DNA of 64,000 nt from Bacillus sp. FJAT-22090 (lineage in GTDB: Bacteria; Bacillota; Bacilli; Bacillales_A; Planococcaceae). The stretch spans positions 3,348,154-3,412,153 of the forward strand of contig NZ_CP012601.1 of NCBI RefSeq assembly GCF_001278755.1. Direction: 5' to 3'. This document shows positions 1-64,000 of the stretch, piece after piece. The translations under genes and the position numbers were made by a program. Below the pieces are notes generated by a model that did not search any database, was not told where the DNA came from, and saw only the letters and a program-made list of their open reading frames with translations. The first letter of the stretch is position 1, and each line of letters starts with the position of its first letter.

Positions 1-82
1 GTAATTTTGATATATGTGCTAGTTTTTCTAGTTATCAGTTACTGGTCATTCACGAAACGCGATGTAACTGCATAAAATGTTA

Positions 83-112
83 TTGACATATTAGTAATTC
101 TTATTGTATTCT
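83..112 (+). promoter_or_regulatory. Putative sigma-A promoter
   Basis: TTGACA at 83-88 and TATTCT at 107-112 are 18 bp apart. A strong Shine-Dalgarno stretch (AAGGAAAGGAG) follows at about 122-133, ahead of the small open frame at 144, so this looks like a real transcription start. Confidence 0.5.
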
Positions 113-143
113 GAAAATAACTTAAGGAAAGGAGTGAGGCATT

Positions 144-209
144 ATGGCAAGTGTATATACAAATCAACGAATCGGTAAGTTCATGATGTCCCACTCTATG
201 TGTTTCTAA
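144..209 (+). CDS. Small open frame, 21 codons, unknown
   Basis: An ATG at 144 follows AAGGAAAGGAG at a good distance and lies behind a plausible promoter at 83-112. The frame encodes 21 residues beginning MASVYTNQRIGK and ending at TAA. I do not recognise the peptide. It could be a leader peptide, because a terminator hairpin follows at 299-336 before the rsgA-type gene, or it could be the remnant of a longer gene. Its sequence gives no functional clue, and only the initiation signals support translation. Confidence 0.3.
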   Translation: MASVYTNQRIGKFMMSHSMCF

Positions 210-298
210 TTGTAAAACGAATATGCTTTTCATTTGCATTCAACACTGCAAATATTTTTCGTAAACTTTTTGATGCGCTTCTTTACTAATGACCGGGA

Positions 299-336
299 AA
301 CCATGATTGCTGATTCGTGCAGTCATGGTTTTTTTT
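299..336 (+). terminator. Rho-independent terminator
   Basis: AACCATGA at 299-306 pairs with TCATGGTT at 323-330, and the run of T continues to about 336. It ends the short transcript from the promoter at 83, or acts as an attenuator ahead of the GTPase gene at 401. Confidence 0.7.
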
Positions 337-338
337 AT

Positions 339-380
339 TGTCTAGCTCTAGTCGCCGATTGACGAGCGACTAGCGCTTTT
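339..380 (+). repeat. TGTCTAGCTC...GCGCTTTT hairpin repeat, copy 1
   Basis: The segment begins TGTCTAGCTCTA and ends GCGCTTTT. Between them CTAGTCGC (348-355) pairs with GCGACTAG (366-373). The same ends enclose a different stem at 55129-55228, and a lone TGTCTAGCTC end occurs on the minus strand at 60823-60832. Each copy lies just upstream of, and in the same direction as, a gene. Confidence 0.55.
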
Positions 381-400
381 AAAATTAGGAGGAAGCAAAA

Positions 401-1456
401 TTGAATTTAATTGAAAAATATGGTTGGACGAATAAATGGGAAGAAAAAATCACGGTAAAAGGAATTGCGGGCCGTGTGTTACTAGAACACAAAAATTTAT
501 ATCGTGTAGTTACAAATGAAGGGGAATGGCTATGTTCTCTATCTGGAAAATTTAAATTTGATCATGATCGAGAGGCATTTCCAGCAGTTGGTGATTGGGT
601 CGTACTTGAGCAAATGCCTGGCGAAGAAAAAGGAATCATTCAAGAAGTGCTTCCACGTATTTCGCAGTTTTCCAGAAAAATGGCGGGCATGACAACGGAT
701 ATTCAATTAATCGCGGTTAATGTGGATTATGTATTTCTTGTAATGTCACTCAATCACGATTTCAATGTCCGAAGATTAGAGCGTTATCTATTGGCAGCGT
801 GGGATTCAGGTGCTACACCGGTTGTAGTACTTACAAAAAAGGATACTTGTGATGACCTGGCCTATTATATAAATGAAGTGGAATCTGTAGCTTTTGGAGT
901 AGATATTTTTGCCGTGAGTAGCGTCAATGGTGAAGGAATAGACGAACTTTCCTTACTGCTTTCAGATGGTAAAACAGGAGCTCTATTAGGATCCTCTGGT
1001 GTGGGTAAATCTTCTTTAATAAATGCTTTATCTGGAGAAGAAGTAATGGCAGTTAGCGACATTAGGGAAGATGATAGTAAGGGCCGCCATACAACTACAC
1101 ACCGAGAATTGTCATTGCTTCCGAGTGGTGGCCTTCTAATAGACACACCCGGGATGAGAGAATTCCAGCTATGGGAAAGTAGTGAAGGTGTAAGTGCAAG
1201 TTTTAAAGATATTGAAGAATTGGCAGATGAATGCCGCTTCCGTGATTGTAAACATCAAAAAGAGCCAGGATGTGCAATACGAGAAGCAATTTCGACGGGC
1301 TCCCTAAAAGAAGACCGATATAAAAGCTATGTTAAACTATTAAGAGAGCTTGCACATATCGAAAGGAAAAATGATATCGTAGCTCGAAAAGTAGAACGAG
1401 ATAAATGGAAGCAAGTAACGAAAATACAAAGAAGTAATCATAAGAAGAAAAATTGA
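401..1456 (+). CDS. rsgA: Ribosome small-subunit-dependent GTPase A (RsgA/YjeQ family)
   Basis: This is a circularly permuted GTPase of 351 residues that acts late in 30S subunit maturation. An OB-fold region comes first (about 20-75). The G motifs follow in permuted order: TKKD near 145-148, Walker A GSSGVGKSS at 197-205 and DTPG at 248-251. A zinc knuckle closes the protein (C278, C283, H285, C291). The TTG start at 401 has AGGAGG at a normal distance. The length is that of the longer YjeQ type rather than the roughly 298-residue B. subtilis CpgA, and the gene is not in the prpC-prkC-rpe cluster where the housekeeping rsgA usually lies. It may therefore be a second paralogue. Family assignment is firm; the paralogue status is inferred. 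Confidence 0.88.
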   Translation: MNLIEKYGWTNKWEEKITVKGIAGRVLLEHKNLYRVVTNEGEWLCSLSGKFKFDHDREAFPAVGDWVVLEQMPGEEKGIIQEVLPRISQFSRKMAGMTTDIQLIAVNVDYVFLVMSLNHDFNVRRLERYLLAAWDSGATPVVVLTKKDTCDDLAYYINEVESVAFGVDIFAVSSVNGEGIDELSLLLSDGKTGALLGSSGVGKSSLINALSGEEVMAVSDIREDDSKGRHTTTHRELSLLPSGGLLIDTPGMREFQLWESSEGVSASFKDIEELADECRFRDCKHQKEPGCAIREAISTGSLKEDRYKSYVKLLRELAHIERKNDIVARKVERDKWKQVTKIQRSNHKKKN

Positions 1457-1478
1457 TTGCTTTTAAAGGAGTTTTAAT

Positions 1479-1928
1479 GTGATACAGATCCTTTTTCACC
1501 AAGAGGAAAAAGTTGCTGAGGAGATTTTAGAAATTCAACTACTTGCTTATAAAATTGAGGCAGAGCTGATAGAATTTGATGGAATTCCTCAGCTTCAGGA
1601 TTCTATTCATGACATAATTATGTCAAAGGAAATTTTTATCGGATATTATGAAGAGATGCAGTTGACCGGCTTTATATCATTTATGAACACTGACGAACTT
1701 ATAGATATTTGCAGACTCGTTGTACATCCGAACTTTTTTCGTAAAGGAATTGCATCCGCATTATTAAAGCATGTGTTAGAAATCAAAAAAGAAAATCAGC
1801 GAGTTGAAGTTTCAACTGGAGCAAAAAATACCCCTGCTATTCAGCTATACGAACGTTTTGGATTCAATAAAATAAATGATATTGAAATAGAACCGAACTT
1901 CTTTATTACACAGTTAATTTACAAGTGA
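1479..1928 (+). CDS. GNAT-family N-acetyltransferase
   Basis: A 149-residue protein with the GNAT acetyl-CoA fold. The central strand reads ICRLVVHPNFFRKGIASALL (about 78-97), which contains the pyrophosphate-binding loop RKGIAS. The stretch NTPAIQLYERFGF near 117-129 is the usual C-terminal GNAT motif. The GTG start at 1479 follows AAAGGAG; the overlapping ATG at 1477 is followed at once by a stop. It lies 22 bp after the GTPase gene and is probably co-transcribed with it. The substrate cannot be predicted; proteins of this kind acetylate small amines or protein N-termini. Confidence 0.8.
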   Translation: MIQILFHQEEKVAEEILEIQLLAYKIEAELIEFDGIPQLQDSIHDIIMSKEIFIGYYEEMQLTGFISFMNTDELIDICRLVVHPNFFRKGIASALLKHVLEIKKENQRVEVSTGAKNTPAIQLYERFGFNKINDIEIEPNFFITQLIYK

Positions 1929-1964
1929 AATATTTATGGAATATAAGTCGTGGCTTTGATACAA

Positions 1965-1995
1965 CCTAACTACTAACCAATCCGGTTAGTAGTTT
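1965..1995 (+). repeat. Terminator-like hairpin, copy 1 of a 31-bp direct repeat
   Basis: ACTACTAACC and GGTTAGTAGT form a 10-bp stem around AATCC. The 31-bp stretch is identical to 2250-2280, 285 bp downstream. This copy has only three T after the stem, so it is the weaker terminator of the pair for the GNAT gene. Confidence 0.7.
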
Positions 1996-2216
1996 CAGAC
2001 TGTTGACAAACGCTTTCATTCTTCGTTGCTGGCACCTCGTTGTAAGCTCATGAACCTAAGTTCTATTCGCTTCCGCCTCGGTGCTCCTGCGCGAGCTCGT
2101 CGCAAAGTGCCTTTGCTGGCGCGCGGGCCAACACGAAGTGGGTCATGCGACCGTTGCGACATGGATGTCGCGACCTTAGGTAGCCTCGACTGACAAGCGT
2201 TTTCAAGTCAGTCTGA
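1995..2216. repeat. GC-rich structured intergenic element with imperfect terminal inverted repeats
   Basis: No gene is present in 1929-2384. The left end (1995-2018, TCAGACTG...AACGCTTTCA) matches the reverse complement of the right end (2191-2216) with one small gap and a few mismatches. The interior is far richer in GC than its surroundings and holds a further hairpin, GTTGCGACAT with ATGTCGCGAC, near 2153-2175. No transposase is encoded. This is what a non-autonomous mobile repeat (MITE or REP-like) would look like, but its family is not identified. Confidence 0.5.
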
Positions 2217-2249
2217 AGTGACACCTTCGAAATTTGAACTTGTCCGCAT

Positions 2250-2280
2250 CCTAACTACTAACCAATCCGGTTAGTAGTTT
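2250..2280 (+). terminator. Terminator hairpin, copy 2 of the 31-bp direct repeat
   Basis: The sequence is identical to 1965-1995 (10-bp stem, AATCC loop). Here the stem runs into seven T, so it should be an efficient terminator. It ends immediately before the ctsR promoter region and would insulate the operon from upstream transcription. Confidence 0.75.
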
Positions 2281-2291
2281 TTTTGTTGTTT

Positions 2292-2310
2292 TTGATACGA
2301 ATCGTATCAA
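2292..2310. promoter_or_regulatory. Palindrome abutting the ctsR promoter
   Basis: TTGATACGA and TCGTATCAA form perfect 9-bp arms around a single A. The palindrome ends at the base before the -35 hexamer of the ctsR operon. It does not resemble a CtsR box and could be the operator of another regulator. There is no useful T run, so a terminator role is unlikely. Confidence 0.5.
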
Positions 2311-2358
2311 TTGCACATCTAAATATTTCTCGTTATAATATAGTCAAAGTTAGTCAAA
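2311..2358 (+). promoter_or_regulatory. ctsR operon promoter with CtsR operator
   Basis: TTGCAC (2311-2316) and TATAAT (2334-2339) are exactly 17 bp apart. Directly after the -10 lie two direct heptads, AGTCAAA at 2342-2348 and AGTCAAA at 2352-2358. This is the tandem heptad arrangement known for CtsR boxes (consensus A/GGTCAAA NAN A/GGTCAAA). Placed over the transcription start, it implies autorepression released by heat or protein stress. Confidence 0.88.
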
Positions 2359-2384
2359 GTCAGTTTGCGAGAAGAGGTGAGAAG

Positions 2385-2852
2385 ATGAAAAATATATCTG
2401 ACATTATTGAAGGTTATTTGAAGTCAATTATAGAAGAAGAGAGTAAGGGGCAAATTGAAATAAAAAGAAGCGAAATTGCTGAAAAGTTTCAATGTGTTCC
2501 ATCACAAATAAACTATGTGATTAATACTCGATTTACCCAAGATCGCGGTTATTTAGTAGAAAGTAAGCGTGGTGGTGGGGGATATATTCGAATTCTCCGC
2601 GTACGTGCGCATAACAAGGCTGATTTGATTGAGCATATAATACAAAGCTTACAAAATGGTGCATCTGAGTCGATGACGGAAGATATTGTATTTCGATTAA
2701 TCGATGAAGAAGTCATTACAAAACGAGAAGCAAAACTTATTTTAGCGGCGATGGATCGTACGACTCTTTCGATTCCGCTTCCTGCAAGAGATGAATTGAG
2801 ATCTCGTATTTTAAGAGCCATGTTATTAACGATAAAATATGAAAAAAAGTGA
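2385..2852 (+). CDS. ctsR: Transcriptional repressor CtsR
   Basis: A 155-residue dimeric winged-helix repressor of class III heat-shock genes (clp genes). The N-terminal DNA-binding domain begins MKNISDIIEGYLKS and includes the winged region with RGGGGYIRI near 61-69, whose glycine-rich tip carries heat sensing in characterised CtsR. The C-terminal part is the dimerisation domain with which McsB interacts. I chose the ATG at 2385 because GAGAAGAGGTGA precedes it and the family starts here; an upstream in-frame codon at 2283 would run through the promoter. It heads the four-gene operon ctsR-mcsA-mcsB-clpC. Confidence 0.96.
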   Translation: MKNISDIIEGYLKSIIEEESKGQIEIKRSEIAEKFQCVPSQINYVINTRFTQDRGYLVESKRGGGGYIRILRVRAHNKADLIEHIIQSLQNGASESMTEDIVFRLIDEEVITKREAKLILAAMDRTTLSIPLPARDELRSRILRAMLLTIKYEKK

Positions 2853-2872
2853 ATTAAACGGGGTGTTGAAAA

Positions 2873-3418
2873 GTGATTTGTGAAAATTGTAAACAAAGAC
2901 CAGCGAAAGTAACGGTTACACAAGTGCATAACGGTGAACACTTTGAGAGACATTATTGTGAGGTCTGCGCTAATAGTCTCCACCCGTTTTACGTAGAGTA
3001 TAAACAGGATCCACTCTCCCTACATCAGCTGCTGTCCAACTGGTTCAGCCATGCAGATCAGCAGCCGGTACACCAGAAACAAAGTAAACCACAATTAGTT
3101 TGTGATGAATGCGGTTGGTCCATCCAACGTTTTCTAGATGAAGGGAAGTTTGGTTGTGCTTCTTGCTACGATAGCTTTAGAAAACAACTGCCCAATGTAT
3201 TTAAACGATTGCATAACGGTAATACTACGCATGTTGGTAAGGCGCCAGGAGCTCTTGGAGAGATACTAGAGATAAAGAAGAAAATTGAAGCTATTCGTTT
3301 GCAAATGAAAGATGCTATTGAAACAGAACGTTTCGAGGAAGCTGCTAAGTTAAGAGACGAGGTAAGAGAACTCGAAAGTAAGCTTGCCACGGGAGGTGAC
3401 GAAACACATGTCGATTGA
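2873..3418 (+). CDS. mcsA: McsA, activator of the McsB arginine kinase
   Basis: A 181-residue zinc-binding protein that activates McsB and takes part in CtsR and ClpC control. Two pairs of CxxC motifs are visible: C3-C6 with C29-C32, and C77-C80 with C95-C98. A UVR motif follows near 135-170 (IRLQMKDAIETERFEEAAKL), like the ClpC-contacting helices of UvrB and UvrC. The GTG start at 2873 lies 20 bp after ctsR. The gene overlaps mcsB by 11 bp, so translation is probably coupled. Confidence 0.94.
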   Translation: MICENCKQRPAKVTVTQVHNGEHFERHYCEVCANSLHPFYVEYKQDPLSLHQLLSNWFSHADQQPVHQKQSKPQLVCDECGWSIQRFLDEGKFGCASCYDSFRKQLPNVFKRLHNGNTTHVGKAPGALGEILEIKKKIEAIRLQMKDAIETERFEEAAKLRDEVRELESKLATGGDETHVD

Positions 3419-4502
3419 ACGCTTTTTAGACAATTCTCCATCAAGCTGGATGGCGGGGAATGGAGAGCATTCAGATATAGTCATGAGTACTAGAATACGC
3501 TTAGCTAGAAACTTAAATGGCTTTCGCTTTCCACTTGCATTTACCGAAGACGAAGCGCATAAAATTGACCAATCCGTTTCGGCTACTTTATTAGATGCAA
3601 ATGAAGAGTTGCATGCAAATTTTACTTCAATTCAAATAAAAGATTTATCTGAGTTAAGCCGTCAAGTTTTAGTAGAAAAGCATTTAATTAGTCCGAAACT
3701 CGCCAATTCACCAAAAACAGGGTCTGTATTACTATCGGATGATGAGTCTGTCAGTGTAATGGTCAATGAAGAAGATCATATCCGAATTCAATGCTTGTTT
3801 CCAGGACTACAAATACAAGAAGCATACAATCAAGCTGATAAGATTGATCGATTATTAGAAAAAGAGTTGCCATATGCGTTTGATGAACAATTTGGCTATT
3901 TAACAAGTTGTCCAACAAATACGGGAACAGGCTTACGAGCATCCGTTATGATGCATTTGCCAGCTTTGACAATGACAAAACAAATGAACCGAATCATTAC
4001 AATCATTTCAAGACTAGGAATGGTTGTAAGGGGTATATACGGTGAGGGTAGCGAAGCGCTCGGCAATGTTTATCAAGTGTCCAATCAGACGACCCTAGGT
4101 AAAACAGAAGAGGATATACTTGCCGATCTTCAAAGTATTACCGAACAAATTATTCAAAAAGAAAGAGAAGCAAGAAATTCACTATTAAATCATTCTGCAA
4201 ATACACTAGAAGATCGGCTATACCGTTCACTAGGAACGCTGTCTTTTGCTCGAATTATTTCGACAGAAGAAGCGGCAAAATGCTTATCAGATGTACGTTT
4301 AGGAATAGATATGGGACTTATTCAAGACGTAGATGTAACTATTTTGAATGAATGTATGGTGTTTATGCAACCTGGTTTTCTTCAAAAGTATGCTGAAACA
4401 ACATTAAATGCTTCGGAACGAGATATGTTTCGAGCGAAGTTATTAAGGGAACGGTTGCAAATGGGAGAAAAACTGAATACAAAAGGAGAGGAACTTGCAT
4501 GA
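3408..4502 (+). CDS. mcsB: Protein arginine kinase McsB
   Basis: A 364-residue phosphagen-kinase-like enzyme that phosphorylates arginines. In B. subtilis this marks proteins for ClpCP and disables CtsR. Typical kinase segments are visible: [16 protein letters not shown] near the start, [16 protein letters not shown] in the middle, and [20 protein letters not shown], which carries catalytic loop residues. The ATG at 3408 follows GGGAGGTGA. A TTG 24 bp upstream lies ahead of that Shine-Dalgarno and is unlikely. The gene overlaps mcsA by 11 bp and clpC by 4 bp. Confidence 0.95.
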
Positions 4503-6949
4503 TGTTTAATCGATTTACACAAAGATCTCAAAAAGTATTACAACTAGCACAAGAAGAAGCTATTCGTTTAAAGCATGAATCTATTGGTACAGAACATATA
4601 TTACTTGGTCTTATACGAGAAGGAAGCGGAATTGCAGCAAAAGCGCTTGAAGCAATCGAAGTAGATCCGAAAGTTATTGAAGCTGGAATTGAAGAGTTAG
4701 TAGGGAAAGGGACAGAAGAAGTTGGCCCAATCGTTCATTACACTCCTCGTGCGAAAAAAGTGATTGAACTTTCTGTGGATGAGTCTCGCAAATTAGGTCA
4801 TTCCTATATTGGAACTGAGCACCTATTACTTGCACTAATTCGTGAAGGTGAAGGGGTTGCTGCGAGAGTATTAAATAATGCAGGAGTAAGCTTGAACAAA
4901 GCTCGCCAGCAAGTACTCCAATTATTAGGAAGCTCAGACCAATCACATGGCAACGGTAGCAATAGTGCTGCACCTGCGAGTACTCCAACATTGGACGGAT
5001 TAGCGCGCGATTTAACTCAAATAGCAAGAGAAGGTACACTGGATCCTGTTATTGGACGTAGTAAAGAAATAACCCGCGTGATTGAGATATTGGCGCGTCG
5101 TACAAAAAACAATCCTGTTCTGATCGGTGAGCCAGGGGTAGGTAAAACAGCGATTGCTGAAGGCCTTGCGCAGCAAATAGTACAAAATGAAGTGCCAGAA
5201 ATTTTACGTGATAAACGTGTCATGACACTTGATATGGGTACAGTCGTTGCTGGTACAAAATATCGCGGAGAATTTGAAGATCGTTTGAAAAAAGTGATGG
5301 ATGAAATTCGCCAAGCCGGAAATGTAATTCTATTCATAGATGAGCTTCACACTTTAATTGGAGCGGGCGGAGCAGAAGGTGCAATTGATGCATCAAATAT
5401 TCTTAAACCTGCATTAGCACGTGGAGAAATTCAATGTATTGGTGCGACTACTTTAGATGAATACCGTAAATACATTGAAAAAGATGCTGCTCTTGAGCGT
5501 CGTTTCCAACCAATTCAAGTGGATGAACCATCAGTTGACGAAGCAATTCAAATTATATATGGTTTGCGTGATCGTTATGAAGCGCATCACCGTGTGAAAA
5601 TTACAGATGAAGCTGTTGAGGCTGCTGTGAAGATGTCTGATCGTTATATTTCTGATCGTTTCTTACCAGACAAAGCAATCGATTTAATCGATGAGGCTGG
5701 CTCAAAAGTAAGACTTCGCTCTTATACAACACCACCTAATTTAAAAGAATTAGAAGCGAAATTAGAGGCGGTTCGTTCGGAGAAAAATGCTGCAGTTCAA
5801 AGTCAAGAATTTGAAAAAGCTGCTTCTTTCCGTGACAAAGAGCAAAAACTAAAAGATGAATTAGAAAAAATGAAAGACACTTGGAAAGAAAAACAAGGCA
5901 AAGAGGAATCTGAGGTAACAGTAGAAGATATCGCTGCAGTTGTTTCTATGTGGACGGGAGTTCCAGTATCAAAACTGGCACAAACTGAATCTGAAAAGTT
6001 ATTAAAATTAGAAGAAAAGCTTCATGAAAGAGTAATTGGACAATCAGAAGCGGTAGATGCAATTTCTCGTGCAATACGTCGAGCACGCGCAGGTTTAAAA
6101 GACCCAAAACGTCCAATTGGTTCATTTATTTTCCTTGGGCCAACTGGTGTTGGGAAAACAGAACTTGCTCGCGCTTTAGCTGAAGTAATGTTTGGTGACG
6201 AAGATGCGATGATTCGTGTAGATATGTCTGAGTACATGGAAAAACACTCAACTTCTCGTCTTGTTGGTTCACCTCCAGGATACGTTGGATTTGACGATGG
6301 CGGCCAGTTAACAGAAAAAGTTCGCCGTAAACCTTACTCTGTTATCTTATTAGACGAAATTGAAAAAGCGCATCCAGATGTATTTAATATTCTTCTTCAA
6401 GTATTAGAAGATGGACGCTTAACAGATTCTAAAGGTCGTACAGTAGATTTCCGTAATACCGTTGTTATTATGACTTCAAACGTTGGTGCAGATGCTCTTA
6501 AATTCAATAAGCATGTTGGGTTTAACTTAAATGAAGGTGGAAAAACAGACTATAAAGATATGAAAGGTAAAATGCTAGAAGAATTGAAAAAAGCATTCCG
6601 TCCTGAATTCTTAAACCGTCTAGATGAAATGATTGTATTCCACTCTCTAGAAAGAGAACATTTAAAACAAATCGTGACATTGATGACAGAACAGCTTGCG
6701 AAACGCTTGAAAGAACAAGGTATTGAGCTTGAATTAACGGAAGCTGCTCAAGACAAGATTACAACAGAAGGATATGATCCAACTTATGGAGCTCGCCCAT
6801 TGCGTAGAGCGTTACAAAAACATGTAGAAGATCGACTTTCTGAAGAGTTACTAAAAGGCGAAGTGCTCAATGGTCAACATGTTGTGTTTGACGTAGAGAA
6901 CGATGAATTTGTTGTTCGCACGAAAGCTAAAGTAGTTACTGAAGGTTAA
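4499..6949 (+). CDS. clpC: ATP-dependent Clp protease ATP-binding subunit ClpC
   Basis: An 816-residue class I Hsp100 unfoldase that feeds substrates to ClpP. In order it has two N-terminal Clp-N repeats (about 1-145), the first AAA+ domain with Walker A GEPGVGKT at 210-217 and Walker B LFIDELH, a middle coiled-coil domain with a UVR-like segment ([20 protein letters not shown]) that binds adaptors, and the second AAA+ domain with Walker A GPTGVGKT near 547. VGFN in [11 protein letters not shown] near 680 sits where ClpP-binding loops lie in the family. The start ATGATG overlaps the mcsB stop. It is the last gene of the operon, followed by a terminator. Confidence 0.97.
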
Positions 6950-6962
6950 TAAAAATTATTAT

Positions 6963-6998
6963 GGGCATTCCATACTTTATGTAAGGGATGCCTTTTTT
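6963..6998 (+). terminator. Terminator after clpC
   Basis: GGCATTCC at 6964-6971 pairs with GGGATGCC at 6985-6992, followed by a run of seven T. It closes the ctsR operon. Confidence 0.85.
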
Positions 6999-7093
6999 TC
7001 AATATAACGGCAGCGCATTACCCCTTGAGCTAATATGCAAATGCTTCTGGTGTAGTGACAGGCGCTAATGCTTTTTTTACATAGGAGGAAGTA

Positions 7094-8464
7094 ATGGCTA
7101 AAAGAAAAACGAAATTTATGTGTAATTCTTGTGGGTATGAGTCAGCTAAGTGGATGGGAAGATGCCCTGGTTGTGGGGAATGGAATACGATGGTAGAAGA
7201 GTTAGAAATCGTTTCAAAGGGGCCTAAACGTTCTTTTCAGCATTCCACAGGAGTAGCTCAAAAAGCCACACCTATTATCTCGGTAGAAACAGTAGAAGAG
7301 CCACGAGTTGAAACGGAGCTTATGGAACTGAACCGAGTACTCGGAGGTGGGATTGTGCCTGGGTCGCTTGTATTAATCGGTGGTGATCCAGGTATCGGTA
7401 AATCTACTTTACTATTACAAGTCTCTGCTTTGCTTGCCAATAAAGGGGAACGGGTATTGTATATATCTGGTGAGGAATCTATTAGACAAACAAAACTCCG
7501 AGCGGAACGACTTGGTGTCACATCTGCGGAACTATATATATATTCTGAGACAAATTTAGAGTTAATCAATGAAACAATTGAAAGTGTAGAGCCACGATTT
7601 GTCATTGTCGACTCTATACAAACCGTACATCATCCGGAAGTAACGAGTGCTCCTGGGAGTGTGTCCCAGGTTCGAGAATGTACGGCTGAACTAATGCGGA
7701 TTGCTAAGACAAAGAATATAGCGATCTTTTTGGTGGGGCACGTAACAAAAGAAGGACAAATTGCTGGTCCTCGTTTATTAGAACATATGGTAGATACGGT
7801 TTTATATTTTGAAGGAGAACGCCATCACACTTATCGTATTTTACGTTCTCAAAAGAACCGTTTTGGATCGACCAACGAAATTGCTATTTTTGAGATGGTA
7901 CAACAAGGATTAAAAGAAGTATTGAATCCTTCCGAACTATTTTTACAGGAACGCTCCCATGGAGCAGCTGGTTCCGCTATTGTTGCATCGATGGAAGGGA
8001 CGAGACCGATTTTAGTGGAAATTCAAGCACTTGTCACACAATCGAGCTTTAATTATCCAAAACGAATGGCTACCGGTATTGATCAAAATCGAGTTTCTTT
8101 GCTTATGGCAGTACTCGAAAAACGTATGGGATTACTGTTACAAACGCAAGATGCTTATATAAAAGTTGCCGGAGGTGTAAAATTAGATGAACCTGCTATC
8201 GATTTAGCCGTCCTAGTAAGTATAGTATCGAGTTTTAGAGATACAGGGGTTACCCCAACAGACTGTTTTATAGGAGAAGTTGGACTTACAGGTGAAGTTA
8301 GAAGGGTATCCAGAATCGAACAACGTGTGCAGGAAGCTGCAAAATTAGGGTTTAAAAGAGCAATTATCCCTGCTTCTAATATAGGAGGTTGGGATTATCC
8401 GAAAGGCATTCAAGTAGTTGGCGTTGAATCTGTAAATGATGCCATGAAAGAAGCTTTTCAATAA
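7094..8464 (+). CDS. radA: DNA repair protein RadA/Sms
   Basis: A 456-residue RecA-like helicase that promotes branch migration in recombinational repair. It has an N-terminal zinc finger (C10, C13, C24, C27), a RecA-type ATPase core with Walker [11 protein letters not shown] near 96-105, the RadA-specific KNRFG motif at 254-258, and a C-terminal Lon-protease-like domain (about 290-456). The ATG at 7094 follows AGGAGG. In B. subtilis radA is followed by disA, a c-di-AMP synthase; here the next gene is the yacL homologue. Confidence 0.97.
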
Positions 8465-8578
8465 AATATATTTGTTTCTATAAATGAATTAACAGGGGTG
8501 ACTAGTTGCTCCTGTTAGTCATAATAGACGTATAACAAAATTTGACGTTATAATAAATGATAACTGGAGGTGGAATGT

Positions 8579-9667
8579 TTGTTAAAATGGATTATTCAAA
8601 TTGCATTCATTTTAATAGGAGGTACATTAGGGTTAATATTTTTACCGCACTTATATGAACTTATAAATTTATCCAATAACCCTTGGATTCATAATCCATA
8701 TGTATCTGTTATTATCGGTGCAATCATACTTTACGTTGCAGCATTATTTTTAACAGACTATTTAATTAATTTCATACGATGGATGGAAGAGCGTCTTTTG
8801 AAAGCCCCTATAGGTGACTTACTGTTTGGTACATTGGGGCTCGTCATTGGTTTGATTGTTGCATTTTTACTTGGAACAGCTATTAATAATATTGCTATAC
8901 CAGGTATAGGCTCGGTTGTGCCGGTGCTTTTATCTATTGTACTTGGTTATTTAGGTTTTCAAGTAGGGTTTAAAAAGCGGGATGAGCTTTTGCAAGTTTT
9001 TACTCCTACCAAGCAATCAGGAACTAAGAAGAAAACTCAAGAGGAAGAAGAGCAAGGTTTAATCACTGGAACATATAAACTTCTTGATACTAGCGTTATA
9101 ATTGATGGACGTATTGCGGATATTTCACAAACTGGATTTATGGAAGGTATATTGGTAGTTCCGCAATTTGTACTAACTGAGTTACAGCATATAGCAGACT
9201 CTTCAGATACATTAAAAAGAACTAGAGGACGTCGAGGGCTAGATGTATTGAAAACATTACAAACAGAACGTGCTTCTGCAGTAAAGATTGTAGAGGATGA
9301 TTTCGAAGACATTCAAGAAGTAGACATGAAGCTTATGCGTTTAGCGAAGAAGATGAATGGCATTGTTGTAACGAATGACTTCAACTTAAACAAAGTTTGC
9401 GATCTTCATCAGGTGCGGGTACTTAACATTAATGATCTGGCAAATGCGGTTAAACCAGTCGTTATTCCCGGGGAAATAATGCATGTAGTCGTAATTAAGG
9501 ATGGCAAGGAGCATAACCAAGGTGTTGCTTACCTAGACGATGGTACGATGATTGTTGTAGAAGGTGGGAAATCATATATTGGACAAGCGTTGAATGTGGA
9601 AGTGACAAGTGTACTTCAAACTTCAGCAGGTCGAATGATTTTTGCTAAACCACAAGACTCGAAATAA
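8579..9667 (+). CDS. yacL: PIN-domain and TRAM-domain membrane protein (YacL family)
   Basis: A 362-residue protein with four predicted membrane segments in the first 135 residues. A PIN/VapC-type nuclease fold follows (TYKLLDTSVIIDGRIADI, with acidic residues of the active site), then a C-terminal TRAM domain (about 290-350) that usually binds RNA. The cellular role of the family is not settled. I take the TTG at 8579 as start: GGAGG at 8566-8570 has 8 bp spacing and homologues begin MLK. A GTG at 8570 overlaps the Shine-Dalgarno and is rejected. It stands where disA-yacL is expected, but disA is missing. Confidence 0.9.
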   Translation: MLKWIIQIAFILIGGTLGLIFLPHLYELINLSNNPWIHNPYVSVIIGAIILYVAALFLTDYLINFIRWMEERLLKAPIGDLLFGTLGLVIGLIVAFLLGTAINNIAIPGIGSVVPVLLSIVLGYLGFQVGFKKRDELLQVFTPTKQSGTKKKTQEEEEQGLITGTYKLLDTSVIIDGRIADISQTGFMEGILVVPQFVLTELQHIADSSDTLKRTRGRRGLDVLKTLQTERASAVKIVEDDFEDIQEVDMKLMRLAKKMNGIVVTNDFNLNKVCDLHQVRVLNINDLANAVKPVVIPGEIMHVVVIKDGKEHNQGVAYLDDGTMIVVEGGKSYIGQALNVEVTSVLQTSAGRMIFAKPQDSK

Positions 9668-9673
9668 TAGGGG

Positions 9674-9715
9674 AGGGTTGTTTCCTAGATTTTCAATAGG
9701 ATAACACCCTTTTTC
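9674..9715 (+). terminator. Terminator after yacL
   Basis: AGGGTTGTTTCCTA (9674-9687) pairs, with two mismatches, with TAGGATAACACCCT (9697-9710), followed by five T. It separates yacL from the isoprenoid genes. Confidence 0.75.
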
Positions 9716-9744
9716 TATTGTTACATAGAGGAGAGAATTAGGGG

Positions 9745-10434
9745 ATGTATACGGTATTATTACCCGCTGCAGGCAGTGGGAAGCGCATGGGAGCAGGGCA
9801 GAATAAGCTTTTTTTGAAGTTGAGAGATGTTCCAATTTTAATACATACTTTGCGCGTTTTTGAGAATGACCCCATGTGTCAACACATTGTGTTAGCGGTT
9901 AAAAAAGAGGAACAGACATACATTGAACAATTATTATTGAAACACGAGATTACAAAAGTAGCAGCTATTACAGAAGGAGGAGCAGAACGTCAGCATAGTG
10001 TATATGCTTGTTTAAAAGCTTCTCCAAGCCAAGGGATTGTACTTGTACATGACGCAGCAAGACCGTTTATTAAACGAGGGGTTATTCACCAGCTTGTTGA
10101 AACTGCTACTCAATCGAGAGCAGCGGTAGCGGCAGTTCGCGCCAAAGATACGATGAAAAAAGTGGGAAATGGTATAATTCAAGAAACAGTAGATCGAGAA
10201 AGTTTATGGATTATTCAAACACCACAAGCTTTTCAGTTTGAGCTATTAGAAAAAGCAGAGCGTTTGGCAAATGAAGAAGGCTATTTAGGGACAGATGAAG
10301 CGATGCTAGTCGAACGTTTAGGAGAAAGTGTACATATCGTGGAAAGTACATACGATAATGTAAAAATGACTACGAAAGAAGATCTCCTTTTTGGTGAAGT
10401 GATTTTAAATAAAATGGAGCAGGAGGAACGATAA
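9745..10434 (+). CDS. ispD: 2-C-methyl-D-erythritol 4-phosphate cytidylyltransferase
   Basis: This enzyme joins CTP to MEP in the non-mevalonate isoprenoid pathway. The 229-residue protein shows the nucleotide-binding N-terminus [20 protein letters not shown] (about 4-23), the segment HDAARPF near 97-103 and KDTMKKV, all typical of IspD. The ATG at 9745 is preceded by GAGGAGAG at a longish distance. One base separates it from ispF, so the two consecutive-pathway enzymes are translated together. Confidence 0.96.
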
Positions 10435-10435
10435 G

Positions 10436-10915
10436 ATGATACGAGTTGGACAAGGATTTGACGTACATGAATTTGCGGAAAATCGCCCTTTAATAATTGG
10501 AGGAGTTACAATTCCTTACGAAAGAGGACTAATTGGACATTCAGATGCAGATGTATTGCTTCATACGATTACAGATGCAGCACTTGGAGCAATTGGTGAA
10601 GGGGATATCGGCAAACATTTCCCGGATACAGATCCTGATTTTAAAGATGCAGATTCAGCCAAGCTATTGGAGCATATTTGGAAACTAGTAGATGCTCGCG
10701 GATACAAATTAGGTAATATCGATTGTACGATTATTGCACAAAAGCCTAAAATGGCACCCTATATTGAGGCAATTCGTGTGCGTGTGGCGGAGTTGCTTCA
10801 AGCGGATGTATCCCAAGTAAATGTGAAGGCAACAACAACAGAAAAGCTTGGATTTACAGGACGTGAAGAAGGAATTGCTTCAATGGCGACAATATTGCTT
10901 ATAAAGAAAGACTAA
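10436..10915 (+). CDS. ispF: 2-C-methyl-D-erythritol 2,4-cyclodiphosphate synthase
   Basis: A 159-residue trimeric enzyme that forms the cyclic diphosphate two steps after IspD. The metal ligands D9, H11 (GFDVHEF) and H43 ([15 protein letters not shown]) are present, as is the signature [15 protein letters not shown] near the C-terminus. Its Shine-Dalgarno AGGAGG lies inside the end of ispD. Confidence 0.97.
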
Positions 10916-11053
10916 CTTTTAAAAAGACGTTAGCAGTGGTAGAATAAATAAAGTTTATCCCGCTTTATGGATAGTAAGATAAGGTCATCTGTAAAGGAAA
11001 CTTTCACAAGCTGAAGTTTCACTTTATATGAACGAAAACTAGGAGGATTTACA

Positions 11054-12517
11054 ATGACACAAGAAGTTCGCGTACGATACGCGCCAAGTCCAACAGGGTA
11101 TTTACATATCGGAGGGGCACGAACAGCATTATTTAACTATTTATTTGCACGTCACAATAACGGGAAGTTTATCGTTCGTATCGAGGATACAGATATTGAA
11201 CGTAATGTAGAAGGTGGCGAGTTATCTCAGCTTGAAAATCTTAAATGGTTAGGTATCGAATATGACGAGTCAGTTGATATTGGTGGACCATACGCACCTT
11301 ATCGTCAAATGGAACGACTAGATATTTATACAAAGCATGCTGAAGAAATGTTAGAAAAAGGGCAGGCGTATAAATGTTTCTGTACTTCAGAGGAATTAGA
11401 AGCAGAACGTGAAGTGCAAAAAGCAAACGGTATAGCTGCGCCTATGTACAACGGTAAATGTCGTCATTTATCTGCAACAGAAGTCCAAGAAAAAGAAAAT
11501 GCAGGTATGCCTTATACTATCCGTATGCGTGTTCCTGAAAATGTAACCTACACATTTGAGGATTTAGTTCGTGGATCCGTTACTTTTGAATCCAAAGATA
11601 TTGGTGACTGGGTACTTGTAAAAGCAAATGGCATTCCAACATATAACTATGCGGTAGTTTTAGATGATCACTTTATGAAAATTTCCCATGTATTCCGTGG
11701 GGAAGAGCATTTATCTAACACTCCAAAACAATTAATGATATTTGATGCGTTTGGGTGGGAATATCCTGCATACGGTCACATGACGTTAATCATTAATGAA
11801 AATCGTAAAAAGCTTTCAAAACGTGACGAGTCTATTATTCAATTTGTTACGCAATACAAAGATCTAGGTTACTTACCTGAAGCAATGTTCAACTTCTTTG
11901 CACTTTTAGGATGGTCTCCTGAAGGGGAAGAAGAGATATTCTCTAAAGAGGAAATTATAAAAATATTTGATGTGAATCGTTTATCTAAATCACCTTCCAT
12001 GTTTGATAAACAAAAATTAACGTGGATGAATAATCAATATATTAAGCAATTACCACTTGAAAAAGTAGTGCAACTAGCATTGCCACACTTACAAAAGGCG
12101 GAGCTACTTCCAGCAGAACTATCGGAGGAACAACATGCTTGGGCAACGAAGCTTATTGCTCTATACCACGATCAAATGAGCTTTGGTGCTGAAATAGTTG
12201 AATTGTCATCACAGTTCTTTGAACATGAGATTGCATATACTGAAGAAGCGGAAGAAGTGTTAGCAGGTGAACAAGTTTCAGAGGTAATGGCTGCATTCAA
12301 AGCAAAGTTAGAAACTTTAGAAATATTTGAAGCAGCTGAAATTAAAGCTGCGATCAAAGCAGTTCAAAAAGAAACTGGCCATAAAGGGAAAAATTTATTT
12401 ATGCCAATCCGTGTAGTAACAACTGGTCAAACACATGGTCCTGAGTTGGCAGATGCTATCAGTCTTATCGGAAAAGATAATGTAATTGCTCGAGTGGCTA
12501 AATACGCAAAACAATAA
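11054..12517 (+). CDS. gltX: Glutamate--tRNA ligase
   Basis: A 487-residue class I aminoacyl-tRNA synthetase. The HIGH motif appears as HIGG near 18-21 and the KMSKS equivalent as KLSKR at 253-257. Bacillales lack a glutaminyl-tRNA synthetase, so this enzyme is normally non-discriminating and also charges tRNA-Gln with glutamate. The ATG at 11054 follows AGGAGG. The 138 bp upstream hold a small hairpin (GAAACTT...AAGTTTC near 10997-11020) but no T-box. Confidence 0.97.
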
Positions 12518-12519
12518 TA

Positions 12520-12548
12520 TTGACTTTCCTCTAGTAAGGTGTGAAAAT
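12520..12548 (+). promoter_or_regulatory. Putative promoter for cysE-cysS
   Basis: TTGACT at 12520-12525 is followed after 17 bp by GAAAAT (12543-12548), a weak -10. The T-box leader starts shortly after, which supports transcription beginning here. Confidence 0.45.
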
Positions 12549-12574
12549 GAGGATACAAATTCCGAACGGAAGCT

Positions 12575-12822
12575 AGAAAAAGCAAGGATGAGGAGAAGTA
12601 AGTAACACAAGTTCTTTAGAGAGGACCATCACCGGCTGAAAGTGGTCTGAACCAATGAGTTACTGAAATGCACCTCTGAGTGCCATGCCGAACATGTCAG
12701 TAGGCTGGACGTATCATCTGCGTTAAGGATGCGAAGTGGGAAGGGTGTTTTATTTGCCTTTTCAATCAGAGTGGAACCGCGCCCAAAGCGTCTCTGTCTA
12801 TTTATAGACAGGGACGCTTTTT
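12575..12822 (+). ncRNA. T-box riboswitch, probably tRNA-Cys specific
   Basis: Stem I elements are visible, including AAGGATGAGGAGAAGTAAG and the AGTTCTTTAGAGAGG distal region. The specifier region reads GAAATGCACC, giving codon TGC (Cys) at 12669-12671. The conserved T-box AGAGTGGAACCGCGCC is at 12768-12783, followed by the terminator AAAGCGTCTCTGTCTA pairing with TAGACAGGGACGCTTT and a T run (12785-12822). Uncharged tRNA-Cys would favour the antiterminator and allow cysE-cysS transcription. This fits the serine acetyltransferase and Cys-tRNA ligase genes downstream. Confidence 0.93.
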
Positions 12823-12887
12823 ATTGTGGAAGAAAAGTTTAGCTTTTCCTACAACGTTTACATGTTTCTAAGAAAGGAGAAAAAAGG

Positions 12888-13574
12888 ATGTTTGAGCGAA
12901 TCAAAGAAGACATAGCAGTTGTATTTGAACAAGATCCTGCAGCAACAAGTATCCTGGAAGTAGTATTAACATACTCGGGTTTACATGCTATTTGGAGTCA
13001 TCGGATTGCACACGCTTTTTATAATAAGAAATTATTTTTCCTCGCACGTGTTATTTCGCAAATTAGCCGATTTTTCACTGGTATTGAAATTCACCCGGGT
13101 GCGAAGATTGGAAGACGTTTTTTTATCGACCACGGAATGGGTGTTGTCATCGGGGAAACCTGTGAAATAGGGGAAGATTGTACGATATATCAAGGTGTCA
13201 CATTGGGTGGTACAGGAAAAGAAAAAGGAAAAAGACATCCTACGCTTGCCAATAATGTATTAATAGCAACTGGTGCCAAAGTGTTAGGTTCGATTACAAT
13301 TGGAGAAAATAGTAAGGTGGGAGCAGGGTCTGTTGTTTTAAAAGATGTTCCAATGAACTCAACAGTAGTTGGTATACCTGGAGTAGTTGTAATTCAAGAT
13401 GGAGTGAAAGTAAAGCAAAATGCACATCATCAAGATTTGAATCACCAAGACTTACCGGATCCGTTCGCTGATCGATGTAGAGAGATGGAGTATGAAATAA
13501 AAAATTTACAAGAAGAAGTAGAAAGACTTAAAAAGGAAAAGGAGATAAGTATACATGGCAATACAAATTTTTAA
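12888..13574 (+). CDS. cysE: Serine O-acetyltransferase
   Basis: A 228-residue enzyme that makes O-acetylserine, the first step of cysteine synthesis. It has a helical N-terminus and then a left-handed beta-helix of hexapeptide repeats ([19 protein letters not shown] onwards, about 64-165). The active-site region [10 protein letters not shown] contains the catalytic His. The C-terminal tail after about 195 is charged and may form a coiled coil. AAAGGAG precedes the ATG. It overlaps cysS by 20 bp, and both lie under the tRNA-Cys T-box. Confidence 0.96.
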
Positions 13575-14955
13575 TACATTAAAACGTGAAAAAGAACCCT
13601 TTGTACCAATGGAAGAGGGAAAGGTAAAAATGTATGTTTGTGGACCAACAGTATATAACTACATTCATATCGGGAATGCTCGTCCAGTGATCGTATACGA
13701 TACGGTACGAAAATATTTGCAATATCGAGGATATGAAGTAACGTACGTATCCAACTTCACAGATGTGGATGACAAAATTATTAAAGCTGCAAATGAGTTA
13801 GGTGAAGAGGTTTCTGAGTTAACAGAACGTTTTATTGAAGCTTATTTTGCAGACGTAGAGGCATTAGGATGCAACCGAGCTGATTCGCACCCTCGTGTGA
13901 CCGATCACATGACCGAAATAATAGATTTTATTAAAGTGTTAGAAGAAAAAGGCTATGCGTATGAATCTCAAGGTGATGTATACTACCGCACAAGAAAGTT
14001 TGAAGGTTATGGAAAGCTTTCTCACCAATCGGTCGATGATTTAAAAGTTGGTGCACGCATCGAGGCCGGTGAAAAGAAAGAAGATGCTTTAGACTTTGCA
14101 TTATGGAAAGCTGCGAAGCCAGGAGAGATTTTCTGGGAGAGCCCATGGGGCCAAGGACGTCCAGGGTGGCACATTGAATGTTCGGTAATGGCTCGAGAAG
14201 TACTAGGTGATACAATTGATATCCATGCTGGTGGGCAAGATTTAACTTTCCCACATCATGAAAATGAAATTGCACAATCAGAAGCAAGAACAGGTAAAAC
14301 ATTTGCGAGATATTGGATGCATAATGGCTACATCAATATTGACAATGAAAAAATGTCTAAATCACTAGGTAACTTCGTTTTAGTAAATGATATTCGTCAA
14401 AATATTGATCCACAAGTATTGCGTTTATTCATGCTGAGTGTACATTATCGTCACCCAATTAACTATTCCGGTGATTTAGTAGAACAAGCGGAAGCTGGCC
14501 TAGAACGTATCCGTACATCGTATGCAAATGTGTTACATCGCTTAGACGCTACAGCGGACTTAGGTGACCATCATGATATTTGGATGCACAAAATAGGAGA
14601 AGTAAAAGAGCAATTTATCACTGCAATGGATGACGATTTTAACACAGCGAACGGAATTGCTGCAGTTTTTGAATTATCTAAGCTAGCAAATACGTATCTA
14701 TTAGAAAAACAGACTTCTGAAAATGTGTTAAAGCAATTCTTAACAATTTTTGATGAACTGACTACAGTATTGGGAATTTCTCTCCAACAAGAAAAAGAAG
14801 TATTGGATGAAGAAATTGATGCATTAATAGAAGAACGAAATCAAGCGAGAAAGAATCGCAATTTTGCTCGTGCAGATGAAATAAGAGATCAATTAAAAGA
14901 AATGAATATTATTTTAGAAGATACAGCGCAAGGTATCCGATGGAAAAGAGGATAA
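13555..14955 (+). CDS. cysS: Cysteine--tRNA ligase
   Basis: A 466-residue class I synthetase with HIGH motif HIGN near 37-40 ([10 protein letters not shown]), KMSKS near 266-270 and a zinc-site cysteine C29 in [10 protein letters not shown]. The ATG at 13555 lies inside the end of cysE with AAAAGGAG upstream. It charges tRNA-Cys, the same tRNA that the leader at 12575 senses. Confidence 0.97.
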
Positions 14956-14959
14956 ACTT

Positions 14960-15379
14960 ATGACTAACTTTAAGTTATCCGATGTTAAACAATTAAACTC
15001 GTTAGCTTTAGCTTATATGGGAGATGCTGTCTTCGAACAAGTCGTTCGAGAGCATCTCATTCGTTCTGGTCGAGTTAAGCCAAACATATTGCACAGAGAA
15101 GGAACTAAGTATGTATCTGCAAAAGCACAGGCGACGATTGTTCACGAGCTTTTAGATAAAAAAATCCTAACAGAAGAGGAACTTGCGGTATTAAAAAGGG
15201 GTAGAAATGCAAAGTCTGGTACTGTACCGAAAAATACAGATGTCCAAACATATCATTATAGTACTGCGTTTGAAGCATTAGTAGGAAGCTTATATCTAAG
15301 TGAGCAAAAAGAACGGTTGGAAGAATTACTTCTATTTTCAATTGAATTTATTGACGGACAGAAAGGGGAGAAGAAGTAA
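14960..15379 (+). CDS. mrnC: Mini-ribonuclease 3 (MrnC)
   Basis: A 139-residue RNase III-like nuclease lacking the double-stranded RNA-binding domain. In B. subtilis it trims 23S rRNA precursor ends. The RNase III-type segment [18 protein letters not shown] (about 17-34) and a second acidic site near [12 protein letters not shown] are present. It lies 4 bp after cysS and directly abuts rlmB, as in B. subtilis. Confidence 0.94.
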
Positions 15380-16135
15380 ATGGCAGAGAATACAGAACAA
15401 ACGGGAGAAATTATCGCTGGGAAAAACCCCGTTGTAGAAGCGCTACGTTCAGGAAGAGATATGAATAAAGTGTGGATTGCTGAAGGCATACAAAAAAGCG
15501 GAGTCTCGGAAATAATTCAATTAGCTAAGGAAGCGGGAATCATCGTTCAATTCGTTCCAAAAAAGAAATTAGATAACTTGACCGATGCCAATCACCAAGG
15601 GATCGTTGCTTCGGTTGCAGCTTATCGATATGCGGAACTGGATGATTTGTTTGAATTAGCTGCAAGTAAACAAGAAGATCCTCTTTTTATAATTTTGGAT
15701 GAAATCGAAGATCCACATAATCTTGGGTCTATTATGAGAACAGCAGATGCGGTTGGGGCACACGGTATTATAATTCCAAAAAGACGTGCTGTGGGACTAA
15801 CTGCAGTTGTTGCTAAGGCATCTACTGGAGCAATTGAGCATATTCCGGTGTATCGAGCTGGAAATCTAGCGCAAACGGTGGATGAGTTAAAAGAACGTGG
15901 AGTTTGGATTGCAGGGACAGATGCTACAAAGTCCACTGACTATCGTCATATGGATGCAACACTTCCATTAGCGCTTATTATTGGTAGTGAAGGTAAAGGG
16001 ATGAGTCGTTTATTAAAAGATAAGTGTGATTTCTTATACCATTTACCAATGGTCGGTCATGTAACAAGTTTAAATGCGTCTGTTGCTGCGTCTATACTTT
16101 TATACGAAGTATTGCGTGTAAGACGTCCTCTTTAA
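15380..16135 (+). CDS. rlmB: 23S rRNA (guanosine-2'-O-)-methyltransferase RlmB
   Basis: A 251-residue SPOUT-class (TrmH-type) methyltransferase. The N-terminal substrate-binding part begins GKNPVVEALRSGR. The knot-forming motifs are DEIEDPHNLGSIMRTADA near 107-124, IIGSEGKGMSRLL near 199-211 and LNASVAASILLYE near the end. The ATG at 15380 follows the mrnC stop without a gap. Confidence 0.94.
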   Translation: MAENTEQTGEIIAGKNPVVEALRSGRDMNKVWIAEGIQKSGVSEIIQLAKEAGIIVQFVPKKKLDNLTDANHQGIVASVAAYRYAELDDLFELAASKQEDPLFIILDEIEDPHNLGSIMRTADAVGAHGIIIPKRRAVGLTAVVAKASTGAIEHIPVYRAGNLAQTVDELKERGVWIAGTDATKSTDYRHMDATLPLALIIGSEGKGMSRLLKDKCDFLYHLPMVGHVTSLNASVAASILLYEVLRVRRPL

Positions 16136-16145
16136 GGATAACCTG

Positions 16146-16655
16146 ATGCAAATTCTTCTTGTCGATGGTTATAATATCATCGGCGCATGGAAAGAGTTAA
16201 GAGTTTTAAAGCAAGAAAAACTACTAGACGCAAGAGACCGACTTCTGGAACTGATGGCTGAATATAAAGCGTTTACGGGTATTCGTGTAATTGTCGTATT
16301 TGACGCACATTTAGTTCCGGGAATTGAAAATAAGCAGAAGCAACGTGATGTAGAAGTTATTTTTACTCGAACAAACGAAACAGCAGATGAGCGAATTGAG
16401 AAGCTTACAAGAGAATTAAGTGGTAGAAAAATAGAAATTTATGTAGCTACTTCTGATATGACGGAGCAAAGAGTTATTTTTGGACAAGGCGCATTAAGAA
16501 AATCTGCTCGAGAATTTGAAATTGAAATGACGGCTATATCGTCGAATATAACGAAAAAAGTGAGGTATATTCAAGATAATAAGCCGTCTTCCAAGATCCC
16601 TCTAACGGACGAAATTGCAGAAATTTTCGAAAAATGGCGAAGAGGAATGAAATGA
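16146..16655 (+). CDS. rae1: Ribosome-dependent endoribonuclease Rae1 (YacP, NYN domain)
   Basis: A 169-residue NYN/PIN-like nuclease. The N-terminus LLVDGYNIIGAW holds the first catalytic Asp. The segments VVFDAH near 54-59, NETADERIEKL and YVATSDMTEQ supply further acidic residues. In B. subtilis this protein cleaves mRNA on the ribosome. It starts 10 bp after rlmB and lies just before sigH, the same order as in B. subtilis. Confidence 0.92.
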   Translation: MQILLVDGYNIIGAWKELRVLKQEKLLDARDRLLELMAEYKAFTGIRVIVVFDAHLVPGIENKQKQRDVEVIFTRTNETADERIEKLTRELSGRKIEIYVATSDMTEQRVIFGQGALRKSAREFEIEMTAISSNITKKVRYIQDNKPSSKIPLTDEIAEIFEKWRRGMK

Positions 16656-16659
16656 TGCA

Positions 16660-16689
16660 TTGACTGGATAAATTTTCTTCCTGTATACT
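16660..16689 (+). promoter_or_regulatory. sigH promoter
   Basis: TTGACT (16660-16665) and TATACT (16684-16689) are separated by 18 bp, 37 bp before the sigH start codon. It allows sigH to be transcribed apart from the upstream cysE operon. Confidence 0.65.
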
Positions 16690-16725
16690 TGTGATAACTA
16701 TCGTAAACTTGCAGAGGTGACTTCA

Positions 16726-17370
16726 TTGGAAAAGATCGAACATAATCTACAACAATTAGATAGTTTACAAGATGAGGAGCTTGTAGAGATGGTTCATCAA
16801 GGTAACACTGAAGCGCTTGATTATTTAATTACGAAATATCGTTCTTTCGTTCGAATGAAAGGCAGATCCTATTTTTTAATAGGAGCAGACAAGGAAGATA
16901 TTCTTCAAGAAGGTATGATAGGATTATATAAAGCGATTCGTGATTTTAAAGAAGAAAAGCTAGCATCCTTTCGAGCTTTCGCAGAGTTATGTATTACTCG
17001 ACAAATCATTACAGCGATAAAAACTGCTACACGTCAAAAACATATTCCACTTAATTCTTATGTTTCGCTGGACAAGCCAATCTATGATGAAGAATCGGAT
17101 CGGACATTGATGGATATGATTGCCGGTTCGGTAATAGATGATCCGGAAGAATTGATAATCAATCGAGAAGACTATGATTATATGGAAGAGAAAATGGCAG
17201 AAATTTTAAGTGAACTGGAACAACAAGTTCTAGCGCTATACTTGGATGGGCAGTCTTATCAAGAAATATCAGAAGAACTAAATCGGCACGTAAAATCAAT
17301 TGACAATGCACTCCAGCGAGTGAAACGTAAGCTAGAGAGATATATGGAGATTGGTAGTAATTATGCCTAA
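16726..17370 (+). CDS. sigH: RNA polymerase sigma factor SigH
   Basis: A 214-residue sigma-70-family factor. In Bacillales it drives genes for entry into sporulation and for competence. Region 2 reads DALDYLITKYRSFVRMKGRS and EDILQEGMIGLYKAIRDF, and region 4 reads YQEISEELNRHVKSIDNALQ near the C-terminus; both are nearly identical to B. subtilis SigH as I recall it. I take the TTG at 16726, five bases after AGAGGTGA. A GTG at 16717 lies within that Shine-Dalgarno and is less likely. Confidence 0.95.
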   Translation: MEKIEHNLQQLDSLQDEELVEMVHQGNTEALDYLITKYRSFVRMKGRSYFLIGADKEDILQEGMIGLYKAIRDFKEEKLASFRAFAELCITRQIITAIKTATRQKHIPLNSYVSLDKPIYDEESDRTLMDMIAGSVIDDPEELIINREDYDYMEEKMAEILSELEQQVLALYLDGQSYQEISEELNRHVKSIDNALQRVKRKLERYMEIGSNYA

Positions 17371-17445
17371 ACACTGGGATTTTGTTGACACTGAATTAGT
17401 AAAATGATAATCTTGAAAAAGATTACACGCCAAAAAGGTGAGAAA

Positions 17446-17592
17446 ATGACAAAGAAAATTGTCTTGAGTTGTGAGAAATGTGGAAACCGAAATTATTCGT
17501 TTCCTACATCGAAAGAAAGTGCAACACGTGTAGAACTAAAAAAATATTGTTCGCACTGTAACGAGCATACACTTCATAAACAAACATTATGA
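17446..17592 (+). CDS. rpmG: 50S ribosomal protein L33
   Basis: A 48-residue L33 of the zinc-binding (C+) form, with CEKC near 9-12 and CSHC near 35-38. The ATG at 17446 follows AAAGGTGAG. An upstream in-frame ATG at 17404 would add 14 residues not seen in the family. It leads the rpmG-secE-nusG group. Confidence 0.93.
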   Translation: MTKKIVLSCEKCGNRNYSFPTSKESATRVELKKYCSHCNEHTLHKQTL

Positions 17593-17637
17593 GTATGTAA
17601 AAAAAAGATAGATTTTCCGTGTGGAGGTTTAGCTAGA

Positions 17638-17823
17638 ATGGCTAATGTTGGAGGATTCTTTAAAAATGTAATGTCCGAAATGAGAAAAGTGAGCTGGCCA
17701 AAAAAGAAAGAGCTTACGAAATATACAATGATTGTACTTGCAACTGTTGTAATTATGGCTGTATTCTTTGCTGTAGTAGATTTAGGGATTTCAGAACTTT
17801 TCCGTTGGTATTTGGATTTATAA
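17638..17823 (+). CDS. secE: Preprotein translocase subunit SecE
   Basis: A 61-residue short SecE with a single membrane segment (about 31-51, MIVLATVVIMAVFFAVVDLG), preceded by the conserved MRKVSWPKKKEL. It clamps SecY, which is encoded at 49758. AGGTTTAG upstream is a modest ribosome binding site. Confidence 0.95.
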   Translation: MANVGGFFKNVMSEMRKVSWPKKKELTKYTMIVLATVVIMAVFFAVVDLGISELFRWYLDL

Positions 17824-17850
17824 AATGTAGTATGTTAATATTTTTGAAAT

Positions 17851-17882
17851 AGCCCGTCTTATTTAAACGAACGGGTTTTTTC
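17851..17882 (+). terminator. Terminator between secE and nusG
   Basis: CCCGT (17852-17856) pairs with ACGGG (17871-17875), followed by six T. The stem is short, so read-through into nusG is likely. Confidence 0.6.
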
Positions 17883-17925
17883 ATTTGTCTGAGAAAAGGA
17901 GGGAAGGACGATTAGTCCGTCAACT

Positions 17926-18459
17926 ATGGAAAAAAATTGGTATGTCGTTCATACTTACTCTGGGTATGAAAATAAAGTAAAAGCAAACTTAGAAAAACGT
18001 GTAGAAACTATGGGGATGCAAGATAAAATTTTCCGAGTATACATCCCTGAACAGGAAGAAACAGATATTAAAGATGGAAAAAAACGTGTTGTAACGAGAA
18101 AAACTTTTCCTGGGTATGTATTCGTTGAACTTATTATGACGGATGATGCTTGGTATGTAGTTCGAAATACACCTGGTGTAACAGGATTCTTAGGTTCATC
18201 TGGCGGAGGGACAAAACCAACTCCTATAGCTCCTGAAGAAGTTCAATCTATGTTAAAACAAATGGGTAATACCGAAGGTAAAGTGGAAATTGATATTGAA
18301 ATCGGTGAATTAGTAGAAGTGCTAGAAGGACCATTTGCTCATTTCCAAGGTAAAGTAGAAACAATCGATACTGCTAAAGGTAAAGTAACTGTTTCAGTTG
18401 ATATGTTTGGTCGTGAAACTAATATGGAGTTAGACTTCGATCAATTAACAAAGATATAA
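17926..18459 (+). CDS. nusG: Transcription termination/antitermination protein NusG
   Basis: A 177-residue factor that binds RNA polymerase and modulates pausing. It has an NGN domain (MEKNWYVVHTYSGYENKVKA to about 105) with RNTPGVTGFLG, then a KOW domain (about 127-175, GPFAHFQGKVETID). The family normally starts MEKNW, matching the ATG at 17926. However, the only Shine-Dalgarno (AAAGGAGGG, 17896-17903) lies 22 bases upstream. It is ideally spaced for an in-frame ATT at 17911, which would add MSPST. Confidence 0.95.
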   Translation: MEKNWYVVHTYSGYENKVKANLEKRVETMGMQDKIFRVYIPEQEETDIKDGKKRVVTRKTFPGYVFVELIMTDDAWYVVRNTPGVTGFLGSSGGGTKPTPIAPEEVQSMLKQMGNTEGKVEIDIEIGELVEVLEGPFAHFQGKVETIDTAKGKVTVSVDMFGRETNMELDFDQLTKI

Positions 18460-18559
18460 TTCTTGTCGGACTGGGTACAGAAGCTTTTTATACAATCAGA
18501 AATGATACGTTTAAATTTTGAGCTAGTTCACGCCAAAAAATATTATTTTCCATTGTTAC

Positions 18560-18588
18560 TTGCTAAAGGTTGAAAATAGTGGTATCAT
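18560..18588 (+). promoter_or_regulatory. rplK promoter
   Basis: TTGCTA (18560-18565) and TATCAT (18583-18588) are exactly 17 bp apart. A small hairpin (CAGACT...AGTCTG, near 18597-18615) lies in the resulting leader. Confidence 0.55.
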
Positions 18589-18666
18589 TTCAAAGGTCAG
18601 ACTGAAAATTAGTCTGCATGAATTTTTATAATGTTATCGGCAATTCGCTGAGAGACAGATATTTGA

Positions 18667-18695
18667 GTGGGAGGGGCAACCCAATTACCACATCA
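18667..18695 (+). ncRNA. Probable L1-binding leader motif before rplK
   Basis: GTGGGAGG at 18667-18674 and ACCACATCA at 18687-18695 can form the short helix with flanking bulge seen in ribosomal L1 targets. A second version stands before rplA at 19225-19256. L1 is known to repress its own L11-L1 mRNA by binding such a mimic of 23S rRNA; assignment to this stretch is by motif and position. Confidence 0.55.
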
Positions 18696-18717
18696 CGGAC
18701 TTAAGGAGGTGTGTCTC

Positions 18718-19143
18718 GTGGCTAAAAAAGTGATTAAAGTTGTTAAATTACAAATTCCTGCTGGTAAAGCAAACCCAGCGCCACCGGTTGGTCCTGCATT
18801 AGGACAAGCGGGTGTTAATATCATGGGATTCTGTAAGGAGTTCAACGCACGTACTGCAGATCAAGCAGGTCTAATCATTCCGGTTGAAATTTCTGTATTT
18901 GAAGATCGTTCATTTACTTTCATTACAAAAACTCCGCCGGCAGCAGTGTTACTTAAAGTAGCAGCAGGTATTCAATCTGGATCAGGTCAACCAAACCGCG
19001 TAAAAGTGGCGACAGTGAAACGTGATAAAGTTCGCGAAATCGCAGAACAAAAAATGCCAGATTTAAATGCAGCATCTGTTGAAGCAGCTATGTTGATGGT
19101 TGAAGGTACTGCACGTAGCATGGGTATTACGATCGAAGACTAA
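18718..19143 (+). CDS. rplK: 50S ribosomal protein L11
   Basis: A 141-residue protein of the GTPase-associated centre. It has an N-terminal domain ([20 protein letters not shown]) and a C-terminal 23S rRNA-binding domain. The GTG at 18718 follows TTAAGGAGGTG. An open frame extends upstream to 18667, but those residues do not belong to the family and cross the leader motif. It is paired with rplA, the usual L11-L1 unit. Confidence 0.96.
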
Positions 19144-19183
19144 TACTTAATGTGCATTTTGATATGACGCAATTGTTTTTTGG

Positions 19184-19219
19184 AAGGTTGTAGTTGTTCC
19201 TAAGAATAACTGCAACCTT
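19184..19219 (+). promoter_or_regulatory. Strong hairpin between rplK and rplA
   Basis: AAGGTTGTAGTTGTTC (19184-19199) pairs with GAATAACTGCAACCTT (19204-19219) with two non-Watson-Crick positions and a 4-base loop. No T run follows, so it is not a standard terminator. It may serve in processing or in spacing the L1 site that follows. Confidence 0.55.
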
Positions 19220-19224
19220 TACAC

Positions 19225-19256
19225 GTGGGAGGTTTATTCCGCTAAAACCACTATCA
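19225..19256 (+). ncRNA. Second probable L1-binding motif, before rplA
   Basis: GTGGGAGG (19225-19232) and ACCACTATCA (19247-19256) repeat the pattern at 18667-18695, just ahead of the AAGGAGG of rplA. It would let L1 control its own cistron in addition to rplK. Confidence 0.5.
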
Positions 19257-19271
19257 AGGAGGACATTTTAA

Positions 19272-19964
19272 ATGGCTAACAAAGGTAAAAAATTACAAGA
19301 AGCTACAAAACTAGTTGACCGTAATGCATTGTACTCAGTTAAAGAAGCAATCGAACTTGCTAAAAAAACGAGCACAGTTAATTTTGATGCAACTGTAGAG
19401 GTTGCTTTCCGTCTAGGAATCGATACTCGTAAAAATGACCAACAAATCCGTGGAGCGGTTGTGCTTCCAAACGGAACTGGTAAAACACAACGCGTATTAG
19501 TATTTGCTAAAGGCGAAAAACTAAAAGAAGCAGAAGCTGCTGGTGCAGACTACGCAGGTGATGTAGAATACATCAACAAAATCCAACAAGGATGGTTCGA
19601 TTTCGATGTTATCGTTGCGACACCAGACATGATGGGTGAAGTTGGTAAAATCGGTCGTGTACTTGGACCAAAAGGCTTAATGCCAAACCCAAAAACAGGT
19701 ACTGTTACATTTGACGTAACAAAAGCTATCGAAGAAATTAAAGCTGGTAAAGTAGAATACCGCGCTGACAAAGCTGGTATCATTCACGCTCCTATCGGAA
19801 AAGTTTCTTTCGAAGACGACAAATTAGTAGAAAACTTCTTAGCAGTATTTGAAGTAGTACAAAAAGCTAAACCAGCTGCTTCAAAAGGTGTTTACATGAA
19901 GTCTGTAAATGTTACAACTACTATGGGTCCAGCTGTAAAAATTGATACTCAATCAGTAAAATAA
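19272..19964 (+). CDS. rplA: 50S ribosomal protein L1
   Basis: A 230-residue protein of the L1 stalk. The signature [20 protein letters not shown] and the segment [18 protein letters not shown] are present. AAGGAGG precedes the ATG at 19272. It probably represses its own mRNA through the motifs at 18667 and 19225. Confidence 0.97.
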
Positions 19965-19967
19965 TAA

Positions 19968-19996
19968 TTGACAATCATAAGTCTATCTGATAAGAT
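19968..19996 (+). promoter_or_regulatory. rplJ-rplL promoter
   Basis: TTGACA (19968-19973) and TAAGAT (19991-19996) are separated by 17 bp. The -35 overlaps the end of the L1-gene stop region, so the L10-L12 unit can be transcribed independently. Confidence 0.75.
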
Positions 19997-19997
19997 G

Positions 19998-20145
19998 ACT
20001 TTTGTTGTGAAATATACATTTGTACCGAAGACAGTAGGAGTGACTTGTCACTTAATATCCTACCGAGGACATGCAAATTCAGATTCTTATTAGATGATGA
20101 CTTTCTGCCTCTGTGTCTATCCGTAGATCCAGAGGCTTTTCTTTT
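19998..20145 (+). ncRNA. Ribosomal protein L10 leader
   Basis: The stretch carries features of the L10 leader: ACCGAAGACAGTAGGAG...CCTACCGAGGACATGC, a loop region near 20090, and a terminal terminator GCCTCTG (20107-20113) with CAGAGGC (20130-20136) and TTTTCTTTT. The L10(L12)4 complex is known to bind such leaders and cause early termination when in excess. Confidence 0.85.
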
Positions 20146-20183
20146 GTCGGTATAAATGGCCAATTCTTATAGGAGGTGCCAAA

Positions 20184-20684
20184 ATGAACAAAGCAATTGA
20201 AACTAAAAAAGTGCAAGTTGAAGAAATTGCAGAAAAGTTTAAAGCTGCTGCTTCTGTAGTAGTTGTTGACTACCGTGGTTTAAATGTTGCGCAAGTAACT
20301 GAATTACGTAAACAACTTCGTGAAGCTGGTGTGGAATTTAAAGTTTACAAAAACTCACTTACACGCCGCGCGACTGAATTTGCTGGTGTTGACGGGATTA
20401 ATGAACATCTTGTTGGTCCTAATGCTGTAGCATTTTCTAACGAAGACGTAGTTGCACCTGCAAAAATCATTAACGATTTTGCTAAAAAGAACGAACAGCT
20501 TGAAATTAAAGCTGGTATCATCGAAGGTACTGTAGCATCTGCTGAGGACGTTAAAGCATTAGCAGAACTTCCATCACGCGAAGGTCTTCTTTCTATGCTT
20601 CTATCTGTACTTCAAGCACCAATGCGCAACATTGCGCTTGCAACAAAAGCTGTTGCAGAACAAAAAGAAGAGCAAGGCGCATAA
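20184..20684 (+). CDS. rplJ: 50S ribosomal protein L10
   Basis: A 166-residue base of the L7/L12 stalk. The RNA-binding N-terminal part contains [20 protein letters not shown] and [10 protein letters not shown]. The C-terminal helix (about 133-166, [20 protein letters not shown]) holds the L12 dimers. AGGAGGTG precedes the ATG. It lies directly behind the L10 leader. Confidence 0.96.
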
Positions 20685-20750
20685 TTATTGCGGCTTAACA
20701 ATTAAAATAAGGCAAATAGCCTAAATTATCCATTATAGGAGGAAAACAAA

Positions 20751-21113
20751 ATGAGTAAAGAACAAATCTTAGACGCTATCAAAGAAATGACAGTTCTAGA
20801 ATTAAACGACTTAGTAAAAGCAATCGAAGAAGAATTTGGTGTAACAGCTGCTGCTCCAGTAGCAATGGTTGCAGGTGGCGGTGCTGCTGCAGCTGAAGAG
20901 CAAACTGAATTTGATGTAATCCTTGCTTCTGCTGGAGATCAAAAAATCAAAGTAATCAAAGTAGTACGTGAAATCACTGGTCTTGGCTTGAAAGAAGCTA
21001 AAGAATTAGTAGATAACGCTCCAAAACCACTTAAAGAAGGCATTTCTAAAGATGAAGCGGAAGCTTTCAAAGCTCAACTTGAAGAAGTTGGCGCTAACGT
21101 AGAAGTTAAGTAA
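20751..21113 (+). CDS. rplL: 50S ribosomal protein L7/L12
   Basis: A 120-residue stalk protein. It has an N-terminal dimerisation part, an alanine- and glycine-rich hinge (about 35-52, [16 protein letters not shown]) and the factor-binding C-terminal domain with [28 protein letters not shown] precedes the ATG. Confidence 0.97.
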
Positions 21114-21126
21114 TTTTGTACAGTAT

Positions 21127-21165
21127 GAAGAAAAAAGCTCGTCATTTACCGACGGGCTTTTCTTC
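21127..21165 (+). terminator. Terminator after rplL
   Basis: GAAGAAAAAAGCTCGTC pairs with GACGGGCTTTTCTTC, and the T-rich part of the stem acts as the tract. It closes the L10-L12 transcript. Confidence 0.8.
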
Positions 21166-21191
21166 GTATGTATATTATGGAGGGTTATTCG

Positions 21192-21794
21192 GTGTCTGAT
21201 CACTATTACTCTAGAAAACCTCAAACTGAAAGTAAACCACGTCAGTGGAATTTTACGTTACTTGGACATAATTTTCGGTTTGAAACAGATGCTGGTGTAT
21301 TTAGTAAAAGCGAAGTAGATTTTGGCTCCCGTGTATTAATCGATGCTTTTGAAGCGCCGGAACGAGAAGGAGACTTTCTCGATGTAGGGTGTGGATACGG
21401 TCCGATCGGTCTTTCCATTGCGAAAGCAAATGAAGGAAGAACAGTTCATTTAGTAGATGTTAACACACGTGCAATCCAACTTGCAGAAAAAAATGCTGCT
21501 GCGAACGGGATACAAAATGTACGAATCTATGAAAGTGATGGGTTGTCAGCAGTAAACACTGCAAACTTTGCGGCTATAATAACTAATCCACCGATTCGCG
21601 CTGGAAAAGAAACTATTTTTCGTTTTTACAATGAATCCTATGAAAAGTTGGTTTCAGGGGGAGAATTGTGGGTTGTGATTCAAAAGAAACAAGGGGCACC
21701 ATCTACTTTTAGTCATTTGGAAGAGATTTTTGGTCAAGTGAAAGTAGTAGTTAAAGTCAAAGGATATTGGATTTTAAAAGCTACAAAAGATTGA
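21192..21794 (+). CDS. RsmC-like class I SAM-dependent methyltransferase (YbxB family)
   Basis: A 200-residue protein matching B. subtilis YbxB. SAM-binding motif I is FLDVGCGYGPIGLSIAKA near 65-82, and the NPPIR motif (ITNPPIRAGK) is that of N2-guanine rRNA methyltransferases such as RsmC. The target is probably 16S rRNA, but this is inferred from the family. The GTG at 21192 follows TGGAGGG at normal spacing. It occupies the usual place between rplL and rpoB. Confidence 0.9.
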   Translation: MSDHYYSRKPQTESKPRQWNFTLLGHNFRFETDAGVFSKSEVDFGSRVLIDAFEAPEREGDFLDVGCGYGPIGLSIAKANEGRTVHLVDVNTRAIQLAEKNAAANGIQNVRIYESDGLSAVNTANFAAIITNPPIRAGKETIFRFYNESYEKLVSGGELWVVIQKKQGAPSTFSHLEEIFGQVKVVVKVKGYWILKATKD

Positions 21795-21824
21795 CTTGAC
21801 AAAATCGCTATGATATTATAATAA
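21791..21824 (+). promoter_or_regulatory. rpoB-rpoC promoter region
   Basis: Two -35-like hexamers overlap: TTGACT (21791-21796) with TATTAT 17 bp on (21814-21819), and TTGACA (21796-21801) with TAATAA 17 bp on (21819-21824). Which pair is used cannot be decided from sequence. Confidence 0.6.
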
Positions 21825-21848
21825 AATGCAAAAATATTATTTTGAGGT

Positions 21849-21993
21849 AGTATGCCCTTTTGAATTAAATGGAGTAAATATGGGTATACTGGCCGAGAAA
21901 AAGTTTGATTAATAAAAAATGAGCTCTTAATTTAGAACTCGTTTTCTTTTTGTCTTTCGATATCATACACTAATTTGTTCATATCGAAAAGAC
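21849..21993 (+). promoter_or_regulatory. Structured rpoB leader with three hairpins
   Basis: Three stems stand in series. AGTATGCCC (21849-21857) pairs with GGGTATACT (21882-21890). GAGCTCT (21921-21927) pairs with AGAACTC (21934-21940) and is followed by GTTTTCTTTTT, a terminator-like tract. GTCTTTCGATAT (21952-21963) pairs with ATATCGAAAAGAC (21981-21993) just before the rpoB ribosome binding site. The arrangement suggests attenuation of the rpoBC operon; the ligand or factor is unknown. Confidence 0.6.
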
Positions 21994-22024
21994 CCAATTA
22001 TAGCTTTATTGAGGGGTGAATGAG

Positions 22025-25000
22025 TTGACAGGTCAACTAGTTCAGTACGGACAACACCGCCACCGCAGAAGTTTTGCGCGTATTAGTGAGGTGCTTGAAC
22101 TTCCGAATTTAATCGAAATTCAAACAGCATCTTACGAATGGTTCCTTGAAGAAGGTTTACGTGAAATGTTCAGAGACATTTCTCCAATCGAGGACTTTAC
22201 AGGCAATCTATCACTTGAATTTGTCGACTATAGTTTAAATGATCCAAAATATTCAGTCGACGAATCAAAAGAACGTGACGCAACATACGCTGCTCCATTG
22301 CGCGTAAAAGTACGTCTCCACAACAAAGAAACGGACGAAGTGAAAGAACAAGATGTCTTCATGGGTGATTTCCCACTAATGACTGAAACTGGTACTTTCG
22401 TAATAAATGGTGCTGAGCGCGTAATCGTATCTCAGTTAGTCCGTTCACCAAGTGTTTACTTCCACGACAAGACAGACAAAAACGGTAAAAAAGGTTTTGG
22501 AGCAACAGTTATTCCGAACCGTGGTGCATGGTTAGAATACGAAATCGACGCAAAAGACGTTGTATATGTTCGTATCGACCGCACAAGAAAATTGCCGGTT
22601 ACTGTTTTACTTCGCGCATTAGGCTTTGGATCAGATCAAGAAATCATCGATTTAATTGGTGATAATGAATATTTACGTAACACGCTTGAAAAAGACAACA
22701 CGGAAACGACTGAAAAAGCGTTACTTGAAATCTATGAGCGTCTACGTCCTGGTGAGCCACCAACTGTTGAAAGTGCAAAGAGCTTGTTATATTCACGCTT
22801 CTTTGACCCAAAACGCTATGATCTAGCAAACGTTGGTCGTTACAAAATGAACAAAAAATTGCATATTAAAAATCGTTTGTTTAACCAAACAATAGCGGAA
22901 ACGCTAGTGGATCCAGAAACAGGAGAAATTTTAGTAGAAGCTGGTACTCTTATTGATCGAAGAGTATTAGATCGACTAATTCCTCATTTGGAAAATGGAA
23001 TCGGATTTAGAACATTATCTCAAGTAGGTGGTGTTTTAGAAGATGATATTACAATTCAATCGATTAAAATATATGCGCCAAATGATGAAGAACAAAAAGA
23101 AATTAATGTAATTAGCAATGCGTATGTGGAAAATGAAGTTAAAAACATTACGCCTGCTGATATCGTTTCTTCTATTGGTTATTTCTTTAACCTATTATTT
23201 AATGTTGGAAACACAGATGATATTGATCATCTTGGTAACCGTCGTTTACGTTCAGTTGGAGAATTACTACAAAACCAATTCCGTATTGGTCTTTCTCGTA
23301 TGGAACGTGTAGTACGTGAGCGTATGTCTATCAACGATACACAATCAATTGTTCCACAACAGTTGATCAATATTCGTCCAGTTATTGCATCTATTAAAGA
23401 ATTCTTTGGTAGCTCGCAATTATCTCAGTTCATGGACCAAACAAATCCACTTGCTGAACTTACGCACAAACGTCGTCTATCAGCTCTTGGGCCTGGTGGT
23501 TTAACACGTGAGCGTGCTGGCTTTGAAGTACGTGACGTTCATTATTCTCACTATGGTCGTATGTGTCCGATTGAAACACCTGAGGGTCCAAACATTGGTC
23601 TTATTAACTCACTTTCTAGCTTTGCAAAAGTGAATAAATTTGGTTTTATTGAAACTCCATACCGTCGTGTTGACCCTGAAACAGGTCTAGTAACTTCTCG
23701 TATTGATTATCTAACTGCTGATGAAGAAGATAACTATGTAGTAGCGCAAGCAAATTCTCTATTAACAGATGAAGGTGCATTTGCGAAAGAAGAAGTAGTA
23801 GGACGTTTCCGTGGCGATAACACAGTATTTAGAAGAGAACAAATCGATTACATGGACGTTTCGCCGAAACAAGTAGTTTCTGCTGCAACTGCATGTATTC
23901 CTTTCTTAGAAAATGATGACTCGAACCGTGCCCTAATGGGAGCGAACATGCAACGTCAAGCTGTTCCATTGTTAAATCCTGAAGCTCCATTTGTTGGAAC
24001 AGGAATGGAACATGTGAATGCGCGTGATTCTGGTGCTGCTGTAATTGCAAAGTATCATGGAATTGTTGAGCATGTTGAAGCTAAAGAAATTAGAGTTCGT
24101 CGCATCGAAGAAGTGGATGGAAAAGAAGTAAAAGGTGACTTAACTTCTTACAAAGTGCACAAATTTGAACGTTCGAATCATGGTACATCGATTAACCAGC
24201 GTCCAATTGTGAAAGTTGGAGATCGTGTTAAACCACTTGATATTCTTGCAGATGGTCCATCTATGGAAAAAGGAGAATTAGCATTAGGTCGTAACGTGCT
24301 AGTTGCCTTTATGACATGGGATGGTTACAACTATGAGGATGCTGTTATTATGAGTGAACGTCTCGTGAAAGACGACGTATATACTTCAGTGCATATTGAA
24401 GAATATGAATCAGAATCACGTGATACGAAGCTTGGGCCAGAAGAAATTACGAGAGACATTCCAAACGTCGGAGAAGATGCATTACGCAATTTAGATGACC
24501 GTGGAATTATCCGTATCGGTGCTGAAGTTCGTGATGGTGACATCTTAGTTGGTAAAGTAACACCAAAAGGGGTTACAGAACTTACTGCAGAAGAACGTTT
24601 ACTACATGCTATCTTTGGTGAAAAAGCTCGAGAAGTTCGCGATACATCTCTACGTGTACCACATGGTGCTGGTGGGATTATCCTAGATGTAAAAGTATTT
24701 AATCGTGAAGATGGTGATGAGCTATCTCCAGGAGTTAACCAATTAGTTCGCGCTTATATTGTTCAAAAACGTAAAATTTCCGTTGGGGATAAAATGGCTG
24801 GACGTCATGGTAACAAAGGTGTTATCTCGCGTATCCTTCCAGAAGAAGATATGCCATTCCTTCCAGATGGAACACCAGTTGATATCATGTTAAATCCTCT
24901 TGGTGTACCTTCACGTATGAACATTGGTCAAGTATTAGAGCTTCACTTAGGTATGGCTTCTAGACTTTTAGGTGTTCATATGGCTTCACCAGTATTTGAC

Positions 25001-25579
25001 GGTGCCAACGAAGAAGACGTTTGGAACACGATGGAAGAAGCAGGACTTAACCGTGATGGTAAAACAATTTTATACGATGGTCGTTCAGGCGAACCATTTG
25101 ATAACCGCGTTTCTGTAGGGGTTATGTATATGATCAAACTTGCCCACATGGTTGATGATAAACTTCATGCTCGTTCAACTGGACCTTACTCACTAGTTAC
25201 GCAACAACCTCTTGGAGGGAAAGCGCAATTTGGTGGTCAGCGTTTCGGAGAGATGGAAGTATGGGCACTTGAAGCTTATGGTGCTGCTTATACATTGCAA
25301 GAAATTTTAACTGTTAAATCCGATGACGTTGTTGGGCGTGTAAAAACGTATGAAGCAATTGTTAAAGGTGAAAGTGTACCAGAACCTGGAGTTCCAGAAT
25401 CATTCAAAGTATTGATTAAAGAATTACAAAGTTTAGGTATGGACGTTAAAATGTTAACGATTGACGAAGAAGAAATTGAACTTCGTGATTTAGATGAAGA
25501 TGACGATATTCCTGCTGCTGATGCGCTTGGAATTTTGCCACATGCGAATGAAGAGGAACCAGTCGGTACAGCGGAATAA
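22025..25579 (+). CDS. rpoB: DNA-directed RNA polymerase subunit beta
   Basis: An 1184-residue beta subunit. I take the TTG at 22025 ([17 protein letters not shown]), six bases after GAGGGGTGA, as in B. subtilis; an in-frame GTG at 22016 overlaps the Shine-Dalgarno. The rifampicin-pocket segment [16 protein letters not shown], followed by [15 protein letters not shown], is wild type at the usual resistance positions. The C-terminal part binds beta' ([20 protein letters not shown]). The acidic tail is shorter than in B. subtilis. Confidence 0.98.
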
Positions 25580-25595
25580 GAAATAAAATAGAAAT

Positions 25596-25622
25596 CGGAC
25601 AGGTGATGCCTGTCCGTATTTC
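25596..25622 (+). promoter_or_regulatory. Hairpin between rpoB and rpoC
   Basis: CGGACAGG (25596-25603) and CCTGTCCG (25609-25616) form a perfect 8-bp stem with a 5-base loop. TATTTCC follows, a poor T tract. It is likely a processing or mild attenuation site rather than a full terminator. Confidence 0.55.
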
Positions 25623-25695
25623 CGTATAAAATTGCATAATGCAGAGCTACTTGGAATGTCTTTCAAAGACACAAGACTAAAGGGAGGTAGGCTCC

Positions 25696-28600
25696 TTGAT
25701 AGATGTTAATAATTTTGAGTATATGAAAATTGGTTTAGCTTCACCTGATAAAATTCGTTCATGGTCTTACGGGGAAGTAAAAAAACCAGAAACAATCAAC
25801 TATCGAACACTAAAGCCGGAAAAAGACGGGCTATTTTGTGAACGTATTTTTGGTCCTACAAAAGACTGGGAATGTCACTGTGGTAAATACAAACGAGTTC
25901 GTTACAAAGGTGTAGTATGTGATCGATGTGGAGTGGAAGTAACACGTGCAAAAGTACGTCGTGAACGCATGGGACATATCGAATTAGCTGCACCAGTTTC
26001 ACATATTTGGTATTTCAAAGGTATTCCGAGCCGTATGGGTCTAATTTTGGATATGTCTCCAAGATCACTTGAAGAGGTAATTTATTTTGCTTCTTATGTA
26101 GTAATCGAACCTGCGGATACACCACTTGAAAAGAAACAATTACTTTCTGAAAAAGAATATCGTGCATACCGTGATAAGTTTGGGACGAAATTCCAAGCTG
26201 CAATGGGTGCAGAAGCGATTAAACGTCTACTTCAAGAGATTGATTTAGAAAGTGAAACAGAAAACTTAAAAGAAGAGTTGAAAACTGCTCAAGGTCAACG
26301 TCGTACTCGTGCAATTAAACGTTTAGAAGTAGTGGAATCTTTCCGTAATTCTGGCAACAAACCAGATTGGATGATTCTAGATGTACTTCCGGTAATTCCA
26401 CCAGAATTACGTCCAATGGTTCAATTAGATGGTGGACGTTTTGCTACATCTGACTTAAACGATTTGTACCGTCGAGTAATCAACCGTAATAACCGTTTAA
26501 AACGTTTGTTGGATCTTGGTGCTCCAAGCATCATCGTGCAGAACGAAAAACGTATGTTACAAGAAGCTGTAGATGCATTGATTGATAATGGTCGTCGTGG
26601 CCGTCCTGTTACAGGTCCTGGTAACCGTCCATTGAAATCACTTTCTCATATGCTAAAAGGGAAACAAGGTCGTTTCCGTCAAAACTTACTTGGTAAACGT
26701 GTAGACTATTCTGGTCGTTCGGTTATCGTAGTAGGTCCAAACTTAAAAATGTATCAATGTGGTCTTCCAAAAGAAATGGCTATCGAACTATTCAAACCAT
26801 TTGTTATGAAAGAATTAGTTGAACGTGGGTTAGCTCACAACATTAAGAGTGCAAAGCGTAAAATTGAAAGAATGCACACAGAAGTTTGGGATGTACTAGA
26901 AGATGTAATTAAGGAGCATCCGGTTTTATTAAACCGCGCACCTACTCTTCACCGTCTAGGTATTCAAGCATTTGAACCAACATTAGTAGAAGGCCGTGCT
27001 ATTCGTCTTCACCCTCTAGTATGTACAGCATATAATGCTGACTTCGATGGTGACCAAATGGCTGTTCACGTTCCTTTATCAGCAGAAGCTCAAGCGGAAG
27101 CTCGTTTACTAATGCTTGCAGCACAAAACATTTTGAACCCGAAAGATGGAAAACCTGTTGTTACACCATCTCAAGATATGGTATTAGGAAACTATTACTT
27201 AACACTTGAGCGTAAAGGTGCTACTGGAGAAGGTTCAACTTTCTATGGTCCACAAGAAGTTCTAATTGCATACAATACTGGTCATGTGCATTTGCATACA
27301 CGTATTGCAATCGCTGCATCATCACTAAATAACCAAACGTTTACGGAAGAACAAAACAAAATGTTATTATTAACGACTGTTGGTAAAGTAATTTTTAATG
27401 AAATACTACCAGAAACGTTCCCGTATATTAACGAACCTACGGATTTCAATTTACAAATTGAAACTCCTGAAAAATACTTTGTTTCTACAACTACTGATGT
27501 GAAGAAACATATTGAATCTATGGAACTTGTTCAACCATTTAAGAAAAAAATCCTTGGAAATATCATTGCTGAAGTATTTAAACGTTTCCATATCACGGAA
27601 ACTTCTAAAATGCTTGACCGTATGAAGGCGCTAGGATTTAAATATTCTACTAAAGCTGGAATTACAATTGGTATTTCTGATATTGTCGTACTTCCAGACA
27701 AAGGTGAAATTCTTGAAGAAGCACAAGGTAAAGTGGATAAAGTAATGAAACAATTCCGCCGTGGTCTTATCACGGAAGAAGAACGCTATGCTAGCGTTAT
27801 CGGACATTGGAGTAAAGCAAAAGAAGTTATTCAAGATAAACTGATGAAATCACTTGATAATATGAACCCTATCTTCATGATGAGTGACTCAGGTGCCCGT
27901 GGTAACGCATCTAACTTCACCCAACTTGCGGGTATGCGTGGACTGATGGCCAACCCGGCTGGACGTATTATCGAACTTCCGATTAAATCATCTTTCCGTG
28001 AAGGATTAACGGTACTTGAATACTTCATCTCAACACACGGTGCTCGTAAAGGTCTTGCCGATACAGCGCTTAAAACTGCCGATTCTGGTTACCTGACTCG
28101 TCGTCTAGTAGACGTTGCACAAGATGTAATTGTTCGAGAAGATGACTGTGGAACAGATCGTGGTTTACTAATAGGTTCATTGATGGAAGGTACAGAAGTT
28201 ATTGAGGAGTTTGGCGAACGTATTGTTGGTCGTCATACGAAGAAAACTATTTACCATCCAACTACAAATGAAGTTATTTTAGCAAGAGACGGACTTATTA
28301 CTCAAGATATCGCTCGTCTAATTGAAGAAGCAGGTATCGAAGAGTTAACAATCCGTTCAGCATTTACATGTAATACAAAACATGGTGTATGTAAAAAATG
28401 TTACGGCTTAAACTTAGCAACTGGAGATACGGTAGAAGTTGGGGAAGCGGTAGGTATTATTGCAGCTCAATCAATCGGAGAACCAGGTACTCAGTTAACG
28501 ATGCGTACATTCCATACAGGTGGGGTTGCTGGAGACGATATTACACAAGGTCTTCCACGTATCCAAGAGATTTTTGAAGCTCGTAATCCTAAAGGTCAAG

Positions 28601-29298
28601 CTGTTATTTCTGAAATTACAGGTATTGTTACTGAAATTGATGAAATTAGAGAAGGTCAAAAAGAAATTACAATTCAAGGTAATGTAGAAACTCGTAAATA
28701 TTTAGCTCCGTACAATGCTCGTTTGAAAGTTCAAGTAAACGATGCAATTCAACGCGGACAGGTATTAACAGAAGGTTCTGTAGATCCAAAAGAATTGTTG
28801 AAAGTAAAAGATGTTTCTACTGTTCAAGAGTACTTACTAAAAGAAGTACAAAAAGTTTACCGTATGCAAGGGGTAGAAATCGGAGACAAACACATCGAAG
28901 TAATGGTTCGCCAAATGCTTCGTAAAGTTCGCGTAATCGAGGCTGGAGAGACAGATCTATTACCAGGTTCATTACTCGATATCCATCAATTTGCAGATGC
29001 AAATAAAGAAGCAGTGTTGAACGGGAAAATTCCTGCAACTTGCCGCCCAGTTATTCTTGGTATTACTAAAGCTTCTCTTGAAACAGAATCATTCTTATCT
29101 GCAGCGTCATTCCAAGAAACGACTCGTGTCTTAACAGATGCAGCAATCAAAGGAAAACGTGATGAGTTATTAGGATTAAAAGAAAACGTAATTATCGGGA
29201 AACTAGTTCCAGCTGGTACAGGTATGCAACGTTATCGCCAAATCGAAATCACTACTAATCAAGCAGACAAAGGTAAAGAAGCAGTAAGCGCTGAATAA
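25696..29298 (+). CDS. rpoC: DNA-directed RNA polymerase subunit beta'
   Basis: A 1200-residue beta' subunit. The N-terminal zinc finger ([19 protein letters not shown]) lies near 60-78, the catalytic [12 protein letters not shown] near 450-461, and the second zinc-binding cysteines in [16 protein letters not shown] near 890. The TTG at 25696 follows AGGGAGGTAGG and gives [17 protein letters not shown], matching the family start. Confidence 0.98.
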
Positions 29299-29303
29299 AA
29301 AAT

Positions 29304-29336
29304 AAATATTAGGGAGAGAGTTCTCCCTAATATTTT
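29304..29336 (+). terminator. Terminator after rpoC
   Basis: AAATATTAGGGAGA (29304-29317) and TCTCCCTAATATTT (29322-29335) form a perfect 14-bp stem with a 4-base loop, and the T-rich end of the stem forms the tract. Confidence 0.88.
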
Positions 29337-29347
29337 AATGTTTATTG

Positions 29348-29376
29348 TTGACACCTTATTATATGAATGATAATAT
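29348..29376 (+). promoter_or_regulatory. str operon promoter
   Basis: TTGACA (29348-29353) and TAATAT (29371-29376) are separated by 17 bp, just after the rpoC terminator. It drives the L7Ae-like gene, rpsL, rpsG, fusA and tuf. Confidence 0.8.
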
Positions 29377-29423
29377 ATTTAAGGTTGATAGTTATCTGAC
29401 TTGTAGCTTTGGAGGATATGAAA

Positions 29424-29672
29424 ATGTCTTATGAAAAAGTGAAACAAGCAAAAAAAACAATCATAGGTACAAAGCAAACAGTAAAAGCAATGAAACAAGG
29501 GCTTGTCAAAGAAGTTTATATTGCACTAGATGTAGAGGAAAGAATCATTGAACTTGCAGTAGCGATCGCACAAGAAACCAATGTTCCTATCTACTACGTC
29601 GAGTCTAAAGTAGATCTTGGCAAAGCATGTGGATTGCGCATAGGCGCATCCGTAGTAGCTATTGCTGTGTAA
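29424..29672 (+). CDS. rplGB: L7Ae-like ribosomal protein (YbxF family)
   Basis: An 82-residue L7Ae/L30e-fold protein. B. subtilis YbxF binds kink-turn RNA and associates with ribosomes in growing cells. The signature VDLGKACGLRIGASVVAIAV near 63-82 is typical. I take the ATG at 29424, eight bases after GGAGG; an ATG at 29418 is too close. It stands between rpoC and rpsL, as in B. subtilis. Confidence 0.9.
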   Translation: MSYEKVKQAKKTIIGTKQTVKAMKQGLVKEVYIALDVEERIIELAVAIAQETNVPIYYVESKVDLGKACGLRIGASVVAIAV

Positions 29673-29682
29673 CAGTTTTTGT

Positions 29683-29737
29683 GTAAAACACAAAGACTTT
29701 GTTTTTACCCAAAAAATGAACCACCTGGATGTGTGGT
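29683..29737 (+). promoter_or_regulatory. Two leader hairpins before rpsL
   Basis: GTAAAACACAAAG (29683-29695) pairs with CTTTGTTTTTAC (29697-29708) with one bulge. AACCAC (29719-29724) then pairs loosely with GTGGTA (29733-29738). They lie between the L7Ae-like gene and rpsL and may set rpsL expression; no known ligand motif is evident. Confidence 0.4.
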
Positions 29738-29770
29738 ATTAACAAGAACAAATGAAGGGAGGAACAATCG

Positions 29771-30193
29771 ATGCCTACAATTAACCAATTGGTACGTAAG
29801 CCTCGTAAATCCAATATCACGAAATCAAAGTCTCCAGCATTAGGAAAAGGCTATAACAGCTTTAAAAAATCAGCTACAAATCTTAACTCGCCACAAAAGC
29901 GTGGGGTTTGTACTCGTGTTGGTACTATGACGCCGAAGAAACCAAACTCAGCACTTCGTAAATATGCGCGTGTACGTTTAACAAATACGTTAGAGGTTAC
30001 TGCTTATATTCCAGGAGAAGGACACAACCTACAAGAACATAGTGTTGTACTTATCCGTGGAGGACGTGTAAAAGACTTACCAGGGGTACGTTATCATATC
30101 GTACGTGGTGCTCTTGATACAGCTGGAGTTAATGGTCGTATGCAAAGCCGTTCTTTATACGGTGCAAAACGCCCGAAAGAAAAGAAAAACTAA
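29771..30193 (+). CDS. rpsL: 30S ribosomal protein S12
   Basis: A 140-residue protein at the decoding centre. The segments [20 protein letters not shown] and [15 protein letters not shown]-like residues ([20 protein letters not shown]) contain the lysines whose mutation gives streptomycin resistance in other species; both appear wild type. GGGAGG precedes the ATG. Confidence 0.97.
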
Positions 30194-30237
30194 TTTAAAA
30201 TAATTAATATAGACATTCGTCGAAAGGAGGAAAACAC

Positions 30238-30708
30238 ATGCCTCGTAAAGGTCCTGTTTCCAAACGTGACGTGTTACCAGATCCAATTTATAACTCAAAA
30301 CTAGTAACTCGTTTAATCAACAAAATGATGATTGATGGTAAAAGAGGTACTTCTCAAAAAATTCTATACGGAGCGTTTGATCTTGTAAAAGAACGTTCTG
30401 GTAAAGACGCTTTAGAAGTATTTGAAGCTGCACTAAACAATGTTATGCCAGTTCTTGAAGTACGTGCTCGTCGTGTTGGTGGTGCAAACTACCAAGTACC
30501 GGTTGAAGTACGTCCTGACCGTCGTTCAACACTAGGTCTTCGCTACTTAGTAAACTATTCACGTCTTCGTGGAGAAAAAACGATGGAAGAACGTTTAGCT
30601 AACGAAATTCTTGATGCATCTAACAACACTGGTGCTTCTGTTAAGAAACGTGAAGATATGCACAAAATGGCTGAAGCTAACAAAGCATTTGCACACTATC
30701 GTTGGTAA
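30238..30708 (+). CDS. rpsG: 30S ribosomal protein S7
   Basis: A 156-residue primary 16S rRNA-binding protein of the 30S head. The N-terminus [16 protein letters not shown] and the segment [20 protein letters not shown] are family hallmarks. AAAGGAGG precedes the ATG. It forms the str group with rpsL, fusA and tuf. Confidence 0.97.
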
Positions 30709-30759
30709 GATTTATTTAAAAATCATACTCTAATCCGAAATTGGAAGGAGAAATACAAT

Positions 30760-32838
30760 ATGGCTAGAGAGTTCTCCTTAGAAAAAACACGTAATATCGG
30801 TATCATGGCTCACATCGATGCTGGTAAAACGACTACTACGGAGCGTATTCTTTATTACACTGGTAAAATCCACAAAATTGGTGAAACGCATGAAGGTGCA
30901 TCACAAATGGACTGGATGGAGCAAGAACAAGAACGTGGTATTACAATCACTTCTGCTGCAACGACAGCTGCTTGGGACAACCACCGTGTAAACATTATCG
31001 ATACACCAGGACACGTAGACTTCACTGTTGAAGTTGAACGTTCTCTTCGAGTACTTGATGGTGCGGTAACAGTACTAGATGCTCAATCTGGTGTTGAACC
31101 ACAAACTGAAACAGTATGGCGCCAAGCTACAACTTACGGCGTACCACGTATTGTATTTGTTAACAAAATGGATAAAACGGGAGCAGATTTCCTATATTCT
31201 GTAGGAACTCTTCGTGACCGTTTACAAGCTAACGCTCATCCAATCCAATTACCAATTGGTTCAGAGGACCAATTCAGTGGAATTATCGATTTAGTAACGA
31301 TGAAAGCTACTGTGTATGGTAATGACTTAGGAACTGATATCCAAGAAGTAGAGATTCCAGAAGAATATAGAGCTCAAGCTGAAGAGTACCGTGAAAAATT
31401 AGTTGAAGCGGTTGCTGAACTTGATGAAGATCTAATGGAAAAATATCTTGGTGGAGAAGAAGTTACGAACGAAGAATTAGTTAACGGTATCCGTAAAGGT
31501 ACTCTTAACGTAGAATTCTATCCAGTAGTATGTGGTACTGCATTTAAAAACAAAGGTGTTCAAAAAGTTCTTGACGCTGTTGTTGCATACCTTCCATCAC
31601 CACTAGATATCCCTGCTATGAAAGGTATTGATCCTGATTCTGAAGAGGAAGTAGAACGTCATTCAGATGATTCAGAGCCATTCTCTGCATTAGCATTTAA
31701 AGTAATGACTGACCCTTATGTTGGTAAACTAACATTCTTCCGTGTATATTCTGGTACACTTCAATCAGGTTCTTATGTGCAAAACTCTACTAAAGGTAAG
31801 CGTGAGCGTGTAGGACGTATTCTACAAATGCATGCTAACTCTCGTGAAGAGATTTCACAAGTATATGCTGGAGATATCGCGGCTGCTGTAGGATTAAAAG
31901 ATACAACTACTGGTGATACACTGTGTGATGAAAAGGCTCTAGTTATTCTAGAATCTATGGAATTCCCAGAACCAGTTATTTCTTTATCAGTTGAACCTAA
32001 AACAAAAGCTGACCAAGATAAAATGGGTCAAGCATTACAAAAACTTGCTGAAGAAGATCCAACATTCCGCGTGCACACTGACCAAGAAACTGGTCAGGTT
32101 ATCATCGCAGGTATGGGTGAACTTCACCTTGATATCTTAGTTGACCGTATGCGTCGTGAATTTAAAGTTGAAGCTAACGTAGGTGCTCCTCAAGTATCTT
32201 ATCGTGAGACTTTCCGTAATTCTGCACAAGTTGAAGGTAAATTTGTACGTCAATCTGGTGGTCGCGGACAATTCGGACACGTTTGGATTGAGTTCTCTCC
32301 AAACGAAGAAGGAAAAGGCTTTGAATTTGAAAACGCAATCGTTGGTGGGGTAGTACCACGTGAATATATTCCAGCTGTTGAAGCAGGTCTTCGTGACTCG
32401 CTTGACAATGGGGTTCTTGCAGGCTTCCCATTAATCGATATTAAAGCTAAATTATTCGACGGATCATATCATGATGTTGACTCGAATGAGATGGCATTTA
32501 AAATTGCGGCATCTATGGCATTGAAAAATGCTGTATCTAAGGTAAACCCAGTTCTACTTGAGCCAATCATGAAAGTAGAAGTTGTTATTCCTGAAGAATA
32601 TTTAGGAGACATTATGGGTGATATCACGTCTCGTCGTGGTCGTGTTGAAGGTATGGATGCTCGTGGTAATGCACAAGTAGTTCGTGCAATGGTTCCACTT
32701 GCTGAAATGTTCGGATATGCAACGTCTTTACGTTCTAATACGCAAGGACGCGGAGTATTCTCAATGGTGTTCGATCACTATGAAGATGTTCCAAAATCAA
32801 TTTCGGAAGAAATTATTAAAAAACATAAAGGTGAATAA
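30760..32838 (+). CDS. fusA: Elongation factor G
   Basis: A 692-residue translocase GTPase. The G1 motif [15 protein letters not shown] is near 17-31, the switch II motif DTPGHVDF follows, and NKMD gives the G4 motif. Domains III-V end with the RGRVEGMD region. AAGGAG precedes the ATG. Confidence 0.98.
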
Positions 32839-32867
32839 TTGAATTTTCACCAATATTCAAGTATAAC
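32839..32867 (+). promoter_or_regulatory. Putative internal promoter for tuf
   Basis: TTGAAT (32839-32844) and TATAAC (32862-32867) are 17 bp apart, starting at the base after the fusA stop. It would give tuf extra expression independent of the str promoter. Confidence 0.55.
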
Positions 32868-32881
32868 TAAATTATAGTGTA

Positions 32882-32916
32882 TAAAAGATAGGGGGACGTA
32901 CGCCCTCTACCTTTTA
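32882..32916 (+). promoter_or_regulatory. Hairpin in the tuf leader
   Basis: AAAAGATAGGGGG pairs with CCCTCTACCTTTT, with small mismatches, around ACGTACG. TTTT lies within the stem and no longer T run follows. It could be a leaky terminator between fusA and tuf or a 5' stabiliser of the tuf mRNA. Confidence 0.5.
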
Positions 32917-32955
32917 TCATAAAAAATCAAACAATCACTGAGGAGGCACTCTCTA

Positions 32956-34143
32956 ATGGCTAAAGAAAAATTTGACCGTTCCAAAACGCATGCTAACATC
33001 GGTACAATCGGACACGTTGACCATGGTAAAACAACTCTAACTGCTGCTATCGCAACAGTTCTTTCTAAAAAAATGGGTGGAGTAGCGAAATCATATGCTG
33101 ATATCGATAACGCACCTGAAGAAAAAGAACGCGGTATCACAATCAATACATCTCACGTTGAATATGAAACTGAAACTCGTCACTACGCTCACGTAGACTG
33201 CCCAGGACATGCTGACTATGTTAAAAACATGATCACAGGTGCAGCTCAAATGGACGGCGGTATCTTAGTAGTATCTGCTGCTGATGGCCCAATGCCACAA
33301 ACTCGTGAACATATCCTTCTTTCTCGTCAAGTAGGTGTTCCATACCTAGTTGTATTCATGAACAAATGTGATATGGTTGACGATGAAGAACTTCTTGAAT
33401 TAGTTGAAATGGAAATTCGTGACCTTCTATCTGAATACGATTTCCCAGGCGACGATCTTCCAGTAATTAAAGGTTCTGCTCTTAAAGCTCTTGAAGGTGA
33501 GCCTGAGTGGGAAGAAAAAATTATTGAATTAATGGACGCTGTAGATAGCTATATCCCAACTCCAGAACGTCAAACTGACAAACCATTCATGATGCCAGTT
33601 GAGGATGTATTCTCAATCACTGGTCGTGGTACAGTTGCAACTGGACGTGTTGAACGTGGCCAAGTTAAAGTTGGAGACGTTGTAGACATCATCGGTATCG
33701 TTGAAGATCCAAAATCAACTACTGTAACAGGTGTTGAAATGTTCCGTAAACTTCTTGACTATGCAGAAGCTGGTGACAACATCGGTGCACTTCTTCGTGG
33801 GGTTGCTCGTGAAGAAATCCAACGTGGTCAAGTATTAGCTAAACCAGGCTCAATTACACCACACACAGACTTCAAAGCTGAAGTTTATGTTCTTTCAAAA
33901 GAAGAGGGTGGACGTCATACTCCATTCTTCTCAAACTACCGCCCACAGTTCTACTTCCGTACAACTGACGTAACAGGCGTTTGTAACTTACCAGAAGGCG
34001 TAGAAATGGTTATGCCTGGAGACAACATCGAAATGACAGTTTCTTTGATCTCTCCAATCGCTCTTGAAGAAGGTACTAAATTCTCTATCCGTGAGGGTGG
34101 ACGTACTGTAGGCGCTGGCGTAGTTGCTACTATTACTAAATAA
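32956..34143 (+). CDS. tuf: Elongation factor Tu
   Basis: A 395-residue GTPase that brings aminoacyl-tRNA to the ribosome. The G motifs [10 protein letters not shown] near 18-27, DCPGHADY and NKCDMVDD are present, with the two beta-barrel domains following. GAGGAGG precedes the ATG. Codon choice is strongly biased, as expected for the most abundant protein. It ends the str operon. Confidence 0.98.
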
Positions 34144-34160
34144 TTTATAAATTGATAAAA

Positions 34161-34192
34161 TCCATCTCGTGACGACGAGATGGATTTTTTTT
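34161..34192 (+). terminator. Terminator after tuf
   Basis: TCCATCTCGT (34161-34170) and ACGAGATGGA (34175-34184) form a perfect stem with the 4-base loop GACG, followed by eight T. It insulates the following Bce-type cassette. Confidence 0.92.
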
Positions 34193-34231
34193 GTACAAAA
34201 TAGTGTAAACTATTTATAGGAGGTGCTTCCA

Positions 34232-34918
34232 ATTAGTACAAAAATATTGTTAATAGAAGATGATCAGTCCATTTTTGATATGCTAAGAGATCGTTTTATT
34301 CAATGGTCTTTTGATGTAATAAGACCTGCCGACTTTCAAAAAGTAATTCATACATTCATTGAAGAAAAACCCCAGTTAGTTATTATAGATATCCAATTGC
34401 CTGCATTTGATGGTTTCCATTGGTGTAGAGAAATTCGTCATATTTCGAAAGTACCGATTATATTCTTGTCTTCTCGAGACCATCCGATGGATATCATCAT
34501 GGCCATGCAAATGGGTGCAGATGACTTCGTACAAAAGCCATTTCATCTAGACGTATTGATAGCTAAGGTCCAAGCCGTATTACGAAGAACATATGATTAT
34601 CAGGAAGAGAATATGGATACAAATAGCTGGAATGAAGCAGTTATTGACTTTGCTAAAAGTGAGATTACATACAATAACCAAGTAATTGATTTAACAAAAA
34701 ACGAACTTTTTATTCTTCGTATTCTTATACAATCAGTAAATAAAATAGTGTCAAGAGATGAGTTAATGCGTAAATTATGGGATGACGAGCGCTTTGTAAA
34801 CGACAACACTTTATCTGTAAATGTTAATAGACTACGCTTAAAACTAGAGGAAATAGGTTTAAAAGATGTTATTGTTACGAAGAAAGGTCTAGGTTATATG
34901 GCTATTACAAAGGAGTAG
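34232..34918 (+). CDS. BceR-like OmpR-family response regulator
   Basis: A 228-residue regulator of the peptide-antibiotic detoxification type. The receiver domain has the acidic pair E9-D10 and phosphoacceptor D53 (VIIDIQLPAFDGFHWCREI), followed by LSSRDHPMDIIMAMQMGADDF. The C-terminal winged helix ends near residue 228. Similarity to B. subtilis BceR is strong throughout. AGGAGG (34218-34223) is 8 bp from an in-frame ATT at 34232. The GTG at 34223 overlaps the Shine-Dalgarno, and a TTG at 34247 would cut the first beta strand. I therefore propose an AUU start. It is the first gene of a regulator-kinase-ATPase-permease set. Confidence 0.9.
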   Translation: MSTKILLIEDDQSIFDMLRDRFIQWSFDVIRPADFQKVIHTFIEEKPQLVIIDIQLPAFDGFHWCREIRHISKVPIIFLSSRDHPMDIIMAMQMGADDFVQKPFHLDVLIAKVQAVLRRTYDYQEENMDTNSWNEAVIDFAKSEITYNNQVIDLTKNELFILRILIQSVNKIVSRDELMRKLWDDERFVNDNTLSVNVNRLRLKLEEIGLKDVIVTKKGLGYMAITKE

Positions 34919-34925
34919 ACACATT

Positions 34926-35951
34926 GTGTTCATTGCGTACATAAAAGAAAGAAAAGCGTGGCTTCTCTTTTTTCTAAGCTTGCAGATTTGGTTAAATATT
35001 ATATTGACATTAGACGTCGCTTTTTTTAATATATCGTTGCTTTATATTAACGGTATAAATTCATTGGCATTTATACTATTTTTTATTTGGAGATACAGAG
35101 TGGAATCCGTTTTTTTGAAATCGTTAGAGGTAAATATAGACAAGGAATTCACACTAGATATGTTACTTGCTGCTCTTCCAGAAGGAAAATCTACTTTTGA
35201 GAAAAGGTTATCAACTGCATTAGATGAACTGTTTATAGTGGCTAAGGAAGAATTGAACAATATGCGAGTGGAACATTTAGAAGAGAATGACCGCACGTTA
35301 ACATGGATTCACGAAGTAAAGACGCCTCTAACAAGTATGAAACTCATGATAGATACTGTAGAAAATTATAAAGTGAAGAAAAAACTGGAGGTTGAGTGGC
35401 TAAGAGTCCATTTACTATTAGACCAACAGCTCCATCATACAAGATTACCATCTTTAGAAAAAGATTACTTGATAGAGCCAATTAATTTTGACAAAATTAT
35501 ACCTGCAGAAATAAAAGAACTGCAAGCTTGGTGTATGCAAAAGGGTATAGGCTTTGAAATCGATCTATCGAAAGAGGAAGTATTAACAGATCAAAAGTGG
35601 TTATCCTTTATAGTTCGTCAGATACTATCAAACGCAGTGAAATATAGTAAAGAGAATGGAGAAATTCATGTCTTTTCTCAAATGGATAGTTCTAAACATA
35701 CAATTTTACATATTCAAGACTTCGGTATTGGAATAAGCTCTGCTGACTTACCTCGTATATTTGAGAAGTCTTTTACAGGAACGACTGGAAGAGAAACAAT
35801 AGCATCTACAGGTATGGGGCTCTATCTAGCAAAGAACGCCGCAGACAAATTGGGTATAGATATAACCGTTGAATCCAGAGTAGATAACGGCTCGATTTTT
35901 TCGCTTAAATTCCCATTAAAAAATGAAATGACTAGAATTTATGGTAGGTGA
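34926..35951 (+). CDS. BceS-like sensor histidine kinase
   Basis: A 341-residue kinase of the intramembrane-sensing type. Two membrane helices (about 11-29 and 36-55) are joined by a very short outside loop, so it cannot sense ligand itself. In known Bce systems the ABC permease does the sensing. The H-box WIHEVKTPLTSMKLM has the phosphoacceptor H129. The ATPase part has N (RQILSNAVKYS), G1 (QDFGIGI) and G2 (STGMGLYLAKN) boxes. The GTG at 34926 lies 7 bp after the regulator gene. Confidence 0.93.
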   Translation: MFIAYIKERKAWLLFFLSLQIWLNIILTLDVAFFNISLLYINGINSLAFILFFIWRYRVESVFLKSLEVNIDKEFTLDMLLAALPEGKSTFEKRLSTALDELFIVAKEELNNMRVEHLEENDRTLTWIHEVKTPLTSMKLMIDTVENYKVKKKLEVEWLRVHLLLDQQLHHTRLPSLEKDYLIEPINFDKIIPAEIKELQAWCMQKGIGFEIDLSKEEVLTDQKWLSFIVRQILSNAVKYSKENGEIHVFSQMDSSKHTILHIQDFGIGISSADLPRIFEKSFTGTTGRETIASTGMGLYLAKNAADKLGIDITVESRVDNGSIFSLKFPLKNEMTRIYGR

Positions 35952-35964
35952 CAAAATTGTCATC
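35947..35964. promoter_or_regulatory. Predicted BceR-type operator
   Basis: TGACA (35949-35953), AAAT, TGTCA (35958-35962) is a perfect inverted repeat, extended on both sides with one mismatch. It matches the spacing of the published BceR-family consensus TNACA-N4-TGTAA. It overlaps the kinase stop codon and lies about 90 bp before the ATPase gene. A weak -35 and TACAAT (36016-36021) follow, the layout of an activated promoter. Confidence 0.6.
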
Positions 35965-36050
35965 TACTTTCTTTTTTTGTCATGTAAATCGAACGATTAA
36001 TAGAAAAGAAAACCGTACAATAAAGTTAGTAAAATGTAGGAGGTAAATAC

Positions 36051-36812
36051 ATGACTATTTTAAGCGGTCGTAAAATAAAAAAAGTATATGGTAAAAAGTT
36101 ATCGGCACAAGAAGTGTTAAAAGGAATCAATATGGACGTACAAGAAGGAGAATTCGTTGGAATAATGGGTCCATCAGGCTCTGGGAAAACAACATTACTT
36201 AATGTGCTAGCTTCTATTGATCAAGCGACAGAAGGGGTAATTGAAATTAGTGGACATAATTTACGTACGATGAGGGAACGTGAATTATCCAACTTTCGCA
36301 GAGAACAATTAGGGTTTATTTTTCAAGACTATAACTTACTGGACACATTAACAGTAAAAGAAAATATATTATTACCACTTTCCATTAGTAAAATCTCTAA
36401 AAAAGAGTCTGAAGAACGATTTAAAGAGCTAACGAAAACATTAGGGATAGAAGAACTGGCAAATAAATATCCAAATGAAATTTCCGGTGGACAAAAACAA
36501 AGAACCTCAGCAGCACGTGCATTAATCAGCAATCCATCTATAGTATTTGCAGATGAGCCCACAGGAGCTCTCGATTCTAAAGCTGCTACGGCACTATTAA
36601 GTAACTTAGAGAAAATAAATAAAGATAAAAAAGTAACAATTATGATGGTTACCCATGATCCTGTCGCAGCAAGCTTTTGTTCACGCGTTCTGTTTTTGAA
36701 AGATGGACAATTGTATACAGAATTATATAAAGGTGAAAAGGATCGTGGACAGTTTTTTCAAGAAATCATGAACATTCAAGGTGTGCTTGGTGGTGATGGC
36801 TATGACGCTTAG
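36051..36812 (+). CDS. BceA-like ABC transporter ATP-binding protein
   Basis: A 253-residue ATPase. It shows Walker [10 protein letters not shown] near 40-48, the Q-loop in [18 protein letters not shown], signature [14 protein letters not shown] and Walker [14 protein letters not shown]. It resembles BceA and other ATPases of the MacB/LolD type that work with a ten-helix permease. AGGAGG precedes the ATG, and the operator at 35947 lies upstream. It overlaps the permease gene. Confidence 0.94.
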
Positions 36813-38790
36813 TCAATTAGTTTTCCGCAGCATGAAGAAAAATATTAAGCATTACTACTTATATTTCTTTGCATTAATATTTAGTGTGATGCTTTATTTT
36901 TCTTTTGTAACACTTCAATACAATCCAAGTGTTGTAGAAATTTCACATGGCGTAAAAGCAATAGCTGGCCTAAAAGCTGCATCCTATTTATTGTTATTTA
37001 TTGTGGTGTTTTTTGTTTTATATGCAAACCGTCTATTTATGAAGAGAAGAAGCAAAGAAATTGGATTGTATCAACTAATTGGAATGTCAAAAGGGCTTGT
37101 AACAAGATTGTTGGCGCTAGAAAATACAATTTTATGGATCGGGGCAATTGGAATAGGAGTTTCATTGGGTTTTTTGACTTCTAGAATTTTTGCGATGATA
37201 CTACTGCGAATTTTAGAAAAAGATGTTCTAGTAGAGTTAATCTTCTCGATCGAAGCATTACAAATGACGATATTAGTATTTCTGGTACTTCTAATTTTAG
37301 TTTTAGCTCAAACGATGCTTAGTATCAGACGTGTTTCTTTACTGGCATTATTTACAGCAACGGCAACAGCTGATACAAGAGTTAAAAGATTTAGTGGGTT
37401 TCAAATGTTTCTTGGTTTTATCGGACTTGTAATGATTGGGTACGGATATTATTTGTCAACGAATCTATTTGAAATAGAAAGTGATAATGTTAACGAACTA
37501 CTGTTTAAAATGCTTAGCATTTTAGGGTCAACAATTATCGGGACTTTTTTTGTTTTTCGTTTTTCAGTAGCATTCCTAATGAATTTAATTCGAAAGCAAA
37601 AAAGAGGTCATTTGTCTATTGAAGATGTATTATCACTTTCCCCGATTATGCATCGAATGAAATCGAATGCTATGTCTCTCACAACAATTACCGTTTTATC
37701 TGCAACTGCTTTGGGAATTCTTTGTCTATCCTATATTTCTTATTATTCCGCTAGTTCTATGGCAAAGCAAAATATTCCGTTCGACTACGTGTTGTTGAAC
37801 GATCAAGGACAAAGTTTTGTGGATGAATTGGAGAAAAAGAAGATTAGTTACAAAGAAACAACGATAGAGCTCTTGGATGTAGAGATAGATACTTCGAAGT
37901 TATATGTGAGTGATATTCCAAATGGCTTAAGTATAATGACAAAGACAGAGATGCCGGTGGCTAAATTGAGTGATGCTCAAAAAGTGATACCTGGACTTAC
38001 GTTAGAAGAAGGAGAGGGCTTTGTTACAGGCTATAGCAACATGTTGTCAGAAATTGTGAAGATTGAAGGGAATAGGCCTGTACAGCTCACTACTACTAAT
38101 GGCGACGTGTCTATTACGATAAAAGAAATAAGAGAGGAATCATTACTTGCATACTATCTCACCGGGGGTGGTATGATGATTGTTGTTTCGGACGCTCAAT
38201 TTGAAAAGTTAACAGAAGATAGCTTAATCCAGCAACAAACAAATTGGACGAAACAAGTAGGTATCGATTTAGTGGATCGTTCGAAAAAAGAAGAAACTCA
38301 ATCCATATATGAAGAAACAACGAATGATGGTCATTTTGAAGTAACTGCAAATAATGCTGAGAATGAAGTTATAAATATGGATTCGCAGGAAGAATATCGA
38401 CTTTCCACTTTAGATATGATGGGGCTAGTAATATTTATTACAGGATTTCTAGGCTTAGCATTCTTAATGACGACGGGTAGTATCTTATATTTTAAACAAA
38501 TGAGCGAAGCGGAAGAAGAAAAGGCATCCTTTACTATATTAAGAAAAATTGGCTTTACAACGAACGAAATAATGAAAGGAATCTATAAAAAGCAATTGTA
38601 TAACTTCGGGATACCATTAGTTATTGGTCTAGCACATAGTTACTTTGCGGTGAAATCCGGTTGGATGCTTTTTGGTACAGAGCTAGTAGCACCGTTGTTA
38701 ATCACCATGAGTATATATGTAGTCTTATATTCTGTATTTGCATTTCTTTCCATTGGTTACTATAGAAAAGTAGTAAATGAGTCACTTTAA
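36802..38790 (+). CDS. BceB-like ABC transporter permease
   Basis: A 662-residue permease with ten expected membrane helices. A large outside domain (about 310-535) between helices 7 and 8 binds peptide antibiotics in this family. The N-terminus [20 protein letters not shown], the FtsX-type core ([15 protein letters not shown]) and the C-terminal [19 protein letters not shown] closely follow BceB. It frees lipid-bound cell-wall antibiotics such as bacitracin and signals to the kinase. The start is either 36802 or 36796 (two residues longer); both overlap the ATPase gene. Confidence 0.93.
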
Positions 38791-38820
38791 GGAAAATATA
38801 AGAACTTTATATGAACAAAA

Positions 38821-38850
38821 GCCCCTTTGCGCTTATAGCAAAGGGGTTTT
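38821..38850 (+). terminator. Terminator after the permease gene
   Basis: CCCCTTTGC (38822-38830) and GCAAAGGGG (38838-38846) form a perfect 9-bp stem, followed by TTTT. Confidence 0.88.
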
Positions 38851-38854
38851 CGTA

Positions 38855-38883
38855 TTGACAATCGGAATAAGAACTATTAAACT
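38855..38883 (+). promoter_or_regulatory. Promoter of the YuiF-like gene
   Basis: TTGACA (38855-38860) and TAAACT (38878-38883) are 17 bp apart, directly after the preceding terminator. Confidence 0.65.
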
Positions 38884-38925
38884 TTAGCATATTAGTAATC
38901 TAGTGTGCGAAAGTGAGGGTTTTAT

Positions 38926-40242
38926 ATGAATGCTGTTTTAGTTGCAGTAGGAGTTATGTTGATATTGAGTTTACTTCGAATCAATGTTGTATTCTCGTTA
39001 ATTATAGGTGCTCTTATAGGGGGTCTTACAGCCGGCCTATCAGTCACGGAAACAATTGAGGCATTTACGGGTGGATTAGGTGCTGGAGCGACAATAGCGT
39101 TAAGCTACGCATTATTAGGGGGCTTTGCTGTTGCGATTTCGAGAACAGGTATACCGGAATTGTTAGTAGGGGTCATATTGAAGCTTGTGAAAAGAGAAGG
39201 AGATTCACAGAAAGCAGGATTAGCTAAAGTATTGGTGTTTTTATTGTTACTTATGATGGCGATCTTCTCACAAAACTTAATCCCGATTCATATCGCTTTT
39301 ATTCCTTTGTTAGTTCCTCCGATTTTGAAAGTCTTAAATATGTTACATGTGGATCGTCGATTAATTGCGTGTATTTTAGCGTTTGGTTTAATAACACCTT
39401 ATATGTTCCTTCCATACGGATTTGGCGCGATTTATCAACAAATTGTAGCAACACAAATGGGATTGTCTGGTCTAGAGATTGCACTTAGTGATATTCCAAA
39501 AGCTATGGCTGTTCCAGCATTAGGGATGGTTTTTGGATTAGTACTAGCGTTTGTATTATATCGTAAACCAAGAGTTTATAAGCAAGAGGATGTTGTCGTA
39601 GAAGAACTTGAGGTAAATGTGAAGAAAAGTAGTATAATCTTTACAGTTATCGCATTGATTGCAGCGTTATACGTACAAATAGTAACTGATTCGATGATTG
39701 CTGGGGCTCTTGCAGGTATTACTGTTCTGTATGTAAGTGGGGCTCTTAAATGGAAAGAAGCAGATCAATTGTTAACTGAAGGTATGCGTATGATGGCGTT
39801 TGTTGGGTTTGTAATGATTACTGCAAATGGTTTTGCGGCAGTAATAAATGCCACTGGTCATGTTGAATCATTAGTGAAGGCGTCTGCAGAGTTATTGGAG
39901 GGTAATGTAAGTTTGGCCGTATTAATCATGTTAATAATAGGATTAATAGTGACGATGGGAATTGGTTCTTCATTTGCTACTATTCCAATAATAGCAGCTA
40001 TCTTTGTACCACTATCAGTGGAGTTAGGATTGAGTCCACTAGCGACCATTGCTTTGATTGGGACAGCAGGAGCATTAGGTGATGCAGGGTCACCAGCTTC
40101 TGATTCAACTCTTGGTCCTACTGCTGGGTTAAGTGTAGACGGACAGCATAATCACATTTGGGATACATGTGTACCTACATTTATTTGTTACAACATACCG
40201 TTAGTTCTCTTTGGATGGATCGCGGTTATGTATGTTCTATAG
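38926..40242 (+). CDS. YuiF-like Na+/H+ antiporter family permease
   Basis: A 438-residue protein with about eleven to twelve hydrophobic segments. It follows B. subtilis YuiF along its whole length, including IFSQNLIPIHIAFIPLLVPP, LITPYMFLPYGFGAIYQQI, TMGIGSSFATIPIIAAIF and GDAGSPASDSTLGPTAGLS. The family is annotated as a Na+/H+ antiporter or amino-acid transporter; the true substrate is not clear. It has its own promoter and terminator and is foreign to the tuf-rpsJ junction in B. subtilis. Confidence 0.88.
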   Translation: MNAVLVAVGVMLILSLLRINVVFSLIIGALIGGLTAGLSVTETIEAFTGGLGAGATIALSYALLGGFAVAISRTGIPELLVGVILKLVKREGDSQKAGLAKVLVFLLLLMMAIFSQNLIPIHIAFIPLLVPPILKVLNMLHVDRRLIACILAFGLITPYMFLPYGFGAIYQQIVATQMGLSGLEIALSDIPKAMAVPALGMVFGLVLAFVLYRKPRVYKQEDVVVEELEVNVKKSSIIFTVIALIAALYVQIVTDSMIAGALAGITVLYVSGALKWKEADQLLTEGMRMMAFVGFVMITANGFAAVINATGHVESLVKASAELLEGNVSLAVLIMLIIGLIVTMGIGSSFATIPIIAAIFVPLSVELGLSPLATIALIGTAGALGDAGSPASDSTLGPTAGLSVDGQHNHIWDTCVPTFICYNIPLVLFGWIAVMYVL

Positions 40243-40254
40243 TTAGGGAAGAAA

Positions 40255-40285
40255 AGGACGCTCATTTAATGGAGCGTCCTTTATA
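40255..40285 (+). terminator. Terminator after the YuiF-like gene
   Basis: AAAGGACGCTC (40255-40265) and GAGCGTCCTTT (40274-40284) form a perfect 11-bp stem. The T tract is short, but the stem ends in TTT and AT-rich sequence follows. Confidence 0.75.
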
Positions 40286-40325
40286 TATAGAAGAAAGGCA
40301 TTAACAACTTAATTTATCGTTTCAT

Positions 40326-40354
40326 TTGAAATAATAGCGATAGTTTTGTATACT
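40326..40354 (+). promoter_or_regulatory. S10 operon promoter P1
   Basis: TTGAAA (40326-40331) and TATACT (40349-40354) are 17 bp apart. A second promoter follows 80 bp downstream, so the S10 operon appears to have tandem promoters. Confidence 0.55.
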
Positions 40355-40433
40355 GATAAACGGCTTAAAGAAGCTAGTTTATTAGTTAAGAGAAATAATA
40401 TATCAACATTTAAAAAGAATTTCGTAAAAACAC

Positions 40434-40462
40434 TTGCGGAATTATTTTATTTTGTATATAAT
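40434..40462 (+). promoter_or_regulatory. S10 operon promoter P2
   Basis: TTGCGG (40434-40439) and TATAAT (40457-40462) are 17 bp apart. The 348-bp gap 40243-40590 therefore holds a terminator, two promoters and the S10 leader. Confidence 0.75.
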
Positions 40463-40467
40463 GTTGA

Positions 40468-40899
<432 letters not shown>

Positions 40900-40944
40900 T
40901 GGTAAAAAATAAAAAACAACTAATTATTATAGGAGGTGTGACGG

Positions 40945-41574
40945 ATGACCAAAGGAATCTTAGGTAGAAAAATCGGTATGACGCAAGTATTTGCTGAGAA
41001 CGGTGACTTAATCCCTGTAACTGTTATTGAAGCTACTCCAAACGTAGTACTTCAAAAGAAAACAGTAGAAACAGACGGTTACGAAGCAATTCAGTTAGGT
41101 TTTGAAGATAAGCGAGAAAAGCTTTCTAACAAACCAGCGAAAGGGCACGTAGCTAAAGCGAGCACTGCTCCTAAGCGCTTCATCCGCGAATTCCGCGGCT
41201 TGGATACAGCTAATTACGAAGTTGGTCAAGAAGTCAACGTTGAAAGTTTCGCAGAAGGCGATGTAATTGATGTAACAGGTGTTACTAAAGGTAAAGGTTT
41301 CCAAGGTGTTATTAAACGTCATGGACAATCACGTGGACCAATGGCCCACGGATCTCGTTACCACCGTCGTCCGGGTTCAATGGGGCCAGTTGCTCCGAAC
41401 CGCGTATTTAAACAAAAGAAATTACCTGGTCAAATGGGTGGGCATGTAGTTACAATCCAAAACTTACAAATCGTAAGAGTGGATGCTGAACGTAACTTAC
41501 TACTTGTTAAAGGTAATGTTCCTGGTTCTCGTAAATCATTAGTAGTTGTAAAAGCTGCTATTAAATCGAAATAA
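40945..41574 (+). CDS. rplC: 50S ribosomal protein L3
   Basis: A 209-residue protein near the peptidyl-transferase centre. It begins [20 protein letters not shown], and its long loop is visible in [29 protein letters not shown] precedes the ATG. Confidence 0.97.
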
Positions 41575-41599
41575 TCTCTGAAGAAAGGAGGAAACAGGA

Positions 41600-42223
41600 A
41601 TGGCAAAAGTATCTTTATTCAATCAAGCAGGATCTTCTGTTGGCGAAATCGAGTTAAACGATAAAGTTTTCGGTATTGAGCCAAACGAATCTGTTTTATT
41701 TGAAGCTATCATTGCTCAACGCGCATCACTTCGTCAAGGTAATCACAAAGTGAAAAACCGTTCTGAAGTAGCTGGTGGTGGCCGTAAACCTTGGAAACAA
41801 AAAGGAACTGGTCGTGCTCGTCAAGGTTCAATTCGCTCTCCACAATGGCGTGGTGGTGGTATTGTATTTGGTCCAACTCCACGTAGTTACAGCTATAAAT
41901 TACCTAAGAAAGTACGTCGTCTAGCTCTTCTTTCAGCTCTTTCATCTAAAGTGAACGAAGAAAGCATCGTAGTACTTGAAGGATTAGCGTTTGATGCACC
42001 AAAAACAAAAGAATTTGTGAAAGTGTTATCTAACCTTTCCATCGATAAAAAAGCGTTATTCGTAACTGCTGATTTAGATGAAAACGTAGCGTTAGCAGCA
42101 CGTAACATCCCTGGAATCACAGTTGTGTCTGCTACAGGCATTAACGTTTTAGATTTAGTTGGTCACGAAAAATTAGTGATGACTAAAGCTGCAGTAGAAA
42201 AAGTAGAGGAGGTGCTTGGTTAA
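41600..42223 (+). CDS. rplD: 50S ribosomal protein L4
   Basis: A 207-residue protein lining the exit tunnel. The extended loop reads [20 protein letters not shown] near 63-82; changes here give macrolide resistance elsewhere, and it looks wild type. AAAGGAGG precedes the ATG. Its stop overlaps the rplW start (TAATG). Confidence 0.97.
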
Positions 42224-42507
42224 TGGAAGCACGTGATATTATTAAACGTCCGGTCATTACCGAGCGTTCTTCTGAAGTAATGGCAGATAAGAAGTACACT
42301 TTTGAAGTGGACACTCGCGCTAACAAAACACAAGTTAAATATGCTGTTGAAGAAATCTTTGGAGTAGATGTTGAAAAAGTTAACATCATGAACTACAAAG
42401 GTAAATTCAAACGTGTAGGTAAATTCGGTGGATATACAAACAAACGTCGTAAAGCGATTGTTACATTAACTGCTGATAGCAAAGAAATCGAGTTATTCGA
42501 AATCTAA
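42223..42507 (+). CDS. rplW: 50S ribosomal protein L23
   Basis: A 94-residue protein at the tunnel exit, the docking site for trigger factor and SRP. It begins [20 protein letters not shown]. Its ribosome binding site AGAGGAGG lies in the end of rplD, and the two genes share one base. Confidence 0.97.
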
Positions 42508-42549
42508 TCCTTATATAAGGAATTTAATACTCAAGAAGGAGGGAAAAAA

Positions 42550-43380
42550 ATGGCGATTAAAAAGTATAAACCAACGTCAAACGGACGTCGTAACATGACA
42601 TCGTTAGATTACGCTGAAATCACAACTGACAAACCTGAGAAATCACTTCTTGCTCCTGTGAAGCGTAAAGGCGGCCGTAACAATCAAGGTAAAATTACTG
42701 TTCGTCATCATGGTGGTGGACACAAACGCCAATACCGTGTCATCGATTTCAAACGAAACAAAGATGGCATTCCAGGACGCGTTGCCACTATTGAATATGA
42801 TCCAAACCGCTCTGCGAATATCGCATTGATCAATTATGCTGATGGGGAAAAACGTTACATCCTAGCTCCTAAAGGCTTAGAAGTTGGCATGACAATCGTG
42901 TCAGGTCCAGAAGCTGATATTAAAGTAGGAAACGCTCTTCCATTACAAAACATTCCAATGGGTACTACTATCCATAACATTGAAATGAAACCTGGTAAAG
43001 GTGGTCAGTTAGTTCGTTCTGCTGGTACATCTGCTCAATTACTTGGTAAAGAAGGTAAATACGTAATCGTACGTTTACAATCTGGTGAGGTTCGTTTAAT
43101 CCTAGGTGTTTGCCGCGCAACTGTTGGTGAAGTAGGAAACGAACAACATGAACTTGTGAACATTGGTAAAGCTGGTCGTAATCGTTGGTTAGGTAACCGC
43201 CCAACTGTACGTGGATCTGTAATGAACCCTAACGATCACCCACACGGTGGTGGTGAAGGACGTACGCCAATCGGTCGTAAGTCACCTATGTCTCCATGGG
43301 GTAAACCAACTCTTGGATACAAAACTCGTAGCAAGAAAAACAAATCCGACAAACTTATCATTCGTCGTCGTAAAAAATAA
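42550..43380 (+). CDS. rplB: 50S ribosomal protein L2
   Basis: A 276-residue core 23S rRNA-binding protein. The C-terminal segment [20 protein letters not shown] contains the conserved histidine region. GAAGGAGGG precedes the ATG. Confidence 0.97.
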
Positions 43381-43440
43381 AGTGGTTTTACTACGGTTCA
43401 AAGAAAGAACCGTGGTGCAATCACGGAGGGAGGTTCCAGC

Positions 43441-43719
43441 ATGGGTCGTAGCTTGAAAAAAGGACCTTTTGCAGATGATCATTTATTAAAAAAGGTCGAT
43501 GCACAAAAGGACTCTGAGAAAAAACAAGTGATTAAGACTTGGTCTCGCCGTTCTACTATTTTCCCTACTTTCATCGGTTTAACGATCGCAGTATATGACG
43601 GACGTAAACATGTTCCTGTATACATTACTGAAGATATGGTAGGTCATAAACTAGGCGAGTTTGCACCAACACGCGCTTATAAAAGTCATGGTGCAGATGA
43701 TAAGAAAACAAGACGCTAA
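43441..43719 (+). CDS. rpsS: 30S ribosomal protein S19
   Basis: A 92-residue 30S-head protein beginning [18 protein letters not shown], with [22 protein letters not shown]-type central sequence. GGAGGGAGG precedes the ATG. Confidence 0.97.
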
Positions 43720-43739
43720 TTTGAGAGGAGGTCATTCAA

Positions 43740-44084
43740 ATGTCACAAGCAAAAGCTATTGCTAAAACAGTGCGCATTGCTCCTCGTAAAGTAAGATTAG
43801 TCGTAGATTTAATCAGAGGTAAGCAAGTCGGTGAAGCAGTTGCAATTTTACAACTTACTCCTAAAGCAGCATCACCTGTTGTTGAGAAAGTATTAAAATC
43901 TGCTATCGCTAACGCTGAGCACAATTATGATTTAGATGTTAACAACTTAGTTGTTTCTGAAGTCTTCGTTGACGAAGGTCCAACACTAAAACGTTTCCGT
44001 CCACGTGCTATGGGTCGTGCAAGTGCTATTAACAAACGTACAAGCCACATCACAGTAGTGGTATCTGAGAAGAAGGAGGGATAA
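43740..44084 (+). CDS. rplV: 50S ribosomal protein L22
   Basis: A 114-residue tunnel protein. The beta-hairpin [20 protein letters not shown] near 81-100 reaches into the exit tunnel. GAGAGGAGG precedes the ATG. Confidence 0.97.
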
Positions 44085-44087
44085 TTC

Positions 44088-44744
44088 GTGGGTCAAAAAG
44101 TACATCCAATAGGATTACGAGTAGGTATTATTCGTGACTGGGAGTCAAAATGGTACGCTGGTAAAGACTATGCAACTCTACTACACGAAGATTTAAAAAT
44201 TCGTAAGTACATTGAAACTCGTTTGAAAGATGCATCAGTTTCTACAGTAGAAATTGAACGTGCTGCAAAACGTGTAAACATTACAATTCACACTGCGAAA
44301 CCAGGAATGGTAATCGGTAAAGGTGGTACTGAAGTTGAAGCACTTCGTAAACACTTAAACGATACTACTGGCAAGCGTGTACACATCAACATCGTAGAAA
44401 TTAAAAGAGCAGACTTAGATGCTAAATTAGTAGCAGAAAGTATCGCACGTCAATTAGAAAGCCGCGTATCTTTCCGTCGCGCTCAAAAACAAGCAATTCA
44501 ACGCACAATGCGTGCAGGCGCTAAAGGTATTAAAACTCAAGTATCTGGACGTCTTGGCGGCGCTGATATCGCGCGTGCTGAACACTATAGTGAAGGTACT
44601 GTACCACTTCATACATTACGTGCTGACATTGATTATGCACATGCTGAAGCTGACACAACTTATGGTAAGCTAGGCGTTAAAGTATGGATCTATCGTGGTG
44701 AAGTCCTTCCAGTGAAGAAGAACTCTGAGGAAGGAGGCAAATAA
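44088..44744 (+). CDS. rpsC: 30S ribosomal protein S3
   Basis: A 218-residue protein of the mRNA entry site, with a KH domain ([19 protein letters not shown] near 72-90). The GTG at 44088 follows AGAAGGAGGG, which lies inside rplV. Confidence 0.97.
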
Positions 44745-44745
44745 T

Positions 44746-45370
<625 letters not shown>

Positions 45371-45388
45371 TAAAGGAGGTTTTCAGGC

Positions 45389-45652
45389 ATGACTGAGCGT
45401 AATCAACGCAAAGTATACACTGGCCGTGTAGTTTCTGATAAAATGGATAAAACAATCACTGTTTTAGTTGAAACTCATAAAAAACATAAATTATACGGTA
45501 AACGTGTTAAGTATTCTAAGAAATTTAAGGCTCATGATGAGCAAAACGTAGCCCAAATCGGCGATATCGTTCGCATCATGGAAACTCGTCCGCTATCTGC
45601 TACAAAACGTTTCCGTCTAGTAGAAGTTGTAGAAAAAGCGGTTATTATCTAA
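45389..45652 (+). CDS. rpsQ: 30S ribosomal protein S17
   Basis: An 87-residue OB-fold primary 16S rRNA-binding protein beginning [28 protein letters not shown] precedes the ATG. Confidence 0.97.
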
Positions 45653-45696
45653 TAATGAATTTCGGAACTAATTAATTCCGAAGGGAGGTTACCTAA

Positions 45697-46065
45697 GTGA
45701 TCCAACAAGAAACTCGTATGAAAGTTGCTGACAACTCAGGTGCACGTGAAGTTTTAACTATTAAAGTACTTGGTGGTACTGGACGTAAAACTGCTAATAT
45801 CGGCGATATCGTCGTATGTACAGTTAAGAAAGCAACACCAGGTGGCGTTGTCAAGAAAGGTGACGTCGTTAAAGCTGTTATCGTTCGCACAAAAAGCGGC
45901 GTACGCCGCAAAGATGGTACTTATATCAAATTTGATGAAAATGCTTGCGTTATCATTAAAGATGATAAAGGACCACGTGGAACTCGTATTTTTGGACCTG
46001 TTGCTCGTGAACTACGCGATAGCAACTTCATGAAGATCGTATCTTTAGCTCCAGAAGTTCTTTAA
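45697..46065 (+). CDS. rplN: 50S ribosomal protein L14
   Basis: A 122-residue interface protein beginning [20 protein letters not shown]. The start codon is GTG at 45697 after AAGGGAGG. The C-terminal [20 protein letters not shown] is conserved. Confidence 0.97.
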
Positions 46066-46101
46066 TTTACATGAAAGTGCCAATCAAGGAGGTGCGACAG
46101 A

Positions 46102-46410
46102 ATGCATGTTAAAAAAGGCGACAAAGTAAAGGTAATCTCAGGTAAAGACAAAGGGAAAACAGGTGTTATCCTAACTGCTTATCCTAAGAAAGACCGTGTG
46201 TTAGTTGAAGGTGTAAACATCGTCAAAAAACATATGAAGCCAAACCAAGCTAATCCGCAAGGCGGAATTGTTAGTCAAGAGGCTGCAATTCACGTATCGA
46301 ATGTTATGTTAATCGACCCTAAAACTGGCGAGCCGACTCGCGTAGGTTATAAAGTAGAAGATGGCAAAAAAGTTCGTGTTGCGAAAAAATCTGGTGAAAT
46401 TATTAAATAA
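46102..46410 (+). CDS. rplX: 50S ribosomal protein L24
   Basis: A 102-residue assembly-initiating protein with an N-terminal KOW motif ([20 protein letters not shown]). AAGGAGGTG precedes the ATG. Confidence 0.97.
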
Positions 46411-46433
46411 GTAAAAAGAAGGGAGGTACACAC

Positions 46434-46973
46434 ATGAACCGCCTAAAAGAAAAATATCTTAAGGAAGTTTCTCCTGCTCTAATGAGCAAGTTTGAATATA
46501 ACTCAGTAATGCAAGTACCTAAAGTTGATAAAATTGTTATCAATATGGGTGTGGGCGATGCTGTTTCTAACACAAAAGCACTTGATGCTGCTGTAGAAGA
46601 ATTACAAATCATCGCAGGTCAAAAACCTGTAATTACGAAAGCTAAAAAATCGATCGCTGGTTTCCGTCTTCGTGAAGGAATGCCAATCGGTGCAAAAGTT
46701 ACTCTACGTGGTGAACGTATGTATGACTTTTTGGATAAATTAATCGCTATCTCTCTTCCACGTGTACGTGACTTCCGTGGTGTTTCTAAAAAAGCATTTG
46801 ACGGTCGCGGTAACTACACTCTTGGAGTTAAAGAGCAATTAATCTTCCCTGAAATCGATTATGATAAAGTTTCGAAAGTACGCGGTATGGACATCGTAAT
46901 TGTAACAACTGCGAACTCTGACGAAGAAGCTCGTGAGTTATTAACACAATTCGGCATGCCATTCCAAAAGTAA
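46434..46973 (+). CDS. rplE: 50S ribosomal protein L5
   Basis: A 179-residue protein of the central protuberance that carries 5S rRNA. It contains [20 protein letters not shown] and [26 protein letters not shown] precedes the ATG. Confidence 0.97.
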
Positions 46974-47177
<204 letters not shown>

Positions 47178-47206
47178 ACCCCTATACTGGGAAGGAGGTA
47201 AATGTA

Positions 47207-47605
47207 ATGACAATGTCAGATCCAATTGCAGATATGCTTACACGCATTCGTAATGCTAACATGGTTCGTCACGAGAAATTAGAAGTTCCTGCTTCAAACA
47301 TGAAAAAGGAAATCGCTGAAATTTTAAAACGCGAAGGTTTCGTTCGTGATGTTGAATATGTAGAAGATAGCAAACAAGGAATTATCCGCATCTTCTTAAA
47401 ATATGGTCAAAACGACGAACGCGTTATTACTGGTTTGAAACGTATTTCAAAACCTGGTCTACGTGTTTATGCTAAAACAAACGAAGTGCCTAAAGTTCTT
47501 AACGGTTTAGGAATCGCTTTAGTTTCTACTTCAAATGGTTTATTAACAGATAAAGAAGCTCGCGCTAAACAAGTTGGCGGAGAAATCGTAGCTTACGTTT
47601 GGTAA
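47207..47605 (+). CDS. rpsH: 30S ribosomal protein S8
   Basis: A 132-residue central-domain 16S rRNA-binding protein beginning [20 protein letters not shown] and ending [14 protein letters not shown] precedes the ATG at 47207. It represses the spc operon in E. coli; no matching site is evident here. Confidence 0.97.
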
Positions 47606-47635
47606 TAATCAACAAACGAATGGAGGTGCAACAAA

Positions 47636-48175
47636 ATGTCTCGAGTAGGTAAAAAACCAATAGAGGTACCTGCAGGTGTTACTGTAACTATCAACGAAGA
47701 TAATACAGTAGTAGTAAAAGGACCTAAAGGTGAATTAACAACATCTTTTAACCAAGATATTAAAATTGAGCAAGAAGGTACTGTAATTACTTTAGTACGT
47801 CCTTCAGAATCTAAAGAACACCGTACAATTCATGGAACAACTCGTGCTTTATTAGCAAACATGATCACTGGTGTTTCTGCAGGATTTGAACGTGGACTTG
47901 AATTAGTTGGGGTAGGTTACCGTGCACAACTACAAGGTAAGAAACTTGTACTTAATGTAGGGTACTCACATCCAGTTGAGTTCACTCCTGAAGATGGACT
48001 TGAAGTTGAAGTTCCTTCAAATACAAAAGTTATCGTTCGCGGTATTAACAAAGAACGCGTTGGTGCATTAGCATCTAACATTCGTGCTGTTCGTCCACCA
48101 GAGCCTTACAAAGGTAAAGGTATTCGTTACGAAGGCGAAGTTGTACGCCGCAAAGAAGGTAAAACAGGTAAATAA
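47636..48175 (+). CDS. rplF: 50S ribosomal protein L6
   Basis: A 179-residue protein near the sarcin-ricin loop. It begins [17 protein letters not shown], and the C-terminal [20 protein letters not shown] is conserved. TGGAGGTG precedes the ATG. Confidence 0.97.
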
Positions 48176-48205
48176 TGCATCGCGCATTAGAAAGGAGTGA
48201 CCACT

Positions 48206-48565
48206 GTGATTACGAAACAAGACAAAAATCAAGTTCGTAAAAAACGTCATGCACGTGTTCGTACAAAAATCACGGGTACTACTGAACGTCCGCGTTTAAA
48301 TGTATTCCGTTCTAACAAACATATTTACGCGCAACTGATCGATGATTCAAAAGGTTTGACAATTGTGAGTGCGTCTACTATGGATAAAGACTTTGATGGA
48401 ACAGCTGGAAATGTTGAAGCTGCTAAATCAATCGGTGAAATCATTGCAAAACGCGCTGTTGAAAAAAACATCAAATCTGTTGTATTCGACCGTGGCGGTT
48501 ACTTATATCATGGACGTGTTAAAGCGTTAGCTGAAGCTGCACGTGAAAACGGCTTAGAATTTTAA
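48206..48565 (+). CDS. rplR: 50S ribosomal protein L18
   Basis: A 119-residue 5S rRNA-binding protein with [16 protein letters not shown] and [21 protein letters not shown] take the GTG at 48206 (MITKQDKN), eight bases after AAAGGAG, as in B. subtilis. A GTG at 48197 overlaps the Shine-Dalgarno. Confidence 0.95.
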
Positions 48566-48586
48566 GAAGAAGGAGGGACATATTTC

Positions 48587-49087
48587 ATGCGTGGTATTGA
48601 CCCAAACAAACTTGAACTTGAAGAACGCGTAGTTACGATTAACCGTGTTGCTAAAGTTGTAAAAGGTGGACGTCGTTTCCGTTTTACTGCATTAGTAGTT
48701 GTCGGTGACAAGAATGGACATGTAGGATTTGGTACTGGTAAAGCTCAAGAGGTTCCAGATGCAATCCGTAAAGCTGTTGAAGATGCGAAGAAAAATTTAG
48801 TGGAAGTGCCAAGAGTTGGCGGAACAACTCCTCACCAAGTAATTGGACGCTTTGGAGCTGGTTCTATTCTAGTTAAACCTGCTGCACCTGGTACAGGAGT
48901 TATCGCTGGTGGACCGGTTCGTGCGGTACTAGAATTAGCTGGTATCACTGATATTCTATCTAAATCACTTGGATCTAACACACCAATCAACATGGTTCGT
49001 GCTACATTAGAAGGATTGACTCAACTAAAACGCGCTGAGGACGTTGCTAAATTGCGTGGTAAATCAGTAGAAGAACTGTTAGGATAA
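48587..49087 (+). CDS. rpsE: 30S ribosomal protein S5
   Basis: A 166-residue fidelity protein. It contains [20 protein letters not shown] near 17-36 and the second domain with [28 protein letters not shown] precedes the ATG. Confidence 0.97.
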
Positions 49088-49102
49088 GGGGGGGAAATTA
49101 CA

Positions 49103-49285
49103 ATGGCAACTAAATTAGAAATTACCCTTACTAAAAGCCTGATTGGTACTAAACCAAATCAACGCAAAGTAGCTGAAGCTCTTGGACTACGTAAAATGCA
49201 TCAAACAGTTGAGCATCAAGACAACGCCGCTATCCGCGGAATGGTTGACAAAGTAGCTCACTTAGTAACTTTGAAAGAAATTTAA
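49103..49285 (+). CDS. rpmD: 50S ribosomal protein L30
   Basis: A 60-residue protein containing [20 protein letters not shown] and [10 protein letters not shown]. The ribosome binding site is an unusual G tract (AAGGGGGGGAAA). Confidence 0.96.
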
Positions 49286-49317
49286 GGTTTAATTTAAGAA
49301 TAAGGAGGTGCCACCAT

Positions 49318-49758
49318 ATGAAACTACATGAGTTAAAACCTTCAGAAGGATCTCGTTCTACACGTAATCGTGTAGGCCGTGGTATCGGTTCTGGTAATGG
49401 TAAAACTGCAGGTAAAGGTCATAAAGGTCAAAACGCTCGTTCAGGCGGTGGGGTTCGTCCAGGATTTGAGGGCGGTCAAAACCCATTATTCCGTCGTTTA
49501 CCAAAACGTGGATTTACGAACATTAATCGTAAAGAGTTTGCAATTGTGAACCTTGACACATTAAATCGTTTCGAAGAAGGCACAGAAGTAACACCTGCTC
49601 TATTAATCGAAACAGGTGTTGTGAGCAGTGAGAAGTCTGGTATTAAGATTCTTGGTAATGGATCACTTGACAAAAAGTTAACTGTAAAAGCTCACAAATT
49701 CTCTGCGTCAGCTAAAGAAGCAATTGAGAACGCTGGCGGACAAACTGAGGTGGTTTAA
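49318..49758 (+). CDS. rplO: 50S ribosomal protein L15
   Basis: A 146-residue protein. The basic, glycine-rich N-terminal arm reads [20 protein letters not shown] near 20-39, and [11 protein letters not shown] follows. AAGGAGGTG precedes the ATG. Its stop overlaps the secY start (TAATG). Confidence 0.97.
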
Positions 49759-51050
49759 TGTTTCAGACAATCTCCAACTTTATGCGTGTGAGAGATATTC
49801 GAAATAAAATCATTTTTACTTTATTGATGTTAATCGTCTTCCGTCTTGGTACATTTGTTCCAGTGCCGAATGTCGATGCAAATGTATTAAAACAAACAGA
49901 TCAATTAGGTTTGATCGGATTTTTAAATACATTTGGTGGTGGAGCCCTTGCTAACTTCTCTATTTTAGCAATGGGAATCATGCCATACATCACAGCTTCC
50001 ATCATTGTTCAATTGTTACAAATGGATGTTGTACCGAAGTTCACAGAGTGGTCGAAACAAGGGGAAGTCGGAAGACGGAAACTTGCTCAGTTCACTCGTT
50101 ACTTCACAATTATCTTAGCTTTTATTCAAGCAATCGCGATGTCTTACGGATTCAACCGTATGTATAGTGGTTCTTTAATAAAAGACGAAGGCATCATGAC
50201 ATACCTTGTTATTGCTGTTGTGTTAACTGCAGGAACTGCATTCTTAATGTGGTTAGGTGAGCAGATTACAGCAAAAGGTGTTGGTAATGGTATTTCTATC
50301 ATTATCTTCGCTGGTATCGCTGCTGCAATTCCGAATGCAGTAAACCAACTATATGCACAACAAATTGTAGATGCTGGTGATGCACTATTTATTAATATAA
50401 TCGTAATGGTTTTACTTCTATTGGCAGTCATCGCAGTTACAGTTGGGGTAATTTATGTAACACAAGCGTTACGTAAAATTCCAATTCAATATGCGAAACG
50501 TGTTGCTGGTACTGCTCAAACAGGCGGCCAACAAACACACTTACCTTTAAAAGTAAATGCTGCGGGAGTTATTCCAGTAATCTTTGCATCAGCTTTCCTT
50601 ATGGCACCACAATCTATTGTTTTATTTTTTGGTCAGAATAAGGTAACTGATTTTATATCAAATGCATTAGATTACACGCAACCAGTTGGAATGATAATTT
50701 ACATTGCTTTAATCATTGCGTTCTCTTACTTCTATGCATTCATTCAAGTGAATCCAGAGAATGTAGCGGACAATTTGAAAAAGCAAGGTGCGTATATTCC
50801 AGGTATTCGTCCAGGAATTAACACACAAAATTATTTGACTAGCGTATTATATCGATTAACTTTTGTTGGTTCTATTTTCCTTGCGGTGATCGCCGTTATG
50901 CCTTTATTGTTTGTTAAGTTTGCGGGACTACCGCAATCTGCACAAATTGGCGGAACAAGCTTACTAATCGTTGTAGGTGTTGCACTTGAAACGATGAAAC
51001 AGCTAGAATCACAATTAGTTAAGCGTCATTATAAAGGCTTTATGAAATAA
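49758..51050 (+). CDS. secY: Preprotein translocase subunit SecY
   Basis: A 430-residue channel protein with ten membrane helices. The N-terminus is [20 protein letters not shown], the conserved [15 protein letters not shown] forms helix 2, and the cytoplasmic loop [15 protein letters not shown] follows. It partners SecE (17638). It overlaps rplO by one base, and its C-terminal [11 protein letters not shown] is typical. Confidence 0.97.
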
Positions 51051-51102
51051 TGTTGGTTTTTAGGAACGACATAGTTCCTAAAAATCTACAAAATAGTCCT
51101 GA

Positions 51103-51771
<669 letters not shown>

Positions 51772-51773
51772 TA

Positions 51774-51810
51774 GCCCGGTGCCTGTCTCAGATTGACTGA
51801 ATAACCGGGC
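51774..51810 (+). promoter_or_regulatory. Hairpin after adk
   Basis: GCCCGGT (51774-51780) pairs with ACCGGGC (51804-51810). No T run follows, so it is not a clear terminator. It stands between adk and the map remnant. Confidence 0.35.
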
Positions 51811-51813
51811 ATT

Positions 51814-52182
51814 ATGCAAAGAACGAAATGTTTTTTTCGAGAGCTGCAAAAGCATATTGCGCCCGGTATACGAACTTAGGGAAAGAAATGTATCAAAAAA
51901 CGAGGGCCCCCTAGTCCACGTGCATTTCCACTACTTAAGGGGTATAATGGGTTTCGTGGAAGCATCTATGTAACGAACGGGTACTATGGAACTCATCCAA
52001 CACTTTCGTACGAATATGTTGACATGAGGGAGACAGGTTTCTACCAGTCAGTCTACGCCGTGGATTGCTACAAGCGAAACCTTACGAGTGTCTTTCGAAC
52101 ATCTCTCATGATTTCCAAACATATGCTTAAAACGAATAGTTTCGTTCCATTAGAGGCTATACTAACAGCAAATTACGTTTGA
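51814..52182 (+). pseudogene. map: Decayed methionine aminopeptidase gene (map)
   Basis: One frame from ATG 51814 reads ...RELQKHIAPGIRT, then TAG at 51877, then after exactly 20 codons (counting the stop) KGYNGFRGSI at 51937, running open to TGA at 52180. Functional Map has ELKKHI.PGI.T and KGYNGF.GSIC with the same 20-residue spacing. The residues after GSI no longer match the family with confidence, the start of the protein is missing, and the remaining length is half of the usual 248 codons. The place, between adk and infA, is where map stands in Bacillus. The enzyme removes the first Met of proteins and is essential, so another map must exist elsewhere. Confidence 0.75.
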
Positions 52183-52227
52183 ATTTTGATGAGAACCTGA
52201 TTTGTATATAGAAGGGAGACAGGGTTG

Positions 52228-52446
52228 ATGGCGAAAGATGATGTAATTGAAGTCGAAGGAACAGTTGTTGAGACTTTGCCAAACGCGATGTTTAAGGTAG
52301 AATTAGAAAACGGTCATACAATACTTGCGCATGTATCTGGTAAAATTCGTATGCACTTTATCCGCATTTTACCTGGAGATAAAGTCACAATTGAACTATC
52401 TCCTTACGATTTAACTCGCGGTCGTATTACGTACCGTTTTAAATAA
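52228..52446 (+). CDS. infA: Translation initiation factor IF-1
   Basis: A 72-residue OB-fold protein beginning [20 protein letters not shown] and containing [20 protein letters not shown]. The ATG at 52228 follows AAGGGAG; a TTG just before it is also in frame and adds one residue. Confidence 0.96.
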
Positions 52447-52483
52447 TCTTTTGCACTCCGGACTACTAAGGAGGTTAGGTTAG

Positions 52484-52597
<114 letters not shown>

Positions 52598-52620
52598 TAA
52601 GAAGGAGGTGCACGACACAT

Positions 52621-52986
52621 ATGGCACGTATTGCTGGTGTTGACATTCCACGCGACAAACGCGTTGTTATTTCATTAACATACATTTACGGTATTGGTAA
52701 AACAACTTCACAAAAAGTATTAGCTGAAGCTGGTATTTCTGAAGAAACTCGCGTACGCGATTTAACAGAAGATGAGTTAAACAAAATCCGTGAACAAATC
52801 GGTGTATACAAAGTAGAAGGTGACCTTCGTCGTGAAGTATCACTAAACATTAAACGTTTGATGGAAATCGGATCTTTCCGTGGTATCCGTCACCGTCGCG
52901 GCTTACCTGTACGCGGACAAAATACGAAGAACAATGCTCGTACTCGTAAAGGTCCACGTAAAACAGTTGCGAACAAGAAAAAATAA
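52621..52986 (+). CDS. rpsM: 30S ribosomal protein S13
   Basis: A 121-residue 30S-head protein beginning [20 protein letters not shown], with the C-terminal basic tail ([20 protein letters not shown]). GAAGGAGGTG precedes the ATG. Confidence 0.97.
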
Positions 52987-52993
52987 TCGGTAA

Positions 52994-53401
<408 letters not shown>

Positions 53402-53539
53402 TAATAGGTGAAACTCATTGTTTGAGAACATCATTTATTGTACAGACTGAAGTTGTGCAAACAGCAATCAGTTAAACGATCGAATTCATATGATGGAAAG
53501 AACCTATACATTCGATGTTTTGAGGGAGGGTAAATTGGA

Positions 53540-54484
53540 ATGATCGAAATTGAAAAACCAAAGATTGAAAGTGTAGAAATCAGCGAAAATGCCAAGTTTG
53601 GTAAATTTGTTGTAGAACCGCTAGAACGTGGCTATGGAAATACTTTGGGAAATTCTTTACGTCGTATCCTTCTGTCTTCTTTACCAGGAGCTGCAGTTAC
53701 TTCTATTCAAATTGATGGCGTTTTACATGAGTTTTCAACTATTGAAGGCGTAGTGGAAGATGTTGCATCTATTATTATGAATGTTAAGAAACTAGCTTTG
53801 AAAATCTACTCTGACGAGGAAAAAGTCATTGAGATTGATGTAAAAGGAGAAGGAACGGTTACAGCTGCTGACATTACACATGACAGTGATGTTGAGATAT
53901 TAAACCCGGATCTCTATATTGCAACTATCGGCAAAAATGGTCATTTCCGCATGCGTATGTATGCAGGTCGAGGCCGTGGCTACACTCCTGCTGATCAAAA
54001 CAAACGTGAGGATCTTCCTATCGGCGTAATCCCGATCGACTCTATTTATACTCCAGTTTCACGCGTTAATTTTCAAGTGGAAAATACTCGTGTTGGTCAA
54101 TTGGCAAACTACGATAAATTAACTCTTGATGTGTGGACAGATGGCAGCACCGGTCCAAAAGAGGCGATTTCGCTTGGAGCAAAAATCTTAACAGAGCACT
54201 TAAATATTTTTGTAGGGATGACCGACGAGGCACAAACTGCTGAAATCATGGTTGAAAAAGAAGAAGATCAAAAAGAAAAAGTATTAGAGATGACTATCGA
54301 AGAACTTGATCTTTCTGTTCGTTCTTATAACTGCTTAAAACGAGCTGGTATTAACACAGTACTTGAGCTTGCGAACAAGTCAGAAGACGATATGATGAAA
54401 GTAAGAAACCTTGGCCGTAAATCTTTAGAAGAAGTAAGAGCGAAGTTAGATGAGCTTGGCTTAGGATTACGTAAAGAAGACTAA
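53540..54484 (+). CDS. rpoA: DNA-directed RNA polymerase subunit alpha
   Basis: A 314-residue subunit. The N-terminal assembly domain includes [20 protein letters not shown] near 28-47. A linker near 225-243 leads to the C-terminal domain ([20 protein letters not shown]), which contacts UP elements and activators. GGGAGGG precedes the ATG. A 138-bp gap after rpsK holds no clear signal. Confidence 0.98.
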
Positions 54485-54537
54485 GCGAATTTTGATATAG
54501 CTAGATATGAACTATTCACCAAAGGAGGGAAACATCC

Positions 54538-54918
54538 ATGGGTTACAGAAAACTTGGACGTACAAGTTCTCAACGTAAAGCGATGTTACGTGACTTAACA
54601 ACTGACCTAATTATTCATGAGCGTCTTCAAACTACTGAAGCACGTGCAAAAGAATTACGTTCTGTTGTTGAAAAAATGATCACTTTAGGTAAACGCGGAG
54701 ATTTACACGCACGTCGTCAAGCAGCTGCTTACATTCGTCGTGAAGTAGTAACTTCTACTGATGAAGAAGGTAATGAATCAACAATTTTTGCATTACAAAA
54801 ATTGTTTGATGATGTAGCACCACGCTATGCAGACCGTCAAGGCGGTTATACTCGTATTATGAAAGCTGGACCTCGTCGCGGAGACGGAGCACCTGTTGTA
54901 GTAATTGAGTTAGTTTAA
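54538..54918 (+). CDS. rplQ: 50S ribosomal protein L17
   Basis: A 126-residue protein of the Gram-positive length, beginning [29 protein letters not shown] precedes the ATG. It ends the S10-spc-alpha super-operon. Confidence 0.97.
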
Positions 54919-54986
54919 TTTAAAGTGTATACACGCACTGCATAATTAAATGAAAGCCCCAAGGCGAATTTGATTAAGATAAAGTT

Positions 54987-55027
54987 GAAGAGGGTAATTG
55001 GTGTTCCTACCACCCTCTTCTTTTTTC
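54987..55027 (+). terminator. Terminator after rplQ
   Basis: GAAGAGGGT (54987-54995) and ACCCTCTTC (55012-55020) form a perfect 9-bp stem followed by six T. It closes the super-operon. Confidence 0.88.
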
Positions 55028-55128
55028 AAACATATTTATTAGATTTATACGACAATATAAAAGCTGAGTGTTATGATGAGCGGACTTTTTACGTGATTTA
55101 TCTGAATCGTGTTTAAGAAGTAGCGTCT

Positions 55129-55228
55129 TGTCTAGCTCTACGCACCTCATTTTTCTAATTGGTCTTGAGCAGCCAATTATGAAACCGTTATAGAAGAGCG
55201 CATTTCTCAAAATGAGGTGCGCGCTTTT
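55129..55228 (+). repeat. TGTCTAGCTC...GCGCTTTT hairpin repeat, copy 2
   Basis: The element begins TGTCTAGCTCTA and ends GCGCTTTTTT. A perfect 13-bp stem joins CGCACCTCATTTT (55141-55153) and AAAATGAGGTGCG (55209-55221). Inside is a smaller hairpin, TAATTGG (55156-55162) with CCAATTA (55173-55179). With its T run it would work as a terminator. It makes up most of the 373-bp gap between rplQ and ecfA1; the rest (55028-55128) shows no clear signal. Confidence 0.6.
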
Positions 55229-55291
55229 TTATTTTATCGTAGAATGGTTACATGAACTTAGACAGCAGAGTGGAGCTAGAGGAGGTAAAGG

Positions 55292-56137
55292 ATGAAAAGC
55301 GAAATTATTTCTTTACAAGAAGTAACTTTTACATATACAGAAGAAGAGAATATTCGTCCAGCAGTAAATAACGTTTCTTACACAATCCGAGCAGGTGAGT
55401 GGGTTGCAGTAGTAGGTCATAATGGTTCCGGCAAATCGACGCTTGCACGATTAATGAATGGTCTTCTATTTCCTCAGTCGGGAAAAGTACGTATTTTTGG
55501 GGAAGAGTTGAATGAACACAATCTATGGGAAGCTCGTTCGCAAATGGGAATGGTGTTCCAAAATCCAGACAATCAATTCGTAGGAGCCACAGTTCAGGAT
55601 GACGTAGCATTTGCATTAGAAAATAACGGTATCCCGTTTGAGGAAATGGTAGAACGAGTAGAAGAGTCATTAGTTAAAGTAAAAATGAAAGATTTTATGA
55701 ACAGCGAGCCTCATCATTTATCGGGAGGACAAAAACAACGTGTCGCAATAGCTGGAGCAATCGCATTAAAGCCAAAGATTTTATTGCTAGATGAAGCAAC
55801 TTCTATGCTTGATCCTCAAGGTAGAGAAGAGGTTCTTTCAACCGTACGTCAGTTAAAAGATGAAACCGATTTAACAGTTATATCTATTACACATGATCTA
55901 GAAGAAGCATTACACGCGGATAGAGTCATTATGATGAATAACGGTAAAAAATACGCAGAAGGAACGCCTGAAGAGATATTCCAAAAAGGACAGGAACTAG
56001 TAGATCTAGGACTTGATTTGCCTTTTGCGATGAATATATCTCGGTTATTACGTTCCAAAGGAATTACACTAATGGCAGACCATATGACAGAAGAAGAGTT
56101 GGTGAATGATTTATGGACATCATACTTCAACAAGTAA
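55292..56137 (+). CDS. ecfA1: ECF transporter energy-coupling ATPase EcfA1
   Basis: A 281-residue ABC ATPase of the shared ECF module that powers uptake of vitamins through separate S components. Walker A is GHNGSGKST near 43-51, the Q loop is MVFQNPDNQF, the signature is LSGGQKQRVAIAGAI and Walker B is ILLLDEATSMLD. AGGAGG precedes the ATG. It overlaps ecfA2 by 25 bp. Confidence 0.96.
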   Translation: MKSEIISLQEVTFTYTEEENIRPAVNNVSYTIRAGEWVAVVGHNGSGKSTLARLMNGLLFPQSGKVRIFGEELNEHNLWEARSQMGMVFQNPDNQFVGATVQDDVAFALENNGIPFEEMVERVEESLVKVKMKDFMNSEPHHLSGGQKQRVAIAGAIALKPKILLLDEATSMLDPQGREEVLSTVRQLKDETDLTVISITHDLEEALHADRVIMMNNGKKYAEGTPEEIFQKGQELVDLGLDLPFAMNISRLLRSKGITLMADHMTEEELVNDLWTSYFNK

Positions 56138-56982
56138 GCTATGCTTATGCAAAAAATACACCTTTTGAAAAACGAGCGTTGTTTAATGTAGATCTACATA
56201 TACCTTCAGGCAGCTATCAAGCAATCATTGGGCACACGGGTTCCGGTAAATCAACTATTTTGCAACATTTAAATGCATTACTAACACCTACGGAAGGCTC
56301 TATTAAAATTGGAGATGTCGAAGTAAAACCTGAAAAGAAAAACAAACAACTAAGACAAGTTAGACAAAAAGTAGGTATTGTCTTTCAATTTCCAGAGCAT
56401 CAATTATTTGATGAAACGGTGTTAAAAGATATTATGTTTGGTCCCATGAACTTTGGTGTATCAGAAGAGGAAGCAAAAAGACGTGCAATAGAATTAGTAA
56501 AGCTGCTAGGACTCCCTGATGAGGTATTAGAGAAATCACCTTTTGATCTATCAGGAGGACAAATGCGCAGGGTGGCAATCGCTGGGGTACTTGCGATGAA
56601 TCCAGAAGTATTAGTACTAGATGAGCCAACAGCTGGATTGGACCCAAGAGGACGAAAAGAAATAATGGAATTATTTTATAAGCTTCATAAAGAAAAAGGT
56701 TTGACGACTGTTTTGGTAACACATAGCATGGAGGATGCAGCGAGATATGCTGATCGTATTGCTATTATGCATAATGGTAAGTGTGTATTAGAAGGTTTAC
56801 CAAATGAAATTTTTGATAACGAAGAGCGCTTAACAGATTATCGCTTGGAATTACCTCAAAGTGTTAAATTTCAAAAAAAGATAGAGAAGATGACAGGAAA
56901 AAAACTGCCTTCAATATGCTTAACTGAAGAATCCTTGGCAGAAGAGCTTGCGCAAATGATTAAAAAGGAGCGTGAGGTTTAA
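56113..56982 (+). CDS. ecfA2: ECF transporter energy-coupling ATPase EcfA2
   Basis: A 289-residue partner ATPase. Walker A is GHTGSGKST near 40-48, the Q loop is IVFQFPEHQLFDETV, the signature is LSGGQMRRVAIAG and Walker B is VLVLDEPTAGLD. With EcfA1 it forms a heterodimer beneath EcfT. Its stop overlaps the ecfT start. Confidence 0.96.
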   Translation: MDIILQQVSYAYAKNTPFEKRALFNVDLHIPSGSYQAIIGHTGSGKSTILQHLNALLTPTEGSIKIGDVEVKPEKKNKQLRQVRQKVGIVFQFPEHQLFDETVLKDIMFGPMNFGVSEEEAKRRAIELVKLLGLPDEVLEKSPFDLSGGQMRRVAIAGVLAMNPEVLVLDEPTAGLDPRGRKEIMELFYKLHKEKGLTTVLVTHSMEDAARYADRIAIMHNGKCVLEGLPNEIFDNEERLTDYRLELPQSVKFQKKIEKMTGKKLPSICLTEESLAEELAQMIKKEREV

Positions 56983-57779
56983 TGCTAGAGAAAATGATAT
57001 TCGGTCGCTATATACCGGGAGATTCTTTTATACACCGGTTAGATGCTCGGGCTAAATTGATCTTTGTCTTTTTATTTATTGCTATCGTTTTTATTGCGAA
57101 TAACTGGATTACTTATGGTATTTTGCTTGTGTTTACATTTTTAATTATCCGTATGTCCAAGATTCGCCTATACTTTTTAATAAATGGATTGAAGCCAGTT
57201 GTTATACTAATCATTTTCACGTTTTTATTACATTTAATATTTACACGTGAAGGTGACATCATTTTTCACTGGAAGTTTATATCTATTTATGAGGAAGGTT
57301 TACGACAAGGGATATTTATTTCTATACGTTTTTTCGTATTAGTAATATTAACATCGATTCTAACGCTCACTACTACCCCTATATCGATTACAGATGCATT
57401 AGAGACATTATTGAACCCTTTAAAGAAATGGAAGCTCCCAGTGCATGAATTAGCGCTAATGATGTCAATCTCGCTAAGATTCATCCCAACATTAATGGAT
57501 GAAACAGATAAAATCATGAAAGCACAAATGGCGAGAGGATCTGATATGACGACTGGAAGTATGAAGGAAAGAATGAATGCCGTTGTTCCACTTCTCATTC
57601 CGTTATTTGTGAGTGCCTTTAAACGTGCAGAGGATTTAGCTACAGCAATGGAAGTACGAGGATACAAAGGTGGAGAGGGTAGGACAAGATATCGCAAGTT
57701 AGAATGGGAAACGCGAGATACGATTAGTATACTGTCACTTGTTCTCTTAGCTGGAATTCTTGTTTATTTTAGAAGTTAG
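56982..57779 (+). CDS. ecfT: ECF transporter transmembrane protein EcfT
   Basis: A 265-residue membrane scaffold with about five to six helices. Two coupling-helix motifs with Ala-Arg-Gly character are expected; AQMARGSDM (near 183) and AMEVRGYKGG (near 222) fit. It links the ATPases to changing substrate-binding proteins encoded elsewhere. Confidence 0.95.
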   Translation: MLEKMIFGRYIPGDSFIHRLDARAKLIFVFLFIAIVFIANNWITYGILLVFTFLIIRMSKIRLYFLINGLKPVVILIIFTFLLHLIFTREGDIIFHWKFISIYEEGLRQGIFISIRFFVLVILTSILTLTTTPISITDALETLLNPLKKWKLPVHELALMMSISLRFIPTLMDETDKIMKAQMARGSDMTTGSMKERMNAVVPLLIPLFVSAFKRAEDLATAMEVRGYKGGEGRTRYRKLEWETRDTISILSLVLLAGILVYFRS

Positions 57780-57792
57780 ACGAGGTGTAGGT

Positions 57793-58542
57793 GTGAGGTT
57801 AAAAGCAATTGTCAGTTATGATGGAAGTGGATTTTCCGGGTATCAGGTTCAACCGGGAAAGCGCACAGTACAACTGGAGCTAGAACGTGTTCTTGGAATC
57901 ATGCATAAGGGAGAATCCGTAAAAGTAGTTGCAAGTGGGCGTACAGATGCTGGAGTTCATGCTACTGGACAAGTTATTCATTTCGATAGTTCGCTAACGT
58001 TACCAATGGAAAGATGGCGAACAGCATTGAATGTACAACTTCCAGGAGATATTCGCATTTTATCGGTAGAACAAGTTCAAGATGATTTCCACGCAAGATA
58101 TAATGCTACAGGGAAAACCTATCGCTATATTTGGTCATTAAATGATGTGCAAAGCCCCTTTGAACGCAATTATTCAGTCCATGTTGAGCGATATAAACCT
58201 AATGTGGAGCTAATGAAAGAGGCTGCAGTTTATTTGTTGGGAACGCACGATTTTTCAAGTTTTTGCGCTTCTAATACTAGTGTAAAAGATTTTGTAAGAA
58301 CTATTCATTTCATCCATTTAGAAGTAGAAAAAGAGTCTAATCAATTGCATATGGTGATTAACGGAAATGGATTTTTATATAATATGGTTCGCATTATTGC
58401 AGGAACTTTATGGGAAATTGCAATCGGTAAAAAAAGTGTGGAGGAGATGCGGGACATAGTTAATTCTTGTGATCGAAAGAGAGCAGGAAAAACCGCGCCA
58501 GCACACGGTTTATACCTAGAAAATGTGGAGTATTTCTCATGA
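57793..58542 (+). CDS. truA: tRNA pseudouridine(38-40) synthase TruA
   Basis: A 249-residue enzyme that modifies the anticodon stem. The catalytic Asp is in ASGRTDAGVHATGQVIHF near 49-66. The C-terminal NGFLYNMVRIIAGTL is characteristic. The GTG at 57793 gives MRLKAIVSYDGSGF, the family start; the frame continues upstream inside ecfT. It stands between ecfT and rplM, as in B. subtilis. Confidence 0.96.
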   Translation: MRLKAIVSYDGSGFSGYQVQPGKRTVQLELERVLGIMHKGESVKVVASGRTDAGVHATGQVIHFDSSLTLPMERWRTALNVQLPGDIRILSVEQVQDDFHARYNATGKTYRYIWSLNDVQSPFERNYSVHVERYKPNVELMKEAAVYLLGTHDFSSFCASNTSVKDFVRTIHFIHLEVEKESNQLHMVINGNGFLYNMVRIIAGTLWEIAIGKKSVEEMRDIVNSCDRKRAGKTAPAHGLYLENVEYFS

Positions 58543-58574
58543 AACAACTTTTCCAGGTGTTTTTCGAAAAACGC

Positions 58575-58603
58575 TTGACTTAATCGAGTTTTCGTTATAT
58601 GAT
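58575..58603 (+). promoter_or_regulatory. rplM-rpsI promoter
   Basis: TTGACT (58575-58580) and TATGAT (58598-58603) are 17 bp apart. Confidence 0.7.
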
Positions 58604-58607
58604 GATG

Positions 58608-58675
58608 TATGGTATTTTCATTAACCCCACAATATAAGCCCCGAAACTTATTGGTATGAGGATATAGAAAATTAT
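58608..58675 (+). ncRNA. Ribosomal protein L13 leader
   Basis: The stretch contains TTCATTAACCCCACAAT, AAGCCCCGAAACTTATTGGT and ATGAGGAT, the conserved segments of the Firmicutes L13 leader, between the promoter and rplM. The leader is thought to bind L13 for feedback control. Confidence 0.75.
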
Positions 58676-58710
58676 AGATCGATTATGATTGAATTAGGAG
58701 GACAAAATAC

Positions 58711-59148
58711 ATGCGTACAACATTCATGGCTAAAGGTCACGAAGTAGAACGTAAATGGTTAGTAGTTGACGCTGAAGGCCAAACTCTTGGTCGTTTAGCT
58801 TCAGAAGTAGCTGCTATTTTACGTGGAAAACACAAACCAACATTCACACCAAACGTTGACACAGGTGATCATGTGATCATTATCAACGCGGACAAAATTC
58901 ATTTAACTGGGAACAAGTTAAATGACAAAATTTACTACCGTCACACTCAATTTGCAGGTGGACTTAAACAACGTACTGCATTAGAAATGCGTACTAAGTA
59001 CCCAACTAAAATGATCGAATTAGCAATTAAAGGGATGCTTCCTAAAAACACAATAGGACGTCAAATGTTCTCAAAACTTAACGTTTACGCTGGAGCAGAA
59101 CACCCACATGCAGCACAAAAACCAGAAGCATATGAGCTTCGCGGATAA
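58711..59148 (+). CDS. rplM: 50S ribosomal protein L13
   Basis: A 145-residue early-assembly protein with [20 protein letters not shown] and [27 protein letters not shown] precedes the ATG at 58711. It is paired with rpsI. Confidence 0.97.
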
Positions 59149-59170
59149 TTAATAAGAGGAGGACATACAC

Positions 59171-59563
59171 TTGGCACAAGTTCAATATATCGGCACTGGT
59201 CGCCGTAAAAGTTCAGTAGCACGCGTACGTTTAGTACCAGGCGAAGGAAAAATTATTATTAACAAACGTGACGTTGAAGATTACGTACCATTCGAAACTT
59301 TACGTGAAATCATTAAACAACCATTAGTAACTACTCAAACTCTTGGTAGCTATGATATTCATGTAAACGTTAATGGTGGTGGATTCACAGGTCAAGCAGG
59401 AGCAATCCGTCACGGTATTGCACGTGCTCTACTTACAGTAGATCCTGATTTCCGTCCAGCATTGAAATCTGCAGGATTCTTAACACGTGACCCACGTATG
59501 AAAGAACGTAAAAAATACGGTCTTAAAGGCGCACGTCGTGCACCTCAGTTCTCAAAACGTTAA
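59171..59563 (+). CDS. rpsI: 30S ribosomal protein S9
   Basis: A 130-residue protein whose C-terminal tail (RRAPQFSKR) reaches the P-site tRNA. It contains [19 protein letters not shown]. The start is a TTG at 59171 after AGAGGAGG. Confidence 0.97.
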
Positions 59564-59576
59564 TATTGCGTTTTCA

Positions 59577-59612
59577 AAGACTCTCAACCATTTTGGTTGG
59601 GGGTCTTTTTTA
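59577..59612 (+). terminator. Terminator after rpsI
   Basis: AAAGACTCTCAACC pairs with GGTTGGGGGTCTTT with G-U pairs around ATTTT, followed by a T run. Confidence 0.85.
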
Positions 59613-59652
59613 TTAATATGAGAAAGACTTAAAACTATATACACCGATAGAA

Positions 59653-59687
59653 AAAACATCTGTAACGAAAGAAGTTACAGATGTTTT
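59653..59687 (-). terminator. Terminator overlapping the C45 hydrolase stop codon
   Basis: AAAACATCTGTAAC (59653-59666) and GTTACAGATGTTTT (59674-59687) form a perfect 14-bp stem with T-rich ends on both strands. On the minus strand the stem includes the last codons and the TAA of the gene at 59675. It may also stop read-through from rpsI. Confidence 0.85.
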
Positions 59688-60739
59688 ATATTATTGATTT
59701 CTTCCATATTGATAAAAGGCATATTTGAATCGAGTACGCCTTTTATTCGTTTCGCCTTCATTTTTTCTCCTTGCATCCACTCGTTGAAATCAAAGATAAG
59801 TGGTAATCGATCACCACCAAGTGTAAATCCAATCCTCATTTCTTGTGGAAAATAGAAGGAGGTATGCAAAGTACCTGCCCATGCTCCATATTTTTTTGAA
59901 AAAATGCCTTTATCCGTGTCATTCATCATTCGGTATGCTGTGTAAGGATCTGTTACATTTTTTTGTTGTTGGAGAATGGCTTGTTGTCTTCGGAAGGAGT
60001 CATCCATACGATATCTATTTTCTTCTGTTAATTCTTCAAAATGATTCGTACATACATTTGATTGACGAACTTCTACCGCTCTTGGTGAAGCTTCTACCAC
60101 AAATGTCTCTCCTTTAGTATCCAATAAAACATAGCTAAATGAATGACGATGCGGAATTTCCTTCAAGAGATCAATTGCTTCATCTACGTTTGCACATGTT
60201 TCTAAAATAATGCGGCCGATCATATTACAGACAAAGCCATCCTCTGAATTCTTTCTATTAATGAAGTTATAGCCCATTGCAAGCCCTTTTTCATTCATCC
60301 CATCTGTACGACCTGTAATTTGCATGGAAGGCCCAATTACGGCATAACCTCCATCGGTCGGCCGATATATAGTAAAGCGCCCTTCATATGAAAATGGATG
60401 ATTGTCATAGTTGCGAACCATATATTCATTTCCTGTAAAAATGGAACAACCGCTTCTCCCATATTCAAGATAATAACCACCAAATTCTCGAATCGCATCT
60501 TCCATCTTCCATTTTAAAGAATCAGCAAGTCCCTGAATCTCATCCCAAATTTGAGGGGCAAATGTTAAAATTACATTTTTGAATTCTATTTCATTAATAA
60601 GGAAGTGGCGACTTTTTGAAGCCCACTGTTTCTTTCTATTTATTATTATTGGTGATTCTTTTAAAAGGTTCCCTTGCATATAACCGAAATTATAATGATC
60701 TCCTTGAAATTGAACAATCTCACTGTAAACATTCCCCAT
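59675..60739 (-). CDS. C45-family autoproteolytic acyltransferase/hydrolase
   Basis: A 354-residue Ntn-hydrolase of the acyl-CoA:6-aminopenicillanate acyltransferase (peptidase C45) type. The likely self-processing site is GCSIF near 96-100, where Cys97 would become the N-terminal nucleophile. VRNYDNHP and GRTDGMNEKGLAMGYNFINR follow, as in this family and in choloylglycine hydrolases. The bacterial substrates are mostly unknown; hydrolysis of an amide or acylated amino acid is a reasonable guess. AGAGGA precedes the ATG at 60739. It has no operon partner. Confidence 0.82.
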   Translation of the reverse strand: MGNVYSEIVQFQGDHYNFGYMQGNLLKESPIIINRKKQWASKSRHFLINEIEFKNVILTFAPQIWDEIQGLADSLKWKMEDAIREFGGYYLEYGRSGCSIFTGNEYMVRNYDNHPFSYEGRFTIYRPTDGGYAVIGPSMQITGRTDGMNEKGLAMGYNFINRKNSEDGFVCNMIGRIILETCANVDEAIDLLKEIPHRHSFSYVLLDTKGETFVVEASPRAVEVRQSNVCTNHFEELTEENRYRMDDSFRRQQAILQQQKNVTDPYTAYRMMNDTDKGIFSKKYGAWAGTLHTSFYFPQEMRIGFTLGGDRLPLIFDFNEWMQGEKMKAKRIKGVLDSNMPFINMEEINNIKHL

Positions 60740-60822
60740 ACCAAAAATCCTCTCGGTTTTACTTAATATTTCTATTTTAAGTAATAATGAAGTACTTTAA
60801 AAAAGAAACGACTTATAAAAGG

Positions 60823-60832
60823 GAGCTAGACA
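60823..60832 (-). repeat. TGTCTAGCTC motif, lone end
   Basis: The minus strand reads TGTCTAGCTC followed by CCTTTT. It is the conserved left end of the repeats at 339 and 55129, without a recognisable stem. It points towards the C45 hydrolase gene, 84 bp downstream. Confidence 0.4.
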
Positions 60833-60929
60833 AATTTCAGGATACTAAAAACGCATCGTATGTTTAACTGGTCATTTAATAATACCTGCTGGAGAGTGCT
60901 AAGGTTCGAAGAAGTTAATATACACTAAA

Positions 60930-60975
60930 AAAGGCTGTAGATCACTCGTTTTATTCGAGTTTTTCTACAGCCTGG
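60930..60975 (-). terminator. Terminator of the amino-acid permease gene
   Basis: On the minus strand GGCTGTAGA (60972-60964) pairs with TCTACAGCC (60941-60933), with an inner stem ACTCG...CGAGT, followed by six T. It lies after a separate palindrome at 60976-60998. Confidence 0.85.
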
Positions 60976-60998
60976 GGACAACATGATACATGTTGTCC
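60976..60998. repeat. 10-bp inverted repeat next to the permease stop
   Basis: GGACAACATG and CATGTTGTCC are perfect arms around ATA, just 9 bp after the permease stop codon. It has no T tract and sits directly before the true terminator. It may be a 3' mRNA stabiliser or a binding site. Confidence 0.5.
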
Positions 60999-61007
60999 GT
61001 GGAAAGA

Positions 61008-62501
61008 TTATTTATTTAATTTTTTATCATAATCAAATTCAAATTCTACGTCCTCAGGTTTAACGAATTTCGTTTTATTTTTTAATTTATAGACAATCCA
61101 TAAGCAAAGGAAGAGAGGTATGCCTAAGTAAGCAGCAACAACGCTACCCCAATCTACTTTATCTGCAAGGAAAGCTTGGAAGTTTTGAGCTAAAATAACG
61201 ATTAATCCGCATGCAATCGCAAAAATTGTACCGATCGGAAACCATTTTGCTTTATAAGGTAATAGGTCCAGTGAATGACCTTGAGCAACAAAGGCTTTAC
61301 GGAAACGATAGTGACTGATCGAAATACCGAGCCAAAAGATAAACCCAGTAATACCGATAGCATTCATCAACCAAATATAAACGACACCATCACCAAAGAA
61401 AGAAGCCAAAAAGGCAAGCGTGCCGATAGCACACGTTAAAATCATACCAGCCACTGGAACACCACGTTTATTAAGCTTGCCAAAAATCTTAGGAGCTTGT
61501 CCCTCTTTAGCCATGGAATATAACATACGAGTGGATGCATATAGACTAGAGTTACCTGCTGATAAAACAGCTGTTAAAATAACTGCGTTCATAAGTGAGG
61601 CTGCAAATGCAATTCCGGCTTTTTCAAAAATTAGTGTAAAAGGACTAACCATGACATTTTCACTTTGTAAACTTGGATGTGTGTAAGGAATGATCAAAGC
61701 AATTACGAGAATCGCTAAAATATAAAATAAAAGAATTCTCCAGAAAACACTTTTTATAGCGATAGGTACATTTTTCGCTGGATTTTCACTTTCACCAGCA
61801 GCCACCCCAACAATCTCGGTTCCTTGAAAAGAGAACCCTGCTGCAATAAAAACAATAAATACACCAATGAGACCTCCTGAAAAAGGAGCATCGCCAACGG
61901 TAAAGTTTTTAAATCCTACTACTTCTCCACCCATGATTCCGAAAATCATCAGTACACCTACTACGATAAAGATAACAATCGCACTTACTTTAATTAAGGA
62001 AAGCCAATATTCACCTTCCCCGTACCCTTTAACAGATAAATAGTTCAAAAGAAAAATAAGCGTTAAAAATGATGCACTCCATACCCATGATGGACTATCT
62101 GGAAACCAGAACTTCATAATCATCGTGGAGGCAGATAACTCTGCCGCTATGGTCATTGCCCAGTTAAACCAATATGTCCAACCGATTGCGAATCCAAATG
62201 CAGGATCTACGAACTTTGTACCATACGTACTAAAGGAACCACTAGTTGGCATAAAAGCTGCCATTTCTCCAAGGCTTGTCATAACAAAATAGACCATTGC
62301 ACCAACTAAAGCATATGCAAGTAAAGCACCACCTGGGCCAGCTGTATTGATCGCTGCGCCACTACTTAGAAATAGTCCTGTACCAATAGAACCTCCAATT
62401 GAAATCATCGTTAAATGACGAGCTTTCAATCCCCGTTTTAATTTTTGCTCTTCTGGTTGAATGGCGGACTGTAAAAGGTTTTTTTCATCTTTTGGCACCA
62501 C
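61008..62501 (-). CDS. Amino-acid permease (APC family, LysP-like)
   Basis: A 497-residue transporter with twelve expected membrane helices. The first helix motif is MISIGGSIGTGLFLSSG near 32-48; TSLGEMAAFMPTSGSFSTYG near 75-94 and AGFSFQGTEIVGVAAGES near 221-238 are typical of the amino-acid transporter subgroup that includes lysine permease LysP. Lysine or another cationic amino acid is the best guess. The start is a GTG at 62501 after GAAGGGAT on the minus strand. A perfect AAAGCGCTTT palindrome lies 25 bp upstream. Confidence 0.88.
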   Translation of the reverse strand: MVPKDEKNLLQSAIQPEEQKLKRGLKARHLTMISIGGSIGTGLFLSSGAAINTAGPGGALLAYALVGAMVYFVMTSLGEMAAFMPTSGSFSTYGTKFVDPAFGFAIGWTYWFNWAMTIAAELSASTMIMKFWFPDSPSWVWSASFLTLIFLLNYLSVKGYGEGEYWLSLIKVSAIVIFIVVGVLMIFGIMGGEVVGFKNFTVGDAPFSGGLIGVFIVFIAAGFSFQGTEIVGVAAGESENPAKNVPIAIKSVFWRILLFYILAILVIALIIPYTHPSLQSENVMVSPFTLIFEKAGIAFAASLMNAVILTAVLSAGNSSLYASTRMLYSMAKEGQAPKIFGKLNKRGVPVAGMILTCAIGTLAFLASFFGDGVVYIWLMNAIGITGFIFWLGISISHYRFRKAFVAQGHSLDLLPYKAKWFPIGTIFAIACGLIVILAQNFQAFLADKVDWGSVVAAYLGIPLFLCLWIVYKLKNKTKFVKPEDVEFEFDYDKKLNK

Positions 62502-62522
62502 TATCTATCCCTTCTGTTTGAA

Positions 62523-62540
62523 AAATAAAGCGCTTTCTTT
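62523..62540 (-). promoter_or_regulatory. cre-like palindrome upstream of the permease gene
   Basis: AAAGCGCTTT (62527-62536) is a perfect palindrome with the CG core and spacing of CcpA cre sites, but the outer consensus positions match only partly. Its position just upstream of the start codon would fit roadblock repression by CcpA. The rest of 62541-62838 shows AT-rich sequence and no clear gene. Confidence 0.3.
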
Positions 62541-62838
62541 TTTTAGAATAATATTTATTCTTAGATATTTACTATATTTTTATTTGAACATGGCTCCACA
62601 TCCAGTGCTATTGTGATAAAAAAACGTAATAGATATGACTATTAAGGCAAAATAGGATGATAAAAAAATGTCGTAATGTAAATTTTAGTGATTTGAATGA
62701 AAAAGTCAATTGTTTTTTTAGAATAATAATTGGAAAAGAAAAAATATTTTGCGTTTTGTATCCTATTGTGTTTAATAATGGAAAGGATTTTTTGCACCTA
62801 TTACTTATAACTTTCTTTAACGTGTTTTTATATTGTGT

Positions 62839-62881
62839 TACAGGAGTGTTACTGGTGCCAGGCACCAGTAACACTCCTGTA
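62839..62881. repeat. 43-bp perfect palindrome
   Basis: Two 21-bp arms (62839-62859 and 62861-62881) are exact reverse complements around one A. The centre reads GGTGCCAGGCACC. No T run follows on either strand. I recall GGTGCCTGGCACC-type cores as frequent intergenic repeats in Bacillales genomes; the extended arms here are unusual. Confidence 0.8.
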
Positions 62882-62910
62882 GTATTCTTGAGAGATTTTA
62901 TGAAAATATA

Positions 62911-62939
62911 TTGTTTCGTTGAATTGGGAGGGGTATATT
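62911..62939 (+). promoter_or_regulatory. Putative promoter of the MFS gene
   Basis: TTGTTT (62911-62916) and TATATT (62934-62939) are 17 bp apart, 34 bp before the start codon. Confidence 0.4.
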
Positions 62940-62973
62940 AAAAAGGCAATTATTACATATGAAGAGGTAAATT

Positions 62974-64000
62974 ATGAGAAGTAAATTTAATGTTGTTACG
63001 TCTACTATTCTGCTTAGTATTTTCATTGCGAGGTTTGGCACTTTTTTAGTGTTACCGTATCTTACACTATTTTTATTAGATGAATTTCATTATTCAAGCT
63101 TTCAGATTGGAGCCATTATTTCAACCTTAGCGTTATCTAATTTGTTTATGAGTTTCTTTATTGGGCCATATATTGATAAGTTTCGAAAAGATAAAGTCAT
63201 CATTACGGGGCTGATCGGATATTTAGGGTGTTATTTCTATTTCCCGTTTATTGATCATTACGCTGGGTTCATTTTGTTTGCTGCGGTATTAGGGATAAGT
63301 CAAGCAATTGTAGAGCCTACGTATCGTGTGCTGTTAAGTCTGTACACGGAGCCTGAAAATAGACGGTTGATCTTTAATATTCGGTATTTTTTAATTAATA
63401 TTTCTGCAGCGATCGCTCCGCTAACGTCTGTCTATTTTCAGCAATTTGGCATGAAGAAGTTGTTTTTCGCTGTTGGTTTTATATTCTTAATTAATATAGT
63501 GACATTTTCCGTTATCTTTAAAAAGTATCCGATGAAACAAGTGGCGGCAGATTCTAAGAAAATATCTATATTTCAATCGTTCTATGTGTTTAAAAAGGAT
63601 CAAGCATTTAGCATATTTATATTAGCTTTAATTTTTATCAGTTTCGGTTATAGCCAATTCGATTCGACCTTTAGTCAGTATTTAGGTATTACGTTTGATT
63701 ATGAGCTAGCGATTAAGTATTTTTCGTGGCTCATCACAACCAATGCCATTACTGTTATCGTGATTCAATACTTTGTTTATAAGTTAGGGGAAATAATTAG
63801 TACAACGACTTCGTTGATGATTGGAAGCTCTTTGTTATCGGTTGGTTTGTTTTTCTTTGGACAGAGTGAGCACATTTTCATGTTAATCATTGCGATGGTC
63901 ATTTTTACAGCTGGAGAAGTTTTAGTGTTCACAATGGTGGACATTCATATTGATGACATGTGCGAAGACCATGAAAAAGGAACCTATTTTGCATTATCAG
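62974..64000 (+). CDS. MFS transporter, cut by the window end
   Basis: An ATG at 62974 follows GAAGAGGTAA, and the frame stays open for 342 codons to the window edge. The N-terminal half has six hydrophobic segments (first IARFGTFLVLPYLTLFLL). The loop between helices 2 and 3 reads GPYIDKFRKDKVIITG, the usual MFS G-x3-D-(R/K) motif. Later helices follow. The family contains multidrug exporters and sugar carriers; nothing here fixes the substrate. The C-terminus is missing from this window. Confidence 0.8.
   Translation, partial: MRSKFNVVTSTILLSIFIARFGTFLVLPYLTLFLLDEFHYSSFQIGAIISTLALSNLFMSFFIGPYIDKFRKDKVIITGLIGYLGCYFYFPFIDHYAGFILFAAVLGISQAIVEPTYRVLLSLYTEPENRRLIFNIRYFLINISAAIAPLTSVYFQQFGMKKLFFAVGFIFLINIVTFSVIFKKYPMKQVAADSKKISIFQSFYVFKKDQAFSIFILALIFISFGYSQFDSTFSQYLGITFDYELAIKYFSWLITTNAITVIVIQYFVYKLGEIISTTTSLMIGSSLLSVGLFFFGQSEHIFMLIIAMVIFTAGEVLVFTMVDIHIDDMCEDHEKGTYFALS

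Follow-up and report, generated by a model that had tools for sequence, protein, structure and literature searches.

The adk-infA interval

In the window, by which we mean the whole stretch of 64,000 nt that was analysed, adk is followed by infA and then by rpmJ, rpsM, rpsK, rpoA and rplQ, the genes being named from translations of their open reading frames (ORFs). The last position of adk is 51771 and the first of infA is 52228, and inspection of the ORFs revealed no intact map, the gene of methionine aminopeptidase (Map), in between. The features that matter for the discussion below are the following (all coordinates are those of the window).

51118..51771, plus strand: adk, the upstream neighbour, an ORF of 217 aa
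51772..52227, plus strand: noncoding adk-infA interval of 456 nt, comprising the map relic and its flanks
51839..51871, plus strand: block 1, GAGAGYTGCAAAAGCATATTGYGCCCGGTATAC, attributed by tblastn to the Map codons of residues ~25-35; conserved over genera, with flat entropy at the former codon positions
51862..51871, plus strand: 5' arm of stem P1, CCCGGTATAC, which pairs with 51942-51951; its distal continuation is compensated between genera
51877..51879, plus strand: TAG stop in the old map frame, as placed by the tblastn alignment of the window's interval (L004)
51920..51925, plus strand: GTGCAT, candidate -35 hexamer (RTGCAW), 17 nt before TATAAT
51937..51966, plus strand: block 2, the KGYNGFRGSI codons (Map residues 58-67 by tblastn), conserved across genera as TATAATGGGTTTCGTGGAAGCATC
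51942..51951, plus strand: 3' arm of stem P1, GTATAATGGG, from the pairing tests
51943..51948, plus strand: TATAAT, candidate -10 hexamer, at a fixed spacing from RTGCAW
~52050..52160, plus strand: block 3, attributed to Map residues 129-165 (tblastn, E 4.6e-9) and containing GTCTTTCGAACATCTCTCATG (from 52090); conserved over genera
52228..52446, plus strand: infA, the first downstream gene (ORF and tblastn anchor)

The adk gene could be used as the locus anchor in all 19 genomes of the window's genus, where the adk-infA interval measures 437-458 nt. After the stop codon of adk, at 51773-51810 of the window, lies an inverted repeat rich in GC (GCCCGG ... CCGGGC), other forms of which are present in many genera.

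Descent of the interval from map

Six intact Map proteins from outgroups were used as tblastn queries against the intervals. In the window's own interval, RELQKHIAPGIRT*GKKCIKKRGPPSPRAFPLLKGYNGFRGSI matches Map residues 25-67 without gaps (44.3 bits, E 6.8e-10), which bears out the first-pass annotation in its description of a map remnant in place of an intact gene, with RELQKHIAPGIRT, a TAG and then KGYNGFRGSI at the spacing of 20 codons. The same annotation considered the rest of the interval unrecognisable; this part of it has to be given up, because a second match, to Map residues 129-165, occupies positions 279-389 of the interval (~52050-52160) with an E of 4.6e-9. Residues 60-84 are also retained in relatives, and in one of them, L075, a single alignment covers residues 26-170 (E 7.6e-19). 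The matches are colinear and lie on the plus strand. In the window, residues 68-117 are without a convincing alignment and nothing is matched past residue 165. Compared to map, the relic contains stops, frameshifts and large deletions: the stops within 456 nt leave no intact ORF of ~248 aa, and the five metal ligands of Map (Asp, Asp, His, Glu and Glu) are not all present in the window's relic.

The similarity to Map extends over the family. Among 103 intervals (from 102 genomes, since L054 and L075 belong to the same genome), 89 from 16 of the 19 genera match Map at E<=1e-3. Each of the 103 intervals gives a top plus-strand score of 21.2-68.6 bits, and a minus-strand match was obtained in only nine of them (none above 20.4 bits or with an E below 0.59), which places the similarity above chance. 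The 14 weakest plus-strand intervals, which include all members of genera g4, g8 and g12, have E values of 0.002-0.21, near the minus-strand background, and their assignment as relics rests on position and on conservation of the blocks. The plus- and minus-strand scoring covered all 103 intervals and the detailed residue-level tblastn analysis covered 45. Taken as a whole, these matches make it practically certain that the interval descends from map.

Age and spread of the loss

The 103 family intervals, which represent 19 genera, are 294-616 nt long and thus all too short for a map gene of 747 nt. DNA similarity to the window's relic was detected in 173 of 200 family genomes and in 18 of the 19 genera; the remaining genus, g4, has no DNA match to it, yet blocks 2 and 3 are readable there. 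Outside the family, an intact map directly follows adk in 18 of the 20 outgroup intervals fetched from the class. In the remaining two, L115 (whose genome is rated 84% complete) and L122, there is neither map nor Map similarity above background.

A 23-nt pattern of block 1 retrieved 66 matching records among 84,980 species genomes, and none among viral contigs. The records belong to Lysinibacillus, Psychrobacillus, Kurthia, Viridibacillus, Ureibacillus, Caryophanon, Solibacillus, Chryseomicrobium and others, with one Bacillus sp. FJAT-22090, and the motif lies between adk and infA in every one of the 62 named records in which both flanks are present. Of these records, that of Psychrobacillus vulpis is the most similar to the window (93.5% over 1.8 kb), followed by that of FJAT-22090. 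The NCBI taxonomy assigns several of the relic-carrying genera to Caryophanaceae and Psychrobacillus to Bacillaceae; GTDB unites the relic-carrying genera in one family, Planococcaceae.

The simplest history would be a single loss of map before the family radiated. The short intervals found family-wide, together with nucleotide-level conservation between genera, imply that the loss is old and was followed by retention under selection. Recent decay of map is ruled out by the same genus-wide and family-wide conservation. The first-pass annotation had treated the relic as an ordinary pseudogene and as the sign of a local change; of its interpretation, the map remnant and the existence of another Map in the genome stand, and the local change does not, since none of the 103 intervals of the 19 genera is long enough for map and conservation of the relic extends across genera.

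That other Map is encoded far from the ribosomal gene cluster. The genome from which the window was taken (4.21 Mb, one contig) encodes three M24 peptidases, one of which is a type I Map: an ORF of 256 aa at G000:C1:4159077-4159817, ~760 kb from adk, which is the sole match to TIGR00500 (303.5-303.9 bits). A type I Map was found at E<=1e-50 in 120 of the 121 family genomes searched, the exception being G052, a draft of ~310 contigs. In B. subtilis, Map and YflG both function, and a map defect is complemented by yflG in multicopy (PMC1266368). YflG thus provides the cell with a second working Map, and the type I Map of the window's genome, which passes TIGR00500, may be its counterpart. In two congeners, a broken M24 peptidase match (G017:C26:342056-342571) and a partial one (G012:C1:966962-967186) were also observed.

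Nucleotide constraint in the absence of coding

Within the window's genus (19 congeners, 171 pairs), the mean identity of the interval over gapless columns is 92.8% with a minimum of 88.0%; for adk of the same 19 genomes the mean identity is 78.7% at third codon positions and 96.9% at first and second positions. Close species differ by indels in the interval that break the frame. Between genera, the distribution of changes over the former codon positions is informative. The entropies at positions 1/2/3, computed from the commonest form per genus, with blocks 1, 2 and 3 found in 18, 18 and 17 of the 19 genera, respectively, and the most divergent block copies being absent from the calculation, are 0.35/0.24/0.29 for block 1 (0.83/0.59/1.59 in 18 intact maps), 0.53/0.49/0.42 for block 2 read in frame (0.18/0.37/1.38 in 17 intact maps) and 0.71/0.49/0.77 for block 3 (0.64/0.32/1.54 in 18 intact maps). 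The former codon positions of the relic therefore vary evenly between genera, whereas intact maps vary chiefly at position 3. A neutral pseudogene should display no selective constraint, and the relic displays a strong one; conservation at the nucleotide level without coding, which is what the relic has, is expected of a structured cis-regulatory leader RNA. We consider it very probable that the relic is under selection at the nucleotide level without coding for a protein.

A candidate promoter

In 71 of the 103 intervals and in 11 of the 19 genera, TATAAT is preceded by the hexamer RTGCAW at a distance of exactly 17 nt. When the two hexamers were allowed to lie 10-25 nt apart, 72 co-occurrences were found, of which 71 have a spacing of exactly 17 nt and one a different spacing. 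The pair is absent from the other eight genera (g2, g6, g10, g13, g15, g16, g18 and g19), and in g6 and g10 there is no TATAAT at block 2 at all. The arrangement in the 11 genera, a perfect TATAAT at a fixed 17 nt, falls within the 16-18 nt spacing of sigma-A promoters, with a weak -35 element: GTGCAT of the window shares only two of the six letters of TTGACA. It is because of this weak -35 that a consensus promoter scan does not report RTGCAW-17-TATAAT.

Both hexamers descend from map codons, those for Asp-Ala-Ile and Tyr-Asn, and the 17-nt spacing is therefore inherited. RTGCAA-17-TATAAT is present in six of the 18 outgroup maps, namely those closest by adk; 133 of 398 class genomes match the FKGYNGF codons, and many of these carry TATAAC or TACAAC instead of TATAAT. 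The entropy over 16 genera (a misplaced row of g18 was left out) is 0.91 in the hexamer and 1.45 in the spacer. This contrast is moderate, but a spacing that is fixed beside a variable spacer suggests selection. The infA-rplQ transcript of B. subtilis reportedly starts upstream of infA (PMC4495994).

Stem P1 and RNA structure

Blocks 1 and 2 are linked by stem P1, which consists of CCCGGTATAC paired to GTATAATGGG and is extended by variable distal arms. The distal arms were examined in the 18 genera in which both anchors were found, as 73 unique arm pairs. Their genus-averaged pairing energy is -5.71 kcal/mol when both arms are taken from the same genome, compared to -3.86 (sd 0.51) when they are combined between genera, and only one of 1000 between-genus permutations was as good. 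Two of 500 random downstream segments from the same interval, and none of 500 shuffled arms, paired as well. With whole arms, the contrast was reached in 6 of 400 cases for P1, 15 of 400 for P3 and 43 of 400 for P2. The compensatory change in P1 is evidence for a maintained RNA helix, and it is seen in genus g10 that P1 pairing is kept although TATAAT is lost.

Stems P2 and P3 are weak or local. P3 (GGATTGT/ACAATCC) is strong in several genera, the window's own genus not being one of them; the P3 test excluded L146, whose anchor was misplaced, and in g12 the block-3 anchor is absent. The folding stability of the whole interval is unremarkable (mean z of -1.9 for 36 intervals, -1.1 for 12 map segments and -2.2 for six adk segments). 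A pairing between GAGAG of block 1 and CTCTC of block 3 was rejected since other genera alter one side alone, and the RNAalifold consensus folds were set aside as evidence because, among the folds listed, they differ between groups; alignment A1, which holds 67 of 82 unique stretches, served for inspection only. A search of 50900-53100 with Rfam gave no match in the interval up to E 1 and two sub-threshold matches elsewhere, one of which, RF00140 at 52551-52653, lies outside the interval and scores 20 bits against a cut-off of 38.

Possible functions of the relic

The explanation that we favour, and hold to be reasonably probable, is that the infA operon has the remains of map as its cis-acting promoter and leader. 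In the ancestor of the family, map would have lost its coding role between adk and infA after another type I Map had come to serve the cell. The gene body would then have been frameshifted and cut from ~747 nt to ~300-460 nt, with three pieces kept as noncoding sequence acting for the operon downstream. The relic would carry the promoter (RTGCAW-17-TATAAT) of the infA-rpmJ-rpsM-rpsK-rpoA-rplQ transcript, acting in cis, and both the adk read-through transcript and a long infA leader would include its structured segment, P1 being kept by compensatory change. Transcription of the relic, activity of the promoter and regulation of infA are what we infer here from sequence comparisons. A more far-reaching proposal, which we make only tentatively, is that the relic may represent a new class of regulatory RNA born from the mRNA of an essential gene: the body of the map transcript would be kept as a structured RNA that sets the expression of IF-1, of the neighbouring ribosomal proteins and of the RNA polymerase alpha subunit.

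Alternatively, the relic may specify a separate structured RNA, trans-acting or protein-binding, which is processed from the adk-infA transcript and is neither leader nor promoter of infA. The conserved blocks and the compensated P1 are compatible with such an RNA, as are the location of block 1 upstream of the candidate promoter and the independent gain and loss of modules, e.g., the lack of block 3 in g12. We nevertheless regard it as unlikely: a cis role fits better with the block-1 motif, which all 62 records carry between adk and infA, and a scan of 51700-52300 found no terminator-like site. Somewhat less likely still is that only DNA signals (a promoter and upstream sites) were retained and that the RNA has no role of its own. 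The spacing fixed at 17 nt next to a variable spacer, together with the transcript start reported upstream of infA in B. subtilis, would agree with this explanation; the compensation in P1, the P1 pairing of g10, which has lost TATAAT, and the conservation of block 3 well downstream of the promoter would not. Functionless decay of a dead pseudogene, at which the stops, frameshifts and large deletions might hint, is very improbable given that the interval is more conserved than the third codon positions of adk, that the blocks are recognisable in nearly all genera and that the map-less outgroup intervals L115 and L122 retain no Map similarity. Translation of the relic, as a recoded Map or as short peptides, is hardly credible: some intervals hold open frames of more than 100 codons (up to 136) in some frame, but the entropies carry no codon-position signal, indels break the frame between close species, in some genera (L081 is an example) the ELQK codons are immediately preceded by a stop, and there is no convincing match past Map residue ~165.

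Comparison with known systems

The relic shares with map of the adk-map-infA cluster of Bacilli its locus and colinear sequence (residues 25-67 and 129-165), and differs from it in the lack of an open frame, in the large parts that are missing and in a constraint that acts on nucleotides and not on codons. The alpha-operon leader (RF00140) resembles the promoter and leader proposed here in its position at the head of ribosomal-protein genes of the same cluster, but the interval has no match to RF00140. Mammalian Xist is a noncoding RNA born from a dead protein gene and thus offers a parallel for noncoding function, which is proposed here, on the remains of a coding gene; unlike Xist, the relic resides in a bacterial ribosomal gene cluster, is fixed in a whole family and stems from a gene essential to B. 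subtilis. We recognised no description of the element in the open-licence PMC articles searched.

With the intact coding ancestor present in outgroups and ~100 descendants in 19 genera, the birth of a noncoding element can be traced base by base, and the conversion of coding sequence to a promoter or to a regulatory RNA becomes testable. The relic points to a possible control element that Rfam does not contain and that would head the genes of IF-1 and RNA polymerase alpha; this element would be overlooked if the interval were viewed as a mere map pseudogene.

Variation of the interval in individual lineages

In several outgroups, a small KOW-like ORF lies between map and infA, and L122 has one without map. 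This ORF seems to have been lost in the family too. An origin of the 3' part of the relic from the KOW gene was considered and is not convincing (best E of 0.023 in 45 family intervals). Loss of a module is in two cases confined to a single genus: g12 (L089 and L105) is without the block-3 anchor, and g2 (L059 and L070) is without the stretch between blocks 2 and 3. The intervals of L137, L140 and L141 (genus g3), at 610-616 nt, contain ~190 nt more than that of L143 just after block 3, and this extra stretch holds several inverted repeats.
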